DNA of 64,000 nt from Granulicella sp. dw_53 (lineage in GTDB: Bacteria > Acidobacteriota > Terriglobia > Terriglobales > Acidobacteriaceae), in assembly GCF_018449545.1 (NCBI RefSeq), contig NZ_JAAVUR010000018.1:1-64000 (forward strand). Reading direction: 5' to 3'. Shown here piece by piece: positions 1 to 64,000 of the stretch (position 1 is the first letter of the stretch; the number at the start of each line of letters is the position of its first letter). The notes below the pieces were generated by a model. The model did not search any database, was not told where the DNA came from, and saw only the letters and a list, made by a program, of their open reading frames with translations. Both the position numbers and the translations under genes were made by a program.

Positions 1-1486
1 GACCAACCTGGATGTGCGGCAAGGGACGGATGCGCAGAGTGAGCGGGTGGGTGGGCTGATCTTCGATGCGCTGGTGAAGAAGGACGAACACTTCAATCTG
101 CGGCCCTGGCTGGCGGCGAGCTGGGAGCAGCCTGATGCGCTGACCTGGGTGTTTCATCTGCGGGATGGGGTGCGGTTTCATGATGGGCGGCGGCTCGAGG
201 CGGAGGATGTGGCTTACACGATCCGAAGCATGATCGACGGGACTTTGATTACGGCGAAGGGTGGCTCCTTTGCAGCGGTGAAGGCGGTTGAGGTACTGGA
301 CCGGCTGACGGTGCGGGTTCGGCTGACGCGACCGTATGCGGGCTTGCTGTTCAATATGAGCGATGGGTTGTTTGGGGTGGTGCCAAAGGGTGCGGGGCGG
401 GACTTTGGGCTGCATCCGGTTGGGTCGGGGCCGTTCCGGTTTGTGAGCGCGGTTCAGGATAAGGAGGTGATCCTGGAGCGGAGTTCGGAGTATTGGGCGG
501 ATTCGGTGGAGACTGGGTTCAGGGTTCAGAGCTCGGGGGCTGGTGGGCAGGAGCCGCGTGGGAGAAGGATTGAGCGGGTGCGGTTTTCGGTGGTGCCGGA
601 TGCGATTACGTCGGCGCTGGAGTTGAAGAAGGGATCGGCAGATCTGGCGAGCAATGTGGTGACGCTGGATATGGTTCATACGCTGGAGAGCGAGCCAAAC
701 CTAAAGGTGGAGTCGGTGCCGAGCTCGATTGTGAACTATGTGAACTTCAACGTGACCGACCCGGCGCTGAAGGACGAACGGGTGCGGCAGGCGGTGGCGT
801 GTGCGATGGACCGGCAGGCGATTGTGGATGCGATCTGGCGAGGAAAGGCGCGGTTGGCGAATACGCTTTTGCCAGTGGGACATTGGGCTGAGGCCAATGG
901 CGGGGAGATGGCGGCTTATCCGCATGATGTGGCCAGGGCGAAGGCGCTGCTGGAGGCGGCGGGATTTCGAGCTAACAAGGATGGGGTGCGGGTCCGGATT
1001 ACTCTGAAGATCAATACGGATGAGACGCCGCGGTTGATGGCGGCTGTGTTGCAACAGCAGTTGCGGGCGGCGGGGATCGATCTGCAGATACGGTCGGCGG
1101 AGTTTGGGACGTTCTATGCGGATGTGACGAAGGGTGCGTTCCAGATGTATGCGCTGCGGTGGATCGGGAGCAATGAAGATCCGGATATCTTCCGTTATGT
1201 GTATGGGTCGGGGAGTTTTCCTCCGAAGGGAGGAAACCGGGGACGGTACTCGAATGCCCGTGTGGACGCGCTGTTGACTGCGGCGGCTGTAGTGACGGAT
1301 CAGAGCGAGCGGCGGCGGGAGTATGTGGAGGTGCAGAGGATTCTGGCGGAGGAGTTGCCGGGGATTCCGCTGTGGTATCCGAATAACCAAGTGGTGCACA
1401 CTCGGCGGATCGTGGGGGTGAGGCCGAGGGTGAGTGGGAACTTTGATTTTCTTACGGATGCGGAGATTGCTTCTTCCAGTCGTTGA
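1..1486 (+). CDS. ABC transporter substrate-binding protein, peptide/oligopeptide type (5'-partial)
   Basis: The gene runs off the left edge: the frame is open to base 2 and the residues before the first possible start (GTG at 14) still read as family sequence (TNLDVRQGTD). About 495 codons remain. The order of segments fits solute-binding protein family 5 (SBP_bac_5, DppA/OppA-like): an N-terminal lobe with 'GLIFDALVKKD' and 'WVFHLRDGVRFHDG', the typical 'LHPVGSGPFRF' segment, and a C-terminal lobe ending in 'IPLWYPNNQVV'. Such proteins capture peptides or related solutes outside the membrane and deliver them to an ABC permease. The signal peptide and any partner permease genes would lie left of the window. 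Substrate cannot be told from sequence. Confidence 0.9.
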   Translation, partial: TNLDVRQGTDAQSERVGGLIFDALVKKDEHFNLRPWLAASWEQPDALTWVFHLRDGVRFHDGRRLEAEDVAYTIRSMIDGTLITAKGGSFAAVKAVEVLDRLTVRVRLTRPYAGLLFNMSDGLFGVVPKGAGRDFGLHPVGSGPFRFVSAVQDKEVILERSSEYWADSVETGFRVQSSGAGGQEPRGRRIERVRFSVVPDAITSALELKKGSADLASNVVTLDMVHTLESEPNLKVESVPSSIVNYVNFNVTDPALKDERVRQAVACAMDRQAIVDAIWRGKARLANTLLPVGHWAEANGGEMAAYPHDVARAKALLEAAGFRANKDGVRVRITLKINTDETPRLMAAVLQQQLRAAGIDLQIRSAEFGTFYADVTKGAFQMYALRWIGSNEDPDIFRYVYGSGSFPPKGGNRGRYSNARVDALLTAAAVVTDQSERRREYVEVQRILAEELPGIPLWYPNNQVVHTRRIVGVRPRVSGNFDFLTDAEIASSSR

Positions 1487-1621
1487 ATCGCATTGCTGTT
1501 GCTCCATTTGTCCTCGATATGTGTGAGGCTCAAAAATCTTCCCTTTCCTCAATGTGAAGTTCGTGCCCGTCAGAATATTTGTGGATTGAAGTTGTCTTAC
1601 TTGCGTCTATACCGGCAGCGC

Positions 1622-1652
1622 CCGCGCGAAGTCGTTGTGTAGCTTCGCGCGG
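1622..1652. repeat. GC-rich inverted repeat between the solute-binding protein and the monooxygenase
   Basis: A perfect 10-bp inverted repeat (CCGCGCGAAG / CTTCGCGCGG) with an 11-nt loop. It lies 136 bp after the upstream stop and about 30 bp before the next start. There is no T-run, so it is either a weak terminator or a structure in the leader of the downstream gene. Confidence 0.4.
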
Positions 1653-1684
1653 AAGTTCTGGCGATTTGAAATCAAGGACTTTAT

Positions 1685-2728
1685 ATGAAAACTCCGATCT
1701 TCTCCGCTCTCGACTTCGTAATGGTCCGGCAGGGTGACGACGCTGGCAAAGCCATTGCTCAATCGGTTGAGCTGGCCCGATATCTTGAGAAGTTGGGCTA
1801 TCACCGTTTTTGGGTGCCCGAGCATCATGGCGTGGAGTCTTTCGCCTCTGCCAATCCGGCTGTCCTGATAGGGCATATCGCCGGGGCGACGAAATCGATT
1901 CGGGTGGGCGCAGGTGGCGTGATGCTGTTCAACCATCCGCCTTTGGTGATCGCGGAGCAATTCGGGACCTTGGCATCGATCTATCCTGGCCGCATTGATT
2001 TAGGAGTAGGTCGCGCTGTAGGCTCTGCCACGCCTAAAGAGCCTATCTACAAGGAGGCTCTGCGGCGCGATCCTCAACTCAGCGGTGACAGCTTTCCACG
2101 GCATGTCGCGGAGCTTCAGCTTTACTTTGGAGCTGAGGAACCGGATCAACAGATTCGAGCCTATCCGGGACAAAACACCAACGTTCCGATCTACCTGCTC
2201 AGCTCGAGCGGCTACAACGCACAGTTGGCGGGAGAGCTCGGTCTGCCGCTGGCGTTTGCGACGCATATTAAGCCCGACAATCTGATTCCCTCGGTTAAAC
2301 TTTATCGTGAACATTTCCGACCATCTAAGTTCCTGTCGGAGCCCTACGTCATGGTCACGGCTTTGGCATTAGCAGCAGACACCGACGAAGAAGCGCACAG
2401 ATCCTTTACCTCTGTCGAACAATTATTTTTGGCGTCCATCAGAAATGGGCCGCCAAAGCTCCCACCAAAGGTAGACAGCATGGACGGCCTTTGGAGTGAG
2501 GAAGAAAAGCAGGCGGTAGGGCAAAGAATGAAGTCGGCTATCCTGGGAGATCCGGCGACTGTACGCCGCTCTCTTCAGGCTTTGCTTCAGGAGACCCAGG
2601 CAGATGAACTGATGCTGTGGTCCACTGCGTACGATCCTGCGGAACGATTTCGGTCGTACGAAATTCTTGCAGAGGCGGTCGCTTCGCTACAAGACCAGAG
2701 CGAAGTGGATGCTGCTCTCGTGTCGTAA
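1685..2728 (+). CDS. LLM-class (luciferase-like) flavin-dependent oxidoreductase
   Basis: A 347-residue protein of the bacterial luciferase-like superfamily, which uses reduced FMN or F420 in an (alpha/beta)8 barrel. Visible family features are the N-terminal 'LARYLEKLGYHRFWVPEHHG', the 'RVGAGGVMLFNHPPLVIAEQFGTLASIYPGRIDLGVGRA' region read in parts, and the C-terminal 'ADELMLWSTAYDPAERFRSYEILAEAV' pattern read in parts. The motif set is that of the MsnO8/YhbW-like subgroup. It is transcribed alone and ends just before a strong bidirectional terminator shared with the convergent gene. Substrate unknown. Confidence 0.9.
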   Translation: MKTPIFSALDFVMVRQGDDAGKAIAQSVELARYLEKLGYHRFWVPEHHGVESFASANPAVLIGHIAGATKSIRVGAGGVMLFNHPPLVIAEQFGTLASIYPGRIDLGVGRAVGSATPKEPIYKEALRRDPQLSGDSFPRHVAELQLYFGAEEPDQQIRAYPGQNTNVPIYLLSSSGYNAQLAGELGLPLAFATHIKPDNLIPSVKLYREHFRPSKFLSEPYVMVTALALAADTDEEAHRSFTSVEQLFLASIRNGPPKLPPKVDSMDGLWSEEEKQAVGQRMKSAILGDPATVRRSLQALLQETQADELMLWSTAYDPAERFRSYEILAEAVASLQDQSEVDAALVS

Positions 2729-2761
2729 CTAAGGCGTTTACTATCCAGGGATTGTTGTGAG

Positions 2762-2792
2762 AGGCGGAGACCGTGATAGGTCTCCGCCTTTT
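2762..2792. terminator. Bidirectional rho-independent terminator
   Basis: An 11-bp stem (AGGCGGAGACC / GGTCTCCGCCT) with a 6-nt loop, followed by T's on the plus strand. It sits between the convergent monooxygenase gene (ends 2728) and the TIGR03790-type gene (ends 2805) and can serve both. Confidence 0.85.
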
Positions 2793-2804
2793 GTCTTGCG
2801 TCGC

Positions 2805-4055
2805 CTATTTCTGCGCCTCTCCTAGCGGACGGGATGGATAGGGGTGTGTGAGCGGATCGCCGACGACGATGTCCGTCCAGCCCACCATTTTGGAGCCGGC
2901 GAAGAAGCTCTCTGCCAAGGTGAAGCCGCTGGTATACCGGTCGAGAACGATGGTAGGCGAGGAGATGGACTGGAGTAGCGGCTCGTCGGTGTATCCCTTG
3001 ACGCCGGTGATTCCCTGGGAGATGAGGTCGGCGATCATGCTCTGTCCGTCGGACTGGCGGAAGAAGCTTCGGGCGCTGGTGGAGACGGCTGTATCCCCTA
3101 CGGCGCCGGGGGCAAACTTCAGCGTGTTGTAGGCTCCCTGGGAGAAGTTGTTGTCGTTGCTGCCCCAGGAGTAGTAGCCAAGCAGATTGCTGCGGTTGCC
3201 TACGAAGGTCTCGTTCAGGTCGACGTCTACAGGGACTCCCTTGGCTTCGAGGATATTGCCGGCGTGCTGCATATCCGCGTTCCAAGTGCCGAAAGAATCT
3301 TCCTGCGTGATCAGGGTGCTGGGGAGTGGCGCTGGCTGCGAGCTGGGATCGTCGATTCCGAAGTCGGGTTCGATATCCAAGAGGATCTGACCGTTCTTGA
3401 GACCTTTCTCCGCAGTGAGTGCGTGCGTGGTCAACGCCTCCGCGTCGGGCAGGCTGTAACCGTCCAGCCGGGTTACGAGATAGCCACCAAACTTTGCGTG
3501 GCTAAAGGGCACTCTCGCATCCCAGTAGCGATTCATCCAGGCTGTGCCGACTGCGAAGCCGCCGGGATCGTTGAATGTGATTTTGATCGCGCCAGGAATC
3601 TTGTCGTAATCCAATGCAGCAAGGGTGCCGTCGAGGGAGGTGAGGGTCTGTCCACTGAACGCCTCACCGGTCTCTCCGCCTGCGACGCGGATGGGGATGC
3701 CTCTTGTGAGCACGATGAAGTTGATGTTGGGATGAGTCTGCAGGAAGGCACGGATGGGATTTTCAATCTGCTGCTGATAGTCGGCGAAGTTGATGGTTTC
3801 GTTGTCCTGGGTGACGGTGGAGTCGATGCATTGAATGCGTAAGACGTTGGGCACGCTTCGCTTCGTACTGTACTGCATGCCGATGGCTCTGGAGGTAGAG
3901 CTGGAGTTGTTGATGACTACGAGCACCTTGTCCGGTGTCGCTGCCTGACTGGGAGATGCGATCGCTGCGAGAATTCCGAAGACTAGAGAGAGGGTGAGGA
4001 GGTGCGTTCGGGCGAGCTTCTGGGCGGGCGGGAAGATCCAGTCAAAGGGGGTCAT
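2805..4055 (-). CDS. Secreted TIGR03790-family protein
   Basis: 416 residues. The first ~39 form a signal peptide: a basic start, a hydrophobic run around residues 18 to 34, and an A-x-A-type site near 'PSQAATP'. The mature part starts 'DKVLVVINNSSSTSRAIG', which with 'VPNVLRIQC' and 'FIVLTRGIPIRV' matches the TIGR03790 family, a set of secreted proteins of unknown function found in Acidobacteria and other environmental phyla. Near the C-terminus 'TLAESFFAGSKMVGWTDIVVGDPL' (read in parts) is the conserved end of that family. It is monocistronic. Family assignment is fairly sure; function is not known. Confidence 0.8.
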   Translation of the reverse strand: MTPFDWIFPPAQKLARTHLLTLSLVFGILAAIASPSQAATPDKVLVVINNSSSTSRAIGMQYSTKRSVPNVLRIQCIDSTVTQDNETINFADYQQQIENPIRAFLQTHPNINFIVLTRGIPIRVAGGETGEAFSGQTLTSLDGTLAALDYDKIPGAIKITFNDPGGFAVGTAWMNRYWDARVPFSHAKFGGYLVTRLDGYSLPDAEALTTHALTAEKGLKNGQILLDIEPDFGIDDPSSQPAPLPSTLITQEDSFGTWNADMQHAGNILEAKGVPVDVDLNETFVGNRSNLLGYYSWGSNDNNFSQGAYNTLKFAPGAVGDTAVSTSARSFFRQSDGQSMIADLISQGITGVKGYTDEPLLQSISSPTIVLDRYTSGFTLAESFFAGSKMVGWTDIVVGDPLTHPYPSRPLGEAQK

Positions 4056-4287
4056 AGGTATCCTGTGGTGAGAAGAACACGAGGAATTATGGAGTATTCC
4101 GGTTGCGCTACAAATAACCGTCGATTCATCGGAGATGTTTCCGCGTGGGCTTCGCAGGTATTCCCTCTCGGCCTATAGATCCTGAAAGCCTCGTTAGGAT
4201 TACTCCGCAGACAAGTTTTTTAAGTTGGCTACAGACTATTCAACAAGATAGGAAACACCCGTTACAGAATCGAAGCCAGTATCTCTT

Positions 4288-4354
4288 CTACCGTTCTGGT
4301 TTCGTTTTGACGCATACGATCTTTAAAAGTATAGTTAAAACAACCAAACGGTAG
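4288..4354. promoter_or_regulatory. Pair of inverted operator-like motifs flanking the SDR promoter
   Basis: CTACCGTTCTGGTT at 4288-4301 and AACCAAACGGTAG at 4342-4354 are inverted copies of one another with one extra base in the left copy. Each half is itself close to ACC-N4/5-GGT. One lies just upstream of the -35 box and the other over the expected transcription start, which is a normal arrangement for repression. The likely binding protein is the TetR regulator encoded just downstream (inference). Confidence 0.5.
4307..4335 (+). promoter_or_regulatory. Sigma70-type promoter of the SDR gene
   Basis: TTGACG (4307-4312), a 17-nt spacer, then TATAGT (4330-4335): near-consensus -35 and -10 boxes. 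The predicted start near 4342 leaves a leader of about 70 nt before the SDR ATG at 4411. Confidence 0.75.
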
Positions 4355-4410
4355 GAAGTTTTTAATCGCGACGTTCCATCTTTCCATCTATCTTCCAAGA
4401 GGTAATTCCG

Positions 4411-5151
4411 ATGTCAAACAATCAAAAAGTTGCACTGATCACAGGCGCGAATCGTAATATTGGCTTCGAAACAGCTCGTCAGCTAGGCCAGAGGTCCATC
4501 ACCGTAGTGATTGCGGCGCGTATCTTGAGCTCTGCAGAGGAAGCCGTATCCAAACTCAAGGCCGAGGGCATCGATGCATTTCCAGTGAAACTCGACGTTA
4601 CTAGTGCACAAGATCGCGACACTGTTGCCAACACTATTAACGAGCGTTATGGGAAGCTCGATATTCTTATCAACAACGCCGGTGTCGATGCACCGGACGG
4701 AATCTTCACTCCCAAGACGATCGATACCAGCGAAGAAGAACTCCAAACTGTCTTCGCTGCGAATCTCTTCGGCGTGATTGCTCTGACCCGCTCTCTCTTG
4801 CCTTTGTTGAAAAAAAGTGATGCCGGCCGCATCGTCAATGTATCGAGCAAGCTTGGATCGTTTGCGCGTCAGAGTGCTCCAAACAGCGAGATCGCAGCGA
4901 TGAAGGCATTTTCCTATAACGCTTCGAAGGCCGCACTCAACATGTTCACGATTCACCTGGCTGCAGAGTTACAAGGTACGAACATTAAGGTCAACTCCGC
5001 ACAGCCGGGTTGGGTGAAGACAGAATTGGGTGGAGAGCATGCGCCGATGGAGATTGCGGATGGTGCCCGGACCAGTGTCGATCTTGCTCTTATCGGCCCA
5101 GACGGCCCAAATGGCCGCTTCTTGCATCGCGGCGAAGAGCTCCCCTGGTAA
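4411..5151 (+). CDS. SDR family oxidoreductase
   Basis: 246 residues, a classical short-chain dehydrogenase length. The N-terminal nucleotide-binding motif is 'TGANRNIGFE' (TGxxxGxG variant), followed by 'NNAGVDAP', a catalytic Ser in 'VSSKLG', and the catalytic YxxxK in 'YNASK'. The reaction is NAD(P)H-linked reduction of a carbonyl or oxidation of an alcohol; the substrate cannot be told. SD-like AGAGG precedes the ATG at about 10 nt. It has its own promoter and ends in a strong hairpin terminator. The TetR gene follows 120 bp later on the same strand, and such SDR plus TetR pairs are often a regulated detoxification unit. Confidence 0.9.
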   Translation: MSNNQKVALITGANRNIGFETARQLGQRSITVVIAARILSSAEEAVSKLKAEGIDAFPVKLDVTSAQDRDTVANTINERYGKLDILINNAGVDAPDGIFTPKTIDTSEEELQTVFAANLFGVIALTRSLLPLLKKSDAGRIVNVSSKLGSFARQSAPNSEIAAMKAFSYNASKAALNMFTIHLAAELQGTNIKVNSAQPGWVKTELGGEHAPMEIADGARTSVDLALIGPDGPNGRFLHRGEELPW

Positions 5152-5173
5152 GTCGCAAATAGCGAATAAACTC

Positions 5174-5218
5174 AGTGTGAGCACACGCCGGCTGCCTCAG
5201 GCGAGTGCTCACACTTTT
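5174..5218 (+). terminator. Rho-independent terminator after the SDR gene
   Basis: A long stem (AGTGTGAGCACACGCC against GGCGAGTGCTCACACT, one mismatch in 16) with a 10-nt loop, followed by TTTT. It separates the SDR gene from the TetR gene, so the two are probably transcribed independently. Confidence 0.85.
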
Positions 5219-5271
5219 CTTGGTTTGCAACACATGGCGAACTCTTTTGTTACGCTGGAAGAGGAGTTCCG

Positions 5272-5856
5272 ATGCTAAAAGGTGAGAAGACACGTAGGAA
5301 GATTATCGAGAAGGCCGCGCTGCTCTTCAACAAGAAGGGATTTGATGGCATCTCGATGCAGGACGTGAGCGAGGCGACTGGTCTCGAAAAGGGTAGTCTC
5401 TATACTCACTTCAGCAGCAAGGAAGAGTTAGCGAAAGAAGCGATGGCTTACGCCTCGATGACGAGCTTCATCTCAAGCATCGAGAATCTGGAGAAGCTAA
5501 CGAGCCCCGTTGAAAAACTAAAGCTCCATATTCGCAATGTCCTCTCGAAGCCGAATTTTCCGGGCGGATGTCCTCTGACCAATATCGCTATCGATGCCGA
5601 TGACGGAAACACCGTTATGTACGCAATGGCTCAAGAGTCGTTGAAGCATTGGACATCATTTCTGAAACAGTTGATCAAAGAAGCGCAAGAGATGGAAGAG
5701 ATTCAGTCGTCTGTGAATCCAGAGGCGTTTGCTACCTTGATTATCTCGCTTCTTGAAGGCGCATGCCTCGCCTCGAGGCTGCAGAGATCAAAGAAGGCTC
5801 TTACGGTAGCGCAACAGTTCCTCACCGCCCAGATTGACGGCTACGTCAAAGAGTAA
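5272..5856 (+). CDS. TetR/AcrR family transcriptional regulator
   Basis: 194 residues. The N-terminal helix-turn-helix is clear: 'TRRKIIEKAALLFNKKGF', 'SMQDVSEATGLEKGSLYTHF' read in parts, then 'SSKEELAKEAM'. The C-terminal ligand-binding half contains the 'GGCPLTNIAID' segment seen in TetR_C_11/YxaF-like regulators. A GAGGAG ribosome site sits just upstream of the ATG. It follows the SDR gene and may repress it through the inverted motifs around 4288-4354 (inference). Confidence 0.9.
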   Translation: MLKGEKTRRKIIEKAALLFNKKGFDGISMQDVSEATGLEKGSLYTHFSSKEELAKEAMAYASMTSFISSIENLEKLTSPVEKLKLHIRNVLSKPNFPGGCPLTNIAIDADDGNTVMYAMAQESLKHWTSFLKQLIKEAQEMEEIQSSVNPEAFATLIISLLEGACLASRLQRSKKALTVAQQFLTAQIDGYVKE

Positions 5857-5901
5857 GCACCTGCACTGTATCTACTTTCGGATGTCTTAGCCGTTTCGAT
5901 C

Positions 5902-6474
5902 CTAGTTCGGTTGTTCGTCAGAATTGGCTTTCCCCGACTTTGCTGCGGTTCCAGAAGCGCTCGAAGGTGGCGGAAACAACGCGCCGTCTTCGCCTGCACC
6001 AGGTTGTGCTTCACCATACGCGACCGCACCGGCAGAGGCCTCAATGCCCGCGTTCCGTATCACTTCCTGCGCTCCTGTCGGCCATTTGCCGTCGGTGATT
6101 AGATGGTCGTCGAGGATGAGATCATTCTGATAGTTCGTCCACATTCCACCGATCTTTGCGCTGTCATGCCAGTTATCGATGGCCGTGTTATCGGGCGAGA
6201 TCCGCAACGGATAAGCAGCCTTCACTGTATTGATGTTCAACTACTCCGCCGCCGGGTCTTGTACCACGTTCCGCCGAACGATGATGTAGCGGGAACCCTC
6301 ATCCAAATACAAGCCAATCAAGCCGTGGATATCGAAGATGTAGTTCTCTGTAATCAGCGTGCCAGGACTAGCGGAAAGATTATAGATCGCACCACCATCG
6401 TGAAAGAGCTTCTTGGCTCCGTGCACGCGATTGTTCGCGACGACAATATCACGATGAGTCGTAGGCGTCCGCAA
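5902..6474 (-). pseudogene. Decayed right-handed beta-helix protein gene (C-terminal part)
   Basis: One frame of 191 codons on the minus strand is interrupted by a TAG at 6238-6240. Before the stop the translation has beta-helix character ('DIVVANNRVHG', 'LITENYIFDIHG', 'YIIVRRNVVQD'). After the stop it continues in the same frame ('LNINTVKAAYPLRI', 'GGMWTNYQNDLIL', 'AQEVIRNAGIEASAG'), typical of the end of secreted parallel beta-helix proteins. The stop could be a TGG-to-TAG change. No start codon or signal peptide precedes it, so the N-terminal part is missing. I read it as a non-functional remnant. Confidence 0.65.
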
Positions 6475-6673
6475 GTCGTTTCACTTTAACCTCTGTAATT
6501 TCTTCAGTACGAACATGAATCGCCCAGACGCTTCGCATCCACCTGATATCACGGCCGCCTCTTCCGAGGCGTTCTTGATCATCACCACTGTAGAAGAATA
6601 TGGTTTGCTTGTTGCTCTGCGGTACGCGTACGATGGCGTTCAGCCAAAATCGCTCCCACTCTCCACCGCTTGA
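6449..6673 (-). pseudogene. Unidentified gene fragment upstream of the beta-helix remnant
   Basis: An open stretch of about 74 codons without a start, in a different frame from the beta-helix remnant and overlapping its 5' end by 26 bp. The translation is protein-like ('WERFWLNAIVRVPQ', 'FFYSGDDQERLGRGG', 'IRWMRSVWAIHVRTEE', 'LADAYDSS'). I do not recognise the family. It may be an in-place remnant of a neighbour gene or a frameshifted upstream part of the same locus. Confidence 0.35.
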
Positions 6674-6678
6674 CGAAC

Positions 6679-6697
6679 AATAATAATTATCGTTTAC
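6679..6697. promoter_or_regulatory. Fur/PerR-box-like site upstream of the Fur-family gene
   Basis: The 19 bases at 6679-6697 match the classical Fur-box consensus at 13 of 19 positions and are strongly AT-rich. The site ends 9 bp before the regulator's start codon, which suggests autoregulation (inference). Confidence 0.45.
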
Positions 6698-6706
6698 TAG
6701 CTATTA

Positions 6707-7153
6707 ATGCATGTCTCTCCCAACGTCGAGACCCGTCCCTTCCGTAAGCTTTGTGCGGATCATGGGCTCGCCGCGACCCATCAGCGCCAGGTTCTTTACG
6801 AGGTCATGCAGACGATGCCTGGCCACCCCAGCCCGGAAGAGGTCTATGCGCGGGTCAAGAAGAGAATACCCGCAATCTCTCTTGCGACGGTTTACAAAAA
6901 TATTCATCTCTTTGTCGAGAGAGGCGTGCTAAAAGAAGTCAGCATGCACCACGGCTCCCTCAGAGTCGAGTTGAACAGCCACCTTCACCATCACATGGTC
7001 TGCTCGCATTGCAAGGCCATCACCGACATTGAAGAAAAGGATCTCGGCGTTCTTCCGACGCTGCAACGATTGCCTGGGGGCTTTCAGGTGGAACGCTACG
7101 CTATCGACGTCATCGGAATCTGTGCCGCTTGCCAGAAAGCAAAACGCGGCTAA
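6707..7153 (+). CDS. Fur family transcriptional regulator (PerR-like)
   Basis: 148 residues. The N-terminal winged helix is seen in 'HGLAATHQRQVLYEVMQ' and 'SLATVYKNIHLFVERG' read in parts. A metal-binding segment 'HLHHHMVCSHCKAITDIEE' follows, and the C-terminal CxxC is 'GICAAC', giving two CxxC pairs for structural zinc. The position directly upstream of katG on the same strand is the usual setting for a peroxide sensor (PerR) rather than an iron regulator (inference). No good Shine-Dalgarno is seen before the ATG; translation may be leaderless or start slightly elsewhere. Confidence 0.9.
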   Translation: MHVSPNVETRPFRKLCADHGLAATHQRQVLYEVMQTMPGHPSPEEVYARVKKRIPAISLATVYKNIHLFVERGVLKEVSMHHGSLRVELNSHLHHHMVCSHCKAITDIEEKDLGVLPTLQRLPGGFQVERYAIDVIGICAACQKAKRG

Positions 7154-7188
7154 CACCATCAACCCACTAACCGAACTGAAGATGTTGA

Positions 7189-9555
<2,367 letters not shown>

Positions 9556-9586
9556 GTCGTCAGTTGTATGCAACTCCGTAAACCAA

Positions 9587-9610
9587 GGGGCTACCGTAAG
9601 GTAGCCCTTC
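9587..9610 (+). terminator. Terminator after katG
   Basis: A stem GGCTACC / GGTAGCC around a GTAA loop, extended by flanking G-C pairing and followed by TTCT. It lies 32 bp after the katG stop. Confidence 0.7.
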
Positions 9611-9978
9611 TGTATTCCTACTTCCAGCACCATTGGCCGCAGTATGTTAGATAGAACATCCGCGCGATCCGCGGCCGATCTCCACCTTCGCCGGATCCAC
9701 ACGATACGCTGATATCAATGCCTTTTTCCTTCTCTAGGATGAACATACTTCTCAAGGAATCGAACCACTACTAACGTCCGCTAGACATCCCTAACGCCGT
9801 CTACACCATTGACCCCGGCTACGATAGACCATCACCTACGTCTTTCAGGTAGCTGCGCCCCCTTTCGTCGTCCAGTAAGATCGACCAAATAAGTGCTGTC
9901 AGCACTGAAGCGCATCTTTACGCGCTGTAGAGTTGGATTTGGAATTTCTGCATCGAAGCGAACGTACGGGGCCAGGGT
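9611..9978. other. Intergenic region before the GGDEF-EAL gene
   Basis: About 370 bp between the katG terminator and the next start. No protein-like frame, RNA gene or repeat could be supported. It must hold the promoter of the GGDEF-EAL gene, but no clear -35/-10 pair stands out. Confidence 0.5.
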
Positions 9979-12240
9979 ATGCGTGAATTAACTACTCTCG
10001 ATCAAGCATCAAGTGTCTTGGCTCGTCGCGCTTTGCTCGTAACTCTCAGTATAGGCATGGTAAGCTCCGCTTCAGGGCTCCTCGCGTCTACCATAGGCAT
10101 GGTCGCCGCGCGCGAATTCATCTTCGTCGCCTGCATCTTCCTCTTCACTCTCTGCGCTCTTGTCACACTGCTGGCATTCCGCAAAGTCGCCGTCCAAACG
10201 ATAGCTACGGCAACTACCGGCTACTACGCCGCCCACATGTGCGTTGGCGTCTGGATCTCGCTTTCTGGTACCGGACAACACCTCAATCTCTTCATCTATC
10301 TGCTCTGGCTCTTCCCTCTCCTCGTCTTCAATAAACTGGTAAACCAGCCGGCCATCAGCCGTCTGCTCGCAAGAACGATCCTGGTGGTTCCTCTCCTAAC
10401 CATCCTTTGTCTCCTCCCCAGGTGGGCCATCGTCCTCCCAACCGAGCAACGAGTCCTCCTCGGCATTTTCTGCCTCACTTACGTCTGCTATGCCCTTACG
10501 CTCAATATTGTCACCCGCTACCGTGAAAAGTACATCGCGGAGCAGCAGCGTACAGAATCCCTCAAAGTCACCGCCGAAATCTTCGAAAGTATCTCCGACT
10601 GCTTCCTCTCACTCGATGCGGAGTTCCGTCTCATTTATCTGAACGATGCCGCCTGTGCTGAACTCAACGTCGACCGCCAAAGCGCACTCCACCACACTCT
10701 CGACCGCGCCGCCCCACGCTTCTTTTCCGACTCCATCGTCAGCAGGCTTCAAGCTGCTTCTGTGCATGACCTCGCCACCCTCTTCGAGGCCCAGAGCGAA
10801 CAGAACAGTCTCTGGTACGATTTCCGTTGCTTCCCACGGATGGGTAGCATGTCCGTCTACTTCCGAGATGTCACCAATCGCAAAAATGACGAAGCACGCA
10901 TCCAGCACCTGGCCTTCTACGACCTCCTCACCGGGCTTCCCAATCGCCAACTCTTGAGCGATCGCCTCACCCAAGCGATGGCCACCGCGACCGTCCAGAA
11001 AACCATTGGCGCACTTCTCTACATCAATCTTGACGACTTCAAAGTCCTGAACGGCACTCTTGGCCACGAAGTCGGTGACGCTCTGCTTCAACAGGTTGCT
11101 TTCCGTCTCACCGCCTGCTTGGAATGTGGCGAAACAATCGCCCGGATTGGCGGAGATGAATTCGGTCTCATGCTCGAAGCCCTTGGTAAAGATCCCCAAG
11201 CCGCAACCGCCGCGGCCACTCTAACCACAGAGAAAATCCTCGCACTCTTCCTTTCCCACTTCGTCGTCGGCAGTTGCGAAAGTGAAATTAAAGCCAGCAT
11301 CGGGGTCACGCTCTTCGGCGCTTCTGAAACGGGCTCGTCCGAAACACTTGACGACCTCCTCAAACGGGCGAATATAGCCATGTACCGCGCCAAGGCTCAC
11401 GACGGGAATAGTTTGCGATTTTTCGATCCAGCCATGCAGATTGAGGTCGAGACCCGTGCCGCTCTCCGCGCTGGCCTACGATCCTCATTGCAAAATGAGG
11501 AGTTTACCTTGCACTACCAGCCCCAGGTGGACAGCGAAGGCATTGTCATTGGGTCTGAAGCCCTGCTTCGCTGGTTTCATCCAGAACGCGGCAGCGTTGC
11601 GCCCAGCGAATTCATACCCATCGCCGAAGAGGCTGGTCTCATCATCGAACTCGGCCGTTGGCTACTGCAGACGGCCTGCCTTCAACTCGCCGCCTGGGCA
11701 GGAGATTCTGCAATGAAGTCTCTCACACTGGCCGTCAACGTCAGTGTCCGTCAGATCCTCGACCCTCATTTTGTAGACCTGGTCAAAGGGGCCCTGAGTT
11801 CCTCGGGAGCAGACCCTTACCGCCTCAAGCTCGAAATCACCGAGAGCTCGATCATGGAGAGGGTCGACGAAGTTATTGCCAAGATGAGCGAACTTAAAAC
11901 CCTCGGCGTCACTTTTTCTCTCGACGATTTCGGCACCGGATACTCGTCGCTCTCTTACCTCCGTCACCTGCCGCTCGATCAGCTCAAGATCGACCGCACC
12001 TTCACCGCCCACCTCCTTACCGACGAAAAATATGCTTCAATCGCACGTACCATCATCGTGCTCGGTCGTAGCCTCAATCTCTCTGTCATTGCCGAGGGTG
12101 TAGAGACCAAAGCCCAGCGCGCGTTTCTTATGGCGGAGGGCTGCCACCTCTACCAGGGTTTCCTCTATGGCCCTGCCGTACCAGCCTCGGAGCTCGAAAA
12201 ATACGTTGCCGCGAGTTACGATCACCTCAGCGTCGGTTAA
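9979..12240 (+). CDS. Membrane-bound GGDEF-EAL (diguanylate cyclase/phosphodiesterase) protein
   Basis: 753 residues. The first ~190 carry about six hydrophobic segments (a MASE-like sensor). A PAS domain follows at about 200-300 ('IFESISDCFLSLDAEFRLIYLND' read in parts), then GGDEF and EAL domains. GGDEF is intact at residues 391-395 ('IARIGGDEFG'). EAL is intact near 527 ('SEALLRWFHP'), with 'ITESSIM', 'DDFGTGYSS' near 649 and 'IAEGVET' also present, so both cyclase and c-di-GMP phosphodiesterase activities are possible. The RxxD inhibitory site expected just before GGDEF is not there. It probably tunes c-di-GMP in response to a membrane or cytoplasmic cue. It stands alone, with a convergent pump operon downstream. 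Confidence 0.95.
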   Translation: MRELTTLDQASSVLARRALLVTLSIGMVSSASGLLASTIGMVAAREFIFVACIFLFTLCALVTLLAFRKVAVQTIATATTGYYAAHMCVGVWISLSGTGQHLNLFIYLLWLFPLLVFNKLVNQPAISRLLARTILVVPLLTILCLLPRWAIVLPTEQRVLLGIFCLTYVCYALTLNIVTRYREKYIAEQQRTESLKVTAEIFESISDCFLSLDAEFRLIYLNDAACAELNVDRQSALHHTLDRAAPRFFSDSIVSRLQAASVHDLATLFEAQSEQNSLWYDFRCFPRMGSMSVYFRDVTNRKNDEARIQHLAFYDLLTGLPNRQLLSDRLTQAMATATVQKTIGALLYINLDDFKVLNGTLGHEVGDALLQQVAFRLTACLECGETIARIGGDEFGLMLEALGKDPQAATAAATLTTEKILALFLSHFVVGSCESEIKASIGVTLFGASETGSSETLDDLLKRANIAMYRAKAHDGNSLRFFDPAMQIEVETRAALRAGLRSSLQNEEFTLHYQPQVDSEGIVIGSEALLRWFHPERGSVAPSEFIPIAEEAGLIIELGRWLLQTACLQLAAWAGDSAMKSLTLAVNVSVRQILDPHFVDLVKGALSSSGADPYRLKLEITESSIMERVDEVIAKMSELKTLGVTFSLDDFGTGYSSLSYLRHLPLDQLKIDRTFTAHLLTDEKYASIARTIIVLGRSLNLSVIAEGVETKAQRAFLMAEGCHLYQGFLYGPAVPASELEKYVAASYDHLSVG

Positions 12241-12293
12241 GAAGCGATCACACCCGCATACCAACGATCTAATCGCAATTCGGGGGATACGTT

Positions 12294-13877
12294 TTATTTC
12301 TGGATGGTACGGTCCGCCTTGCTGAACGGAGCCGAGACCTGAGACGGTGTCGGCAGGTCTGACACATTCCAACCTCCGCCTAACGCCTGAATCAGTTGCA
12401 CAGAGGCAGTCATCTGCTCGGTTCGAAGAGTTACCAGAGTGTTTTGTTCTGTGAGTAAGGTCAGTTGTGTCTGTACCACATCGATGTAGGGATCCATACC
12501 TGTCTCATAACGAGCGGTTTCAAGGTCAACAGACTGCTGTGCGGAGGCTGCGGCGATCTGCTGTTGCTGGTATTGCTGAGAAAGAATACGTAAGGAGGCG
12601 ATGTTGTCCTCGACCTGTTGGAACGCAGTGAGCACGGTTTGACGATAGGTCGCGACATCCGCGTTATAGGTGGCGATAAATTGATTGACGGTGGCTCGAC
12701 GCAAACCGGCGTCGAAGATCGTCTCCGACGCAGAAGCACCTACCGACCAGAAACGGCTGGGCCAGTCAAAGAGCTGCGAGATCGCGGAACTCTCCGTTCC
12801 GCCCCCGGCCGTGAGAGGAAGTGTGGGGAAATACGCTGCGGTGCCCACGCCGATGAGCGCATTCGCGGAGGCCATCTGCCGTTCTGCGGCAGCTACATCG
12901 GGCCTACGCTCGAGGAGTTGCGATGGCATGCCGATCGGGATGGCGGGGGGAGCTGAGTCCAGCGACTTGGCCGGAATGGAGAAGCTGGAAGGATTAACGC
13001 CGATCAGCACTGCGATCGCGTGCTCAAACTGGGCGCGGAGGACCCCGAGATTAGTGGCAGAGGCCTCTGCATTCTGTAGTGTGTTCTCAGCTTGAACGAC
13101 GGCGGCCTGATCTCCGACTCCCGTGTCGTAAAGACTGCGCGTCAGCTCTACCGACTTGCGGTCTGCTTCTACGGTCTTGCGAAACACATCGATCAGAGCA
13201 TCCTGGCCACGCAACTCGAAGAGAAAGATGGCAAGGTTGGACTGTTCGCTCAGGCGTTCGTTTTCGAGATCCGCCGCGCTGACTTGAGCAGCATACTGGT
13301 TGACACGGATCTGGTTACGAACCTTGCCGAACAGATCTGGTTCCCAGGAGGCTTCAAACGGAATCGACCATAACGTACTTTGTGTCCCCGCAGAGGTGAC
13401 CGTACTCGTAGTAGAAGTTGTTCCTGTTCCAGAAGAGGTGGGACTTGAGCTCGAACCTGTTCCCGTATTACGGGAAAGATTCGCAGAGGTACGCGAGCGC
13501 TGGAAACCGGGTGCTACCCCGAGCGTTGGATAAAGCTGCGATCGAGCCTGCGCGATCAGCGTTCGTGCCTCCATGTAGTTCTGGAAGAAGACTTTGATGT
13601 TCTGGTTGTCGATGTTCAGTTTGTCTTCGAGGTCATTGAGTTCCGGGTCGTTGTAGATCAGCCACCACTTACCGCGCAGCATCGCGTCCTGCGGTTGCGC
13701 GGGCCTCCATTCGCCAGAATCGTTCACTGCCGGTGTAGCAGCCTCTTTGTATTGCTCCGGTGGGGAAGTGGGCAATGCCGAGGGCCTGGTATAGCGGGGG
13801 CCGACGCGGCAGCCCGCGAAGAAAGACAGGCCAAGAACGGTGAGGAAAAGCGAACAAATTCGAGTAGGGTTCTTCAT
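12294..13877 (-). CDS. RND efflux outer-membrane factor (NodT/OprM family lipoprotein)
   Basis: 527 residues. The N-terminus is a lipoprotein signal with lipobox 'FFAGC' and then 'RVGPRYTRP', the usual NodT/OprM start. Two TolC-type repeats follow, including 'LLERRPDVAAAERQM' and 'TARYETGMDPYIDVV'. It forms the outer-membrane channel for the two RND permeases upstream. Its ATG overlaps the stop of the preceding permease gene by 4 bp, so it is the last gene of a four-gene operon. A Ser/Thr/Gly-rich stretch near residues 137-165 is longer than usual. No clear terminator follows. Confidence 0.95.
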   Translation of the reverse strand: MKNPTRICSLFLTVLGLSFFAGCRVGPRYTRPSALPTSPPEQYKEAATPAVNDSGEWRPAQPQDAMLRGKWWLIYNDPELNDLEDKLNIDNQNIKVFFQNYMEARTLIAQARSQLYPTLGVAPGFQRSRTSANLSRNTGTGSSSSPTSSGTGTTSTTSTVTSAGTQSTLWSIPFEASWEPDLFGKVRNQIRVNQYAAQVSAADLENERLSEQSNLAIFLFELRGQDALIDVFRKTVEADRKSVELTRSLYDTGVGDQAAVVQAENTLQNAEASATNLGVLRAQFEHAIAVLIGVNPSSFSIPAKSLDSAPPAIPIGMPSQLLERRPDVAAAERQMASANALIGVGTAAYFPTLPLTAGGGTESSAISQLFDWPSRFWSVGASASETIFDAGLRRATVNQFIATYNADVATYRQTVLTAFQQVEDNIASLRILSQQYQQQQIAAASAQQSVDLETARYETGMDPYIDVVQTQLTLLTEQNTLVTLRTEQMTASVQLIQALGGGWNVSDLPTPSQVSAPFSKADRTIQK

Positions 13878-16800
13878 CCGTGGGCCTCCGACGGCGCCGT
13901 CGTCTGCGTTTCATTCCTGGCATGATCCTTGCCGGCAAAATGAATCCGCATGCGATCGAGCGTGAGGTATACGACTGGCGTGGTGTACAGCGTGAGCATT
14001 TGGCTGACGATAAGTCCGCCTACAATGGTGATGCCAAGCGGTCTGCGTAGCTCCGAACCCGTCCCGGTGCCGAACGCTAGCGGCAATGCACCGAAGAGGG
14101 CCGCCATCGTCGTCATCAGAATAGGACGGAAGCGGAGAATGCAGGCCTCAAAAATAGCCTCTTCAGTATTCATTCCCTGTTCGCGCTCCGCTTGCAGAGC
14201 AAAGTCGATCATCATGATGGCATTCTTCTTCACGATGCCGATCAGCAGCACAATTCCAATGATCGAGATGACGTTCAGATCCTCATGGAAGAGCATCAGC
14301 GCCAGCATCGCGCCCACGCTTGCCGAAGGCAACGTGGAGAGAATCGTGAGCGGATGGATCAGGCTCTCATAGAGCACGCCAAGCACAATATAGACCGCGA
14401 GCAGCGCGGTCAGAACAAGATATGGCTCCGAGCCGAGAGATTGCTGATACGCCTGAAGTGTTCCAGAGAAGAAACCCTGAATCGTCGTAGGCAAGTTGAG
14501 CTTCTGCTTGATCCCTTCTATCTCCTGGGTCGCGTCACTAAGCGAAAGACCCGAGGCGAGATTGAACGACACGGTGACCGATGGGAATAGCCCGGTGTGA
14601 TTCAGCGCGAGAGGAGTGGTGCCAGGCTTTGCGGTACTGAAGGACGAGAGCGGTGTATTGCCCGCAGCAGTTGTCGAAGATGCATTTGCATCGTGGAAGT
14701 ACACAGTGCTCAGACCATCCGGACGCTGCCAGTATTGCGGCGCCACCTCAAGCACGACATAGTACTGATTGAGTTGCGTATAGATCAGAGAAGCCTCCGA
14801 TTGTCCGAAGGAGGCATAGAGTGCGCTGTCAATCGATGTCGCCGTCTGTCCAAGCCTTGCCGCAGTCACACGATCGAAGTTGACCTTTTCATCCAGGCCA
14901 CCCATCTGCTGATCCGAGCTGACATCCTGAAAGCCGGGCAGGTGTTGCATCTCACTAAGAATCTTCGGGCCATAGGTCTGCAGGTCGTCGACATTGTCGG
15001 CTTCCAGAGTGTATTGATACATCGCGTTACTCGACCGGCCTCCGATGCGGATGTCCTGCTGTGCCTGGAGGAACGCGGAAGCTACCGGTAATGCATTCAG
15101 CTTCGGCCTCAGCCGATTGATGACATCGGCAGCACCTGTCTTGCGTTTTTCCAGAGGTTTGAGGGAGATAAAGATGTTGCCGGTGTTCGTGGCGCCCTGA
15201 CCGCCTGTGAAGCCGATCACATGCTGAACAGCAGGGTCTTTGCCGATGACCGCCTGCAGTTTCTGAATGGAGTCATCCATCACATTATAGGAAGCGTCCT
15301 GGGGGCCACGCGCAGCGCCAGCGAGCGAGCCCGTATCTTGCTGTGGAAAGAAGCCTTTCGGGATGCGAACAATGATGATGACGTTCAGCGCAATCGTGAG
15401 ACCCAGCAGCACAAGCATCAGCACCGAGTTTTCCAGCGCCCAGTGCAGGCTGGAGCGATAGACCTTCAACACCCAGTCGAAGAACCTTTCAGTGGTGTTG
15501 TAGAACCATCCGTGCTCCACCTCATGCTCGCTCTTGAGCAGATAAGCGCACATCATGGGCGTCGTTGTAAGTGAAATCGCCATAGATACCATGATGGCGG
15601 TGGAAAGTGTCACCGCAAACTCTCGAAATAGACGACCGACAATACCGCCCATCATGAGCAGTGGAATGAAGACCGCGATCAGTGAGATGCTGATGGAAAG
15701 AACCGTAAACCCGATCTCCTTCGCACCAAGCATCGCGGCATCGAAGGCCGACTTCCCTTCTTCCAGGTGCCGGGTGATGTTTTCCATGACAACGATGGCA
15801 TCGTCCACGACGAAGCCCGTGGAAATAGTGAGCGCCATCAGGGACAGATTGTCGAGCGAATAGCCCAGCAGATACATCACCGCAAACGTGCCGATCAGTG
15901 AAACCGGAACCGCCACCGCGGGAATCAGCGTGGCGCGACCATTGCGAAGGAAGAAGAAGACAACACCGATTACCAGGACGATGGAAAGGACTAATGTCTG
16001 TTCTACGTCGTGCACACTGGCACGAATCGTCGTCGTACGGTCCAGTACGACAGTCATATCGATGCCCTGTGAGATCGATGCCTTCAAAGAAGGGATCTGC
16101 GCGTAAATACGATCGACAGTGTCGATGATGTTGGCGCCAGGCTGGCGGAAGATGATCAGCATCACGGCGCGTTTACCGTCGAGATAACCAGCCGCACGAA
16201 CATTCTGGGTCGAATCGACCACATCCGCGACGTCGGATAGTCGAATCGCGGCGCCATTCTTATAGGCCACTACGATCGGTTGATACTGCTCTGCCTGAGA
16301 GATCTGCCCATTCACGAGAATGTCTGCGGTGCGGTCACCGTCCGTGATCTGGCCGCGAGCGAGATTCGTATTTTGGAGTCTCAAGACCGACTGTAGGTTC
16401 TCCATCGTCAGCCCGAAGCTAGCGAGCTTGTTCGGATTGACCTCTACACGAACCGACGGCAACGCTCCGCCGCCAGGGTTGACCTGACCGACGCCTTGGA
16501 TCTGAGAGAGCTTCTGCTGTACGACTGTGGAGGCTTCATCGTAAAGTTTGGCGGAGCCGTACTTGTCCGACGTAAGGCCGATAATCATGATTGGCGCGTC
16601 CGCGGGATTCACCTTACGGTACGTCGGATTCGCAGGCAGGTTGATGGGTAGATAGCTGCGGGCGGCGTTGATGGCCGCTTCCACGTCGCGCGCCGCGCCA
16701 TCGATATCGCGGCTCAGATCGAACTGAATCGTGATCGACGTCGTTCCCAGCGCGCTGGAAGAGGTCATCTCCGTTACGCCGGCAATGTGGCCAAACTGCC

Positions 16801-17005
16801 GTTCTAGCGGCGTCGCCACGGACGACGCCATGATGTCCGCGCTGGCTCCGGGAAGGCTGGCCGCAACAGAGATCGTCGGAAAGTCAACCTGGGGCAGCGG
16901 CGAGACCGGCAGCAAGTTGAAGCACACTCCACCAACAATCGCGATTGCAACTGTGAGTAGCACCGTCGCGACCGGGCGATGAATGAATGGTGAAGATAGA
17001 TTCAC
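13874..17005 (-). CDS. RND multidrug efflux permease, MdtC-like
   Basis: 1043 residues, full length for an HAE1-family pump. The N-terminus 'PFIHRPVATVLLTVAI' is typical, with twelve membrane helices and two large periplasmic loops. The TM4 proton-relay motif 'VDDAIVVMEN' keeps both Asp residues, and TM10 has 'GIVKKNAIMMIDFA' with the Lys. Such pumps use the proton gradient to expel drugs or bile-salt-like compounds through an adaptor and an outer-membrane channel. The gene overlaps both neighbours by 4 bp. Two different consecutive permeases in one operon suggest an MdtBC-type heterotrimer (inference from the E. coli system). Confidence 0.95.
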   Translation of the reverse strand: MNLSSPFIHRPVATVLLTVAIAIVGGVCFNLLPVSPLPQVDFPTISVAASLPGASADIMASSVATPLERQFGHIAGVTEMTSSSALGTTSITIQFDLSRDIDGAARDVEAAINAARSYLPINLPANPTYRKVNPADAPIMIIGLTSDKYGSAKLYDEASTVVQQKLSQIQGVGQVNPGGGALPSVRVEVNPNKLASFGLTMENLQSVLRLQNTNLARGQITDGDRTADILVNGQISQAEQYQPIVVAYKNGAAIRLSDVADVVDSTQNVRAAGYLDGKRAVMLIIFRQPGANIIDTVDRIYAQIPSLKASISQGIDMTVVLDRTTTIRASVHDVEQTLVLSIVLVIGVVFFFLRNGRATLIPAVAVPVSLIGTFAVMYLLGYSLDNLSLMALTISTGFVVDDAIVVMENITRHLEEGKSAFDAAMLGAKEIGFTVLSISISLIAVFIPLLMMGGIVGRLFREFAVTLSTAIMVSMAISLTTTPMMCAYLLKSEHEVEHGWFYNTTERFFDWVLKVYRSSLHWALENSVLMLVLLGLTIALNVIIIVRIPKGFFPQQDTGSLAGAARGPQDASYNVMDDSIQKLQAVIGKDPAVQHVIGFTGGQGATNTGNIFISLKPLEKRKTGAADVINRLRPKLNALPVASAFLQAQQDIRIGGRSSNAMYQYTLEADNVDDLQTYGPKILSEMQHLPGFQDVSSDQQMGGLDEKVNFDRVTAARLGQTATSIDSALYASFGQSEASLIYTQLNQYYVVLEVAPQYWQRPDGLSTVYFHDANASSTTAAGNTPLSSFSTAKPGTTPLALNHTGLFPSVTVSFNLASGLSLSDATQEIEGIKQKLNLPTTIQGFFSGTLQAYQQSLGSEPYLVLTALLAVYIVLGVLYESLIHPLTILSTLPSASVGAMLALMLFHEDLNVISIIGIVLLIGIVKKNAIMMIDFALQAEREQGMNTEEAIFEACILRFRPILMTTMAALFGALPLAFGTGTGSELRRPLGITIVGGLIVSQMLTLYTTPVVYLTLDRMRIHFAGKDHARNETQTTAPSEAHG

Positions 17006-20000
17006 GCGTGCCCACCCTCGGCTTGCAGATCCCTGCCATTGCTCGGACCGGTGCCGTGATCGGGAGCGTGCTCACCCGCCTTTTGCTGCGGCTTGTGCTT
17101 AGAAAACCGTTTTGCCAGATTATCGAAAAAGATGTAGATCACCGGAGTCGTGTACAGCGTAAGTACCTGGCTGACCATCAGCCCGCCGACCATCGCGATA
17201 CCGAGCGGACGGCGAAGCTCCGAACCGATGCCATGCCCGAAGGCAAGCGGTAGACCACCAAGAAGCGCCGCCATCGTCGTCATCATGATCGGACGGAAGC
17301 GCAGTGTTGCCGCTTCATAGATGGCTTCGGTTGAGCTTCTGCCATGATCACGTTCCGCTTCCAGCGCAAAATCGACCATCATGATGCCGTTCTTTTTCAC
17401 AATACCGATGAGGAGAACGATACCTATGATCGCGACCACGCTGAGGTCTTGATGGAAAAGGATCAGAGACAAAAAGGCTCCGACGCCAGCCGAAGGCAAT
17501 GTGGACAAGATCGTGATGGGATGAATGAAGCTCTCGTACAGCACACCCAGCACGATGTACACGGTCACTAACGCGGCAAGTATCAGAAGCGGCTCGTTGG
17601 ACAACGAGTTGCGGAATGAAGCCGCAGTCCCTTGAAAGTCGGCCTGCACACTCGGCGGCATCTTCAGGTCTTTCTGAACCTTCGTCACATCGGTGATCGC
17701 AGTTCCCAGCGAAGCATTGGGTGCAAGGTTAAATGAAACGGTTACCGAGGGGAACTGTCCTTGATGCGTAATAGATAGCGGCTCGGTGGTGGTCTCGAAG
17801 TGCGAGAACGCGCTTAAAGGAACGGAGTTTGCATACATTGATCCACTCGTCGCCGTGGAGCCGGTGTGCGTCAGTGCAGATACCGGCGCGGTCAGTGCCG
17901 ACGTCGATGCCGTAAATGCCGCAGTGGTAGTAAGCGCGTTAGTTCCAGCAGAGGTTGAGCCCTGACCTGATGAAGTTGCTGCCGCTCCAGTGCTCGCGCT
18001 CGAAGCATTCGCTTGAATAAACAGGTGGTTCAGCTTGTCCGGATCCTGCTGAAACTGTGGCTGCGCCTCCAGAATTACGTGGTATTGATTCAATTGCGTG
18101 TACATCGTGTTGATCTGACGCTGTCCGAATGCGTCGTAGAGCGTTTGATCCACGGTCGTCGGTGCAATGCCCAACCGCGAAGCCGTAGGCCGATCGATCA
18201 CCAGTGAAACCGCAAGTCCACCCAACTGCTGATCTGTTGCCACATCCTCCAGTTCCGGCATTTCCTTGAGCTTGTTCACGAACTTGTCTGTCCACTGGTT
18301 CAGTTCTGCTTGATCCGTATCCTCCAACGTGTACTGGTACTGTGTACGGCTCACGCGATCATCGACCGTAATGTTCTGTACTGGCTGCATGAAGAGCGTG
18401 ATCCCGGCAACATCCTTCAGCTTTTTCTGGAGCCTGCGAATCACATCCGAAGCCGAGGCATCACGATCCTCGAGAGGCTTCAGGTTGATGGAAAAACGTC
18501 CACTGTTTCCAGTCGTGTTCGTTCCATCCGCACCGATGAAGGACGAGAGACTTTCGACAGCCGGATCCGCAAGGATAATCTTGCTCAGTTCCTGCGTCTT
18601 CGAGGTCATGTCCTTTACACCGATTGTCTGTGATGCCTGCGAGATGCCCTGGATCACGCCAGTGTCCTGCACCGGGAAAAAGCCCTTAGGCACGATGACA
18701 TAGAGAAACACCGTCAGGAGCAATGTCGCGACCGCTACAAGCAATGTGGCAGTCTGATGTTTCAGCACCCACTTCAACGTTCGGCCGTAGAAGGCGATCA
18801 TGCTCTCGAATACGCGCTCGGAAGCCTTGTAGAAGCGGCCTTCCTGCGCTTTGGGATCATGCTTGAGAATGCGCGAGGCCATCATGGGCGTAAGCGTCAA
18901 AGACACCACTGCCGAAAGAATGATAGTGACCGCAAGCGTCACGGCAAACTCTCGGAAGAGCCGACCGACGACGTCCCCCATGAACAGCAGCGGAATGAGC
19001 ACCGCAATTAGCGATACCGTCAGAGAAAGAATGGTGAAGCCGATCTGCTCCGCGCCCTTGAGCGCCGCTTCCATCGGAGGGACACCTTCCTCCAGATAGC
19101 GCGAGATGTTCTCCACCATTACGATGGCGTCGTCCACGACAAAGCCGGTGGAGATCGTCAGCGCCATCAACGAAAGATTATCCAGAGAATACCCGAGCGC
19201 ATACATCGCGCCCATCGTTCCCACGAGCGACAGTGGCACCGCTACCGAGGGGATGATCGTCGCATACAGATTCCGCAGAAACAGAAATATCACCAGGATG
19301 ACAAGACCGATCGTCAGCACCAACTCGAATTCCACGTCGCTCACGGAAGCCTGGATTGGCGTGGTCAAGTCGGTGAGTGTTGTGACCTCGATACCTGCAG
19401 GCAAGTTGGCCTTTAGCTGTGGAAGGAGCGCTTTGATGCTCTTCACGACGGCGATCGTGTTGCCACCGGGTTGGCGCTGCACGTTCAAAATGATCGCCGG
19501 GGTAGTGTTCATCCATGCGGCCTGTGTCGTGTTCTCCACGCTGTCGACGATGCTCGCAACATCCGGCAACATCACTGCCGCACCATTGCGGTATGCCACA
19601 ACGACCTTTCGATAATCCGCACTTGAAACCAACTGATCGTTGGCGTCGATCTGGTAGTCCTGCCGAGCTCCATCAAAGTTACCCTTCGCAGCGTTGACGC
19701 TGGCGGCAGTCACGGCAGTGCGAAGGTCTTCCATGCCCAGCCCAAAGGAAGACAGCGCCGTGGGATTCGCTTGAATGCGCACAGCCGGCTTCTGGCCACC
19801 GCTGATGCTCACAAGACCAACGCCGCTCAACTGCGAAATCTTCGGCGCTAGCCGCGTATCGACGAGGTCTTCCACCTGAGGCAGTGGGATATTCTTCGAG
19901 GTTACAGCCAGCGTCATCACCGGCGCATCCGCCGGATTCGTCTTGCTATAAATCGGAGGGGCGGGCAGGTTTGCCGGCAGAAAGCTCTGCGCGGCGTTGA

Positions 20001-20334
20001 TGGCAGCCTGGACCTCTTCTTCCGCCACGTCGATATTTAACGACAGGTTGAACTGCAGCACAATGACGGAGTTCCCTCCCGCGCTGGTCGACGTCATCTG
20101 ACTCAAACCTTGCAATTCGCCGAACTGACGCTCCAGAGGTGCGGTCACAGTCGTTGCCGTTACATCAGGGCTCGCGCCGGGATAGAACGTCAACACCTGA
20201 ATCGTCGGGTAATCGACTTCAGGCAGCGCAGAGACAGGCAACTGTGTGTACGCCACAATTCCAACCAGCAGAATCGCCGCCATCAGGAGTGCCGTCGCAA
20301 CAGGACGGAGGATGAACGGACGTGATGGGCTCAA
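17002..20334 (-). CDS. RND multidrug efflux permease, MdtB-like, with a low-complexity insertion
   Basis: 1110 residues, about 70 longer than its operon partner. The N-terminus is 'PFILRPVATALLMAAI'. The TM4 motif 'VDDAIVMVEN' (near residue 400) and TM10 'GIVKKNGIMMVDFA' carry the complete Asp-Asp-Lys relay. The extra length is a stretch of about 60 residues rich in Ser, Thr, Ala and Gly at about 774-833 (DNA 17836-18013), after 'LFIQANASS' and before 'VPLSAFSHF', in the second periplasmic loop. Overlaps with both neighbours are 4 bp. It probably assembles with the MdtC-like permease. Confidence 0.95.
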   Translation of the reverse strand: MSPSRPFILRPVATALLMAAILLVGIVAYTQLPVSALPEVDYPTIQVLTFYPGASPDVTATTVTAPLERQFGELQGLSQMTSTSAGGNSVIVLQFNLSLNIDVAEEEVQAAINAAQSFLPANLPAPPIYSKTNPADAPVMTLAVTSKNIPLPQVEDLVDTRLAPKISQLSGVGLVSISGGQKPAVRIQANPTALSSFGLGMEDLRTAVTAASVNAAKGNFDGARQDYQIDANDQLVSSADYRKVVVAYRNGAAVMLPDVASIVDSVENTTQAAWMNTTPAIILNVQRQPGGNTIAVVKSIKALLPQLKANLPAGIEVTTLTDLTTPIQASVSDVEFELVLTIGLVILVIFLFLRNLYATIIPSVAVPLSLVGTMGAMYALGYSLDNLSLMALTISTGFVVDDAIVMVENISRYLEEGVPPMEAALKGAEQIGFTILSLTVSLIAVLIPLLFMGDVVGRLFREFAVTLAVTIILSAVVSLTLTPMMASRILKHDPKAQEGRFYKASERVFESMIAFYGRTLKWVLKHQTATLLVAVATLLLTVFLYVIVPKGFFPVQDTGVIQGISQASQTIGVKDMTSKTQELSKIILADPAVESLSSFIGADGTNTTGNSGRFSINLKPLEDRDASASDVIRRLQKKLKDVAGITLFMQPVQNITVDDRVSRTQYQYTLEDTDQAELNQWTDKFVNKLKEMPELEDVATDQQLGGLAVSLVIDRPTASRLGIAPTTVDQTLYDAFGQRQINTMYTQLNQYHVILEAQPQFQQDPDKLNHLFIQANASSASTGAAATSSGQGSTSAGTNALTTTAAFTASTSALTAPVSALTHTGSTATSGSMYANSVPLSAFSHFETTTEPLSITHQGQFPSVTVSFNLAPNASLGTAITDVTKVQKDLKMPPSVQADFQGTAASFRNSLSNEPLLILAALVTVYIVLGVLYESFIHPITILSTLPSAGVGAFLSLILFHQDLSVVAIIGIVLLIGIVKKNGIMMVDFALEAERDHGRSSTEAIYEAATLRFRPIMMTTMAALLGGLPLAFGHGIGSELRRPLGIAMVGGLMVSQVLTLYTTPVIYIFFDNLAKRFSKHKPQQKAGEHAPDHGTGPSNGRDLQAEGGHA

Positions 20335-21578
20335 GGCGTGCTACTCCCACTACTCTGTATAGGCGTGGCTCCCTGCGGGGAGATCTTGACTCGCGACCCG
20401 GATTGCAACTTGTCGAAGCTGGAGTTCGCAACGACCTGTCCTGGGTTGACACCAGTCACCTGCGACGTATCTCCGTCTATCGCACCGACCTTCACTGCCT
20501 GAAGTTGCGCCTTGTTATTCGTCAAGACATAGACATAGGTGCTCTTATCGTTGTGCTGTACCGTTGAGGTCGGCAGAAGAGTCACGTTCTGCAGGGTATT
20601 GACGAGCAGGCGCGCATTGACGAACTCGTTCGGATAGAGCTTGCCATCGCGATTGTCAAACTGTGCACGAGCCTTCACAGTGCCCGTCGTGGTATCCACC
20701 TGATTGTCCAACGTCAACAAGGTGCCACTAGCAATTTTGCTCTGCGCCGAGCGATCAAACGCATCCACTGTCAATTTCGCACCGGATTTCATGCGCGGAA
20801 GCACCTGGCCCAAAGCATCTTCTGCAAGTGTGAAGATTACGGTGATGGGTTGTACCTGTGCGATAACCACCAGCGGCGTCGTGCCACTCGCGGTCACCAG
20901 ATTACCCGGATCGATCAGGCGAAGCCCCACGCGTCCGCTGATCGGCGCGACGATATGGCAAAAGTCCACCTGCACCTGGTCAAACTGCACGGCACCTTCG
21001 TCCTGCTTCACTGTGCCCTCATCCTGCAGCACAACCTTCTCCTGATCTTCATATGTCTGTCGCGGAATCGCGTTCTTCGCCCAGGCCTGTTTATATCGCT
21101 CAAGGTCCATCTGAGCTTCCGCGAGGATGCCCTGGTCGTGAAGCAGCGTTCCCTGCGCGGTCAAAAGATTTGCACGATACTGCCGCGAGTCGATGTCCAC
21201 GAGCGGATCGCCCTCCTTCACGAACTGGCCTTCACGGTAATGAACTGCGGTGACCACACCCGTTACCTGCGCCGTGATCGATGAAGTGTACACCGGAGTC
21301 ACTGTGCCAATGGCTTCTTGATAGATGCCAATGTTCCCTTGTTGTGCTGTTGCGGGCATCACTGGCACAACGCCACCGGCTCCACGCGCCGGCTTGGCGG
21401 CAGTGTCATGCCGATGCATCACCCACCAGAAAGCGAGGAAGAACACAAGAAGGATGATGCCCCAGACAATGAAGCGCGAAGCATGTTTCCTTTTGTGCTG
21501 GGGCGAATCAGACGTGGCCACGGCAGGAAGCAAATGAGCAGGATCTCTAATCGGATGGTCGGGCTTGTCGAGAGACAA
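20331..21578 (-). CDS. RND efflux periplasmic adaptor (MdtA-like membrane fusion protein)
   Basis: About 415 residues from a TTG at 21578, chosen because AGGAG lies 10 nt upstream. An in-frame TTG at 21632 has no ribosome site. A single membrane anchor ('FIVWGIILLVFFLAFWWVM') follows a short cytoplasmic part. Then come the biotinyl-lipoyl halves ('SSITAQVTGVVTAVHYREGQ' and 'FCHIVAPISGRVGLRLIDPG', each read in parts), the alpha-hairpin with 'LLTAQGTLLHDQG', and a beta-barrel domain. It links the two RND permeases to the NodT-type channel and is the first gene of the leftward operon, overlapping the next by 4 bp. Confidence 0.93.
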   Translation of the reverse strand: MSLDKPDHPIRDPAHLLPAVATSDSPQHKRKHASRFIVWGIILLVFFLAFWWVMHRHDTAAKPARGAGGVVPVMPATAQQGNIGIYQEAIGTVTPVYTSSITAQVTGVVTAVHYREGQFVKEGDPLVDIDSRQYRANLLTAQGTLLHDQGILAEAQMDLERYKQAWAKNAIPRQTYEDQEKVVLQDEGTVKQDEGAVQFDQVQVDFCHIVAPISGRVGLRLIDPGNLVTASGTTPLVVIAQVQPITVIFTLAEDALGQVLPRMKSGAKLTVDAFDRSAQSKIASGTLLTLDNQVDTTTGTVKARAQFDNRDGKLYPNEFVNARLLVNTLQNVTLLPTSTVQHNDKSTYVYVLTNNKAQLQAVKVGAIDGDTSQVTGVNPGQVVANSSFDKLQSGSRVKISPQGATPIQSSGSSTP

Positions 21579-21632
21579 TCGTGTTACTCTCCTCGGTCTT
21601 CGATTCAGAAGATGAAATTCTTCAACAATCAA

Positions 21633-22411
21633 AATGACGGAGACGGCGACCAGAAAGATTCAAGCGCGATGGAGATACCTGAACAAAGGTTTAGTAGGAT
21701 GAAACGGACTTTCAGACGACCCTAGCGTCTCAGAGCTGCATACTCCACACTTTACATAGACATAATAGTGGCTGCAGAATTAGCAGGATTCGCAATCTCG
21801 ATGTGCATAGCACTAAGAGCTTTTCGAGTTGGCGAGCGGACAACGTTTTTTCGTAGTGCGCACGGAAAATTCGTTGACCAAGATCCCATACAACCGTCTA
21901 AGTTAAGTTTAAGTAATGACGATCGCAAAGTGTCATCTGCCAGGGATAATACCTCCCGCATATTGTTTCCGGTGCACACATTGGTCAGACGTGGTGTCGT
22001 TTCGGAAAGCCCTCCGCGCTTCCCATTTTTATGAAGTCTTCCACTTCACTTTCGACTTGATTGACGCACCGAGATCGGAAATCAGGACCGCTGACCAATT
22101 TCCTCTGAGAGCGGCAGCCCTCGGTACGCCATCTTGGATGTAACTAAATATTCCGTTGATGCGGAATTCAGACGGACGACCAATGTGCTTTTGATCCTTC
22201 AAACATTTCCGGTACAGCAATAGCCTCTTCCGCCTGATCAAGAGTCACCGCATCCCCTGTTGGCGTAGGTTTGCGGATGGAGCGAACGCTCTTTGATCGC
22301 ATAACCCATCGAATCGAACGTGACCATCATTTTGAATCAGGCGAATTGATGTCGACCAAATTGCAGCCACCCTATTGCGATCGGGGGAGGCCGATTATTG
22401 CGCGCTTCAAG
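21633..22411. other. Long intergenic region upstream of the pump operon and the TetR gene
   Basis: About 780 bp. Short open frames on both strands show no family resemblance, and I found no RNA gene or terminal repeats. It must contain the leftward promoter of the RND operon. Composition is more AT-rich than the neighbouring genes, which fits a decayed accessory segment. Confidence 0.5.
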
Positions 22412-22427
22412 CATGACGTATATCATG
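22412..22427. promoter_or_regulatory. Palindromic operator upstream of the TetR gene
   Basis: CATGACGTATATCATG: inverted CATGA/TCATG arms with core TGACGTATATCA. It ends 28 bp before the TetR ATG. The same site with few changes, and the same GAGAGT flank, occurs at 25374-25389 before the SDR gene, which supports a real binding site. Confidence 0.65.
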
Positions 22428-22455
22428 GTGAGAGTAGAGAATTGTTGGAGGTCCA

Positions 22456-23010
22456 ATGGGTTATACAGCGGCCGACACGGCCCAAAAACATGAACGCATC
22501 CTGGATCAGTCGATCCGACTATTCCGTGAGCGCGGATTTGCTGCAGTGAGCGTCAACGAGGTCATGAAGACAGCCGGCTTGACCCATGGTCCGTTTTACA
22601 ATCACTTCGAATCCAAAGAAGCATTAATGGCCGAGTCTCTGACCCGTGAATTTCAGCGGGCGACAGGTGACTTCGACAAGTTGCCCGCGACAGAAAAGGG
22701 CGTGGCAAAGTACGTCGACTATTACTTGAGCAAACAACATAGAGACGACTTCGCCGGGGGTTGCCTGGTGGCGGCTCTGTCATCCGAAGTGCGACAACAG
22801 GAACAGGTCCGTGCGCCGTTCACGGAACAGCTTAAGGGGCTAATTCAGAAACTGGCAACGCGGTTTCCGTGGCGCTCCCGCAGATCCGCACGCGGAGACG
22901 CTATTCATCTGTACTCCACAATCGTAGGTGCAGTTATCCTCGCTCGGGCCGTTAACGATGATAAGTTCTCGCAAGAGATTCTGGATGAGGTGAGAAGTCG
23001 TGTTGGCTGA
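22456..23010 (+). CDS. TetR/AcrR family transcriptional regulator
   Basis: 184 residues. The helix-turn-helix is 'HERILDQSIRLFRERGF' then 'VMKTAGLTHGPFYNHFESKE' read in parts; the 'GLTHGPFY' form is typical of one TetR subgroup that controls oxidoreductases and pumps. The ligand half contains 'GGCLVAALSSEV'. GGAGG lies 7 nt before the ATG. The palindrome 28 bp upstream and its copy before the leftward SDR gene suggest it represses both itself and the ADH-SDR-EthD-hydratase group (inference). Confidence 0.92.
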   Translation: MGYTAADTAQKHERILDQSIRLFRERGFAAVSVNEVMKTAGLTHGPFYNHFESKEALMAESLTREFQRATGDFDKLPATEKGVAKYVDYYLSKQHRDDFAGGCLVAALSSEVRQQEQVRAPFTEQLKGLIQKLATRFPWRSRRSARGDAIHLYSTIVGAVILARAVNDDKFSQEILDEVRSRVG

Positions 23011-23166
23011 GAACCAGCCACGCCGGTATTAAGAGCTTCGGTGCCGGGGTAATGATGAGGAAAGAACGGAAGCACGTTGATCGGAGACGTGCTCGGATCC
23101 TTCTCTAGAGCTTCGATAGCTCAGCATTGTCCATAGCAGCGTTAGACGATTCACAGCGGCATTCGG

Positions 23167-24174
23167 CTAGATCGCGATGGCAATCTTTCCGAAGTGCTTT
23201 CCTGCCGCCTGTCGCTGGAAAGCTGTTCCCAGTTCGTTTAGCTGAAACTGGCTATCAATAACTGGCCTCAAGCCGGTTGTTTCGATCGCTCGGATAAAGT
23301 CCATTTGTTGAGCACGGCTACCCACGATGAATCCAGACAAGCGGATCTGACGACCTAGTAGTAGAGGTAGCGCAATCTCACCCGAGAGTCCGGTCAACAC
23401 TCCTACTAACTGGATATGACCACCAATCCTGCAGGCTTGGATGGACTGGCCAAGGGTTCCTTGTCCTCCAACCTCGACGATGTGATCGACGCCTATGCCG
23501 TCTGTTAGCGCGAGAACAGCGCGCGCCCACTGCGTCTGGCGCTTGTAGTTGATGGTGAAATCCGCGCCTAAATCCTTCAGACGTTCAAGTTTCTCGTAGG
23601 ACGATGAAGTCGCAATCACAGTAGCGCCCATTGCTTTCGCAATCTGCAGCGCGAAGATCGAAACCCCTCCAGATCCTTGTATCAACACGGTATCTCCGGG
23701 CTTCACCTTGCTTTCCACAACGAGGGCTCTCCACGCGGTAAGACCCGCCGTCGTAATTGTGGCGGCTTCGGCGTAACTATATCCACGCGGAACTCGGGTG
23801 AACCAGTTAGCAGGGCGAATCACAGCCTCAAGTGCGTAGCCGTCGACACCATCGCCGGGCGTTTGAGAGAAATCCGAAATGGTGGGGGTTCCGTACTGCC
23901 AACTCGGGGCAAAACAGGAGACAACGGAATCGCCGACTTTGAATTCGCTGACTCCGGAGCCGAGGGCCGTAACGATTCCAGCTCCATCGCTCAACGGAAT
24001 TCGGCCGGGCTGAGTGGGTAGCGCACCGATCGCAACTGCGTAGTCATGGAAGTTTAGAGAACTTGAATATATACGGACCAGAATCTCTCCAGGGCCAGGC
24101 TCGCCAGGTGCCTCCATCTCCGTCACTTCTAGATTGCTCAACTCATACGGAGATTTTAATTTGACCACTTTCAT
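23167..24174 (-). CDS. Zinc-independent NAD(P)-dependent alcohol dehydrogenase / quinone oxidoreductase
   Basis: 335 residues, medium-chain dehydrogenase/reductase superfamily. The GroES-like N-terminal domain includes 'SSSLNFHDYAVA' and 'IPLSDGAGIVTALGSGV'. The Rossmann domain has 'VLIQGSGGVSIFALQIAKAMGA' read in parts. The cysteines and histidine that bind catalytic and structural zinc are absent, so it resembles zinc-free quinone-oxidoreductase-like members. It probably reduces an activated alkene or ketone. It is the last of a leftward group, 332 bp downstream of the SDR gene. Confidence 0.9.
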   Translation of the reverse strand: MKVVKLKSPYELSNLEVTEMEAPGEPGPGEILVRIYSSSLNFHDYAVAIGALPTQPGRIPLSDGAGIVTALGSGVSEFKVGDSVVSCFAPSWQYGTPTISDFSQTPGDGVDGYALEAVIRPANWFTRVPRGYSYAEAATITTAGLTAWRALVVESKVKPGDTVLIQGSGGVSIFALQIAKAMGATVIATSSSYEKLERLKDLGADFTINYKRQTQWARAVLALTDGIGVDHIVEVGGQGTLGQSIQACRIGGHIQLVGVLTGLSGEIALPLLLGRQIRLSGFIVGSRAQQMDFIRAIETTGLRPVIDSQFQLNELGTAFQRQAAGKHFGKIAIAI

Positions 24175-24506
24175 CGTGTCCTTTCACTGCCTTTGCTGGG
24201 GCGACATGGCTCTATGCTTCGCGATCACTCGCTCCTCATTAAGGAAAGACAAGAGTCGGGCCAAGAGGCTTTCTCAAAGAGATCAAGGTTTTGCATACAT
24301 CAAGTACCGGGGGGTTAGCCCGTTCGCATGTCACTTTAGCGACAGCAGTATTGAGAATCCCGTCCATCAAAGGCATCCCATCACCGCCTAAGTCCTCGCT
24401 GCAAGCTTGATATTGGGGTGTCTTGGAGCAGAGCTCGCATTTTGGGTAGTCGCCATTTCATTCCTTAAGAAGTGGGCCGTGATGCATGCTCACGACCCAC
24501 ACGCCT
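24175..24506. other. 332-bp gap between the ADH and SDR genes
   Basis: No gene, RNA or repeat could be supported. A start-less open frame on the minus strand (about 24239-24410) was seen but matches no family I know. The ADH gene may have its own promoter here. Confidence 0.4.
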
Positions 24507-25328
24507 CTACCCGCCGAGGCCGTAGCGAGAAGCGGGTTTGCCAGTCTGCGAATCTGCGAACATCGCGAGGCGGGCCTTATCGAAGACCTCCCACCGGCTA
24601 GCGTCTTCAACCGATGGAAGGGTGACCGTTTCGCCTGCATCCAAGCCGGCTAGCGCAGCATCGACACAATGCTCCGTCGTCATCACCGTCGCCGGGTCAA
24701 GATTTTTTAAGCCAAATCCGGACAGGTCCCAAAGATCGGTCCCAGTGCTGGCTGGAAGTACGAGCTGCACTCGAACTCCGGTGTTTGCGAGTTCGTCCCG
24801 AAGACCAATGGTGAATAACATCACATGTGCCTTGGCAGCGCTGTAGGATGTACTGATTGGAGTTGCATAGAACGAAAGCACAGATCCGATGTTGATCAAC
24901 GTGCCGCTGTTGCGCTTTATAAAGGTAGGGAGAACAGCAAGGCTCAGGTGCGTGACTGACTTTGCGTTGACATCCATCAGATTGTCAACGACATCGACAG
25001 GAAGGTTGATTGAGGGCTTCAAAGCAGATGAGCCCGCATTGTTGACCAAAAGGGTGATCCGCTCATTGACTGCGATGGTATCTCCCACTCGTTTCAAATC
25101 GGTATCGTTGCCGAGGTCTGCGACGAGAACTTCTGCTTTTACCCCGTACTTATTCCGCAATTCCTTCGAGAGTGCCTCAAGACGATCTTTGCGGCGCGCG
25201 ACCAGAATCAGATCGTAGCCACGCTTAGCTAGACGATCCGCATATTCTTTTCCAATACCTGCCGAAGCGCCTGTGACTACGGCAACTCCTAGTGCCGCGC
25301 CGCCGTTATTCTGTGTGCTCATATCCAA
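24507..25328 (-). CDS. SDR family NAD(P)-dependent oxidoreductase
   Basis: 273 residues. Cofactor motif 'TGASAGIGKEYADRL', then 'ARRKDRLEAL' (Arg suggesting NADPH), 'NNAGSSA', 'NIGSVLSFYA' with the catalytic Ser, and 'YSAAKAHV' with YxxxK. The extended C-terminal region and these motifs match classical SDRs of the YqjQ/DltE-like group. A second ATG 6 nt downstream (MSTQ) is an alternative start. The palindromic operator lies 46 bp upstream, so it is probably controlled by the TetR protein encoded at 22456. Confidence 0.92.
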   Translation of the reverse strand: MDMSTQNNGGAALGVAVVTGASAGIGKEYADRLAKRGYDLILVARRKDRLEALSKELRNKYGVKAEVLVADLGNDTDLKRVGDTIAVNERITLLVNNAGSSALKPSINLPVDVVDNLMDVNAKSVTHLSLAVLPTFIKRNSGTLINIGSVLSFYATPISTSYSAAKAHVMLFTIGLRDELANTGVRVQLVLPASTGTDLWDLSGFGLKNLDPATVMTTEHCVDAALAGLDAGETVTLPSVEDASRWEVFDKARLAMFADSQTGKPASRYGLGG

Positions 25329-25373
25329 TCCCCTTATTCAGCATGATGGGCAACATGTTCAACTGCATTTGAG

Positions 25374-25389
25374 CATGACATACGTCACG
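25374..25389. promoter_or_regulatory. Palindromic operator upstream of the SDR gene
   Basis: CATGACATACGTCACG, core TGACATACGTCA, 46 bp before the SDR start. A TTGACT -35-like box lies just outside it on the minus strand, so a bound repressor would cover the promoter. It resembles the site at 22412-22427 (20 of 24 bases identical including the GAGAGT flank). Confidence 0.65.
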
Positions 25390-25650
25390 CTGAGAGTCAA
25401 GGATCACACAGCGAAGATTAGCGTTCTTAACGTGGAACTGTGATTCATCGTGGCTAGAAAATGCAGTTGATCGTGGTCAATCTCATTACCAGTTCTGGAT
25501 GGCGAGTATCGGCGCAGGGCCACACCGCTAAACGCGCCGCCACAAGTGTTTGCTATGGTCGCCACGCGGGCAATGGACAGCGATTCTATACGAATAAAAC
25601 AGCCATCTGTCTGCAGATTGGCCATTTGGTAACAATTAAACGGGTGTAGG
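25390..25650. other. Intergenic region between the SDR and EthD genes
   Basis: With the operator region this makes a 322-bp gap. Nothing else that I can support is present; open frames here look random. Confidence 0.4.
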
Positions 25651-25995
25651 TCACTGCATTACAACAACTTCATCTGTAAACAATAGCTGGCAGTTCTCCC
25701 GATCCATAAACTTCCGTTCATCAGCGACAATGTTCTCTTGATAGTCATGCGTCGCGAAGAACGCCTCCGCGCTAGCTTGATCATCGAACCATACTTCCGC
25801 GATCCCATCAACCGTCGATGGAATTCTGTCATTCAATGTCGCAGCCAATCTGTGACATTGAATGTACCGGCGAATATATCTCTTCGAGGCGGGCTGACTC
25901 GTCAAGACAGCTGCGTGGACTGTCCGCCAATGCTTGGAAAACTCCTCGAACTTCATGCCTTCCTTACGACGCATAAAAATATTCAGTTTGTACAC
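25651..25995 (-). CDS. EthD-domain protein
   Basis: 114 residues, one dimeric alpha/beta-barrel domain. The start 'YKLNIFMRRKEGMKFEEFSKHW' (read in parts) and the later 'VDGIAEVWFDDQASAEAFF' are characteristic of the EthD family. The end 'FTDEVVVMQ' is also usual. These small proteins occur in ether, polyketide and aromatic degradation clusters; some act as enzymes or accessory factors. It stands between the SDR and the enoyl-CoA-hydratase-like gene on the same strand, which suggests a shared catabolic role (inference). Confidence 0.88.
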   Translation of the reverse strand: MYKLNIFMRRKEGMKFEEFSKHWRTVHAAVLTSQPASKRYIRRYIQCHRLAATLNDRIPSTVDGIAEVWFDDQASAEAFFATHDYQENIVADERKFMDRENCQLLFTDEVVVMQ

Positions 25996-26050
25996 ATCGA
26001 CTCTCCTTTGAATTTCGGTTTAGGGTTCCGAAGGCGCCAATAATTAGTGG

Positions 26051-26881
26051 TTACTTTCCATTAGGCCCGAGCTTGGCGCCGAGACTGTACTCGAAATCGC
26101 CTTTCTGCTGCAATCCCCGATCAAGAAGTGAGGCGAAAGCTGCTTTCGTCTCCGGCCAGGTGGTTGTGGTGATGAAGTGCTGATTGGACGCCCAGCGATC
26201 TGCTTCCTGAGTTACTTTTGCCCGCGAATTGACCAGCTTCTTTGCAAGTTCAAGGGGACGTCGTTCGAAGCTGGCGATGCGGCGAGCGAGATTATCTACA
26301 AACTCATCCAGCTCTGAGTCAGGAAGAGCGCGATTGACCCATCCGTAACGTTCTGCTGTGTCAGCATCGAAGTCGTTGGCTCCAAGCAGAATCTCTAACG
26401 TCCTTGCCCGTCCAGTCAACTGCGACAGCCCTTCAGTCGCTCCCCCGCCAGGTACGACCGCTACACCCACTTCGATCTGGCAGAACACAGCCTTTTCTCG
26501 GCTGGCAAAGCGCATATCGCATGCCAAAGCGAGTTCACTGCCGTGACCGCGAGCCCGACCGCGAACAAGGGCGATGCTTGCAACACGAGAATTCGTAAGA
26601 CGGGTAACAAACTCCGGCCAGCGCGAAAACTCTGCTGCACCTGGAGTCTGAGGAATTTCTTCACCACGGACGACATCGTAATGGGCTACGAAGTAGTCCG
26701 GATTTGCGCTGTCAAAGACAACGACTTTGAGGTCCGAATCGGAATCGATGCGGTCCATAAGCACCCGCAACTCCGCGAACATCTCAGGGTCGTAGAGATT
26801 AATAGGAGGATTGTCGATAGTAATGCGCCAGTATCCGGGTGTCACAACTTTGACCTTGAGACGTTGCCTTATTGTGCTCAT
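26051..26881 (-). CDS. Enoyl-CoA hydratase/isomerase family protein
   Basis: 276 residues of the crotonase fold. Recognisable parts are 'ITIDNPPINLYDPEMF', 'VVFDSANPDYFVAHYD', 'RGRARGHGSELALACDMRFA' read in parts, and 'GVAVVPGGGATEGLSQLTGRARTLEILL' in parts. The oxyanion-hole Gly in 'GHGSELALACD' is kept. The glutamates of true hydratases are not clearly in place, so another crotonase reaction is possible. It is the first gene of the leftward EthD-SDR-ADH group, 55 bp before EthD. Confidence 0.9.
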   Translation of the reverse strand: MSTIRQRLKVKVVTPGYWRITIDNPPINLYDPEMFAELRVLMDRIDSDSDLKVVVFDSANPDYFVAHYDVVRGEEIPQTPGAAEFSRWPEFVTRLTNSRVASIALVRGRARGHGSELALACDMRFASREKAVFCQIEVGVAVVPGGGATEGLSQLTGRARTLEILLGANDFDADTAERYGWVNRALPDSELDEFVDNLARRIASFERRPLELAKKLVNSRAKVTQEADRWASNQHFITTTTWPETKAAFASLLDRGLQQKGDFEYSLGAKLGPNGK

Positions 26882-27588
26882 GTGATTTACCTCGCTTAGA
26901 ACATTTGGGTCTTGTTGAGCCCGCAGGCTCGCTCGGGTTGATTATTGTGGGCGCGTCTCATGCGTCCGTGAGATCGCGGGAACAACAAATTAGGAACGAA
27001 CATCCCTTCCAGTCATTCTGCGAAAGCAGTGGATCCACGAAGGGACACTACTTCATATCCAGACGCAATGTCCTTGCCAGGCAATATGCGATGCTTCATC
27101 CAGACCGGTTTATTTACCCGCAGATAAACGTTGTTGGCTCGTTCGACGACGATGTTTCGAACGGCATCTTTGGGCACGCCGATAACGAGGAGATCAGACT
27201 GATATGCCTTGCAGCCGCGAAAATACTTGCCTATGTCATTTCCGGTCGAAATTGCAGCCTTCGATAGCGAAGCCAGCGTCTTCTGCTGGTTTGCGAGCCT
27301 CTAATTGGAGGGTAGTGTACCGAGTTTGCACTGCTTCGGTCCATCCAATGTAGGAAGCAGCCAACATTGAAAAGAAGCTAAATGGCGAGAGGCTCTACTA
27401 GCCTCCTGATTCAGAGGAGGCGACGTGATCTCCCGAAACATCCTCCTCCTCTCCTTTTGACTCTACAAAGCATTCGCGGCGCAATGAGAGTTTGCTTTTG
27501 CGAAATTGCTCATTTTCCCTGATACTCAGAAGAAGGTCTAGATTTGGTCTTGAGTAATGGTCCTGTCTTTGATGTGTGGAATTAACTC
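26882..27588. other. 707-bp region with one gene fragment and a hairpin
   Basis: Holds the start-less fragment described separately and a 7-bp perfect hairpin GCCTCCT-gattcag-AGGAGGC at 27401-27421 without a T-run. No complete gene is supported. Confidence 0.5.
27013..27300 (-). pseudogene. Unidentified start-less gene fragment
   Basis: About 93 open codons bounded upstream by TAG, with no ATG or GTG start. The translation is protein-like ('GNDIGKYFRGCKAYQSDLL', 'VIGVPKDAVRNIVVERANN', 'PVWMKHRILPGKDIASGYE'). I do not recognise it. It is probably the remnant of a lost gene in the 707-bp gap right of the enoyl-CoA-hydratase-like gene. Confidence 0.3.
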
Positions 27589-27987
27589 ATGCAGATAAAC
27601 TCTCCAGGTCGACGAACATCCAGCATGACTATCTTTGCTATCGTGTTTTTGGCCTGCATGGTTCTGGGCTGGGGTACCGGCTACAAGCTTTCGCTCTACC
27701 ATAGCCGAGGCGATTCGACCTCAGTCATCCCCGCGGCGAAGCTCCTCTCACAGAAGGAGAGGCCTTCTACAGAACGGATAGATGAGGCCCCATCTCCTGC
27801 GGTACAAAATCATCAACCCTCTATCTATTCCCCGGCGATTATCGTGGTCGCCCTCATGCTTGGCCTGCGACTCTCCGTGTCCACCTGGATGCGAAAGGCC
27901 ACGATGGACGATTCCGGCCGGCAATGGTCGTCTCATTCCAACTTTTTCTTTTTCCGACCCCCACCCGTAATACTTCCCTCCAATTAG
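27589..27987 (+). CDS. Hypothetical small membrane protein
   Basis: 132 residues with two hydrophobic segments, at about 14-30 ('TIFAIVFLACMVLGWGTGY') and 82-98 ('AIIVVALMLGLRLSV'), and a Ser/Pro-rich link. The tail has FFFF and PPP runs. I do not recognise a family. An internal ATG at 27625 is an alternative start. There is no strong ribosome site. It precedes the RND adaptor gene by 110 bp on the same strand, but there is no evidence that it belongs to that system. Codon use looks plausible but the gene is uncertain. Confidence 0.45.
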   Translation: MQINSPGRRTSSMTIFAIVFLACMVLGWGTGYKLSLYHSRGDSTSVIPAAKLLSQKERPSTERIDEAPSPAVQNHQPSIYSPAIIVVALMLGLRLSVSTWMRKATMDDSGRQWSSHSNFFFFRPPPVILPSN

Positions 27988-28097
27988 ACAGAGTTCCCTT
28001 TAGGCAGCTACCCATACCCTTGCATTGGCAAGTCTGTGTCCCTCTGAAGGGTTTCTAGTTCCCTCATATTCTCCTGTACTACGATAGGTGCCTCACC

Positions 28098-29327
28098 ATG
28101 TCGATGCGATCTCATTCGATCGTTTTCAGGGGCGCGCTTTGTATTGCGCTTCCATGCTTTGTCTTCAGCGGTTGCAAAGATAAGCAGCCAGACTCGGCCC
28201 CAATCGCAACGGCTTCGGTTGCGCCCGTGACCCGGGGTGACCTTGCGAGCACGCTAACCGTTGCTGGCGAATTCCAGCCCTATCAAGAGGTCGAGCTTCA
28301 CGCGAAGGTCTCTGGTTATATCCGGCGCATCAACGTCGATATTGGAGATCGGGTCAAGAATGGGCAGGTCATCGCGACGCTTGAAGTCCCTGAACTCAGC
28401 GCTCAGGTAGCCGGTTCGCAGGCTGAGGTGCGGCACAGTCAGTCTAAGATTGCTCGCGCTCAAAGTGGTGTGTCTCTTGCCGAAGCGAACTATACCGCGG
28501 TTCACGCAGCCTATATCCGCTTATTTGCGGCGTCGAAGCAGCGTCCGGGTCTAGTGGCCGAACAAGAGCTTGATGATGCGCGAGCCAGAGACTTGGACGC
28601 CCAGGCGAAGATCAGCGTGGCCAAATCAACGCTCGAGGCGACCAAAGAGCAATTGGGTGTTTCGCAAGCGGACAATCAGCGCATTCAATCTCTCAAGGAC
28701 TACTCCGTGGTGACTGCACCGTTCGCCGGCGTCATCACCATGCGTTACGCCGACGTCGGCTCGCTCATTCAAGCTGGAACCACGTCGAACACCCAGTCAA
28801 TGCCAGTGGTCAAACTGGCGCAGAGCGACCTTCTCCGTTTGCGTATGCCTGTGCCCGAGGAAGATGTTCCCTTCATCAAAATAGGTGGAGATGTCTCGAT
28901 TAAGTTGCAGGCGACGGGCAAGACCTTTGCGGGGAAGATCATCCGCTTCACACGCGAACTATCTACCTCTACCCGGACGATGCTGGCCGAGGTCGATGTT
29001 CCCAATCCCGACCTCGCACTCAGTACAGGGATGACCGCACAAACCACTATTGTCCTGCAAGCACAGAAAAACGTTCTTACCGTACCTGCGGGCGCCGTAG
29101 TCAAGGGAGATGGTCAGTCGTCAGTGTTGGCTGTGGATGCCGACAGCAAAGTTCAGAAAGTACTGGTCACACTTGGGATTCAGAGCCCCGGCCGCATCGA
29201 GGTTATGCAAGGACTCTCCGAACATCAGTCTGTCATCGTCTCCGGACAGACAAACTACCAGCCCGGTCAAATTGTGCACCCCCAACTTAGCACTATCTCG
29301 ATGTCAAAGCAGGGGGACAACCAGTAA
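28098..29327 (+). CDS. RND efflux periplasmic adaptor, probable lipoprotein
   Basis: 409 residues. The N-terminus is a signal peptide ending in 'CFVFSGCKDK', a weak lipobox, so it is probably lipid-anchored. The lipoyl halves are 'EVELHAKVSGYIRRINVDIG' in parts and 'VVTAPFAGVITMRYADVGS', with a coiled-coil hairpin between (about residues 100-190). A beta-barrel and membrane-proximal domain follow ('VLTVPAGAVVKGDG', 'VIVSGQTNYQPGQ'). First gene of a plus-strand tripartite pump operon; its TAA overlaps the permease ATG by one base. Confidence 0.95.
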   Translation: MSMRSHSIVFRGALCIALPCFVFSGCKDKQPDSAPIATASVAPVTRGDLASTLTVAGEFQPYQEVELHAKVSGYIRRINVDIGDRVKNGQVIATLEVPELSAQVAGSQAEVRHSQSKIARAQSGVSLAEANYTAVHAAYIRLFAASKQRPGLVAEQELDDARARDLDAQAKISVAKSTLEATKEQLGVSQADNQRIQSLKDYSVVTAPFAGVITMRYADVGSLIQAGTTSNTQSMPVVKLAQSDLLRLRMPVPEEDVPFIKIGGDVSIKLQATGKTFAGKIIRFTRELSTSTRTMLAEVDVPNPDLALSTGMTAQTTIVLQAQKNVLTVPAGAVVKGDGQSSVLAVDADSKVQKVLVTLGIQSPGRIEVMQGLSEHQSVIVSGQTNYQPGQIVHPQLSTISMSKQGDNQ

Positions 29328-32300
29328 TGTCATCCTTCGCTATCAAGTATCCCTTCTTCATCCTCATGATGTGTCTCGTCGTCATGGTGGTCGGCGTAAC
29401 CACCGTGACGAGTATGCCCGTAGATCTCTTTCCCGAAGTCAATATCCCTGTTGTAGTCGTCGCAACGTTTTACGCAGGTATGCCGCCTCAACAGATCGAA
29501 TCCGATATCACGAACAGTTACGAACGATTCTTCACCTTGGGTAGCGGAATCGACCACATCGAGTCACGTTCTCTGCCGGGAGTCAGCCTCATCAAGATTT
29601 ACTTCCAACCCGGAACCGATGCAAATGCAGCCGTCAGCAATATCTCGAACTTGGCAATGGCGAACCTACGCCGTCTTCCCCCTGGAACCCTGCCGCCTGT
29701 TGTACTCAAGTTCGACGCTGCCAATCTTCCGGTCTGCCTCATCACCTTAAAGGGTGAAGGGCTCAATGAAACGCAGCTTAAAGATCTTGCCCAGTTCACA
29801 GTTCGTAATCAAGTTGCCAATGTCCCCGGTGCGTCGGTTCCGCAACCCTATGGCGGCCGGTATCGCCAAATCATGGTGTATGTCGACCCGGTGAAGCTCG
29901 AAGCTCACCAGATGAGCGTCACAGATGTAGTTGACTCTCTCAATAAGTCCAACTTGATTCTTCCAGCCGGTGACGTTCGCATTGGGATGAAAGACTACAA
30001 CATCTATGCGAACAGCCAAGTTCCCGTCGTCGATCAGATCAACGATTTGCCTCTGAAAACAGTCGGTAATGCCTCGGTCATGGTCGCTGACATTGGTCAG
30101 GCAAAAGATGCCGGTCAGCTCCAGACCAACATCGTTCGAGTTGATGGCCAACACTCCGTATACATCCCAGTTCTGAAACAAGGCGGCAACTCGAACACGA
30201 TCACCATCGTCAATGGCGTTAAAAAAGCAGTTGGAAACCTGCTGGATATTCCTTCGGTATTGAAGACGAGCGTCGTCTTCGACCAGTCGATCTTCGTGAA
30301 AATTGCAGTCAAAAACGTCATCAACGAGGGAACCATAGGGCTTTGTCTAACGGCGTTGATGATCCTGCTCTTTCTGGGCAATATTCGCGCGACGGTTGCA
30401 GTGCTCATCTCCATCCCGATCTCCTGCCTGGCTACATTTTTAGGACTAAACCTAGGGGGGAGCTCGATTAACACGATGGTTTTGGGAGGTTTGGCCCTCG
30501 CTCTCTCTCGTCTCATCGATAACTCCGTCGTTGTGCTTGAAAACATCTTTCGTCATATGGAGATGGGTGAGTCTCCAGCAGAGGCCGCCGTCAAGGGAGG
30601 TAAGGAAGTACAACTGGCGGTGCTTGCAGCCACGTTCAGTACCTCTATTGTCTTCTTTCCTGTCATTCTGCTTGTTGGAGTTAGCAAGTATTTGTTTACA
30701 GCACTCGCACTCGCTGTGGTGCTTGCGCTCTTCTCATCCTATGTCGTCGCAATGACCGTCGTGCCCCTCTTCTGTGCGAAGTTCATCGCGATCGATCCTG
30801 ACCACGGAACGGCCGCAATTGAGAAAGATCTCGATTCGCACGCGCCGAAGAAAGTAAAGGACAACTTCTTTCACGTCATCATCGACAGATTCAATCTGGG
30901 CTTCCACACACTACAGGCAAAGTATGAGAAGGCAATCGCTACATGTCTGGACCGGCCTGTCTTTGTCGTAGTTGTCTTCAGCCTGTTTGTCGTGTGCAGC
31001 TTGGCTCTTTATCCATTCCTCGGCAAAGCGTTCTTCCCTCGTACTGACCCCGGCCAATTCGTCGTTGATGTAAAGCTCCCAGCCGGTACGAGAATCGAGG
31101 TGACAGACGACTACATCGCGAAGATGGAGCAGGACATCCGCAGTGTGGTTTCGCCGGAAGACCTGAATATGATGGTGTCCAACATCGGCATCACCCCTGA
31201 TCTTTCCGCAATCTATACCTCGAACTCGGGAATGCACACCGCGTTTATTCAAGTCAGCTTGAAGGAGGAACACAAAACTGGCAGCTATGCCTATATGCAA
31301 AAGGTCCGCGAAAAGCTGACCAAAGACTTCCCTGATGTCGCCACGTACTTCCAGGCCGGTGGTCTCGTCGATTCGGTGGTCAATCAGGGCAAACCCGCGC
31401 CGATCGATATCCAGATCGGCGGCAACGATCTACATCAGGCGTACGACATCGCCAAGACTACAGCAGCCAAGCTGAAGAAGCTCGGCTCAGTCAACGACGT
31501 GTTGATCCCGCAAGACCTCGATTATCCCGGACTGGAGCTGAACATCAACCGCGTTCAGGCCGGTCTGCTCGGTGTGTCACCTAAGAATATCGTCGATAAC
31601 GTCATCACAGCACTCACCTCAAACGGCGTTATTTCGCCAAGTTTTTGGGTCGATCCAAAGACGGGCAACAGTTACATGTTGACGGTTCAGTACCCTGAGA
31701 ACCTGATCAAAACAATGACCGACTTCAAGCAGATTCCTCTTCGGTCCCCCGACGGGGCAAACACCACCCCACTCCAATCTGTTGCCGATATCAAGCAGAT
31801 CAACACACCAACAGAAGTGGACCATTACCAACTACGACGGGAGTTCGACATCTATGTCATGCCGAAGAAGGAAGATCTCAGTAAGGTAAACCGAGAAGTC
31901 GAGTCAATCGTCGGCCAGATTCAGAAGCCACATGGCGTAACGGTCAAGGTCCGTGGCTCCGTTCGCGATATGGATAGCTCTTTTTCGAGCTTTGGCTTAG
32001 GTCTCATTCTTGCAGCGGTGTTGGTCTACCTGATCCTGATGGCACAGTTCGCGTCTTTCTCCGCTCCGTTCATCATCCTGCTGGCGGTCCCACCTGGACT
32101 GTCAGGAGTGCTGATCTTTCTATTGCTTACCGATACCACCCTTAATGTCATGTCCCTAATGGGAGTCGTGATGATGACCGGTATCGCCGTATCCGACAGC
32201 ATTCTGATTGTTGAGTTCGTTGGAACGTTGCGGCACGAAGGAATGGCTCTGAAGCAGGCTCTATCCGAAGCCTGCAAAGTGCGTTTGCGCCCCATCCTTA

Positions 32301-32500
32301 TGACAACCATGGCCACAATTCTTGGCCTCATCCCCATGGCGCTGGCACTCGAACCTGGGAGCGAGCAATACGCACCCCTGGCACGCGCCATTCTCGGAGG
32401 ATTGTCGGTATCGGGCCTTGTCACTGTATTTCTTGTGCCCACGGTTTATCTGCTCGTCCACCGCAAGGAACAGTACAGCGCCACAGCAGAGGAGATTTAG
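29327..32500 (+). CDS. RND efflux permease (HAE1-like) with unusual proton-relay residues
   Basis: 1057 residues, full length, twelve membrane helices and two periplasmic loops. It starts 'FAIKYPFFILMMCLVVMVVG'. In place of the usual TM4 Asp-Asp it has Asp398-Asn399 ('SRLIDNSVVVLEN'). In TM10 the Lys position is Ser956 followed by Asp957 ('GIAVSDSILIVEF'). The paired Asp-Asp/Lys relay seen in the leftward pump is thus rearranged. The substrate is unknown. It lies between its adaptor (1-bp overlap) and a TolC-type channel gene (2 bp after), a complete export system. Confidence 0.93.
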   Translation: MSSFAIKYPFFILMMCLVVMVVGVTTVTSMPVDLFPEVNIPVVVVATFYAGMPPQQIESDITNSYERFFTLGSGIDHIESRSLPGVSLIKIYFQPGTDANAAVSNISNLAMANLRRLPPGTLPPVVLKFDAANLPVCLITLKGEGLNETQLKDLAQFTVRNQVANVPGASVPQPYGGRYRQIMVYVDPVKLEAHQMSVTDVVDSLNKSNLILPAGDVRIGMKDYNIYANSQVPVVDQINDLPLKTVGNASVMVADIGQAKDAGQLQTNIVRVDGQHSVYIPVLKQGGNSNTITIVNGVKKAVGNLLDIPSVLKTSVVFDQSIFVKIAVKNVINEGTIGLCLTALMILLFLGNIRATVAVLISIPISCLATFLGLNLGGSSINTMVLGGLALALSRLIDNSVVVLENIFRHMEMGESPAEAAVKGGKEVQLAVLAATFSTSIVFFPVILLVGVSKYLFTALALAVVLALFSSYVVAMTVVPLFCAKFIAIDPDHGTAAIEKDLDSHAPKKVKDNFFHVIIDRFNLGFHTLQAKYEKAIATCLDRPVFVVVVFSLFVVCSLALYPFLGKAFFPRTDPGQFVVDVKLPAGTRIEVTDDYIAKMEQDIRSVVSPEDLNMMVSNIGITPDLSAIYTSNSGMHTAFIQVSLKEEHKTGSYAYMQKVREKLTKDFPDVATYFQAGGLVDSVVNQGKPAPIDIQIGGNDLHQAYDIAKTTAAKLKKLGSVNDVLIPQDLDYPGLELNINRVQAGLLGVSPKNIVDNVITALTSNGVISPSFWVDPKTGNSYMLTVQYPENLIKTMTDFKQIPLRSPDGANTTPLQSVADIKQINTPTEVDHYQLRREFDIYVMPKKEDLSKVNREVESIVGQIQKPHGVTVKVRGSVRDMDSSFSSFGLGLILAAVLVYLILMAQFASFSAPFIILLAVPPGLSGVLIFLLLTDTTLNVMSLMGVVMMTGIAVSDSILIVEFVGTLRHEGMALKQALSEACKVRLRPILMTTMATILGLIPMALALEPGSEQYAPLARAILGGLSVSGLVTVFLVPTVYLLVHRKEQYSATAEEI

Positions 32501-32502
32501 CC

Positions 32503-33912
32503 ATGCAAGCGAATCCAATCATCTACAACGCCCTCCTTCCATTTGTTCTGGGAGCTTCGGGACTGCTTGCGCAGAACGCCTCGACAGCTCTCCCAAATGC
32601 ACCAATGACGCAATCAATACTTATCTCATCAGCGCAGACGGGACCGGTCACGAGCTCTCCTGCCCAGGTTAGGACAGAAGAGAATCAAATGCCCCTGACT
32701 CGGCTAGAGGCTGAAAAGCTGGCCCTGGCCAACAATCCTCGCATCCGCATCTCGGCATTGATCGCCCGTGTTCAGCATCAGGCCGCAAGAGAACGCCGAG
32801 CCGATGAACTTCCCAACTTGAGCGGAAACCTGACTGCGGTGGAAGCGAACGACGGAAGCCGCATCTCCAGCGGTTCCTTAACGGCGTCGCGGCTGGTTGA
32901 ACACGCTGGGATGGGAGTCCAACTCAGCCAACTCATCACCGACTTTGGGCACACCCGGAACCTAGTGGCTTCAGCAAAACTACAAGAGAAGGCGCGATTG
33001 GCTGACGCTGAGGCAAGTCGTCTAGATATATTGTTGGCAACCGATCAAGTCTTCTTCGCGGTTATCGAAGCGCAGGACACACTCAAAGTTGCGATGCAGA
33101 CCGTTAACGCCAGACAAGCCCTTGTAGACCAAGTGGGTGCGTTCACCAAAGCAAAGCTGAAGTCAGATCTAGACGAGAGCTTCGCTCGAGTTAATTTGTC
33201 ACAGGCAAAGCTTCTGCAGCTCAATGCACAAAACAACCTTGACGCTGCTAAAGCCGCGTTCAGCGCCGTACTTGGCTACGACAAAGAGATGAACTTTCAA
33301 CTTGTTGACGATTCAGCTTCTCTCCCGACAGTTCCTCCTGATGCCGATGCGCTCATCGCTCAGGCCATACAGAACAGGCCTGACCTCCGATCGTTTAAAT
33401 ATAGCGAACAGGCGGCCCAGAAGTTCAGTAAGGCACAGCACGAACAGTTGCTCCCCACTATTAGTGCTCTCGGCGTAGTTGGTGGAACGCCGGTAGGCTC
33501 TTCGCAGTACATCACGACAAACTGGTACGGTGCCGTGGGGGGCAACGTTAGCATCCCGATCTTCAATGGGTTTCGACTCTCGGCACAGGCCTCTGAAGCC
33601 TCACTTGAATCGAAGGAGGCAACCGAGCAGACCCGTGCTTTGCTAGACCAGGTAGTCCGCGATGTCCGCACTGCATGGCTCAATTCAAATACAGCATTGC
33701 AGCGGGTAACGGTGACGGCGGAGTTGTTGAAAGAGGCAAACACAGCGCTTGATCTGGCTAAGACCCGATACGATCTTGGTCTCAGCTCCATTGTGGAATT
33801 GAGCCAGGCAGAGCTGCAGCAAACAGAAGCAGCGATCGGCAATGCCAATGCGAGATCCCAATACAGCTTGGCCATCTCAACGATCAATTTCCAGACATGC
33901 ATCCAGCCATGA
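32503..33912 (+). CDS. TolC family outer-membrane efflux protein
   Basis: 469 residues with a probable signal peptide (hydrophobic 'ALLPFVLGASGLLAQ'). The two TolC repeats appear as 'RLEAEKLALANNPRIRIS' to 'VSIPIFNGFRLSAQA' and 'LDLAKTRYDLGLSSIVELSQ', with heptad-like coiled-coil stretches. It lacks the NodT lipobox of the other channel in this window. It is the outer-membrane part of the pump encoded just upstream, with only 2 bp between stop and start. A convergent amidohydrolase gene follows. Confidence 0.93.
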   Translation: MQANPIIYNALLPFVLGASGLLAQNASTALPNAPMTQSILISSAQTGPVTSSPAQVRTEENQMPLTRLEAEKLALANNPRIRISALIARVQHQAARERRADELPNLSGNLTAVEANDGSRISSGSLTASRLVEHAGMGVQLSQLITDFGHTRNLVASAKLQEKARLADAEASRLDILLATDQVFFAVIEAQDTLKVAMQTVNARQALVDQVGAFTKAKLKSDLDESFARVNLSQAKLLQLNAQNNLDAAKAAFSAVLGYDKEMNFQLVDDSASLPTVPPDADALIAQAIQNRPDLRSFKYSEQAAQKFSKAQHEQLLPTISALGVVGGTPVGSSQYITTNWYGAVGGNVSIPIFNGFRLSAQASEASLESKEATEQTRALLDQVVRDVRTAWLNSNTALQRVTVTAELLKEANTALDLAKTRYDLGLSSIVELSQAELQQTEAAIGNANARSQYSLAISTINFQTCIQP

Positions 33913-34014
33913 AAGTTCAAATATGCCATCGTTTTTGAAACTATCGGCGGGGGTCGCCCCAGTCACTCGCAAACAATAACTTAGAGCAGCATGAGATCAG
34001 TAAGCCGTCGATCT

Positions 34015-36036
34015 TTATCTTTTGAAGCCTACGGTCTGGGCTAGTCTCTTTGTGTCGTAGAACCGGCCGTTAGTGACTACGGTGGTCACTTTGCGTAGGT
34101 CGCTGATGTTCGCGAGGGGGTTGCCGTCTACGAGGATGAGGTCGGCACGTTTGCCGGGCTCAATAGAGCCTGAGTCTTTTTCGAGGCGCATGGCACGCGC
34201 TGCATTTAGAGTGGCGGTCTGGATGGCTGCTATGGGTGGGATGCCAGCCTGGACGTAAAGCTCAAGTTCGCGGTCGAGGCCGTAGCCGGGGAGGTTGGTG
34301 TCGCTGCCGGCGACAATGGGGATACCGGCTTCATAGAGGGCACGGACGACCTTGCTGTTGGTATCCATGCGCTCGCGGAACTTGGCGCTATCAGCGGCGG
34401 GAACTCCCAGGGCGCGGTATTTGGTGACGAGGGTGTAAGGGGCAGACTTCAGGCCGGGCTCGAAGCTGATGGGGTCGATGTCTTTGGAGTGGCCGGCCAT
34501 CTCACCCCAGGCGTTGGTGGGATCGATGACGGTGTTGTGTTGTTTGAGGAGAGCGATAAGTTTTTTGGAGCGGTCGGACTGGAGGTCGACAGGACCGACG
34601 CCTCCATCCAGGTTCATCGCGCGGATGACGAACTGAAGATGGTTGATCTGGTCCATGAGGTTCTGATTTGGACCGTCGGGTATGGCATCGAAGGCGTTCA
34701 TGGCGGCAGGAACGTGTCCGGTGACGGTCATGCCGCGTTTGTGGGCTTCGTCGGCGATGACCTTGAGGATGTCGGGCTTGATCTGGGTATAGACCTTGAT
34801 CTGCTCGAAGTGGGCGCTGGCGTAGAGGTCGACGGCCTGGATGGCTTCGGCCGGGGTTTCGACGTCAACGCCGCCGAAGGCGAGGGGCCCGCCGCTGTCG
34901 ATGAGGCCGGCGAGCAGCAAACGTGGGCCGAGGGCATGTTGCTTGTCGATGCGGTCGCGAATGGTGGTGAGGAAGCTAAACTCGCCACCGCAGTCGCGGG
35001 CGGTAGTGATGCCGGCGCTGAGGAGGGCCGGACCGAATTCGATGCCGGAGTAGTGGACATGCATCTCCCAGAGGCCGGGGAGGAGCGACTTACCCTCGGC
35101 GTGGATGATGCGGATTCCGGCAGGAATGGGCGTGGAGGCGGCAGTCCCGACGCTGACGATGCGACCATCGCGGATGAGGACGGCTGAGTTTTCCAAGGCG
35201 GGTGCACCGGTACCGTCGATGAGGCGTGCGCCGAGAATAGCGAAGGACCCGATGGCGAGGGGCGGGACCTGGCGGTCGAGATCAGCGAGGTCGAGGACCT
35301 GCTGGCGCACTCCGCTGCGGAGGAGCTCGCTGGCGGCGGAGTCGTACTCGTCGAGAACCTCTTCCTGGGGAAGTCCTCCAGCGAAGGTCATGACGGCTGC
35401 GAGGCGGCCGTGGTCGTTCATCCAGAGGATCTCGCGACCCCAGATGAGGTTCTGGATAGTGTAGCGAGTGAGACGGACAGTGCGTCCATCGATGGTGAAG
35501 GCTTCGTGGCCTACGAGGCGGATCTCAAGAGGCAGGGCTTCGGCGCTGGCGCGAAGGATGGAAAGCCGCGCGGGCTGGTGGTGGAGCTTCCAATAGCGCA
35601 TCATCAGCATCTGGAGTGAGGCGGGCATAGAGGAGAAGCCGACAAAGGCGACAGGGGGCTTCGTCATGGTGCGGTTGAGGCCACCTTCGTGGAGGGTGGC
35701 GGTCTTGCCCTGGATGGTAGTGGATTGAGCGTCCGGGTTTGCCGAAGGCGTGGCGTGCTGCTCAAGCGAGATGGGTTCAAGCTGTGGACCGAGGGCAAGA
35801 GTGGAAGTGCTAGCCCGCTTCATACCGCGGTCGAAGGTAGTGGAGGTGGAGGTGAGGATCCGTTGTTCTTTGGATGTTCCGGGGGCAACCTCCGTGAGGG
35901 TGTAGTCTTCGGTTCCGATGGTGTGGAGAAGAAGGTGGATCTTGTAGGTGCCATGTTCGAGGAGGCGAGGGCCCGGCTGAGCTTGGGCTGCAAGCGGAAA
36001 GGCAACAAGGAGGCAGAGGAGTGCGGATTTTCGCAT
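34015..36036 (-). CDS. Secreted metal-dependent amidohydrolase
   Basis: 673 residues from the ATG at 36036, chosen because the signal peptide 'MRKSALLCLLVAFPLAAQA' begins there; an in-frame ATG at 36129 would add 31 residues of non-signal sequence. The N-terminal ~260 residues are an unassigned beta-rich domain. The C-terminal amidohydrolase domain shows the metal ligands: 'WEMHVHY' (HxH), Lys in 'QIKVYTQI', His in 'VTGHVPA', and Asp in 'AGSDTNLPGYG'. 'ADLILVDGNPLANI' is the usual end. It likely hydrolyses a cyclic amide or a prolidase-type substrate in the periplasm. It is transcribed divergently from ruvX. Confidence 0.9.
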   Translation of the reverse strand: MRKSALLCLLVAFPLAAQAQPGPRLLEHGTYKIHLLLHTIGTEDYTLTEVAPGTSKEQRILTSTSTTFDRGMKRASTSTLALGPQLEPISLEQHATPSANPDAQSTTIQGKTATLHEGGLNRTMTKPPVAFVGFSSMPASLQMLMMRYWKLHHQPARLSILRASAEALPLEIRLVGHEAFTIDGRTVRLTRYTIQNLIWGREILWMNDHGRLAAVMTFAGGLPQEEVLDEYDSAASELLRSGVRQQVLDLADLDRQVPPLAIGSFAILGARLIDGTGAPALENSAVLIRDGRIVSVGTAASTPIPAGIRIIHAEGKSLLPGLWEMHVHYSGIEFGPALLSAGITTARDCGGEFSFLTTIRDRIDKQHALGPRLLLAGLIDSGGPLAFGGVDVETPAEAIQAVDLYASAHFEQIKVYTQIKPDILKVIADEAHKRGMTVTGHVPAAMNAFDAIPDGPNQNLMDQINHLQFVIRAMNLDGGVGPVDLQSDRSKKLIALLKQHNTVIDPTNAWGEMAGHSKDIDPISFEPGLKSAPYTLVTKYRALGVPAADSAKFRERMDTNSKVVRALYEAGIPIVAGSDTNLPGYGLDRELELYVQAGIPPIAAIQTATLNAARAMRLEKDSGSIEPGKRADLILVDGNPLANISDLRKVTTVVTNGRFYDTKRLAQTVGFKR

Positions 36037-36158
36037 GGGTTGAGAGGCCTTTGGGCTGTGTCTCTTTGATCGTAACGGAGATGTGGCTGGCTGATCGAGC
36101 GAATAGATGGATAAGTTAGCTGTGTTCATAGGGCAAGAGCGACGATTAGACTGGGAGT

Positions 36159-36638
36159 ATGGCTATGGGGCGAGTGATGGCGTTGGATATAGGGAAGGTA
36201 CGCGTAGGCGTGGCACTCTCGGATCCGCTGGGCTATACGGCGCAGCCTCTACTGACCTTGTGGCGCAAGAGCCGAGGCGAGGATCTGCGAAGCCTGTTGC
36301 GGCTGATCCGGAAGTATGAGGTGGTGGAGATAGTAGTTGGGAATCCACTGCACATGTCGGGCGACGTGAGTCCTTGGGGTGCGAAGGTCCAGGAATTTGC
36401 CGCGGAGTTGCGGCGACGGAGCGAGCTGCCGGTATGGCTGTGGGACGAACGACTTAGCTCTGTGGCGGCGCACGAGATTCTCGATGAAGCCGGGCATGAC
36501 CGAATGGACCGCAAGCGAGTAATCGACCAAGTTGCGGCAGTGGTAATTCTCCGGGGGTGGATGGAGGCCAGGGAGGACGCCACGGCGCGAATCGCCTTGG
36601 AGCAGCGCGATCTTGAGGCTCGGGAGACGAAGGGATAG
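36159..36638 (+). CDS. ruvX: Putative Holliday junction resolvase RuvX (YqgF)
   Basis: 159 residues, RNase-H fold. Motifs in order: 'VMALDIGKVRVGVALSDPLG' in parts with Asp10, 'EIVVGNPLHMSGD', 'WDERLSSVAA' and 'DRKRVIDQVAAVVIL' with the C-terminal acidic residue. These are the YqgF family signatures. The protein takes part in pre-16S rRNA 5'-end maturation in E. coli, besides the proposed resolvase role. An alternative start at the second Met (MGRVMALD) is possible. It is monocistronic here. Confidence 0.95.
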   Translation: MAMGRVMALDIGKVRVGVALSDPLGYTAQPLLTLWRKSRGEDLRSLLRLIRKYEVVEIVVGNPLHMSGDVSPWGAKVQEFAAELRRRSELPVWLWDERLSSVAAHEILDEAGHDRMDRKRVIDQVAAVVILRGWMEAREDATARIALEQRDLEARETKG

Positions 36639-36778
36639 AGAAGCGATCCCCTATCGCGTGTAAGTCTTGACAACGAAGATCGTCTCCTCGAAGGGGACAA
36701 CAACGGAAGGTTGATGTCATTTCATTTGCGCAATCTTCCTGTGTTAGCCATTTTTATCCCATCTTTCCGTTCGAGTTG

Positions 36779-37423
36779 CTATTCGGAATCAGGGAAGGGC
36801 GATGCAGCTATGACGTCGCAGGCATTGGGAGACTTATAGCCAGGAATGAGACGCTCACAGATGCTAGCGTTCACGGTGCCGTAGGTCGTACCAGGCTTCC
36901 TTGTAAAGCCGGCAAAGTACTCCTGAATGAAGTCTTCCTTGAAGTGTTTTCGAGGATACCGGGCAACGATTTCTTCACGCAACTCTGAAGGAAATTGATC
37001 GAAGCCTTTCCCGAGCACATCAAGACCAACCCCTGAATAGAGGAGGGCGACTTCAGGGTGCATGTACTGAGTGATACCTGGGGTTGTGTGTAGAGCGATA
37101 GCTTCCCAAGCAATTTGCACCTGCTCTTCAGGAACCTTATGTGCAGTGAGGAACTGACGGGCCGCGTTTGCGCCATCAACCTCGAAGCGCTCGTCCGGGC
37201 TGGAGAATTTCTTAATGAGGCCGAAGTCGTGAAATGCGGCCGCGACATAAAGGAGTTCAGGGTCGAAGTGAAGCTTTCGCTGACGGCCCTGCTCAGCCGC
37301 GAACAAATAAACACGGATGGAGTGGTTGAAAAGCAGATCCGTGGAATGCTCACGCAAGAGATCGGTAGCCTCTTTTGCAAGCGACGAATCGGGAATGGCG
37401 AGAGATGCCGAGGGATTTGACAT
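36779..37423 (-). CDS. HD-domain phosphohydrolase-like protein
   Basis: 214 residues. The HD metal site is visible as His in 'LLFNHSIRVYLFA', 'HDFG' in 'VAAAFHDFGLIKKF', and a later His in 'AIALHTTPG'. The arrangement resembles the cyanamide hydratase-like HD group rather than GGDEF-linked HD-GYP proteins. The substrate is unknown. It stands alone in an AT-richer stretch between ruvX and an alpha/beta hydrolase gene. Confidence 0.85.
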   Translation of the reverse strand: MSNPSASLAIPDSSLAKEATDLLREHSTDLLFNHSIRVYLFAAEQGRQRKLHFDPELLYVAAAFHDFGLIKKFSSPDERFEVDGANAARQFLTAHKVPEEQVQIAWEAIALHTTPGITQYMHPEVALLYSGVGLDVLGKGFDQFPSELREEIVARYPRKHFKEDFIQEYFAGFTRKPGTTYGTVNASICERLIPGYKSPNACDVIAASPFPDSE

Positions 37424-37980
37424 AGGTAAATCCTTGGTGTGTCCTTCAGTATTCGAAGGAGTGTAGCCAAACTATTGTTATCCTCTGATTCCGCTAAATA
37501 TGCACCGGACACTAATGTCGCAACGTCAGCCGCAGCCATTCAATGCTGTTTGTTTGGACACTTCTTTTGACTGAATCTGGTCTTGCATTACACGGCTTGA
37601 TCAACATCATAACTCTTCCATTTGCACTCACTCAGGAAGTACCACTCATGTCTTCACATCACGAACTTTAGCTAGGCGAGGATGGGTTGCCGCGATTACG
37701 GACATAGCCGATACCCTCTGAATCCCAAGCAGAAGGATGAATATCTATTATTGAGTTGTATGCAATTGCCAAGAAAGTAGAGCCGTGACATGAAGATTAG
37801 CCAGATCAAACGGCGTCTCAAAGGTCGGAGGAATTGTGTCGCATCTTGGAGAACTTCAGCCTTCCAAGAATTGCACGATAAAGATGTGATATTCGATCTT
37901 TCTGCATATAGAACGTCATACCATCAAGGTCCCGACGTCGATAGCTTAATTACAGTCGTTCAAACAGCGATCTAGAGACA
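37424..37980. other. 557-bp intergenic region
   Basis: AT-richer than the surroundings. A 61-codon open frame at 37790-37975 ends 5 bp before the next gene but has no ribosome site and no recognisable family. The rest holds the divergent promoters of the HD-domain and hydrolase genes; none is clear enough to call. Confidence 0.45.
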
Positions 37981-38691
37981 ATGGCCCACTTTATCTTTTT
38001 GGCTGGTTCCGAACTTCGGGCGCTTTCATGGCAGAATGTGCAAGATGGGCTTGGTGCCCACGGTCATAGTAGCTCGACATTGGACTTAGCGGATTGGTTA
38101 TGGGCTTCAGGATTTACTTCGACGATCGACGCAATCGTCAAAACGATCCCGCCCCGGCCACAGACTATTCTCATCGGTCATTCCCTCGCCGGGATAGTCG
38201 TTCCGTTGCTGGCGAAGAGGCTCGATGCCATATGTGAGATCCACATTGCGTCGCTCACTCGGCGTGCGGGCCAAAGTTTTCTGGACCAGCTACTCTTGGG
38301 TGAAGAAATCTTCGATTCAGCATGGGCGGCTGGATATGAAGTATTGATTCGGTCTGAACACCCGCTAATCACTCATCATTCTTTTCTTCACCACCACCTC
38401 TTCCACGATTGTCCCGCGGGTACTGCGGATCTTTTCTGGAAGAGATCGAATCTGCCCCTCAATACGTTTTATGGTTTTGTGTCTCCCTTGTCAGAGTCCT
38501 TAGAGCGCAGATGCCATTACATCGTTTGTGCTAACGATCGAACAATTCGGCCTGCCTGGCAAAGAGAAGCTGCTCGTTCGTTACCGGGCGCGGATGTGAC
38601 CGAGATAGCCACCGGCCACTGCCCGCATATTGCAAGACCCAATGCGCTAACTGACCAAATTCTCGCCATCACCAAGAAACACATCCCTTGA
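37981..38691 (+). CDS. Alpha/beta hydrolase
   Basis: 236 residues. Opens with 'FIFLAGSELRALSWQNVQDGL' (read in parts), the usual first strand and oxyanion region of the EstA/HNL-like group. The nucleophile elbow is 'LIGHSLAGIV' (GHSLAG), the acid is probably Asp in 'IVCANDRTIRP', and the His in 'ATGHCPHIARP'. All three catalytic elements are present, so it is probably an active esterase-type enzyme. The substrate is unknown. It lies in an accessory-looking segment next to a broken SDR-like fragment. Confidence 0.88.
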   Translation: MAHFIFLAGSELRALSWQNVQDGLGAHGHSSSTLDLADWLWASGFTSTIDAIVKTIPPRPQTILIGHSLAGIVVPLLAKRLDAICEIHIASLTRRAGQSFLDQLLLGEEIFDSAWAAGYEVLIRSEHPLITHHSFLHHHLFHDCPAGTADLFWKRSNLPLNTFYGFVSPLSESLERRCHYIVCANDRTIRPAWQREAARSLPGADVTEIATGHCPHIARPNALTDQILAITKKHIP

Positions 38692-38806
38692 GATATTCAA
38701 GCGTACGGATTACGAGCAAGTGACATCATGGATCCTGAGATATGCGGGGCAATAAATGATGTTGCTGGCGTGAAGCCTAAATCAAGACAGAAAAGAGGAC
38801 AGCAAC

Positions 38807-38985
38807 ATGACACATGCGAAGCCATTTTGATCACAGGGGCAGCCGTTAATATTGGAGCAATTGAGAACATACTGACTCGATTGTTGATAGAAACAGGAAG
38901 GTTTCCTTTCGATCCGAGTCCCCTATGCTGCTACCGTCATGACAAGCCTGCAGCTAAACTTCATCTGCTTCTTTTTTTTTCCTGA
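38807..38985 (+). pseudogene. Truncated, frameshifted SDR-like gene start
   Basis: An ATG with AGAGG upstream begins MTHAK and then a one-base shift is needed to read on as 'AILITGAAVNIG', the typical N-terminus of a short-chain dehydrogenase. Resemblance to SDRs is lost soon after, and the frame closes at 38985. I read it as the 5' remnant of an SDR gene (a one-base deletion near 38822 plus loss of the rest). It is short, so the call is tentative. Confidence 0.35.
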
Positions 38986-39352
38986 AATCCGGTCTGTGGG
39001 TGTTCGGATGCCCACGATGCCCGACGATGCGATAGAACTCGATTTTTATAGACGTGCGAAGAGCAGCTTCTATTAGCAAGAGCAATGGTTGGTCGTGTCA
39101 CGATACATTTCAGGACCACACAGTTGTGCACAAATCGAAAGTCGGCCAAAGCTGCACATAACCGCCTAAGAATTCCACTTGTCTCAAAATACCCCCAATC
39201 GTCCTTTCGGGTACCCCCAAAACTATCCCCAAAATCCTGAGATTCGGTGACAGCACATGAGACAACATGAAAGCAATTACCGTGTGTTTTGGTAATTACT
39301 CCCCGTTGTTCTGGGGTGAAAGTGTTTATTTTCAGGGTGTTTTGTAAGTGGT
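38986..39352. other. Non-coding stretch downstream of tRNA-Gln
   Basis: No gene is supported. It holds three spaced copies of a short (A)CCCCCAA-like motif at about 39191-39198, 39213-39220 and 39226-39234, and an inverted repeat AATTACC/GGTAATT at 39275-39297. It lies at the 3' end of the tRNA gene, a usual place for integrated elements, but no integrase is present. Confidence 0.4.
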
Positions 39353-39426
39353 TGGTTGCCCCCCAGGGATTCGAACCCCGATCGAGCGAGTCAGAGTCGC
39401 TAGTCCTACCATTGAACGAGGGGGCA
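39353..39426 (-). tRNA. tRNA-Gln(CTG)
   Basis: 74 nt with encoded CCA. The acceptor stem TGCCCCC/GGGGGCA, D arm GTTC/GGAC, anticodon stem AGCGA/TCGCT and T arm CGGGG/CCCTG all pair (with G-U pairs). The anticodon loop CTCTGAC places CTG at the anticodon, reading CAG glutamine codons. The discriminator base is A. Confidence 0.95.
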
Positions 39427-39592
39427 TTGCAGGGATGGCGCCGCCGCTAGGTTGCGAACAGTGATGATCGCCAACCGCCTTTTTGAGTGTACTGTGTGAG
39501 CCGTTTGGGGTCAACGCGAGGCGGTGGATTTTGTAGAACTGAATGAGTGCGTTATGAGTCGGAAAGAGGTTACCCAGAGATAAGATAGCGGC

Positions 39593-40087
39593 ATGACAAA
39601 CGAGGTGGCTGAGCTGTTTCTGGACTATTCCAACCATAAGCTTGCGGCATTGACGCAGAAAATGGACGTCTGTCTGGTGCGCTTGAGCGAGGAGCAGATA
39701 TGGGCGCGAGGCGGGGCGCATGAGAATGCGGTGGGGAATCTGGTGCTGCATTTATGCGGGAATACGCGACAGTGGATTTTGCATGGGATAGGTGGCCGGG
39801 AGGATGTGCGACTGAGGGACACTGAGTTCGAGACCACCGGGGGGATGCGGCGGGAGGAGTTGCTCGAGATGTTCGGCGGCACCATCTCGGAGGCCCGAGA
39901 GGTGATCTCCAGGCTCACGGGGGAGCGGTTGGGCGAGATGATTCGTCCACAGGGACAAGAGGTGACGGTACTGGCGGCGATCTATCAAGTAGTAGCCCAT
40001 GTGGGAGAGCATGTCGGGCAGATCGTTCTGTTGACGAAACAGATGGTCGGGACGGATCTGGATTTGACTATGCCACGGCGGCGTTAG
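39593..40087 (+). CDS. DinB/DUF1572-like protein
   Basis: 164 residues, predicted all-helical. 'GNLVLHLCGNTRQWILHGIGG' (in parts) and 'VVAHVGEHVGQIVLLTKQM' carry the His residues of the DinB four-helix metal site, as in the DUF1572 branch. DinB-type proteins include thiol-dependent transferases, but most have no known reaction. It is convergent with the VWA gene. A 6-bp hairpin CTCCAT/ATGGAG at about 40163-40180 lies between. Confidence 0.85.
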   Translation: MTNEVAELFLDYSNHKLAALTQKMDVCLVRLSEEQIWARGGAHENAVGNLVLHLCGNTRQWILHGIGGREDVRLRDTEFETTGGMRREELLEMFGGTISEAREVISRLTGERLGEMIRPQGQEVTVLAAIYQVVAHVGEHVGQIVLLTKQMVGTDLDLTMPRRR

Positions 40088-40201
40088 GGGTCGGGTTGGC
40101 GATACCGAATAATAGTCAGCAGATTCGTCGCGCTACGGGACGACAAAAGCGGAACTGCCTGTCTCCATTGGAAGATGGAGTCTAAATAAACGACGGCTAC
40201 C

Positions 40202-41425
40202 CTACTCCACTTGCTGTTTGGCACGGTACCCATCGCGGGCTACTACGGAATATTTGAGGGGCTTGTGCTTCTCGTCCTGCATCTGGAGAGGGTGGCCTTC
40301 GCTGTCGACCAGGGAGACTTTGACCTTGCGGTAGGTACCGTCGTTGTGGTTGTTGGTGGGGCGGTAGGTGACGATGTACTCGTTGCGGATTGAGTCGTTG
40401 ATCTGCGAGAAGATGTCGGGGAGTGCGCCCTGGAAGAGGGGGTTAAAGCTGAGGCCGCCAGTCATCTGAGCGAAGGTCTTCATCTGGTTTTCGGCCTGCA
40501 AGTAGTCAAGGCGTTGAATGCCTCCCATACCTCCACGGGCGTCGGCGAGTTCACGGACCAAGGCTCCCGTACCGATGGTGAAGATAGTGACGTTTGGGGT
40601 GGATTTCACCTTGGCCAGGATCTTGTCGAGGGTGAGCTTGGAGAAGGTGTCGCGGCCGGTACCAATGAGGATGATGTACTTACGGCCTTCGATGCGGCTG
40701 GTACGGTCGAGCGTCTCGTAGAGGGCATCGAAGAGGTTGGTGTCGGAAAAGCCAGGAATGATGAGGGATTGGATTGCCTGGCCGACGGTGTCCTTATTGT
40801 TGGTGAAGTCGGTGAGGATGTGGGTGCGGAGGTCGTAGGTGACAACGGCGATGTAATCGTCAGGCCGGAGGGAGCGGAAGAAGCTGTAGGACGCGTTCTG
40901 CATGTCCCGGATGAAGTAGTAACTGTTGGCGGCGAACTCCAGAAGCATAACGGCGGTGATGGGAGTTTGGGCCGTACGAACACTCGTAATGGTCTGGGGA
41001 ACGCCGTCTTCTAGTACCTGGAAGTTGCCGGCCTTGAGGCCAGGGACGAACTGGTGGGTCTTGTCGAGGATGACGTTGACGTCGAGGTTGACGATGGGAA
41101 CGTCGACGCGGATGGAGTAGGTCTCGTTGTTCGGATTCTTGACCTTGGGCTCAGGTGGGGCTACGGGAACCGGAGGTTCGTCGGCATTCTTTTTCTTCTT
41201 CAGGATGATGGAGCCGTTGTCGGTGGCCGGACCTTCCTGCGGGTCGGTGGGCGGGTTGGCCTGGGTGCTGCCCGGCTGCTGCTGGGAGGAGGGGGCATCC
41301 TGAGCGCGGAGCCTAGGTGCGGGAACAACCGTGCCGAGGGTCAAGAGGAGGACGGTAGGGAAAAGGCGGATTCGGGTGCGGTCGCTTGAGGGGCTCGTTC
41401 TCGAACTGCTTGGTGTCGTCATCAT
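40202..41425 (-). CDS. VWFA-related acidobacterial-type secreted protein
   Basis: 407 residues. A signal-like hydrophobic segment near residues 23-36 ('FPTVLLLTLGTVVPAP') is followed by a Gln/Pro-rich linker and Lys run, then a von Willebrand A domain from about residue 105. 'VDVPIVNLDVNVILDKTHQF' (in parts) and 'GNFQVLEDGVPQTITSV' match the VWFA-related acidobacterial domain (TIGR03436 type), a family greatly expanded in Acidobacteria with no known function. The metal-ion-dependent adhesion motif is not the classical DxSxS ('MLLEFAANSYY'). It is transcribed divergently from the S55 peptidase gene. Confidence 0.88.
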   Translation of the reverse strand: MMTTPSSSRTSPSSDRTRIRLFPTVLLLTLGTVVPAPRLRAQDAPSSQQQPGSTQANPPTDPQEGPATDNGSIILKKKKNADEPPVPVAPPEPKVKNPNNETYSIRVDVPIVNLDVNVILDKTHQFVPGLKAGNFQVLEDGVPQTITSVRTAQTPITAVMLLEFAANSYYFIRDMQNASYSFFRSLRPDDYIAVVTYDLRTHILTDFTNNKDTVGQAIQSLIIPGFSDTNLFDALYETLDRTSRIEGRKYIILIGTGRDTFSKLTLDKILAKVKSTPNVTIFTIGTGALVRELADARGGMGGIQRLDYLQAENQMKTFAQMTGGLSFNPLFQGALPDIFSQINDSIRNEYIVTYRPTNNHNDGTYRKVKVSLVDSEGHPLQMQDEKHKPLKYSVVARDGYRAKQQVE

Positions 41426-41513
41426 CTAGAACTTTACTCCGGAAATAGCGCGACGGGCCAGCGTTTGGCGCGCGGCTTTGCTTTGCAGCCGCGAGGCCTC
41501 TAGTCTGTAAGAC

Positions 41514-43385
41514 GTGAACGCTCCGAGAAAGACGCTTGCGAGAACAACGAGACGGCTGATGCAAGGTCTGACTCTGGCGATGAGTTTGACGCTGCCGGGA
41601 GGAATTTGGGCACAGGCTCCGAGCGGGATTGCGGGGGTAGCAGCGGCGGCGATGGGATCGATGCCGGTCGCCGCGCCGCTGGAGACGCGAATCTTTCCGC
41701 TGTCGGAGGTAAAGCGCGGCCTGCGCGGGGTGGCTTATACAGTCTTCGAGGGGGTAGTGCCAGAGCCGATGGAGGTGGAGATCCTGGGCGTTCTGAAGGA
41801 CTCGCTGGGACCCGGACAAGATATGATCCTGGCGCGGTTGCGCGGAACGAAACCGGAGTACACCGGTGTTGTCGCGGGGATGAGCGGCAGTCCCGTGTAT
41901 ATCGATGGGCGGCTGGTGGGAGCTCTGAGCTATCGGATCGGACAGTTCAGCAGAGACCCGATCGCGGGGATCACACCGATCGAATTGATGTTGGCAGTAC
42001 GGGATGGGGTGGGCGTCGGAGGGGGCAAGGTAGATCTCTCCACTCCCCTGCAAGGTGACGGACCAAGAGACGCCCGGAAGGTGAGTGGCGCCGGTGGCGC
42101 AGAGATGCAGCCGATCGAGACGCCGTTGGTCTTCGGCAGCGGGTTCGGCCGGGAGACGGTGGAGCGGTTTGGGGATCGGTTTCGGGCGATGGGCTTGACG
42201 CCGGTTGCAGGGCTAGGTGGGGCAGACACCAAGGCGGTGCAGCCGGAGCCGCTGGTTCCGGGCAGCGCTGTGAGTGCGGTCTTGGTACGCGGAGATCTCT
42301 CGATGGCCGGGACCTGCACGGTAACATACATTGATCCCAAGCGGCTGCTGGCTTGCGGACATCCGATCACCCAGTATGGCCCAGTGGCGCTCCCCATGAC
42401 GAAGGCGGAGGTCGTGGCGACGCTGGCCTCACCCCTGAATGCGTTCAAGATCATCAATACGACGGAGACGGTCGGGTCGTTTACCGAGGACCGGGCTTCG
42501 GCCATCCTTGGACGTTTCGATGTGAATGCGCGCATGATTCCGGTAACGGTCGAGGTAATTCCACCGGACGGCGGGCAGGCGAAGACCTTTAAATTCGAGG
42601 TCGTGGATAACCGGCAGTTGACACCGTCGGCGATGCTGGTCTCTGTATATCAGAGCCTGCAGGGGACGAATGTATCGGCGGCAGAGATGAGCTATCGGGT
42701 GCGTGGGGAGATGACGGTCGCAGGGCAGGCTCCGGTGCGCATCTCAGGTTTGATGGCACAGAACGACCTGAACTCCGGGGCGATCAATACTGCGCTGCTC
42801 GTAGGCGACAGGTTCAACCGTGTATACGACAACGCCTTGGACCAGCCAAAGATCACAGGAGTGCGGCTGAGGGTGGAGACCATTTCGGAACGAAAAACCG
42901 CGAGCCTGGAAGCAGCGCGTCTGAGCAAGACGGAGGCGCGCGCAGGCGACACGGTCGAAGTGGAGGCGACGCTGCGGCCATATCAGTCGGAGGCTCGGGT
43001 GACGAAGATAAGGTTTACCCTGCCGGCAAACTTGCAACCAGGACCACTGCGAGTGGTGGTGAGCGACGGAGCGACGGTGGACCGGCTCTTGAGTGCGCCG
43101 GGAGGTGGCTCACAGCGGGCCATGGGATTGACAGATACGGTGGCGCAACTCAACCGAAATCACGCGAACGACGTCGTCTATGTGACGCTGCTGGATAAAG
43201 CGGCTCAGGCGGTACTGGAGTCGGGCGCACTGGGAGAGGTCCCGCTTTCGATGGCGAATGTCCTGGGACCGTTGAAGGAGGGACAGAAGATGCAGTTGAC
43301 CGGGGAGAGTGTCGTGGAGGTGGGCTCGGCACCGGCGGACTATGCCGTGAGTGGATCGCAGGTGCTGACGATTGCGATCCGTTGA
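41514..43385 (+). CDS. Secreted SpoIVB-like S55 family peptidase
   Basis: 623 residues from GTG 41514, with a signal peptide ('LMQGLTLAMSLTLPGGIWAQ'). The S55 domain spans about residues 50-300. The catalytic Ser126 is in 'GMSGSPVYIDG', and His283 in 'ACGHPITQYGPV' is a conserved residue of the family fold. The C-terminal half is an unassigned beta-rich region. In Bacillus SpoIVB cleaves SpoIVFA to activate sigmaK; acidobacteria do not sporulate, so the role here is different and unknown. It is divergent from the VWA gene across 88 bp that should hold both promoters. Confidence 0.9.
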   Translation: MNAPRKTLARTTRRLMQGLTLAMSLTLPGGIWAQAPSGIAGVAAAAMGSMPVAAPLETRIFPLSEVKRGLRGVAYTVFEGVVPEPMEVEILGVLKDSLGPGQDMILARLRGTKPEYTGVVAGMSGSPVYIDGRLVGALSYRIGQFSRDPIAGITPIELMLAVRDGVGVGGGKVDLSTPLQGDGPRDARKVSGAGGAEMQPIETPLVFGSGFGRETVERFGDRFRAMGLTPVAGLGGADTKAVQPEPLVPGSAVSAVLVRGDLSMAGTCTVTYIDPKRLLACGHPITQYGPVALPMTKAEVVATLASPLNAFKIINTTETVGSFTEDRASAILGRFDVNARMIPVTVEVIPPDGGQAKTFKFEVVDNRQLTPSAMLVSVYQSLQGTNVSAAEMSYRVRGEMTVAGQAPVRISGLMAQNDLNSGAINTALLVGDRFNRVYDNALDQPKITGVRLRVETISERKTASLEAARLSKTEARAGDTVEVEATLRPYQSEARVTKIRFTLPANLQPGPLRVVVSDGATVDRLLSAPGGGSQRAMGLTDTVAQLNRNHANDVVYVTLLDKAAQAVLESGALGEVPLSMANVLGPLKEGQKMQLTGESVVEVGSAPADYAVSGSQVLTIAIR

Positions 43386-43508
43386 AGCACGGTGCCTTAC
43401 TCTGCTAAATGTATGCAGCGGGCCAACATGAAAAGTTATGCAGGTTTCATTGTTGTAGCATCAGACAGGCGCCTCAGATAGATTGAGTGCGCTCAAGGAA
43501 CAGATTGA

Positions 43509-44516
43509 ATGAGTGAAATACATGGTCTAGCCGTTCATGCGGCTGGTGCACAGTTGTTGCCTTATAAATACGATCCTGGCGAGCTGAAGGCCAACGAGGT
43601 CGAAGTGAAGATATCGCATTGTGGCGTCAGCTACTGCGATGTTCATCTCATCGACAACGATTGGGGTGTAAGCAAATATCCGTTTATTCCAGGCCACGAG
43701 GTAATTGGAAGCGTAGTTGCGGTCGGCTCCGGCGTGAAGGACCGTACGGTTGGAGAGCGCGTAGGAATTGGCTGGCAGGCAGATAGCTGCGGAATCTGCG
43801 AGTGGTGCCGCCGGGGGGATGAGCATCTTTGTGCGCAATCGCAGCCGACATCCATTGGCCGCAACGGTGGATTTGCAGAACGCATCCGGGTGAACTCCAA
43901 ATTTTCGATTCCAGTGCCAAAGGCTCTGGAGAGTGAGAGTGCTGCTCCGCTGCTTTGCGCTGGAATTACCGTATACAACCCCTTACGGAATCATGGCGTA
44001 CGACCTTCCTCCCGCGTGGGAGTGATCGGAATCGGTGGCCTTGGACATCTTGGACTGCAGTTTGCGAAGGCATTCGGCGCGGAGGTGACAGCGTTTTCGA
44101 CCTCGAAGGACAAAGAGGAAGAGACAAAGTCCCTGGGAGCGCATCACTTCGTCCATACCCGGGATACGGGCGCTCTGAAAAAAGTAGCGGGAACGTTCGA
44201 TCTTCTGATCAGTACCGTGAACGGGGAGCAGGACTGGCAGGGTTATGTGAATGCACTCCGCCCCAAGGGATCCTTGTGCCTGGTAGGATATGCGCCTTCC
44301 GTCGTGCAGATTCAACCGGCGTCCATTATTAACGGGCAGCGCGGAGTACATGGGAACGCCGTAGGCAGCCCCCGGGACCTGCAGGAGATGCTGGATGTTG
44401 CGGCGCGGCACGGCGTGAAGGCGATCACGGAGCGATTTGCAATGGCCAAGGTGAACGATGCTATCGCCAAGGTCAAAAAGAATCAGGTACGATATCGCGC
44501 GGTTCTGGCGAACTAG
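43509..44516 (+). CDS. Zinc-dependent NAD(P)-linked alcohol dehydrogenase (YahK/CAD-like)
   Basis: 335 residues. The catalytic zinc ligands are Cys in 'SHCGVSYCDVH' and His in 'PGHEVIGSVVAVG'. The structural zinc site is the four-Cys 'CGICEWCRRGDEHLC'. The Rossmann domain starts 'VGVIGIGGLGHLGLQFAKAFGA' (read in parts). The set matches the cinnamyl-alcohol/YahK branch, which reduces aldehydes with NADPH. AAGGA precedes the ATG. Its stop codon lies within a long inverted repeat that may act as terminator. Confidence 0.93.
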   Translation: MSEIHGLAVHAAGAQLLPYKYDPGELKANEVEVKISHCGVSYCDVHLIDNDWGVSKYPFIPGHEVIGSVVAVGSGVKDRTVGERVGIGWQADSCGICEWCRRGDEHLCAQSQPTSIGRNGGFAERIRVNSKFSIPVPKALESESAAPLLCAGITVYNPLRNHGVRPSSRVGVIGIGGLGHLGLQFAKAFGAEVTAFSTSKDKEEETKSLGAHHFVHTRDTGALKKVAGTFDLLISTVNGEQDWQGYVNALRPKGSLCLVGYAPSVVQIQPASIINGQRGVHGNAVGSPRDLQEMLDVAARHGVKAITERFAMAKVNDAIAKVKKNQVRYRAVLAN

Positions 44517-44597
44517 AGCAATTCTCCTGTGGGTGCATAGGAGAGGCTTCGAATCGATGGCCGTTTTCACCCCACAGCAACAATAGAATTGCTCTAG
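44513..44597. repeat. Long inverted-repeat element at the 3' end of the alcohol dehydrogenase gene
   Basis: The left arm 44513-44534 (CTAGAGCAATTCT then CTGTGGGTG) pairs with the right arm 44568-44597 (CACCCCACAG then AGAATTGCTCTAG), with a few extra bases in the right arm. The outer 13 bp match perfectly. The element covers the ADH stop codon and is bounded by CTAG on both sides. It could be a terminator-like structure or a small palindromic mobile repeat; no second copy is in the window. Confidence 0.6.
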
Positions 44598-44693
44598 AAT
44601 TGCCGAACTTCGGTCGGGCAGAGAGATGGGCGGGGCTTCGGCTTCCGCCCGTTTCTTTGTTGGGCGGTCTGGTGCTTTAGACTCAAGGGCACG

Positions 44694-46934
44694 ATGATAC
44701 GACGAATCTGCGCAATAGGGATGGTGATGGCGGCGGGGTTGCTGCCGGGTTTGGTGCGAGCTCAAGGGACCAAACTGTGGAGCGTGGAGCGGTACGAAGA
44801 ATTGTCCAAGGGCACAGCGGAGGGAGTTGCGATCCGCAGCGATGGAGTCCTGGTGGCTGGGCCTGCTACTTCCCTGCTGTATGCGACCGGCGGAAGCTAC
44901 GTGTGGTCGCTGGCGAGCGACGCCTCCGGTCACGCTTATGTGGGGGTGGGCGGCAGTGTGGGTGGCTCCGCGGCGGTGATGCGCGTCGGTGAGGATGGCA
45001 AAGCGACGAAGATCTTCGAAGGCAAGGAACTGGGGGTACAAGGGCTTCGTACGATGCCCGACGGGTCCTTGCTGGTAGCGACCTCTCCGGACGGAAAGGT
45101 CTATCGCCTTGCTGCAGCTCAAAGCAGAGCGGCTGGCGCGACGGACGCGACGGTAATCTTCGATCCGGCGAAGACGGACGAAAAGCCGAAGTACATCTGG
45201 GATGTGGCAGTGATCGGGCAGAGCGTCTTTATCGCTGCGGGGGCTCCGGCGGTGGTGTACCGCGTGGATCTCAGCGGCGCGAGTGCTGGCGCGCCGCACG
45301 TTTTGTTCAAGACGGCCGATCAGCATATCCGATGCCTGCTGGCCACAGAGAACGGAACTCTATGGGCCGGGTCCGATGGGGCTGGAGTGATCTACAAGAT
45401 CGCGACCTTGCAAAAGGATGCAAAACCGTTTGCCGTATATGCCGCATCGCGCAAGGAGATCACCGCGCTGGCCATCGATCCCGCTGGGAACATCTATGCT
45501 GCAGGCGTAGGAAGCAAAGGGCCCGGAACACTGCCGCCGTTGCCAGTGACGGGCAATGTGGGGGTAACGATCTCGTTCTCCCAGCCAGGATCGGCGACAG
45601 CCGCAGGAAGCAACACGCTGGTGCCAGAAGGCTCGGAGATCTACAAGATCGGTGCGGATGGAGCTCCGAGCAAGCTGATCACACTGAAGGACGATGTAGT
45701 GTACGGCTTGGCGTTTCGAAACGGCGGCCTGTTGGCAGCCACGGGAAACCGTGGCAGGGTCTATCGGGTGGATACGGACGTAGCGGGCCGGTTCACCGAT
45801 CTGGCGCATCTGGAAGCTTCGCAGGGGATAGCGTTTGCCGCAGCTCCCGGTGGCGTGCTGGTGGCGACGAGTAATAGCGGCAAGGTATTTCGGCTGAACG
45901 ATGCAGCCTCGAAGAGCGCGGCCTACACGAGCGAGGTCTTCGACGCGCAGGGATTCTCGCAATGGGGCCGTGCTGAAGTTCGGCCCGAGAATCTGCAGGG
46001 CGTGACGCTCTACGTGCGCAGCGGAAATGTTCCAAGTGCGCTGATGGGGTGGAGCGATTGGACTCCGGTCGGAACGGACCACGCGGTGACCGTACCAGCA
46101 TCACGATTCGTACAGTGGAAGGCGGTGCTCGGAGCGGGCGGTGCTTTGGACCGCGTCGCCTTGAACTATCTGCCAAAGAATGCGGCGCCAGTAGTGGACG
46201 ACATCGTGGTGCAGGCCGGAGCGAGGATGCCGGCGGGCGGCGGTGTTCTGCCGAACAACACGGTACAAATTGCGTTTCCAGTCGCCGCGGGGGGAGTCCC
46301 GGGGCTTACGTTTGGCGGAGACGCGAATGCCGCTCCGCTGACCGCCCAGAAGGACAAGACAGCGATAACCGCCCGGTGGCTCGCACACGATGACAACGGG
46401 GACGATCTTATGTTCGCGGTCTGGTATCGCGGAACGGCGGAGACAAACTGGAGACTCCTGAAGGACAAGATCAGTGACCGGTTTTACAGCTTCGATTCTG
46501 CGTTGCTGCCGGATGGGCCCTATGTGCTGAAGGTGGTAGCCAGCGACGCTCCTGTGCATACGGACGCGGATGCGATAACCGCCGAAAAGGCGAGTGCGGA
46601 GTTCGTCGTGGATACGACACCGCCGGTACCAGGCACGCTCGTGGCGGAGATGGTTGCAGGGTCTGCTAATGTAGGCCAAAAGATTCATGTGCGATTCGAG
46701 GCGCGGGATGCGGTCTCTCCAATCGCCCATGCGGAGTACAGCGTGGATGCTGGACCATGGCAATACGTCGAGCCGGTAGGGAAGGTTTCAGACTCTCTGG
46801 CGGAACGGTATGATTTTGCTGCTGCGATCCCAAATGTAACTTCCCCTGTCACGGATACAAAAGAGCATGTGGTTGCTGTGCGTGTATTCGACCGTTTCGA
46901 AAATGCAGTGACAGCTAAGGCGGTGGTTCGATGA
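44694..46934 (+). CDS. Secreted beta-propeller protein, first gene of a Lol-like operon
   Basis: 746 residues with a signal peptide ('MVMAAGLLPGLVRAQ'). Residues ~25-420 contain repeated blade-like segments ('GTAEGVAIRSDGVLVAG', 'GLRTMPDGSLLVATSPDGKV', 'IRCLLATENGTLWAGSDG', 'ALAIDPAGNIYAAG'), typical of an SMP-30/NHL-like propeller. The C-terminal part has Ig/fibronectin-like segments ('DTTPPVPGTL', 'ARDAVSPIAHAEYSVD'). The function is unknown. Its TGA overlaps the ATG of the next small gene by 4 bp, so it is translationally linked to an ABC export system of the LolCDE type. Confidence 0.85.
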   Translation: MIRRICAIGMVMAAGLLPGLVRAQGTKLWSVERYEELSKGTAEGVAIRSDGVLVAGPATSLLYATGGSYVWSLASDASGHAYVGVGGSVGGSAAVMRVGEDGKATKIFEGKELGVQGLRTMPDGSLLVATSPDGKVYRLAAAQSRAAGATDATVIFDPAKTDEKPKYIWDVAVIGQSVFIAAGAPAVVYRVDLSGASAGAPHVLFKTADQHIRCLLATENGTLWAGSDGAGVIYKIATLQKDAKPFAVYAASRKEITALAIDPAGNIYAAGVGSKGPGTLPPLPVTGNVGVTISFSQPGSATAAGSNTLVPEGSEIYKIGADGAPSKLITLKDDVVYGLAFRNGGLLAATGNRGRVYRVDTDVAGRFTDLAHLEASQGIAFAAAPGGVLVATSNSGKVFRLNDAASKSAAYTSEVFDAQGFSQWGRAEVRPENLQGVTLYVRSGNVPSALMGWSDWTPVGTDHAVTVPASRFVQWKAVLGAGGALDRVALNYLPKNAAPVVDDIVVQAGARMPAGGGVLPNNTVQIAFPVAAGGVPGLTFGGDANAAPLTAQKDKTAITARWLAHDDNGDDLMFAVWYRGTAETNWRLLKDKISDRFYSFDSALLPDGPYVLKVVASDAPVHTDADAITAEKASAEFVVDTTPPVPGTLVAEMVAGSANVGQKIHVRFEARDAVSPIAHAEYSVDAGPWQYVEPVGKVSDSLAERYDFAAAIPNVTSPVTDTKEHVVAVRVFDRFENAVTAKAVVR

Positions 46935-47155
46935 TGTTCGATAGCCAGGGCACAAACGTTGGAAGTGGCGCAGTCTGGATCCTCGCAAATTTCTGCTACG
47001 CAGGAATGAAAGCGCAGGGGCATCCGAGCCGTCTATGGCGTATCCTCTCATTTATTTTTGGATTTCCGGGCACCCTCCTTTCTTTTTTTGTTGTTCGGGA
47101 AGGCAGTGGTCGCGCCTATGGCGTAGATCTACCGAAGCACCGGGACGGGCTCTAG
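46931..47155 (+). CDS. Small hypothetical membrane protein of the Lol-like operon
   Basis: 74 residues with one or two hydrophobic segments ('AVWILANFCYAGM' and 'ILSFIFGFPGTLLSFFVV') and a charged tail ending 'GVDLPKHRDGL'. It starts inside the stop of the beta-propeller gene (ATGA overlap) and its TAG abuts the permease ATG with no gap. Such tight spacing supports a real gene. I do not recognise a family; an accessory or small subunit of the ABC system is possible. Confidence 0.65.
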   Translation: MMFDSQGTNVGSGAVWILANFCYAGMKAQGHPSRLWRILSFIFGFPGTLLSFFVVREGSGRAYGVDLPKHRDGL

Positions 47156-48571
47156 ATGAGATTCGAACTCTTCATAGCTATGCGGTATCTGCGGGCGAAG
47201 CGGCGGCAAGCCGTCGTGGGAGTGATTACTGCGATCAGTGTGATCGGCGTAGCGGCGGGAGTGGCTTCGCTGATTGTCGCGCTTGCAATTACGAACGGCA
47301 TGCGGCGTGACCTTCAGGAGCGGCTCGTCGGCTCTACTGCGCACGTCGACTTGATGCGAGTAGCCGGGGATGGAATACGCGACTGGCGTCCTTTGCTGGC
47401 GAGGCTTCGGAAGATTCCACATGTGACGGCGGCGGCACCGGGATTGTATGGGCAAGTGCTGATATCGCGAGGCGCGCGAAGTGGCGGAGGCCTGATCAAA
47501 GGTGTGATTCCTGCAGACGAACGGACCGTAGGAGATCTGTTGCAGGGAGTAGTGATGGGGACGGCAGCGGGACTGGAGCCGCTGAATCTACGAAGCGAGA
47601 GAGGAAGACAGTCCACTCCGCGCGGGGCAGCCTCCCCCGCTCCTCCCAAGGCGCATGGAAGACAGCCTGCGGAAGAGCAGCAGGTAAGCGAACTAGGGGA
47701 CGTCGCAGTGAGGGACGACAGCGCGGCGAACGCCGAAGCCCAGCTCCAGGCCGAAAAGGTGATGGAGCTTGCTGCGGCTGTACCGCCAATCGTAATTGGC
47801 AAAGACCTGGCGGAGACCATCGGGGCTAGTGTGGGCGATACTCTGCTGGTAACGAGCCCCCAAGGCGAATTGACGCCGCTGGGACTGGTGCCGAGATATC
47901 AGCGGTTTCAGCTCCAGGGGATCTTCAAGTCGGGATTTTATCAGTACGACTCGAGCTACACGTTTCTGCGGCTGGCGGATGCGCAACGGCTGTTCAACGA
48001 GCCGGATCTGATCTCGGTAATCAGCTTCAAGGTAGATGATCTGTACCACGCCGACCGCGTGGGACGGGAGATCGAGAAAGCCGCCGGCCCAGGGTTCCAA
48101 ACGACCAACTGGATGGAGCAGAACCGGGAGTTGTTCCGGGCGCTGAAGCTGGAGCAGGTGGTGACATTCATCGTGCTGGCGCTAATCGTATGCGTGGCAG
48201 CATTAAATATTTTGATTGCCCTCACCATGATGGTCATGGAAAAGACCCGCGACATCGCGGTGTTAATGAGCTTTGGCGTGACAGCATCGCAGGTGAGACG
48301 GGTGTTTCTGTTGCAGGGACTACTGATCTCTGTGATCGGGACCGTGCTCGGCATGGTGTTGGGGTACGGGCTGAGTTGGGCGGGCGGCCACTATCGTTTT
48401 ATCCGGTTGGATGCGGCGGTCTACTCGATCGACTATCTTCCCTTTGCGCCGAAGTTTGTCGATGCAGTGATAGTGGCGGCAGTATCGCTGGGAGTAAGTT
48501 TGGTGGCTACCCTTTATCCGAGCGGAAGCGCGGCCAAGGTGCTGCCGGCGGAGGCCTTGCGCTATGAATAA
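47156..48571 (+). CDS. ABC transporter permease, LolC/LolE type (FtsX-like)
   Basis: 471 residues, about 50 more than usual LolC/E. The N-terminus 'MRFELFIAMRYLRAKRRQAV' and first helix 'VITAISVIGVAAGVASLIVAL' (in parts) are classical. A periplasmic MacB-like domain and three C-terminal helices follow ('VVTFIVLALIVCVAALNILI', 'VFLLQGLLISVIGTVLGMVLG', 'VDAVIVAAVSLGVSLVATLY', each read in parts). The extra length is an Ala/Pro/Glu/Gln-rich insertion at about residues 143-203. The LolD-type ATPase is encoded two genes downstream. Lol systems release lipoproteins from the inner membrane. Confidence 0.93.
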   Translation: MRFELFIAMRYLRAKRRQAVVGVITAISVIGVAAGVASLIVALAITNGMRRDLQERLVGSTAHVDLMRVAGDGIRDWRPLLARLRKIPHVTAAAPGLYGQVLISRGARSGGGLIKGVIPADERTVGDLLQGVVMGTAAGLEPLNLRSERGRQSTPRGAASPAPPKAHGRQPAEEQQVSELGDVAVRDDSAANAEAQLQAEKVMELAAAVPPIVIGKDLAETIGASVGDTLLVTSPQGELTPLGLVPRYQRFQLQGIFKSGFYQYDSSYTFLRLADAQRLFNEPDLISVISFKVDDLYHADRVGREIEKAAGPGFQTTNWMEQNRELFRALKLEQVVTFIVLALIVCVAALNILIALTMMVMEKTRDIAVLMSFGVTASQVRRVFLLQGLLISVIGTVLGMVLGYGLSWAGGHYRFIRLDAAVYSIDYLPFAPKFVDAVIVAAVSLGVSLVATLYPSGSAAKVLPAEALRYE

Positions 48572-49013
48572 AGCCAGACTGAAATATATGGAGTTAGCGC
48601 CCGAAGGTCTCTCGAAAATGACGGCCCTGGAGCACTATCTGAACAACGGAACAGGGTTAGAACCTTCGTTGTTGGGGATGATTCGGCTGCGAGCCTCCTT
48701 GATGAATGGTTGCGAGTACTGCATTCACCTACACGCGGCAGAGTTGCGAAAGCTCAATGAGACGGCGGATCGGATCGACAAAATTACGGACTGGCGCGGC
48801 ACGGATCTTTACACCCAGCGGGAGAGGGCAGCCCTGGCTTGGACCGAGGCGCTGACCGACATACAGGACGGGCATGCGCCAGACGCTCTCTATGATCAGG
48901 TGCAGGCGCACTTCACGGAGGTAGAGACAGTGAATCTAACCCTGGTGGTCTCCACCATCAACGCCTGGAACCGAATAGCCATCGCGCTGGGATCACACTC
49001 GCACCGAGGTTGA
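48564..49013 (+). CDS. Carboxymuconolactone decarboxylase family (AhpD-like) protein
   Basis: 149 residues, single domain. The AhpD-type CxxCxxxH motif is intact (Cys50, Cys53, His57 in 'NGCEYCIHLHA'), so a thiol-based peroxidase or redox role is more likely than lactone chemistry. It overlaps the LolE-type gene by 8 bp and is followed 79 bp later by the ATPase gene. This places a redox protein inside a lipoprotein-transport operon, which is unusual. Confidence 0.92.
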   Translation: MNKARLKYMELAPEGLSKMTALEHYLNNGTGLEPSLLGMIRLRASLMNGCEYCIHLHAAELRKLNETADRIDKITDWRGTDLYTQRERAALAWTEALTDIQDGHAPDALYDQVQAHFTEVETVNLTLVVSTINAWNRIAIALGSHSHRG

Positions 49014-49092
49014 GTCTGAACAGGAGAGCGCTTCCCCTGACCTTGGAATTACAAAATGGGATATTCAGCGAGATTATAGGAAGAGGATCGAG

Positions 49093-49854
49093 ATGACTGC
49101 GCTAAATGATGGGACGAACGAGTACGGACTGGAGCCGTTTCCCCCGGGCACGGTGCGATCTGTCGCACTGCGGGCGGAGAAGCTTACGAAGACCTATCCG
49201 GCCGTCGCGGGGGCAGCACGGGGAGAGGTCGAGCTATTTCGCGAGTTGGACCTGACCGTTTTCGCCGGGGAGATGGTGGCGATAGTCGGGGAGAGCGGAG
49301 CAGGTAAAAGCTCCCTGCTGCATCTGCTGGCGGCGCTGGACAAGCCTACGGCGGGAGAGGTCTGGTTCGGGGAAGACCGATTAAGTAGTATGTCGGCGCG
49401 GCAGGCGTCGGAATTTCGCAACCGGCGGGTCGGGTACGTCTGGCAATTCCACTATCTATTGCCGGAGTTTACGGCGCTGGAAAACGTCGCTATGCCCTTG
49501 TTGGCTCGGCAGATGGAGCGCAAAGGCGCGATGGAGCAGGCGCAGGTCTGGTTGGAGCGCGTAGGGCTGGCCGGACGGGAGGAGCATCGTTCCGGGGAGT
49601 TGAGCGGTGGCGAGCAGCAGCGGGTGAGCCTGGCAAGAGCCCTGGTCACGGAACCCGAGGTGCTGCTGGCGGACGAACCGACTGGTGATCTGGACGGAAA
49701 GACCGCCGAGGCGGTATTCGGCCTGATACAGAAGTTGCATGCAGATCATGGGCTTACGAGCGTCATGGTGACGCATAATCTGGAATATGCCGGAAGATGC
49801 CATAGAATCCTTCGTCTTCGTGAAGGAAAGCTCGTAGAAGCAAAGGATTTGTGA
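49093..49854 (+). CDS. lolD: ABC transporter ATP-binding protein, LolD type
   Basis: 253 residues. Walker A is GESGAGKS (66-73), the Q-loop Gln118 is in 'VWQFHYLLPEF', the signature is LSGGEQ (170-175), and Walker B 'VLLADEPTGDLD' follows. These are the hallmarks of the LolD/MacB class of ATPases. About 20 extra residues precede the usual start, so translation may begin later. It pairs with the LolC/E-type permease encoded upstream, so an ATPase plus a single permease type is inferred. Its ATG follows GAGGATCGAG. Confidence 0.92.
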   Translation: MTALNDGTNEYGLEPFPPGTVRSVALRAEKLTKTYPAVAGAARGEVELFRELDLTVFAGEMVAIVGESGAGKSSLLHLLAALDKPTAGEVWFGEDRLSSMSARQASEFRNRRVGYVWQFHYLLPEFTALENVAMPLLARQMERKGAMEQAQVWLERVGLAGREEHRSGELSGGEQQRVSLARALVTEPEVLLADEPTGDLDGKTAEAVFGLIQKLHADHGLTSVMVTHNLEYAGRCHRILRLREGKLVEAKDL

Positions 49855-50120
49855 GCATCAGCGATTTGCGTCTGATTTGCACATGGTGCATCCAATCGAA
49901 ATTGATGTACTGTATGCATAACTTTTGGTGCGCTTTCACCCTTGACCCATTGGGATTAGACTGGAATAGGACTGGTAGTACGTGGATGGCGCCCTCGCTG
50001 TCTGGGAGCGGCCTTAGGGTTTCGGGAAAGAGCTTCAGACCGGGACGTGTACGGGACTAACGGTTGGCGGCGCTGGAGCCGGGATTGGCCTGGCGAAGTG
50101 GTCGTCTAGTAAGGGGGAAC

Positions 50121-52589
50121 ATGTTCGAACGCTATACGGAGAAGGCGCGACGCGTGATTTTCTTTGCGCGTTATGAGGCCAGTCAGTTTGGGTCGCCTTA
50201 TATCGAGACCGAGCATCTATTGCTCGGACTGCTGCGGGAGGACAAGGCGCTTACGAACCGCTTTTTGCGGTCGCACGCGTCGGTGGAATCGATACGGAAG
50301 CAGATCGAAGGGCATACGACGATTCGGGAGAAGGTCTCGACCTCGGTCGACCTGCCCCTCTCGAACGAGTGCAAGCGCGTGTTGGCCTATGCTGCTGAGG
50401 AGGCAGAGAGGCTCTCGCATAAACATATTGGGACGGAGCATCTGTTGCTCGGACTACTGCGCGAGGAGAAGTGTTTTGCCGCAGAGATTCTGACCGAGCG
50501 CGGGCTGCGTCTACCGGCGATCCGCGAAGAGTTGCAGCGGACCACGCAGGAGAAGGCGCCTGCCGCGCAGGGTGGCAAGGGAGGACGCAGCGAGCAGAGC
50601 ATGCTGGCGGAGTTCTCACGCGACCTGACCCAGAGCGCCATGGATCAGCAACTCGATCCGCTCGTTGGCCGCGATACCGAAGTCGACCGAGTGATCCAGA
50701 TCCTGTGCCGCCGGACGAAGAACAATCCAGTGCTGATCGGCGAACCGGGTGTCGGCAAGACAGCGATCGTCGAAGGACTAGCGCAGAAGATCGCAGACGG
50801 CGAGGTACCGAGCTTCCTGGCTGACAAGCGAGTATTGGCTCTGGACCTTTCACTGATCGTGGCCGGAACAAAGTATCGCGGCCAGTTCGAGGAGCGGTTG
50901 AAGACGATCATGAAGGAGCTGATGGAGAACCAGAACTCCATCGTGTTCATCGACGAGCTGCATACGCTGGTAGGCGCAGGTTCGGCGGAGGGTTCGCTGG
51001 ATGCAGCGAATATCCTGAAGCCGGCGTTGAGCCGCGGCGAGATCCAATGCATCGGTGCGACGACTCCTGCGGAGTACCGGAAGTCGATTGAGAAGGATCG
51101 CTCGCTGGAGCGGCGCTTCCAGGCCGTGAAGGTTCCTCCTCCGAACGAAGAGGATGCGATCAAGATCATCATGGGGATCAAGGACAAGTATGAGAAGTTT
51201 CATGCTGTCAGCTACACGGATGAGGCAATCACCTTCTCCGTAACGCACTCCAGCCGATATATCCCAGACCGTTTCCTGCCGGATAAGGCGATCGACCTGA
51301 TCGACGAAGCTGGCGCGAGGGTTAAGCTGCGTCAGACTTCCCTGCCCGAAGAGCTGACGGAGGTCCAGAAGCGGATCAAGTTCATCGTTCACCGCATGGA
51401 GAACGCCATTGCGAATCACGAGTTCGAGAAGGCTCGATTCTACTCGGACGAGGAGCGCAAGGAGCGGGAGAACCTACGGGCGCTGCGCGACAAGTATCAC
51501 CTGGATGATTCCTCCGCGGGCATCGTGACGCGCGAGGACATCGAGGACGTCGTGAGCCGTTGGACCGGCGTGCCGATCAACTCTCTGAAGGAAGAGGAGA
51601 TGCAGCGGCTGCTGCGGGTCGAGGAAGAGCTCCACAAGCGCGTGATCTCGCAGGAGAAGGCGATCTCAGCGCTGGCGCGGGCGATTCGCCGGTCGCGAGC
51701 TGGTCTCAAGAATCCTGCACGGCCGATCGGCAGCTTCCTGTTCCTGGGACCGACTGGCGTCGGCAAGACCGAGATGGCTCGTACGCTGGCTCAGTTCCTC
51801 TTCGGAAGCGAGAAGGCGCTGATCCGGTTCGATATGTCGGAGTTCATGGAGAAGCACTCCGTGAGCAAGCTGATCGGTTCGCCTCCGGGCTACGTCGGCT
51901 ACGAAGAGGGCGGTCAGTTGACGGAGCGTGTGAAGCGCAATCCGTACTCTGTGGTCCTCCTCGACGAGATCGAGAAGGCACATCCCGATGTCTTCAACCT
52001 GCTGCTGCAGGTCTTTGAAGACGGGCAGTTGACGGATGGTCTGGGCAACACGGTCGACTACAAGAACACGATCATCATCATGACCTCGAATATTGGGGCC
52101 AAGCATCTGCAGAAGCGGCAAGGACTGGGCTTCCAAAGCGAGAAGGAAGACATGGTGCTGGACAAGATGGAAGAGCTGGTTCGGGGCGAGGTGAAGCGCA
52201 CCTTCAATCCGGAGTTCCTCAACCGTCTGGACGAGATCATTATCTTTACCTCCTTGCTGGACTCGGACCTGATGCAGATTCTCGAGCTGCTGGTACAGCA
52301 GTTGAACGCCAACCTGGTGCACAAGGCGATCACGATCTCTGTGACCGACGACGCGAAGCGCTGGATCCTGGAGAAGACGGCCTCAGACCGCACCTACGGT
52401 GCTCGTCCGTTGCGCCGCGCTCTGCAGCGGTTCATCGAAGATCCGCTGTCGGAGGCTTTGATCGGCGGTGGAATCGTGCAGCGGCCAGCGTTCATCGAGG
52501 TCTACATGGAGAACAACGCGCTGTTCTACCGGCCGATCGCTTCGGATGGCGAAGAGAAGATGGCAGGTCTCGCACTCTCCGCGGTATAG
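50121..52589 (+). CDS. clpC: ATP-dependent Clp protease ATP-binding subunit ClpC
   Basis: 822 residues from ATG 50121, which follows AAGGGGGA and gives the conserved start [11 protein letters not shown]; an upstream in-frame start at 50064 is less likely. Domains: two Clp_N repeats (residues ~5-145, '[15 protein letters not shown]' and '[15 protein letters not shown]'), AAA1 with Walker A 'GEPGVGKTA', a UVR-like middle region, AAA2 with 'GPTGVGKTE', and the D2-small domain. It unfolds substrates and feeds them to ClpP; the clpP gene is 3.9 kb downstream. No McsA/McsB genes are visible. It ends in a strong terminator. Confidence 0.97.
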
Positions 52590-52613
52590 CTCGACGTGAA
52601 GTGAACCCTGAAG

Positions 52614-52640
52614 TGCCCCGGCTGTTTGCCGGGGCATTTT
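52614..52640 (+). terminator. Rho-independent terminator after clpC
   Basis: A 9-bp perfect stem TGCCCCGGC/GCCGGGGCA with a TGTTT loop followed by TTTTCTTT, 25 bp after the stop. It overlaps the leader of the cupin gene. Confidence 0.9.
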
Positions 52641-52679
52641 CTTTGGGATAAGGTGGAGCGCGGAGGCTTGAGACGCTCA

Positions 52680-53126
52680 ATGGACCGACGGGAGTTTGCG
52701 GGAATGATGCCGGCGATGCTGGCGATGGCTGCGATTGGAACGCAAGAGGCGAAGGGTCAAGGGAAGGCTGGTTCCCTGCCGACGATTGCTTCAGGAGTTT
52801 TTAAACCTGGGCCTGCCAAGGTGGCCGGGGAGAAGCGGGTTTCTCACAGTTATGTGAGCGGGATGCTGGCAGCGGGCAATCTGCGGTTGGAGATGCATGA
52901 GACGACGCAGGAGGCAGGAGCTCCGCATGAGCCGATTGGAACGCATCTGCACAACGAGTTGTGGCTGGTACGCGAGGGCACCGTGGAGCTGACGACCAAT
53001 GGAGTGGTCCGACGGATGGAGGCTGGCGACGTTGGGATCTGCGTGGCGGGCGACAAGCACTTCATCCAGAACGTCGGCTCTACGCAGGCGACTTATTTCG
53101 TGGTGACAGTCGGACCGCCGGAATAG
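52680..53126 (+). CDS. Cupin-domain protein with a Tat-like signal
   Basis: 148 residues from ATG 52680. The N-terminus 'MDRREFAGMMPAMLAMAAIG' has a twin-arginine (DRREF) start and a hydrophobic stretch, so Tat export is likely. The cupin barrel has 'EPIGTHLHNELWLVREGTVEL' (in parts; motif 1, HxH and Glu) and 'DVGICVAGDKHFIQNVG' (motif 2). Metal ligands are present. The substrate is unknown. It is monocistronic, between two terminators. Confidence 0.88.
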   Translation: MDRREFAGMMPAMLAMAAIGTQEAKGQGKAGSLPTIASGVFKPGPAKVAGEKRVSHSYVSGMLAAGNLRLEMHETTQEAGAPHEPIGTHLHNELWLVREGTVELTTNGVVRRMEAGDVGICVAGDKHFIQNVGSTQATYFVVTVGPPE

Positions 53127-53140
53127 TTTTTGGATTAAAT

Positions 53141-53172
53141 AGGAACGGCCCGCGACTTGGCGGGCCGTTCCT
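53141..53172. terminator. Bidirectional terminator between the cupin and YtxH genes
   Basis: A 13-bp perfect stem AGGAACGGCCCGC/GCGGGCCGTTCCT with loop GACTTG. It lies 14 bp after the cupin stop and 19 bp from the end of the convergent YtxH gene. Confidence 0.85.
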
Positions 53173-53191
53173 GCTGAACACCGATGCGTTC

Positions 53192-53488
53192 TTAGACGAG
53201 AGCCTTGGCCGATTTGACCGCGACAGCCGCCATATCACCGGCTTTGTCCACTACGGACTCGACCTGCTCCCGTGTACGTTTGACGGCCTTTTGCGCTTCG
53301 TTGCTGAGGCGCTCCGCTTGATCCTTGAGGTAATCGCCGGCCTCTTCCAGGTAGTCGCCTGCGTCTTCTACTCCCTTGCGAAGCTGCTTGCGGGTCTTTG
53401 CGCCGGTCTGCGGAGCATAAAGTAGGGCAACTGTGGCCCCGGCGACGACGCCGACTCCGAAAGCGAACCAATAATTCTTTGCACTCAT
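53192..53488 (-). CDS. YtxH-domain protein
   Basis: 98 residues. An N-terminal membrane helix ('NYWFAFGVGVVAGATVALLYAP' read in parts) leads into the diagnostic 'APQTGAKTRKQLRKG', then a long amphipathic, charged helix. This is the YtxH general stress family layout. Its function is not known beyond stress association. It is monocistronic, facing the cupin gene. Confidence 0.9.
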   Translation of the reverse strand: MSAKNYWFAFGVGVVAGATVALLYAPQTGAKTRKQLRKGVEDAGDYLEEAGDYLKDQAERLSNEAQKAVKRTREQVESVVDKAGDMAAVAVKSAKALV

Positions 53489-53611
53489 GCGAAATACCTC
53501 GTGCTTGATTTGTGCTTCTATGAACTTTCGATTCGCATCGAGCAGGATTGGTTGTTCTTAGCAGGCATCTCCGGAGCGCATCTGGTCCCAGATTCGCGTG
53601 ATTTTCACGCT

Positions 53612-54328
53612 TCAGACTTTGAGGCCTGCGAGTTCGCGGGCTCGCAGGAAGACTCTGGTGAACATCGGACGGTCGAGACGTCCGGTGTTGGTGTTGCGCA
53701 GGGAGGGGTGGTAGCAGCCCAGGAGGCGAATGCCGTTGGGCAGGAGGTACTCCGCGCCGTGGGTGAAGGTGTAGTCGGATCGCTTCGCGATGAGACCTGT
53801 GTGGAGCAGATGCGCGAGGTAGCCGTCCCAGGCGATCTTCCCGAGGCAGACGACGACGCGGACGCGAGGCAAGGCGGAGACCTCGGCGGCGAGGTGCTCG
53901 GAGCAGTTGCGAATCTCCTGCGGGTGAGGCTTGTCGCCTGGCGGAGCGCAGCGGACGACGGAGGCGATCCAGGCGTGGCGGAGCTTGAGGCCGTCCTCGC
54001 GGGAGACTCCCAGAGGCTTGTTGGCGAGGCCGAGCTCGTGCAGGATCGGGTACATGAAGTTGCCTGAACCGTCGCCGGTGAAGGGGCGGCCGGTGCGGTT
54101 GGCTCCGTGGGCGCCGGGGGCGAGTCCGAGGATCAGGATGCGGGCGCGTGGGTCTCCGAAGCCGGGAACGGGCTTGGCCCAATAGATCTCGTCCTGATAG
54201 GCACGGCGGCGGGTCTCGCCGATTCCCCGGCAGTAGTCGCGGAGGCGGGGGCATCGCTCACAGGTGACGATAGACTGGTGGATCTGCTGGAAGTGCGGCG
54301 GCGTGGATGGACTCAAGGGAACGGACAT
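53612..54328 (-). CDS. Uracil-DNA glycosylase, family 5 (UdgB)
   Basis: About 238 residues from ATG 54328; the open frame extends to 54472 but the extra part shows no family features. 'GLAPGAHGANRTGRPFTGD' is motif A of family 5 glycosylases, and 'HPSLRNTNTGRLDRPMF' is motif B. Cys residues in 'CERCPRLRDYC', 'VVRCAPP' and 'VVVCLGK' are placed for the [4Fe-4S] cluster. The enzyme removes uracil and other deaminated bases from DNA. GGGAG lies directly before the ATG, which is unusually close, so a start at a nearby codon is possible. Confidence 0.9.
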   Translation of the reverse strand: MSVPLSPSTPPHFQQIHQSIVTCERCPRLRDYCRGIGETRRRAYQDEIYWAKPVPGFGDPRARILILGLAPGAHGANRTGRPFTGDGSGNFMYPILHELGLANKPLGVSREDGLKLRHAWIASVVRCAPPGDKPHPQEIRNCSEHLAAEVSALPRVRVVVCLGKIAWDGYLAHLLHTGLIAKRSDYTFTHGAEYLLPNGIRLLGCYHPSLRNTNTGRLDRPMFTRVFLRARELAGLKV

Positions 54329-54873
54329 CTCCCTTGATGATAGCGGTCCACCGGGAGTACCGCTCCGTAGGCACCCCCCTCCCCCCGTCTTTTTGGTTAA
54401 AGTCCTGAAAATAAGCGGATTGCCTGTGGACTTCCAAGTACAGATTTTCAAAGATCTTTTTAGGCCAAACATTGCCTGGCCTGGTTACCGAAGATTTCTT
54501 CTACTAAAAAACTAAGCGTTGGAGCGCTTTTTTTACTCTAGTTCTATTTTATTGGACCGGCAATAACTAAAGTGCCACTTTTCTTTGCCTCTATTTGATT
54601 TGTTTTCATCTACTTCCCTCAATTGAGGTCTTGACAGCGCCTTTTGCTGGTGTTTTTCGCGTGAAGGGCGATAAGTGTTCACCGGTTGGGATTTAGAGTT
54701 CGTCTCAAAGCGGGGACGGTAAAAGTACGGCGGGGAGGAACGTCTGTGGAATGACAAACAAAGAGCGGTTTGACCCTGCACAAGCAAGACTCGTACAGTG
54801 AGTAGTGAGGCGCACTGTGCGCGGGCCGCTTTGTACAGGCCGCGCGCCCCTACTCCCGCGAACCCTGGAAGGC
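54329..54873. other. 545-bp intergenic region between the UDG gene and tig
   Basis: AT-rich. It contains the hairpin with T-run described separately and no supported gene. A TTGACA box at 54631-54636 could belong to the tig promoter, but no good -10 follows at 16-18 nt. Confidence 0.5.
54514..54534 (+). terminator. Orphan terminator-like hairpin
   Basis: AAGCG-ttggag-CGCTT followed by a run of T's (54528-54534). No annotated plus-strand gene ends here, so it may end a small non-coding transcript, or act on the minus strand where T's also follow. Confidence 0.4.
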
Positions 54874-56322
54874 ATGGAATTGACTGAGACGACGGCAACA
54901 ACCGAGATGGCAGCAAATGAGACTGCCTTGACTGAGACGGCAGCTGAGCATACCGAGCTTGAACATACCCATGATCACGATCATGACCATAACCACGACC
55001 ACGTTCATGAGCAGGCCCCGACCCTGAACCCGGAGCTGATGCGGGAGATCGAGGTCGAGGTCCCGGCGGATGAGGTGAGCAAGAGCTTCAAGACGATCGT
55101 GAAGCGATATCAGAAGCTGGCGCGCATTCCTGGCTTCCGGGCCGGCAAGGTGCCGGAGTCGCTGGTGCGTTCGAAGTTCGCAAAGGAAGTCCGGCAGGAG
55201 GTACTGGAGGCGTTGGTCTCGGAGCGCTTCCGCAAGGCGATCGACGAGGGCAAAATGCGTCCGGTCTCGGAGCCCCAGTTGCTCGACCTGCAGCTAACCG
55301 ATGGCGAGCCGTTGAAGTTCAAGGCTGCCTTCGAAGTAGCGCCGGAGTTCGATATCGCAGGATATGACACTGTGAAGCTGACCAAGCCCGACGTCGCGCT
55401 GACAGACGAAGAGTACGACGCAGAGCTGGCGCGGGTGCTGGATGGCTACGCGACGGTGGAGCCAGTGGAAGAAGACCGTCCGTTGGTGGATGGAGACTGG
55501 GCCGAGATTCAGTTTCGCGGCGAAGTGAAAGAGCTGGCGCAGACCGTGACCGAGGATGGTCTGGCGAGCACGTCGGCGACAGAGCCGATCACCGGCGACG
55601 ATGTGCTAATCGAGATCGGCGGCAAGAATACTCTGGCGGCTTTCAACGAAGCATTGCGTGGAGCCAAGCCAGGGCAGGAGCTGAAGTTCGAGGTGGAGTA
55701 TCCCGCGGACTTTGGCGAGCGCAAGCTGGCGGGCCAGACGGTGGGCTACGACGTCACCGTAAAGGCGATCAAGAAGAAGACCTTCCCGGAGAGGGATGAG
55801 GAGTTCGCCAAGCAGCTCGGAAACTACGAGAGCTGGGAGGAGTTCGAGACTCAGTTGCGCGAGCACGCCTCCAGACAGAAGAAAGATGCGCTGGAGAGCC
55901 GCGTGAAGGACCAGATGCTGGAGGAGTTGATTGGGCGGTACCAGTTCCCTGTTCCCGAGTCGTTCGTACAGCAGCAGGTGGATGCACGGCTGGACCGCGG
56001 CCTGCGAGCGCTGGCCCAGCAAGGCATGAAGGCCGAGGACATGCGTAAGCTGGACTTTGGCCGGCTGCGGGCAGCACAACGCGACCAAGCGGTAAACGAG
56101 GTGAAGGCCTCGATGATCCTGGACCGTGTGGCTGAGGCCGAGGGCGTCACAGTGGACGATAACGAGCTGGACCGCGAGCTGCTGATGCTCTCGATCCAAT
56201 CGCGCGAGCCACTGGAGGCGCTGCGGGAGCGGCTGGCGAAAGACGGCGGACTGGACCGGATTCGCGAACAGATGCGGCGCGAGAAGACCGGCAGTGTGTT
56301 GTATGAGAAGCTAAGCGCGTAG
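54874..56322 (+). CDS. tig: Trigger factor with a histidine-rich N-terminus
   Basis: 482 residues from ATG 54874, preceded by GGAAGG; an in-frame start at 54805 is less likely. The first ~50 residues are Thr/Glu-rich and then carry nine His within residues 26-46, alternating with Asp. The ribosome-binding domain begins about residue 51 ('REIEVEVPADEVSKSFKTIVKRY' in parts, with signature 'IPGFRAGKVPESLV'), the FKBP-type domain follows ('VDGDWAEIQFRGE'), then the C-terminal chaperone arms. Trigger factor binds nascent chains at the ribosome exit. The His-Asp segment could bind metal (inference). It is the first gene of the tig-clpP-clpX cluster. Confidence 0.97.
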   Translation: MELTETTATTEMAANETALTETAAEHTELEHTHDHDHDHNHDHVHEQAPTLNPELMREIEVEVPADEVSKSFKTIVKRYQKLARIPGFRAGKVPESLVRSKFAKEVRQEVLEALVSERFRKAIDEGKMRPVSEPQLLDLQLTDGEPLKFKAAFEVAPEFDIAGYDTVKLTKPDVALTDEEYDAELARVLDGYATVEPVEEDRPLVDGDWAEIQFRGEVKELAQTVTEDGLASTSATEPITGDDVLIEIGGKNTLAAFNEALRGAKPGQELKFEVEYPADFGERKLAGQTVGYDVTVKAIKKKTFPERDEEFAKQLGNYESWEEFETQLREHASRQKKDALESRVKDQMLEELIGRYQFPVPESFVQQQVDARLDRGLRALAQQGMKAEDMRKLDFGRLRAAQRDQAVNEVKASMILDRVAEAEGVTVDDNELDRELLMLSIQSREPLEALRERLAKDGGLDRIREQMRREKTGSVLYEKLSA

Positions 56323-56457
56323 AGCTGAAACAAGGCGAAGAAGTAGATCCTCCGCCGGGCTTTTGAATCAAAAGTGAATCATAAGAAGCACGGCGGATTA
56401 AACAACTAACATTAGCTGCAGCCGATCAACAGGAACTACGAAAAGAAAGAGAGTGTC

Positions 56458-57051
56458 ATGGGATTAGTACCGATGGTGATCGAGCAGACGAGCCGTGGCG
56501 AACGCGCCTACGACATCTACAGCCGTCTGCTCCGCGACAACATCATTTTTCTGGGCACACCGATCGATGACAACATTGCGAACGTGATCATCGCGCAGAT
56601 GCTGTTTCTGAGCGGTGAGGACCCGGAGAAGGACATCCAGCTTTACATCAATTCGCCGGGCGGATCGATCACGGCCGGACTTGCGATCTACGACACGATG
56701 CAGTACATCAAGAACGACGTGGTGACGTTCTGTATCGGTCAGGCCGCGAGCATGGGCGCGTTCCTGCTGATGGCGGGCAAGAAAGGCAAGCGATTCGCAC
56801 TGCCGAACTCGCGCATCCTGATCCATCAACCATCGATGGGCGGGTTGAGCGGTCAGGCGACCGACATCGACATTCATGCGCGGGAGATTCTGCGCATTCG
56901 CGAGATTACGAACAAGCTGATGAGCCAGAGCACCGGCCAGTCACTGGAACGGATCGAGCGGGATGTGGAGCGCGACTTCATCATGACGGCCGCGCAGTCG
57001 AAGGAGTATGGGATCATCGACGATATTATCGACCGACCCCGTACAACGTAG
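56458..57051 (+). CDS. clpP: ATP-dependent Clp protease proteolytic subunit ClpP
   Basis: 197 residues. The catalytic triad is Ser98 ('GQAASMGAF'), His123 ('LIHQPSMGG') and Asp173 ('ERDFIMTA'). The short N-terminus '[20 protein letters not shown]' (in parts) and '[22 protein letters not shown]' in parts are standard. Subunits form a 14-mer chamber for ClpX or ClpC. AAGAAAGAGAG precedes the ATG. It follows tig by 135 bp and clpX follows by 205 bp. Confidence 0.98.
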
Positions 57052-57256
57052 TTCAGTGCAACGTATTGCAAGCAGGAGCCCGGGCCATTGGCCTGGGTTT
57101 CGGCGTTTTGGCAGTCTGCGTGCACAGTGAGAGTTCTGAATATCACACCTTCGATGTAGATCTTCGGTAACCTCTCGAATGGCTTTGTGCATATGAAACG
57201 GGTGTAAACTTAAGGGAGTCTTTCGTTGTAGGGGACTCTTAGGAGCTTTTGCATTT

Positions 57257-58543
57257 ATGAAAACATCACGGGGCTCGGATGAGTCACTTCGTTGTTCTTT
57301 CTGCCACAAGTCACAGGATGCGGTTGCGAAGCTAATCTCCTCCCCCTCCGACTATCCACGGGCCTATATCTGCGATGAGTGCGTTGCGGTATGCAACTCG
57401 ATTCTCGAGGACGATCGCGCGGAGGCAGCGCCCGGCGCGGCTCCAGCGCATCTTCCCAAGCCGCAAGAGGTCAAGGCGTTTCTGGATGAGTACGTAATCG
57501 GTCAGGACCAGACCAAGAAGAAGCTGGCGGTCGCTGTCTACAATCATTACAAGCGTATCCAGATGAACAAGACCCGCGGCAACGACGTTGAGCTGGCGAA
57601 GTCGAACATCCTGCTGGTGGGGCCGACGGGTTCGGGCAAGACGCTGCTGGCGCAGACCATGGCGCGCATGCTGGACGTGCCCTTCGCGATCGTCGATGCG
57701 ACGACGCTGACCGAGGCCGGCTATGTGGGCGAGGACGTCGAGAACATCATCCTGAAGCTGCTGCAGGCCGCCGATGGAGACGTCACGCGCGCACAGAGCG
57801 GCATGATCTACATCGACGAGATCGACAAGATTGGACGCAAGGATGAGAATCCTTCGATTACACGCGATGTCTCGGGCGAGGGCGTGCAACAGGCGCTGCT
57901 GAAGCTGCTCGAAGGCACGGTCGCGAATGTTCCGCCACAAGGTGGACGCAAGCATCCGCACCAGGAGTTCACCGCCGTCGATACTACGAACATTCTCTTC
58001 ATCTGCGGCGGAGCTTTTGTAGGGTTGGAGAAGGTCATTGGACGCAGGATCGGCAAGAAGGCCCTGGGTTTCAAGGCAATGGTCGACGCGGATGCGAAGG
58101 AAGGCGATGTACGGCCTATCCGGGCGCAGCGCGACGCCGAGTTGCTGCGGCAGGCTGAGCCCCAGGATCTGCTGAAGTACGGGCTGATTCCGGAGTTTGT
58201 CGGACGGCTGCCGGTTCTCGGGATTCTGGATGAGTTGGACGAGGCGGCGCTGATAGAGATTCTGACCAAGCCGAAGAACGCGATCCTGAAGCAGTACGTC
58301 AAGCTGTTTGACTACGAGGGCGTGAAGGTTACGTTCACCGACGACGCCGCGAAGGAGATCGCCCGCGAGGCTCTGAATCGCAAGGTTGGCGCACGAGGAC
58401 TCAGGATGATTCTGGAAGAGCTGATGCTCGACCTGATGTACTACGTCCCGGGCAACAAGAAGGTAAAAGAACTCACCATCACGGCCGAGATGGTTCTGAA
58501 GCATAGCCTGACTCTGCCGATCCTACTGGAAAAGGCTGGCTAA
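57257..58543 (+). CDS. clpX: ATP-dependent Clp protease ATP-binding subunit ClpX
   Basis: 428 residues. The N-terminal zinc-binding domain has Cys13, Cys16, Cys39 and Cys42 ('CSFC' and 'CDEC'). The AAA domain has Walker A GPTGSGKT (122-129), Walker B '[12 protein letters not shown]', and the ClpX pore loop '[10 protein letters not shown]' follows Walker A. It unfolds tagged proteins for ClpP. Length and domain order are normal. It is followed 38 bp later by the GDSL hydrolase gene rather than directly by lon. Confidence 0.98.
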
Positions 58544-58581
58544 ATCTGCACGTACGTTCGATCCGACAGGCCTTCCCTACG

Positions 58582-59442
58582 TTGGCGTTACTCCTGTTGC
58601 TGAGCCCGGCTCAGGGCTGTTGGGCTCAGGAGCCGAGCGTTGTAGTTAATGAAAACCCTGCGGTTTTGCCTGTACCGCAGGCAGGCGATTGGTGGCTCGC
58701 GCGCCATCTGGACCGATTGGTCCAGGTCGAGGCAGGCGGAGTGGACCTGTTGCTGATAGGCGACTCAATCACCCAAAACTTCGAGAAGACAGGACCGGCG
58801 CCCGATGAGGTCTTCTACCCCGCATGGGAGGAGTTCTTTGCGCCGCATCATGCGCTGAATCTGGGCTACTCCGGGGATCAGACGCAGAATGTGCTGTGGC
58901 GGCTGCGGCACGGCGAGGTGGACGGGCTGGCGCCCAAGGATGTCGTACTGCTGATCGGGACAAATAATACCGTCGCGAAGCCGAATGGCACGTTAGAGCA
59001 GAGCGCTGAACAGGTTACGGCGGGCGTCGAGGCGGTGGTGGACGAGTTGCAGGAGCGCCTGCCGGAGTCGAAGATTTTGCTGGTGGAGATTCTTCCTTCT
59101 GGCATATCCGCTACGAAATCTGCCAAGGACGCAGCGGTAAATGCAGCTCTGCGAGCGCGATACAAGGCAAGTGAAGAGGTACGGTGCCTGGACGTCAGCT
59201 CCCTCTTCCTGAAAGACGGCGTGCTAAACCGCTCATTATTTTATGATCCACGGATGAAGACGCCGCAGGAGCCTCTGCATCCGGATACGGTGGGGCAAAG
59301 AAGATTGGCGAAGGCGATCTCGGAGGCTCTCTATGGCCCTTCGGGAACGGCCAGTGGGAAGGGCCGGGGTCGCACTGCTCCGCGACACGCATTACAATCA
59401 TCGGATGCCGCTGATGGCGCCGTGAATCCGGGCGCGGTCTGA
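58582..59442 (+). CDS. GDSL/SGNH-type hydrolase (PAF-acetylhydrolase-like)
   Basis: About 286 residues from TTG 58582; no ATG or GTG is in frame between the clpX stop and this point, so the exact start is uncertain. The N-terminus is a signal peptide ('[15 protein letters not shown]'). SGNH blocks: '[11 protein letters not shown]' (Ser), '[14 protein letters not shown]' (Gly), 'LLIGTNNT' (Asn) and '[10 protein letters not shown]' (Asp/His). It is probably a secreted esterase acting on lipid or sugar acetyl groups. It sits between clpX and lon, with 20 bp to lon. Confidence 0.88.
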
Positions 59443-59462
59443 AACGTCTAATTGGGAGAGCG

Positions 59463-61889
59463 ATGACAAATCAACCTAAAGCAGCAGTACCAACCGGTGA
59501 AGTTCGCAAGTTGCCCATGATGCCCATCCGGGACATGGTGATCTTTCCCCATATGATGACGCCCTTTGTCGTTGGGCGTGAGTCGAGCGTGCGCGCTCTC
59601 GAAGAGGCGTTGAACGGCGACCGGAAGATCTTTCTGGCGACGCAGCACGACGCTTCGGTCGACGAGCCGAACGCGGATGATATCTACGAGACAGGAACCA
59701 TCGGCAACATCGTCCAGAGCGTGAAGATGCCGGATGGCAATATCAAGGTCCTGGTGGAGGGCGTGGAGCGGGCGCGAGCCACCGAGGTCAACGACGTCGA
59801 CGGCTTCTTCGTCGCGACTGTTCGCACCGGCCAGACACAGCTTGAGCTGACACCGCAGGTAGAGCAGCTTATGCAGCGTGTCCACTCGCTCTTCGAGCAG
59901 TACGTGAAGCTGCAGCAGAGCCTGAACTACGAGACGATGGCCGCAAGTGTGCGCGCGGACGAGGCAGCCAAGCTCGCCGACACGATCGCGGCGAACCTGC
60001 AGCTCTCGATCGAAGAGAAACAGCAGCTCCTGGAGGTATTCGATCCGGAGATGCGTCTGGCTCGGGTCGCCGATGTGCTCGACCTCGCCATCGAGAAGCT
60101 GAACATGGACCGGACCATCCAGTCGCGCGTGAAGCGGCAGATGGAGAAGGCGCAGAAGGAGTACTACCTCAACGAGAAGATCAAGGCCATCCAGAAGGAG
60201 CTCGGCCGCGGTGAGAAGAGCGAGTTCGATGAGCTGAAGAAGAAGATCGAAGCGGCGGGGATGCCCAAGGACGTGCTCGATAAGAGCATGCAGGAGCTGA
60301 AGAAGCTGGAGGCCATGCCACCGATGTCGGCGGAGTCAACAGTTTCGAGGAACTACCTGGACTGGCTGCTGGCGGTGCCGTGGAAGAAGAAGTCCAAGGA
60401 GATCCGCTCCATCGAGCATGCGGAACAGATTCTGAACGAAGACCACTACGGGCTCGAGAAGATCAAGGACCGCATCCTGGAGTTTCTGGCGGTGCGGCAG
60501 TTGGTGAAGAATCCAAAGGGATCGATCCTGTGCTTTGTTGGGCCTCCGGGTGTGGGCAAGACTTCGCTCGGAATGTCGATCGCCAAGGCTACCGGGCGGA
60601 AGTTTGTACGGATGTCGCTGGGTGGCGTGCGGGACGAGGCGGAGATTCGCGGGCATCGGCGTACGTACATCGGAGCGCTGCCGGGGCAGATTATCCAGTC
60701 GATGAAGAAGGCTGGGACGAAGAATCCGGTGTTCATGCTGGACGAGATCGATAAGATGGCTTCGGACTTCCGGGGAGATCCGGCGAGTGCGCTGCTGGAG
60801 GTGCTGGATCCGGAGCAGAACACGTCGTTCCAGGATCACTACCTCGATGTCGAGTACGACCTCTCGCAGGTGTTGTTTGTCGCTACGGCGAATGTGCTCG
60901 ACACCATTCCTGGTCCGTTGCAGGACCGCATGGAGATCATCCGGCTCCATGGGTACACCGAGGTCGAGAAGCTCGAGATCGCCAAGCAGTATTTGGTCAA
61001 GAAGCAGCGCGAGGGGAATGGTCTCTCGACCGAGCAACTGGTCTTCGAGGACTCGGCGTTAAAGGCGATCATTCGTGGCTACACGCGCGAGGCGGGCGTC
61101 CGTAACCTGGAGCGCGAGATCGGCAACGTGGGCCGCAAGGTGGCACGCAAGGTAGTGCAGACCGGACCGGAGCATAAGGAACTGGTCACTGGCGACACGC
61201 TGGAGAGCCTGCTAGGGGTAGCGAAGTTCCGCGACTCCGAGGTGCATGCGAAGAGCGAGGTTGGGCTGGTGACGGGGCTTGCCTGGACCTCAGTTGGCGG
61301 CACGATCCTGCAGACAGAGGTTCAGGTGCTGGATGGCAAGGGCAAGCTCTCTGCTACCGGACAACTGGGCGATGTGATGAAGGAGTCGGCCGAGGCCGCG
61401 TTGACCTACACCCGTTCGAGAGCTTCGCAGTTGGGGCTCAAGAAGGACTTCTACCGTAACGTGGATATTCACATCCATGTGCCGGAGGGAGCGATTCCGA
61501 AGGACGGTCCTTCCGCAGGCATCACCATCGCTACCGGGCTCGCGAGCGCGCTGACGAAGATCAAAGTTCGCCGCGATATCGCGATGACCGGCGAGATCAC
61601 CCTACGGGGCAAGGTACTGCCGATCGGTGGGCTGAAGGAGAAGCTGCTGGCGGCGCACCGTGCGGGGATCTTCGAGGCGATCTTGCCGGAGGACAACCGC
61701 AAGGACCTGGCCGATCTACCGGAGCTGCTGAAGTCGTCGATGAAGCTGCACTTTGTCGAGCAGATGGACGAGGTTCTGCAGATCGCACTCGAAGGCAAGC
61801 TGCCCGAGCTGATGGAAGAGACCCCAGAGGCGTTGACGGGAGTGATTCCGGCTCCGATCGAAGGACCTCAGCCAGTCTCCCGCCAGTAA
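59463..61889 (+). CDS. lon: ATP-dependent protease Lon (LonA)
   Basis: 808 residues. The N-terminal substrate-binding LON domain begins '[20 protein letters not shown]' (in parts). The AAA domain has Walker A GPPGVGKT (360-367). The protease domain has the Ser684-Lys727 dyad ('[10 protein letters not shown]' and '[10 protein letters not shown]'). It degrades damaged and regulatory proteins. GGGAG lies about 6 nt before the ATG. It is separated from clpX only by the GDSL hydrolase gene, and ends at a strong bidirectional terminator. Confidence 0.98.
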
Positions 61890-61907
61890 CTGACGTTAGG
61901 CAAAAAG

Positions 61908-61938
61908 AAGGCCGAACCCCGATGGGTTCGGCCTTTTG
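61908..61938. terminator. Bidirectional terminator after lon
   Basis: A 12-bp perfect stem AAGGCCGAACCC/GGGTTCGGCCTT with a CGAT loop and T's on both sides. It ends lon on the plus strand and the small membrane-protein gene on the minus strand. Confidence 0.9.
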
Positions 61939-61954
61939 GCGTTGAAGGTTGCTA

Positions 61955-62104
61955 CTAGGTGGTTCGCCGCCCGGTGACGAAGTGCATGATGACCGAGATG
62001 ATGGCGAAGAGAACCAGCAGATGGATGGCTAAGCTGCTTACGTGCATTACCAGGAAGCCAGCGAGCCAAAGGACGACCAACACCACAGCAAGAATAAGGA
62101 ACAT
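61955..62104 (-). CDS. Small membrane protein, lmo0937-like
   Basis: 49 residues: MFLILAVVLVVLWLAG, then a His-containing link and a second hydrophobic segment 'LLVLFAIISVIMHF', ending GRRTT. Two membrane segments with a short basic tail fit the lmo0937-type small membrane proteins, which have no known function. It is convergent with lon and shares its terminator. The gene is short, but its composition and family resemblance support it. Confidence 0.75.
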   Translation of the reverse strand: MFLILAVVLVVLWLAGFLVMHVSSLAIHLLVLFAIISVIMHFVTGRRTT

Positions 62105-62332
62105 TGTGTCCTACTTTCATACGCCTGAAATTTTCGCTTGTACCGCGAACATGTACAGAAAGTAAGAGAGTCCGCCGGGCGGAATCGTTGCTTGGGATTG
62201 AATCCAAAGGGAAATAAGTTGGCGGAATGTACCGACTTGTGTAACGAAGCGGACCGACGGAGACAACCCGGCGTCCCGCGACCCATCTTCTCGGCTAGAA
62301 CTTACCGCGAAGATGGGCGCGCCTCGCTTCTG

Positions 62333-62617
62333 TTAGGCCTGGCAGCCACCGGCGATGGAGGGGATGAGCATAACTTCGTCGCCATCCTGGAAGGCGTACG
62401 TCTCGCCGCCGAGGAAGCGGATATCCTCGTCGTTGATGTAGATGTTGATGAAGCGGCGAAGCTTTCCGTTCTCGTCCTTGATCTGGGTGCTGAGCGCGGG
62501 AAAGGATTGGTCGATATCCGCGAGCAGGCCAGGCAGGTTCGAAGCTGCGGAGTCGAACTGTTTGCAGCCATCGGTGTGACGGGTAAAGGCAGTAGGGATA
62601 AATACTTTCACGGACAT
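62333..62617 (-). CDS. MoaD/ThiS-family ubiquitin-like protein next to threonine synthase
   Basis: 94 residues from ATG 62617. It has the beta-grasp layout of MoaD/ThiS sulfur carriers: 'VKVFIPTAFTRHTDG', 'FPALSTQIKDENGKLRRFIN' in parts, 'IYINDEDIRFL', 'LQDGDEVMLIP'-like 'FQDGDEVMLIPSIAGG'. The Gly-Gly that carries thiocarboxylate is followed by Cys-Gln-Ala, so it is not terminal and would need trimming. It starts 35 bp after the threonine synthase stop, on the same strand. Mycobacterial CysO, which works with the cysteine synthase CysM and peptidase Mec, is the nearest known parallel; the role here is not known. Confidence 0.85.
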   Translation of the reverse strand: MSVKVFIPTAFTRHTDGCKQFDSAASNLPGLLADIDQSFPALSTQIKDENGKLRRFINIYINDEDIRFLGGETYAFQDGDEVMLIPSIAGGCQA

Positions 62618-62652
62618 TAGGTTCTCCAGCGTGATCCAGGTTTCGGAGTCGT

Positions 62653-63936
62653 TCAAGCTCCGGCAGTGGCGAGTTCAGATTCAGTGGTACCGTCGAGCTC
62701 CCGAAGGTAGGCATCGAAGTCGGCAAGGCGTGGGCGTATGGCACGGGCATCGACGTGGAGGTAGCTGTTGGCTAGAGCGTCGGTTGTCTTGAGACCGTTC
62801 CCGGTGATGCAGGAGACGGTGATCTGGTCGGGCGTGATGCGGCCCTGCGCGTAGAGACGAGCGGTAACGGAGGTGGTGACGCCACCGGCGGTCTCGGTGA
62901 AGATGCCCTCGGTCTCAGCCAGCTCTTGGATGCCAGCGACGATCTCGACATCGGAGACATCTTCGGCCCAGCCGCCCTCGCCGCGGATCATCTTGGCCGC
63001 CGCAGGGCCGTCCGCGGGATTACCGATAGCAAGGGACCGGGCGATGGTGTTGGGACGCTGGGGCACGATGTCCTCAGTTCCCTGCTTGACGGCGGTCGTG
63101 ATGGGCGAGCAGCCGGTGGCTTGTGCGCCGAAGAAGCGGACCGGCTTGTCTTCGACCAGGCCGAGGTAGACGAGCTCCTTGAAGGCCTTGCGGATCTTGC
63201 GGATCAACGAACCGCCGGCCATGGGCACAACGACGTTGTCTGGGAGCTGCCAGCCGAGCTGTTCCGCGATCTCGTAGCCCACGGTCTTGGAGCCTTCCGC
63301 GTAGTAGGGGCGGAGATTGACGTTGACGAAGCCCCAGTTGTACTCGTCGGCGATAAGGGTGCAGAGTCGGTTGACGTGATCGTAGTTGCCGTCGATGCGG
63401 ACCAGGCGGGCGCCGTAGACGAGGGTGTTGAGGATCTTGGCTGGCTCGAGGTCGGCGGGCACCAGGATGGTGGCCTTGAGGCCGAGACGGGCGGCCTGTG
63501 CAGCGACGGAGTTAGCCAGGTTGCCGGTGGAGGAGCAACCGACCGTCGTGAAACCGAACTTCTGCGCGTTCGCGAGGGCGACTGAGACGACCCGGTCCTT
63601 GAAGGAGAGGGTGGGAAAGCACACCGCATCGTTCTTGATGTAGAGATTGTTTGCGCCGATGCGCTTGCCGAGGTTCTTCGCGCGAACCAGAGGCGTAAAG
63701 CCGACCGGCAGATCCGGTTGAAAGCCGTCCGGAATGGGGAGCAGCGCCGCATAGCGCCAGATGTTTGCAGGACCTGCGGCGATCGCCTCCCGGGTGAAGA
63801 TGCCGCGTACCGCTTCCAGGTCGTAGGTGATTTCCAGGGGGGCGAGACAGTCGGGGCAGGCGGAGAGGGGTTGGTTCCCAAAGAGCTTGCCACACTCGTT
63901 GCACTTCAGTTCGTACCGGCTACAGGAATAGTTCAT
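62653..63936 (-). CDS. thrC: Threonine synthase
   Basis: 427 residues. A zinc-ribbon start has Cys pairs 'CNEC' and 'CPDC'. The PLP Lys is in 'TLSFKDRVVS', and the phosphate loop is 'CSSTGNLANS'. 'TAGGVTTSVTARL' and 'CITGNGLKTTDAL' are typical of the fold type II threonine synthase. The reaction converts O-phosphohomoserine to threonine and phosphate. It is followed by the MoaD/ThiS-like gene, so the two are probably co-transcribed. A sulfur-linked activity on this fold type cannot be excluded from sequence alone. Confidence 0.93.
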   Translation of the reverse strand: MNYSCSRYELKCNECGKLFGNQPLSACPDCLAPLEITYDLEAVRGIFTREAIAAGPANIWRYAALLPIPDGFQPDLPVGFTPLVRAKNLGKRIGANNLYIKNDAVCFPTLSFKDRVVSVALANAQKFGFTTVGCSSTGNLANSVAAQAARLGLKATILVPADLEPAKILNTLVYGARLVRIDGNYDHVNRLCTLIADEYNWGFVNVNLRPYYAEGSKTVGYEIAEQLGWQLPDNVVVPMAGGSLIRKIRKAFKELVYLGLVEDKPVRFFGAQATGCSPITTAVKQGTEDIVPQRPNTIARSLAIGNPADGPAAAKMIRGEGGWAEDVSDVEIVAGIQELAETEGIFTETAGGVTTSVTARLYAQGRITPDQITVSCITGNGLKTTDALANSYLHVDARAIRPRLADFDAYLRELDGTTESELATAGA

Positions 63937-64000
63937 TCACTCTCTCCGCGTGGGGGAGGAATCGAACTTGGACGCTCTCTGTTGTGGGGACGCCCGCAAA

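Follow-up and report, generated by a model that had tools for sequence, protein, structure and literature searches.

Gene content and regulation of the locus

Near the end of the analysed stretch of Granulicella sp. dw_53 DNA (64,000 nucleotides in full, hereafter the window) lie two minus-strand genes, one encoding a threonine-synthase-family PLP enzyme, which we call ThrC-A, and one encoding a small protein with the fold of sulfur carriers. A SAM-I riboswitch stands 120 bp 5′ of the ThrC-A start codon, just past the window end. The features are, in order of position:

62333..62617, minus strand: ThiS/MoaD-fold sulfur carrier (MetO-like), 94 aa, ATG start, C-terminus IPSIAGGCQA
62336..62344, minus strand: carrier tail Cys-Gln-Ala, three residues past Gly-Gly
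62345..62350, minus strand: Gly-Gly codons of the carrier, present in 40/40 orthologs examined
62624..62627, minus strand: GGAG, possible ribosome-binding site for the carrier ATG, judged by eye
62653..63936, minus strand: threonine-synthase-family PLP enzyme ThrC-A (proposed homocysteine synthase, MetM-like), 427 aa
63283..63324, minus strand: NVNLRPYYAEGSKT motif of ThrC-A, unlike the canonical NSVNP-Y/H-RLEGQKT (motif comparison)
63598..63600, minus strand: codon for Lys113 (SFKD motif), which is expected to bind PLP and does not vary in 14/14 aligned orthologs
63847..63903, minus strand: N-terminal CxxC...CxxC, zinc-ribbon-like (Cys12, 15, 27, 30; 14 orthologs aligned)
Contig C10:64056-64161 (L060 10056-10161), minus strand: SAM-I riboswitch RF00162, 68.0 bits, threshold 44.4

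With 35 bp between the enzyme stop and the carrier ATG, the sequence confirms what the first-pass annotation of this DNA had described, a carrier ending Gly-Gly-Cys-Gln-Ala 35 bp after a thrC-like gene. In a profile search the carrier matched PF02597 (ThiS, E 3.5e-10), and its top solved-structure relatives were M. tuberculosis CysO (3dwg_C, E 1.9e-20) and a ThiS/MoaD protein (4n6e_B, E 1.9e-16). Its tail would have to be removed before the C-terminus could be adenylated.

ThrC-A matched both PF00291 (PALP, E 8.6e-67) and the threonine synthase model TIGR00260 (thrC; 276 bits, cut-off 167), and it shares with canonical class II threonine synthases the fold, the SFKD lysine (Lys113, which we take from the fold to be the PLP lysine) and this match above the cut-off. 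Among its N-terminal cysteines, which may bind zinc, Cys27 is invariant and Cys12, Cys15 and Cys30 are each at least 90% conserved across 14 orthologs. The substrate site is different: ThrC-A has FPTLSFKDRVV and NVNLRPYYAEGSKT, whereas canonical threonine synthases have NPTGSFKD and NSVNPYRLEGQKT, two motifs that are missing from ThrC-A and whose residues are presumably the contacts to the substrate phosphate. The score against TIGR00260 would suit an ordinary threonine synthase accompanied by a passenger or regulatory carrier, while the altered substrate-site motif argues against one. In a 24-protein tree, several deep forks of which were unresolved, ThrC-A clustered with relatives from Cyanobacteria, actinobacteria and Omnitrophota and was set apart by a long branch from ThrC-B, the canonical enzyme of the same genome. 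Its closest named relative is from Edaphobacter lichenicola (90% identity), and it is 55-58% identical to the enzymes of cyanobacterial loci and 54% to that of the actinobacterium Nonomuraea.

The riboswitch is predicted from the sequence to control the thrC-A/carrier operon. It was detected at 18 of 21 family loci (20 kb each), always on the same strand and upstream of thrC-A, as the sole Rfam match across those 21 loci. Over the 62 acidobacterial loci scanned, a total that includes no fewer than two genomes twice and in which unnamed family genomes are classed as acidobacterial by similarity, it lies upstream of thrC-A at 54 and is absent from 8. Terriglobus roseus (L091) is among the bacteria whose locus carries both the pair and the riboswitch. 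The loci of one unclassified bacterium and of Nonomuraea also carry it, and it was not found at the 8/8 cyanobacterial, three Omnitrophota and one Dormibacterota loci scanned. An Rfam scan detected no SAM-I riboswitch at the cysO operon described below, at ThrC-B or within the 64-kb window, where the sole match was a tRNA (39356-39426, minus strand). Elsewhere, an Acido-Lenti-1 RNA (RF01687; L119 426-471) lies close to a pair locus.

Conservation and spread of the enzyme–carrier pair

Orthologous carriers (at least 52% identity) were found in 40 of the 80 family genomes, and all 40 adjoin an ortholog of ThrC-A; 30 of these adjacencies were established from sequence (two with the enzyme gene cut by a contig end) and 10 from coordinates. 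ThrC-A orthologs (at least 66% identity) were likewise counted in 40 of the 80 family genomes. Since every orthologous carrier adjoins the enzyme gene, the arrangement represents more than chance adjacency, and this conserved pairing supports the earlier proposal of a sulfur-carrier pathway linked to a PLP enzyme. The 80 top loci of a pattern scan that reached past the family, a selected set, span Acidobacteriota, Cyanobacteria, Omnitrophota and Dormibacterota, with a same-strand downstream carrier at 74 of them, and within 350 nt at 72. In Nonomuraea (L204), the order of riboswitch, enzyme and carrier is as in Granulicella sp. dw_53.

A pair of this kind is known from Streptomyces. Hasebe et al. 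2024 (Appl Environ Microbiol), as described in passages of PMC12172450, reported the homocysteine synthase MetM, which converts O-phosphohomoserine to homocysteine; by the same account, the sulfur-carrier gene metO adjoins metM, a SAM riboswitch lies upstream (S. albulus), and homologues occur in cyanobacteria. The Granulicella locus thus has the same ThrC-like PLP enzyme with an adjacent carrier gene and an upstream SAM riboswitch, and O-phosphohomoserine is its proposed substrate. Should ThrC-A be a homocysteine synthase, its sulfur could come from the carrier or from free sulfide, in the latter case with the carrier serving tRNA thiolation or molybdopterin, or being a mere accessory. Na2S was the sulfur source in the MetM assay, according to passages of PMC12172450, and two genomes (G011 and G013) have ThrC-A with no carrier found beside its gene, G013 also having the riboswitch; both observations fit free sulfide. 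On the other side stand the adjacency of all 40 orthologous carriers to ThrC-A and the carrier's CysO type, the known partner of CysO being a PLP enzyme (passages of PMC3227635). We therefore regard the carrier as a reasonably likely sulfur donor, and a homocysteine synthase fed by free sulfide as doubtful.

A separate threonine synthase and the gene neighborhood

Granulicella sp. dw_53 encodes three ThrC-like proteins. One of them, ThrC-B, is encoded on contig C55 by a gene that overlaps one for homoserine kinase (TIGR00191), and it has the motifs of canonical enzymes. Because a canonical ThrC and a homoserine kinase are encoded elsewhere in the genome, ThrC-A is unlikely to serve this cell as its threonine synthase. 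Canonical ThrC-B was present in 36 of the 40 genomes with the pair, and in 31/31 of those at least 90% complete, and ThrC-A would therefore not be needed for threonine.

In some relatives the pair lies within lysC/hom/thrB operons; in G018, for instance, six same-strand genes encode ThrC-A, the carrier, aspartokinase, ThrC-B, homoserine kinase and homoserine dehydrogenase. Of 23 loci, seven have a homoserine dehydrogenase gene at most eight genes from the pair and three have an aspartokinase gene there; four of the loci with such neighbors were confirmed by Pfam or NCBIfam. At locus L064 a split methionine synthase gene (metH) is close to the pair. In G011 and G004, thrC-A stands in lysC-hom-thrC order without a riboswitch, which would suit an ordinary threonine synthase. 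The same can be said of a Microcystis ThrC homologue with threonine synthase activity in vitro, alongside deaminase activity; those who studied it question whether it serves fully as MetM in vivo (passages of PMC12172450). Against this, the canonical ThrC-B with thrB is also present. Granulicella sp. dw_53 and three relatives (4/23 loci) have the pair beside lon, clpX and clpP on the opposite strand; in the window, clpP, clpX, an SGNH-hydrolase-like gene and lon (56458-61889, plus strand) converge on the pair.

Homocysteine routes across the family

We next considered the distribution of other genes for homocysteine synthesis. A metX-like gene was called in 23 of the 80 family genomes at a TIGR01392 score of at least 322 bits, a threshold set in the present analysis (the next score is 156, and no family or control genome attains the curated cut-off of 500). 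It was present in 2/40 genomes with the pair, 21/38 with neither gene and 0/2 with the enzyme alone (pair vs neither gene, Fisher p 8e-7, phylogeny ignored), and, among genomes at least 90% complete, in 2/31 with the pair vs 18/29 without (p 5e-6, phylogeny ignored). metA was found in six of the 80, five of which have the pair. Counting either gene, metX or metA occurs in 7/40 pair genomes vs 22/38 with neither gene of the pair (Fisher p 4e-4, phylogeny ignored), and both genes are missing from 33 of the 40 pair genomes, Granulicella sp. dw_53 included.

A genome that has no metX need not use the pair pathway: metX and metA are likewise missing from 16 of the 38 genomes that do not carry the pair, and a search for DUF39/HcyBio gave 0/80 family genomes. 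Ten genomes at least 90% complete are without metX, metA, DUF39 and the pair (G001, G010, G023, G025, G040, G041, G042, G054, G060 and G063). PF01053 enzymes are non-discriminating because they occur in 78 of the 80 family genomes; Granulicella sp. dw_53 has two, the best at C10:100757. One of the two might, like its plant counterpart, turn O-phosphohomoserine into cystathionine. In the same genome, a cysteine/cystathionine synthase-like gene is present as two fragments at contig ends (C10, 101982-102329; C14, 81591-82238), which terminate there in glycine-coding low-complexity sequence and probably reflect an assembly break; a PF01053 gene adjoins the C10 fragment. In G029, the gene immediately 5′ of the metX-like gene encodes a JAMM-domain protein (contig C6, 80427-80786).

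Taken together, the SAM-I riboswitch, the rarity of the pair with metX and the separate ThrC with homoserine kinase point to a role in methionine rather than threonine synthesis. The same three observations weigh against the regulatory link to threonine synthesis that had been suggested for the pair. A SAM riboswitch and a negative association with metX would also be unexpected for a threonine gene, and we consider it very unlikely that ThrC-A is an ordinary threonine synthase.

Possible activation and trimming of the carrier

A single Prok-JAB protein is encoded in the Granulicella sp. dw_53 genome, along with two proteins of the ThiF type. The Prok-JAB protein and the ThiF protein with a rhodanese domain belong to an operon of cysM, mec, cysO and moeZ on contig C3, whose CysO ends GGCCR. 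A genome-wide search for a JAMM peptidase and a ThiF/MoeB-type E1, as the first-pass annotation had proposed, thus recovered both, and its remark that the window holds no JAMM peptidase stands, since the sole Prok-JAB match of the genome is on contig C3. The E1 and JAMM enzymes of this operon may charge and trim both carriers, by analogy with mycobacterial MoeZR, which acts on both MoaD2 and CysO and provides a precedent for a shared E1 (passages of PMC3227635). Members of the JAMM family were found in 76 of the 80 family genomes, among them 39 of the 40 that have the pair. A homoserine dehydrogenase gene (L052 6190-7536, contig C3) lies ~0.9 kb from the operon on the opposite strand, with one gene between.

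A further reading is that the pair constitutes a second CysM-CysO system that uses O-phosphoserine to form cysteine or some other thiol-containing amino acid. CysO is the carrier's top solved relative, and ThrC-fold enzymes can accept O-phosphoserine, as cysteate synthase does, both of which would count in its favor. However, a complete cysM-mec-cysO-moeZ operon is already present in the genome, the MetO and CysO carriers form separate clades in a tree, the operon partners of the pair are homoserine genes, and ThrC-A scored only 37 bits against the cysteate synthase model (cut-off 325). We consider such a system highly improbable.

C-terminal tails after Gly-Gly

We then compared carrier C-termini. 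Gly-Gly is kept in all 40 family carriers of the MetO type; 35 of them extend 1 to 28 residues past it and five have no tail, and cysteine directly follows Gly-Gly in 12/40. The Gly-Gly-Cys tail anticipated as a conserved feature is thus conserved in its Gly-Gly, but not in its cysteine or in the presence of a tail. Among CysO-type carriers, 34/34 examined (of 65 matches) have residues past Gly-Gly, and tails range from 1 to 54 residues when both types are taken together. Since MetO and CysO-type carriers are both tailed, the tail is a general trait of the carriers of this lineage rather than a mark of the pair. The organism's own MoaD-like protein (L001 1429-1758, contig C6), whose gene overlaps a moaE-like gene, ends SGGRGL, so that Gly-Gly is non-terminal there too. 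We accordingly rejected the idea that the tail singles out the pair, given the 34/34 tailed CysO-type carriers examined and the GGRGL ending of this MoaD. JAMM presence was uninformative as an explanation for tail presence, as the family occurs in 76/80 genomes. Carriers ending exactly at Gly-Gly were found at 20/20 cyanobacterial loci and in Nonomuraea (L204).

The cysteine enrichment of the tails is real. Cysteine makes up 20.6% (67/326) of MetO tail residues and 12.4% (38/307) of CysO-type tail residues, vs 2.1 to 3.8% in the two alternative frames of the same DNA, 3.3 to 5.1% in the 90 nt past the stop and 0.64% in carrier cores (30 carriers). Seven MetO carriers form a Cys-rich clade with the common motif CCSYCGxExCxC, within which codon differences were 98 synonymous vs 45 nonsynonymous (21 pairs, 7 members). 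On the basis of the in-frame cysteine enrichment over control and the mainly synonymous differences in this seven-member clade, we rejected spurious read-through as the origin of the tails. One possibility, which we raise tentatively, is that the variable Cys-rich tails of CysO and MetO precursors are functional, sensing cysteine, metal or redox state and timing the exposure of Gly-Gly by the JAMM enzyme. If so, the CCSYCGxExCxC motif of the seven-carrier clade would be a tail turned conserved module, and an encoded Gly-Gly-Cys would mimic the Gly-Gly-cysteine adduct cleaved by Mec.

Proposed pathway and comparison with known systems

Overall, we propose, with a probability of roughly 0.84, that the pair is a SAM-repressed, O-phosphohomoserine-dependent homocysteine synthase together with its sulfur carrier, of the MetM-MetO type. 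In this pathway, the JAMM peptidase encoded with cysM, cysO and moeZ would first trim the residues past Gly-Gly, after which the rhodanese-bearing E1 of the MoeZ type would adenylate the carrier C-terminus and convert it to a thiocarboxylate. ThrC-A would then act on O-phosphohomoserine, with phosphate eliminated via PLP and sulfur, not water, added at the gamma carbon to give homocysteine, perhaps first as a carrier adduct to be released by the JAMM enzyme. Methionine synthase would convert homocysteine to methionine, and SAM would finally close the riboswitch.

The resemblance to MetM-MetO extends to the enzyme, ThrC-A being nearer, by shared motifs and tree position, to the homologues from Nonomuraea and cyanobacteria than to canonical ThrC, and to the apparent role of the pair, which seems to stand in for MetX/MetA, absent from 33/40 pair genomes (phylogeny ignored). 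The acidobacterial system differs in that 35/40 family carriers have tails, whereas the carrier of L204 and 20/20 cyanobacterial carriers have none, and in that the E1 and JAMM genes of Granulicella sp. dw_53 belong to a separate cysO operon. In carriers of the QbsE type the residues past Gly-Gly are trimmed by a JAMM enzyme; a tail and a JAMM gene are both present here, and the tail may be trimmed in a similar way.

A protein-thiocarboxylate route to homocysteine, HcyS-HcyD-HcyF of Wolinella, was reportedly described by Krishnamoorthy and Begley in 2011; the C-terminal extra residue of HcyS is said to be removed by a JAMM enzyme, and the PLP enzyme is said to be an O-acetylhomoserine sulfhydrylase of the PF01053 type. 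The partner at the Granulicella locus is instead of the PF00291 ThrC type, presumably using O-phosphohomoserine, and there is no PF01053 gene at the pair. The mycobacterial CysO-CysM-Mec-MoeZ system (passages of PMC3227635) shares with Granulicella sp. dw_53 a CysO-like carrier, a PLP enzyme, and a rhodanese E1 and JAMM peptidase in the genome. However, the PLP enzyme of the pair is of the ThrC type, that of the CysM type lying on contig C3 in the separate, genuine CysO operon, and the E1 and JAMM genes are not adjacent to the pair.

A literature search that combined threonine synthase with MoaD and sulfur carrier proteins gave no paper. A term search of Iyer 2006 (PMC1779556) did not find 'threonine synthase', the main text of Sun 2013 (PMC3766115) contains neither 'threonine synthase' nor 'thrC', and PMC4239095 mentions thrC once, within a MetR regulon. 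The pathway had been put forward as possibly unstudied. For Acidobacteria this agrees with our literature searches, which found no earlier report of a MetM-MetO system; the Streptomyces route itself is known, with MetM/MetO and a Microcystis homologue both treated in passages of PMC12172450.

Implications for methionine synthesis in Acidobacteria

The Cys-rich carrier tails pose a new question about the maturation of prokaryotic ubiquitin-like precursors. For genome annotation, genes of the ThrC-A type match the threonine synthase model, and where they are annotated accordingly, methionine prototrophs would look like auxotrophs. If the pair is a homocysteine synthase, the Streptomyces route would span several phyla, and, if it is under SAM control as proposed, it would fill a gap in methionine synthesis for many Acidobacteria.
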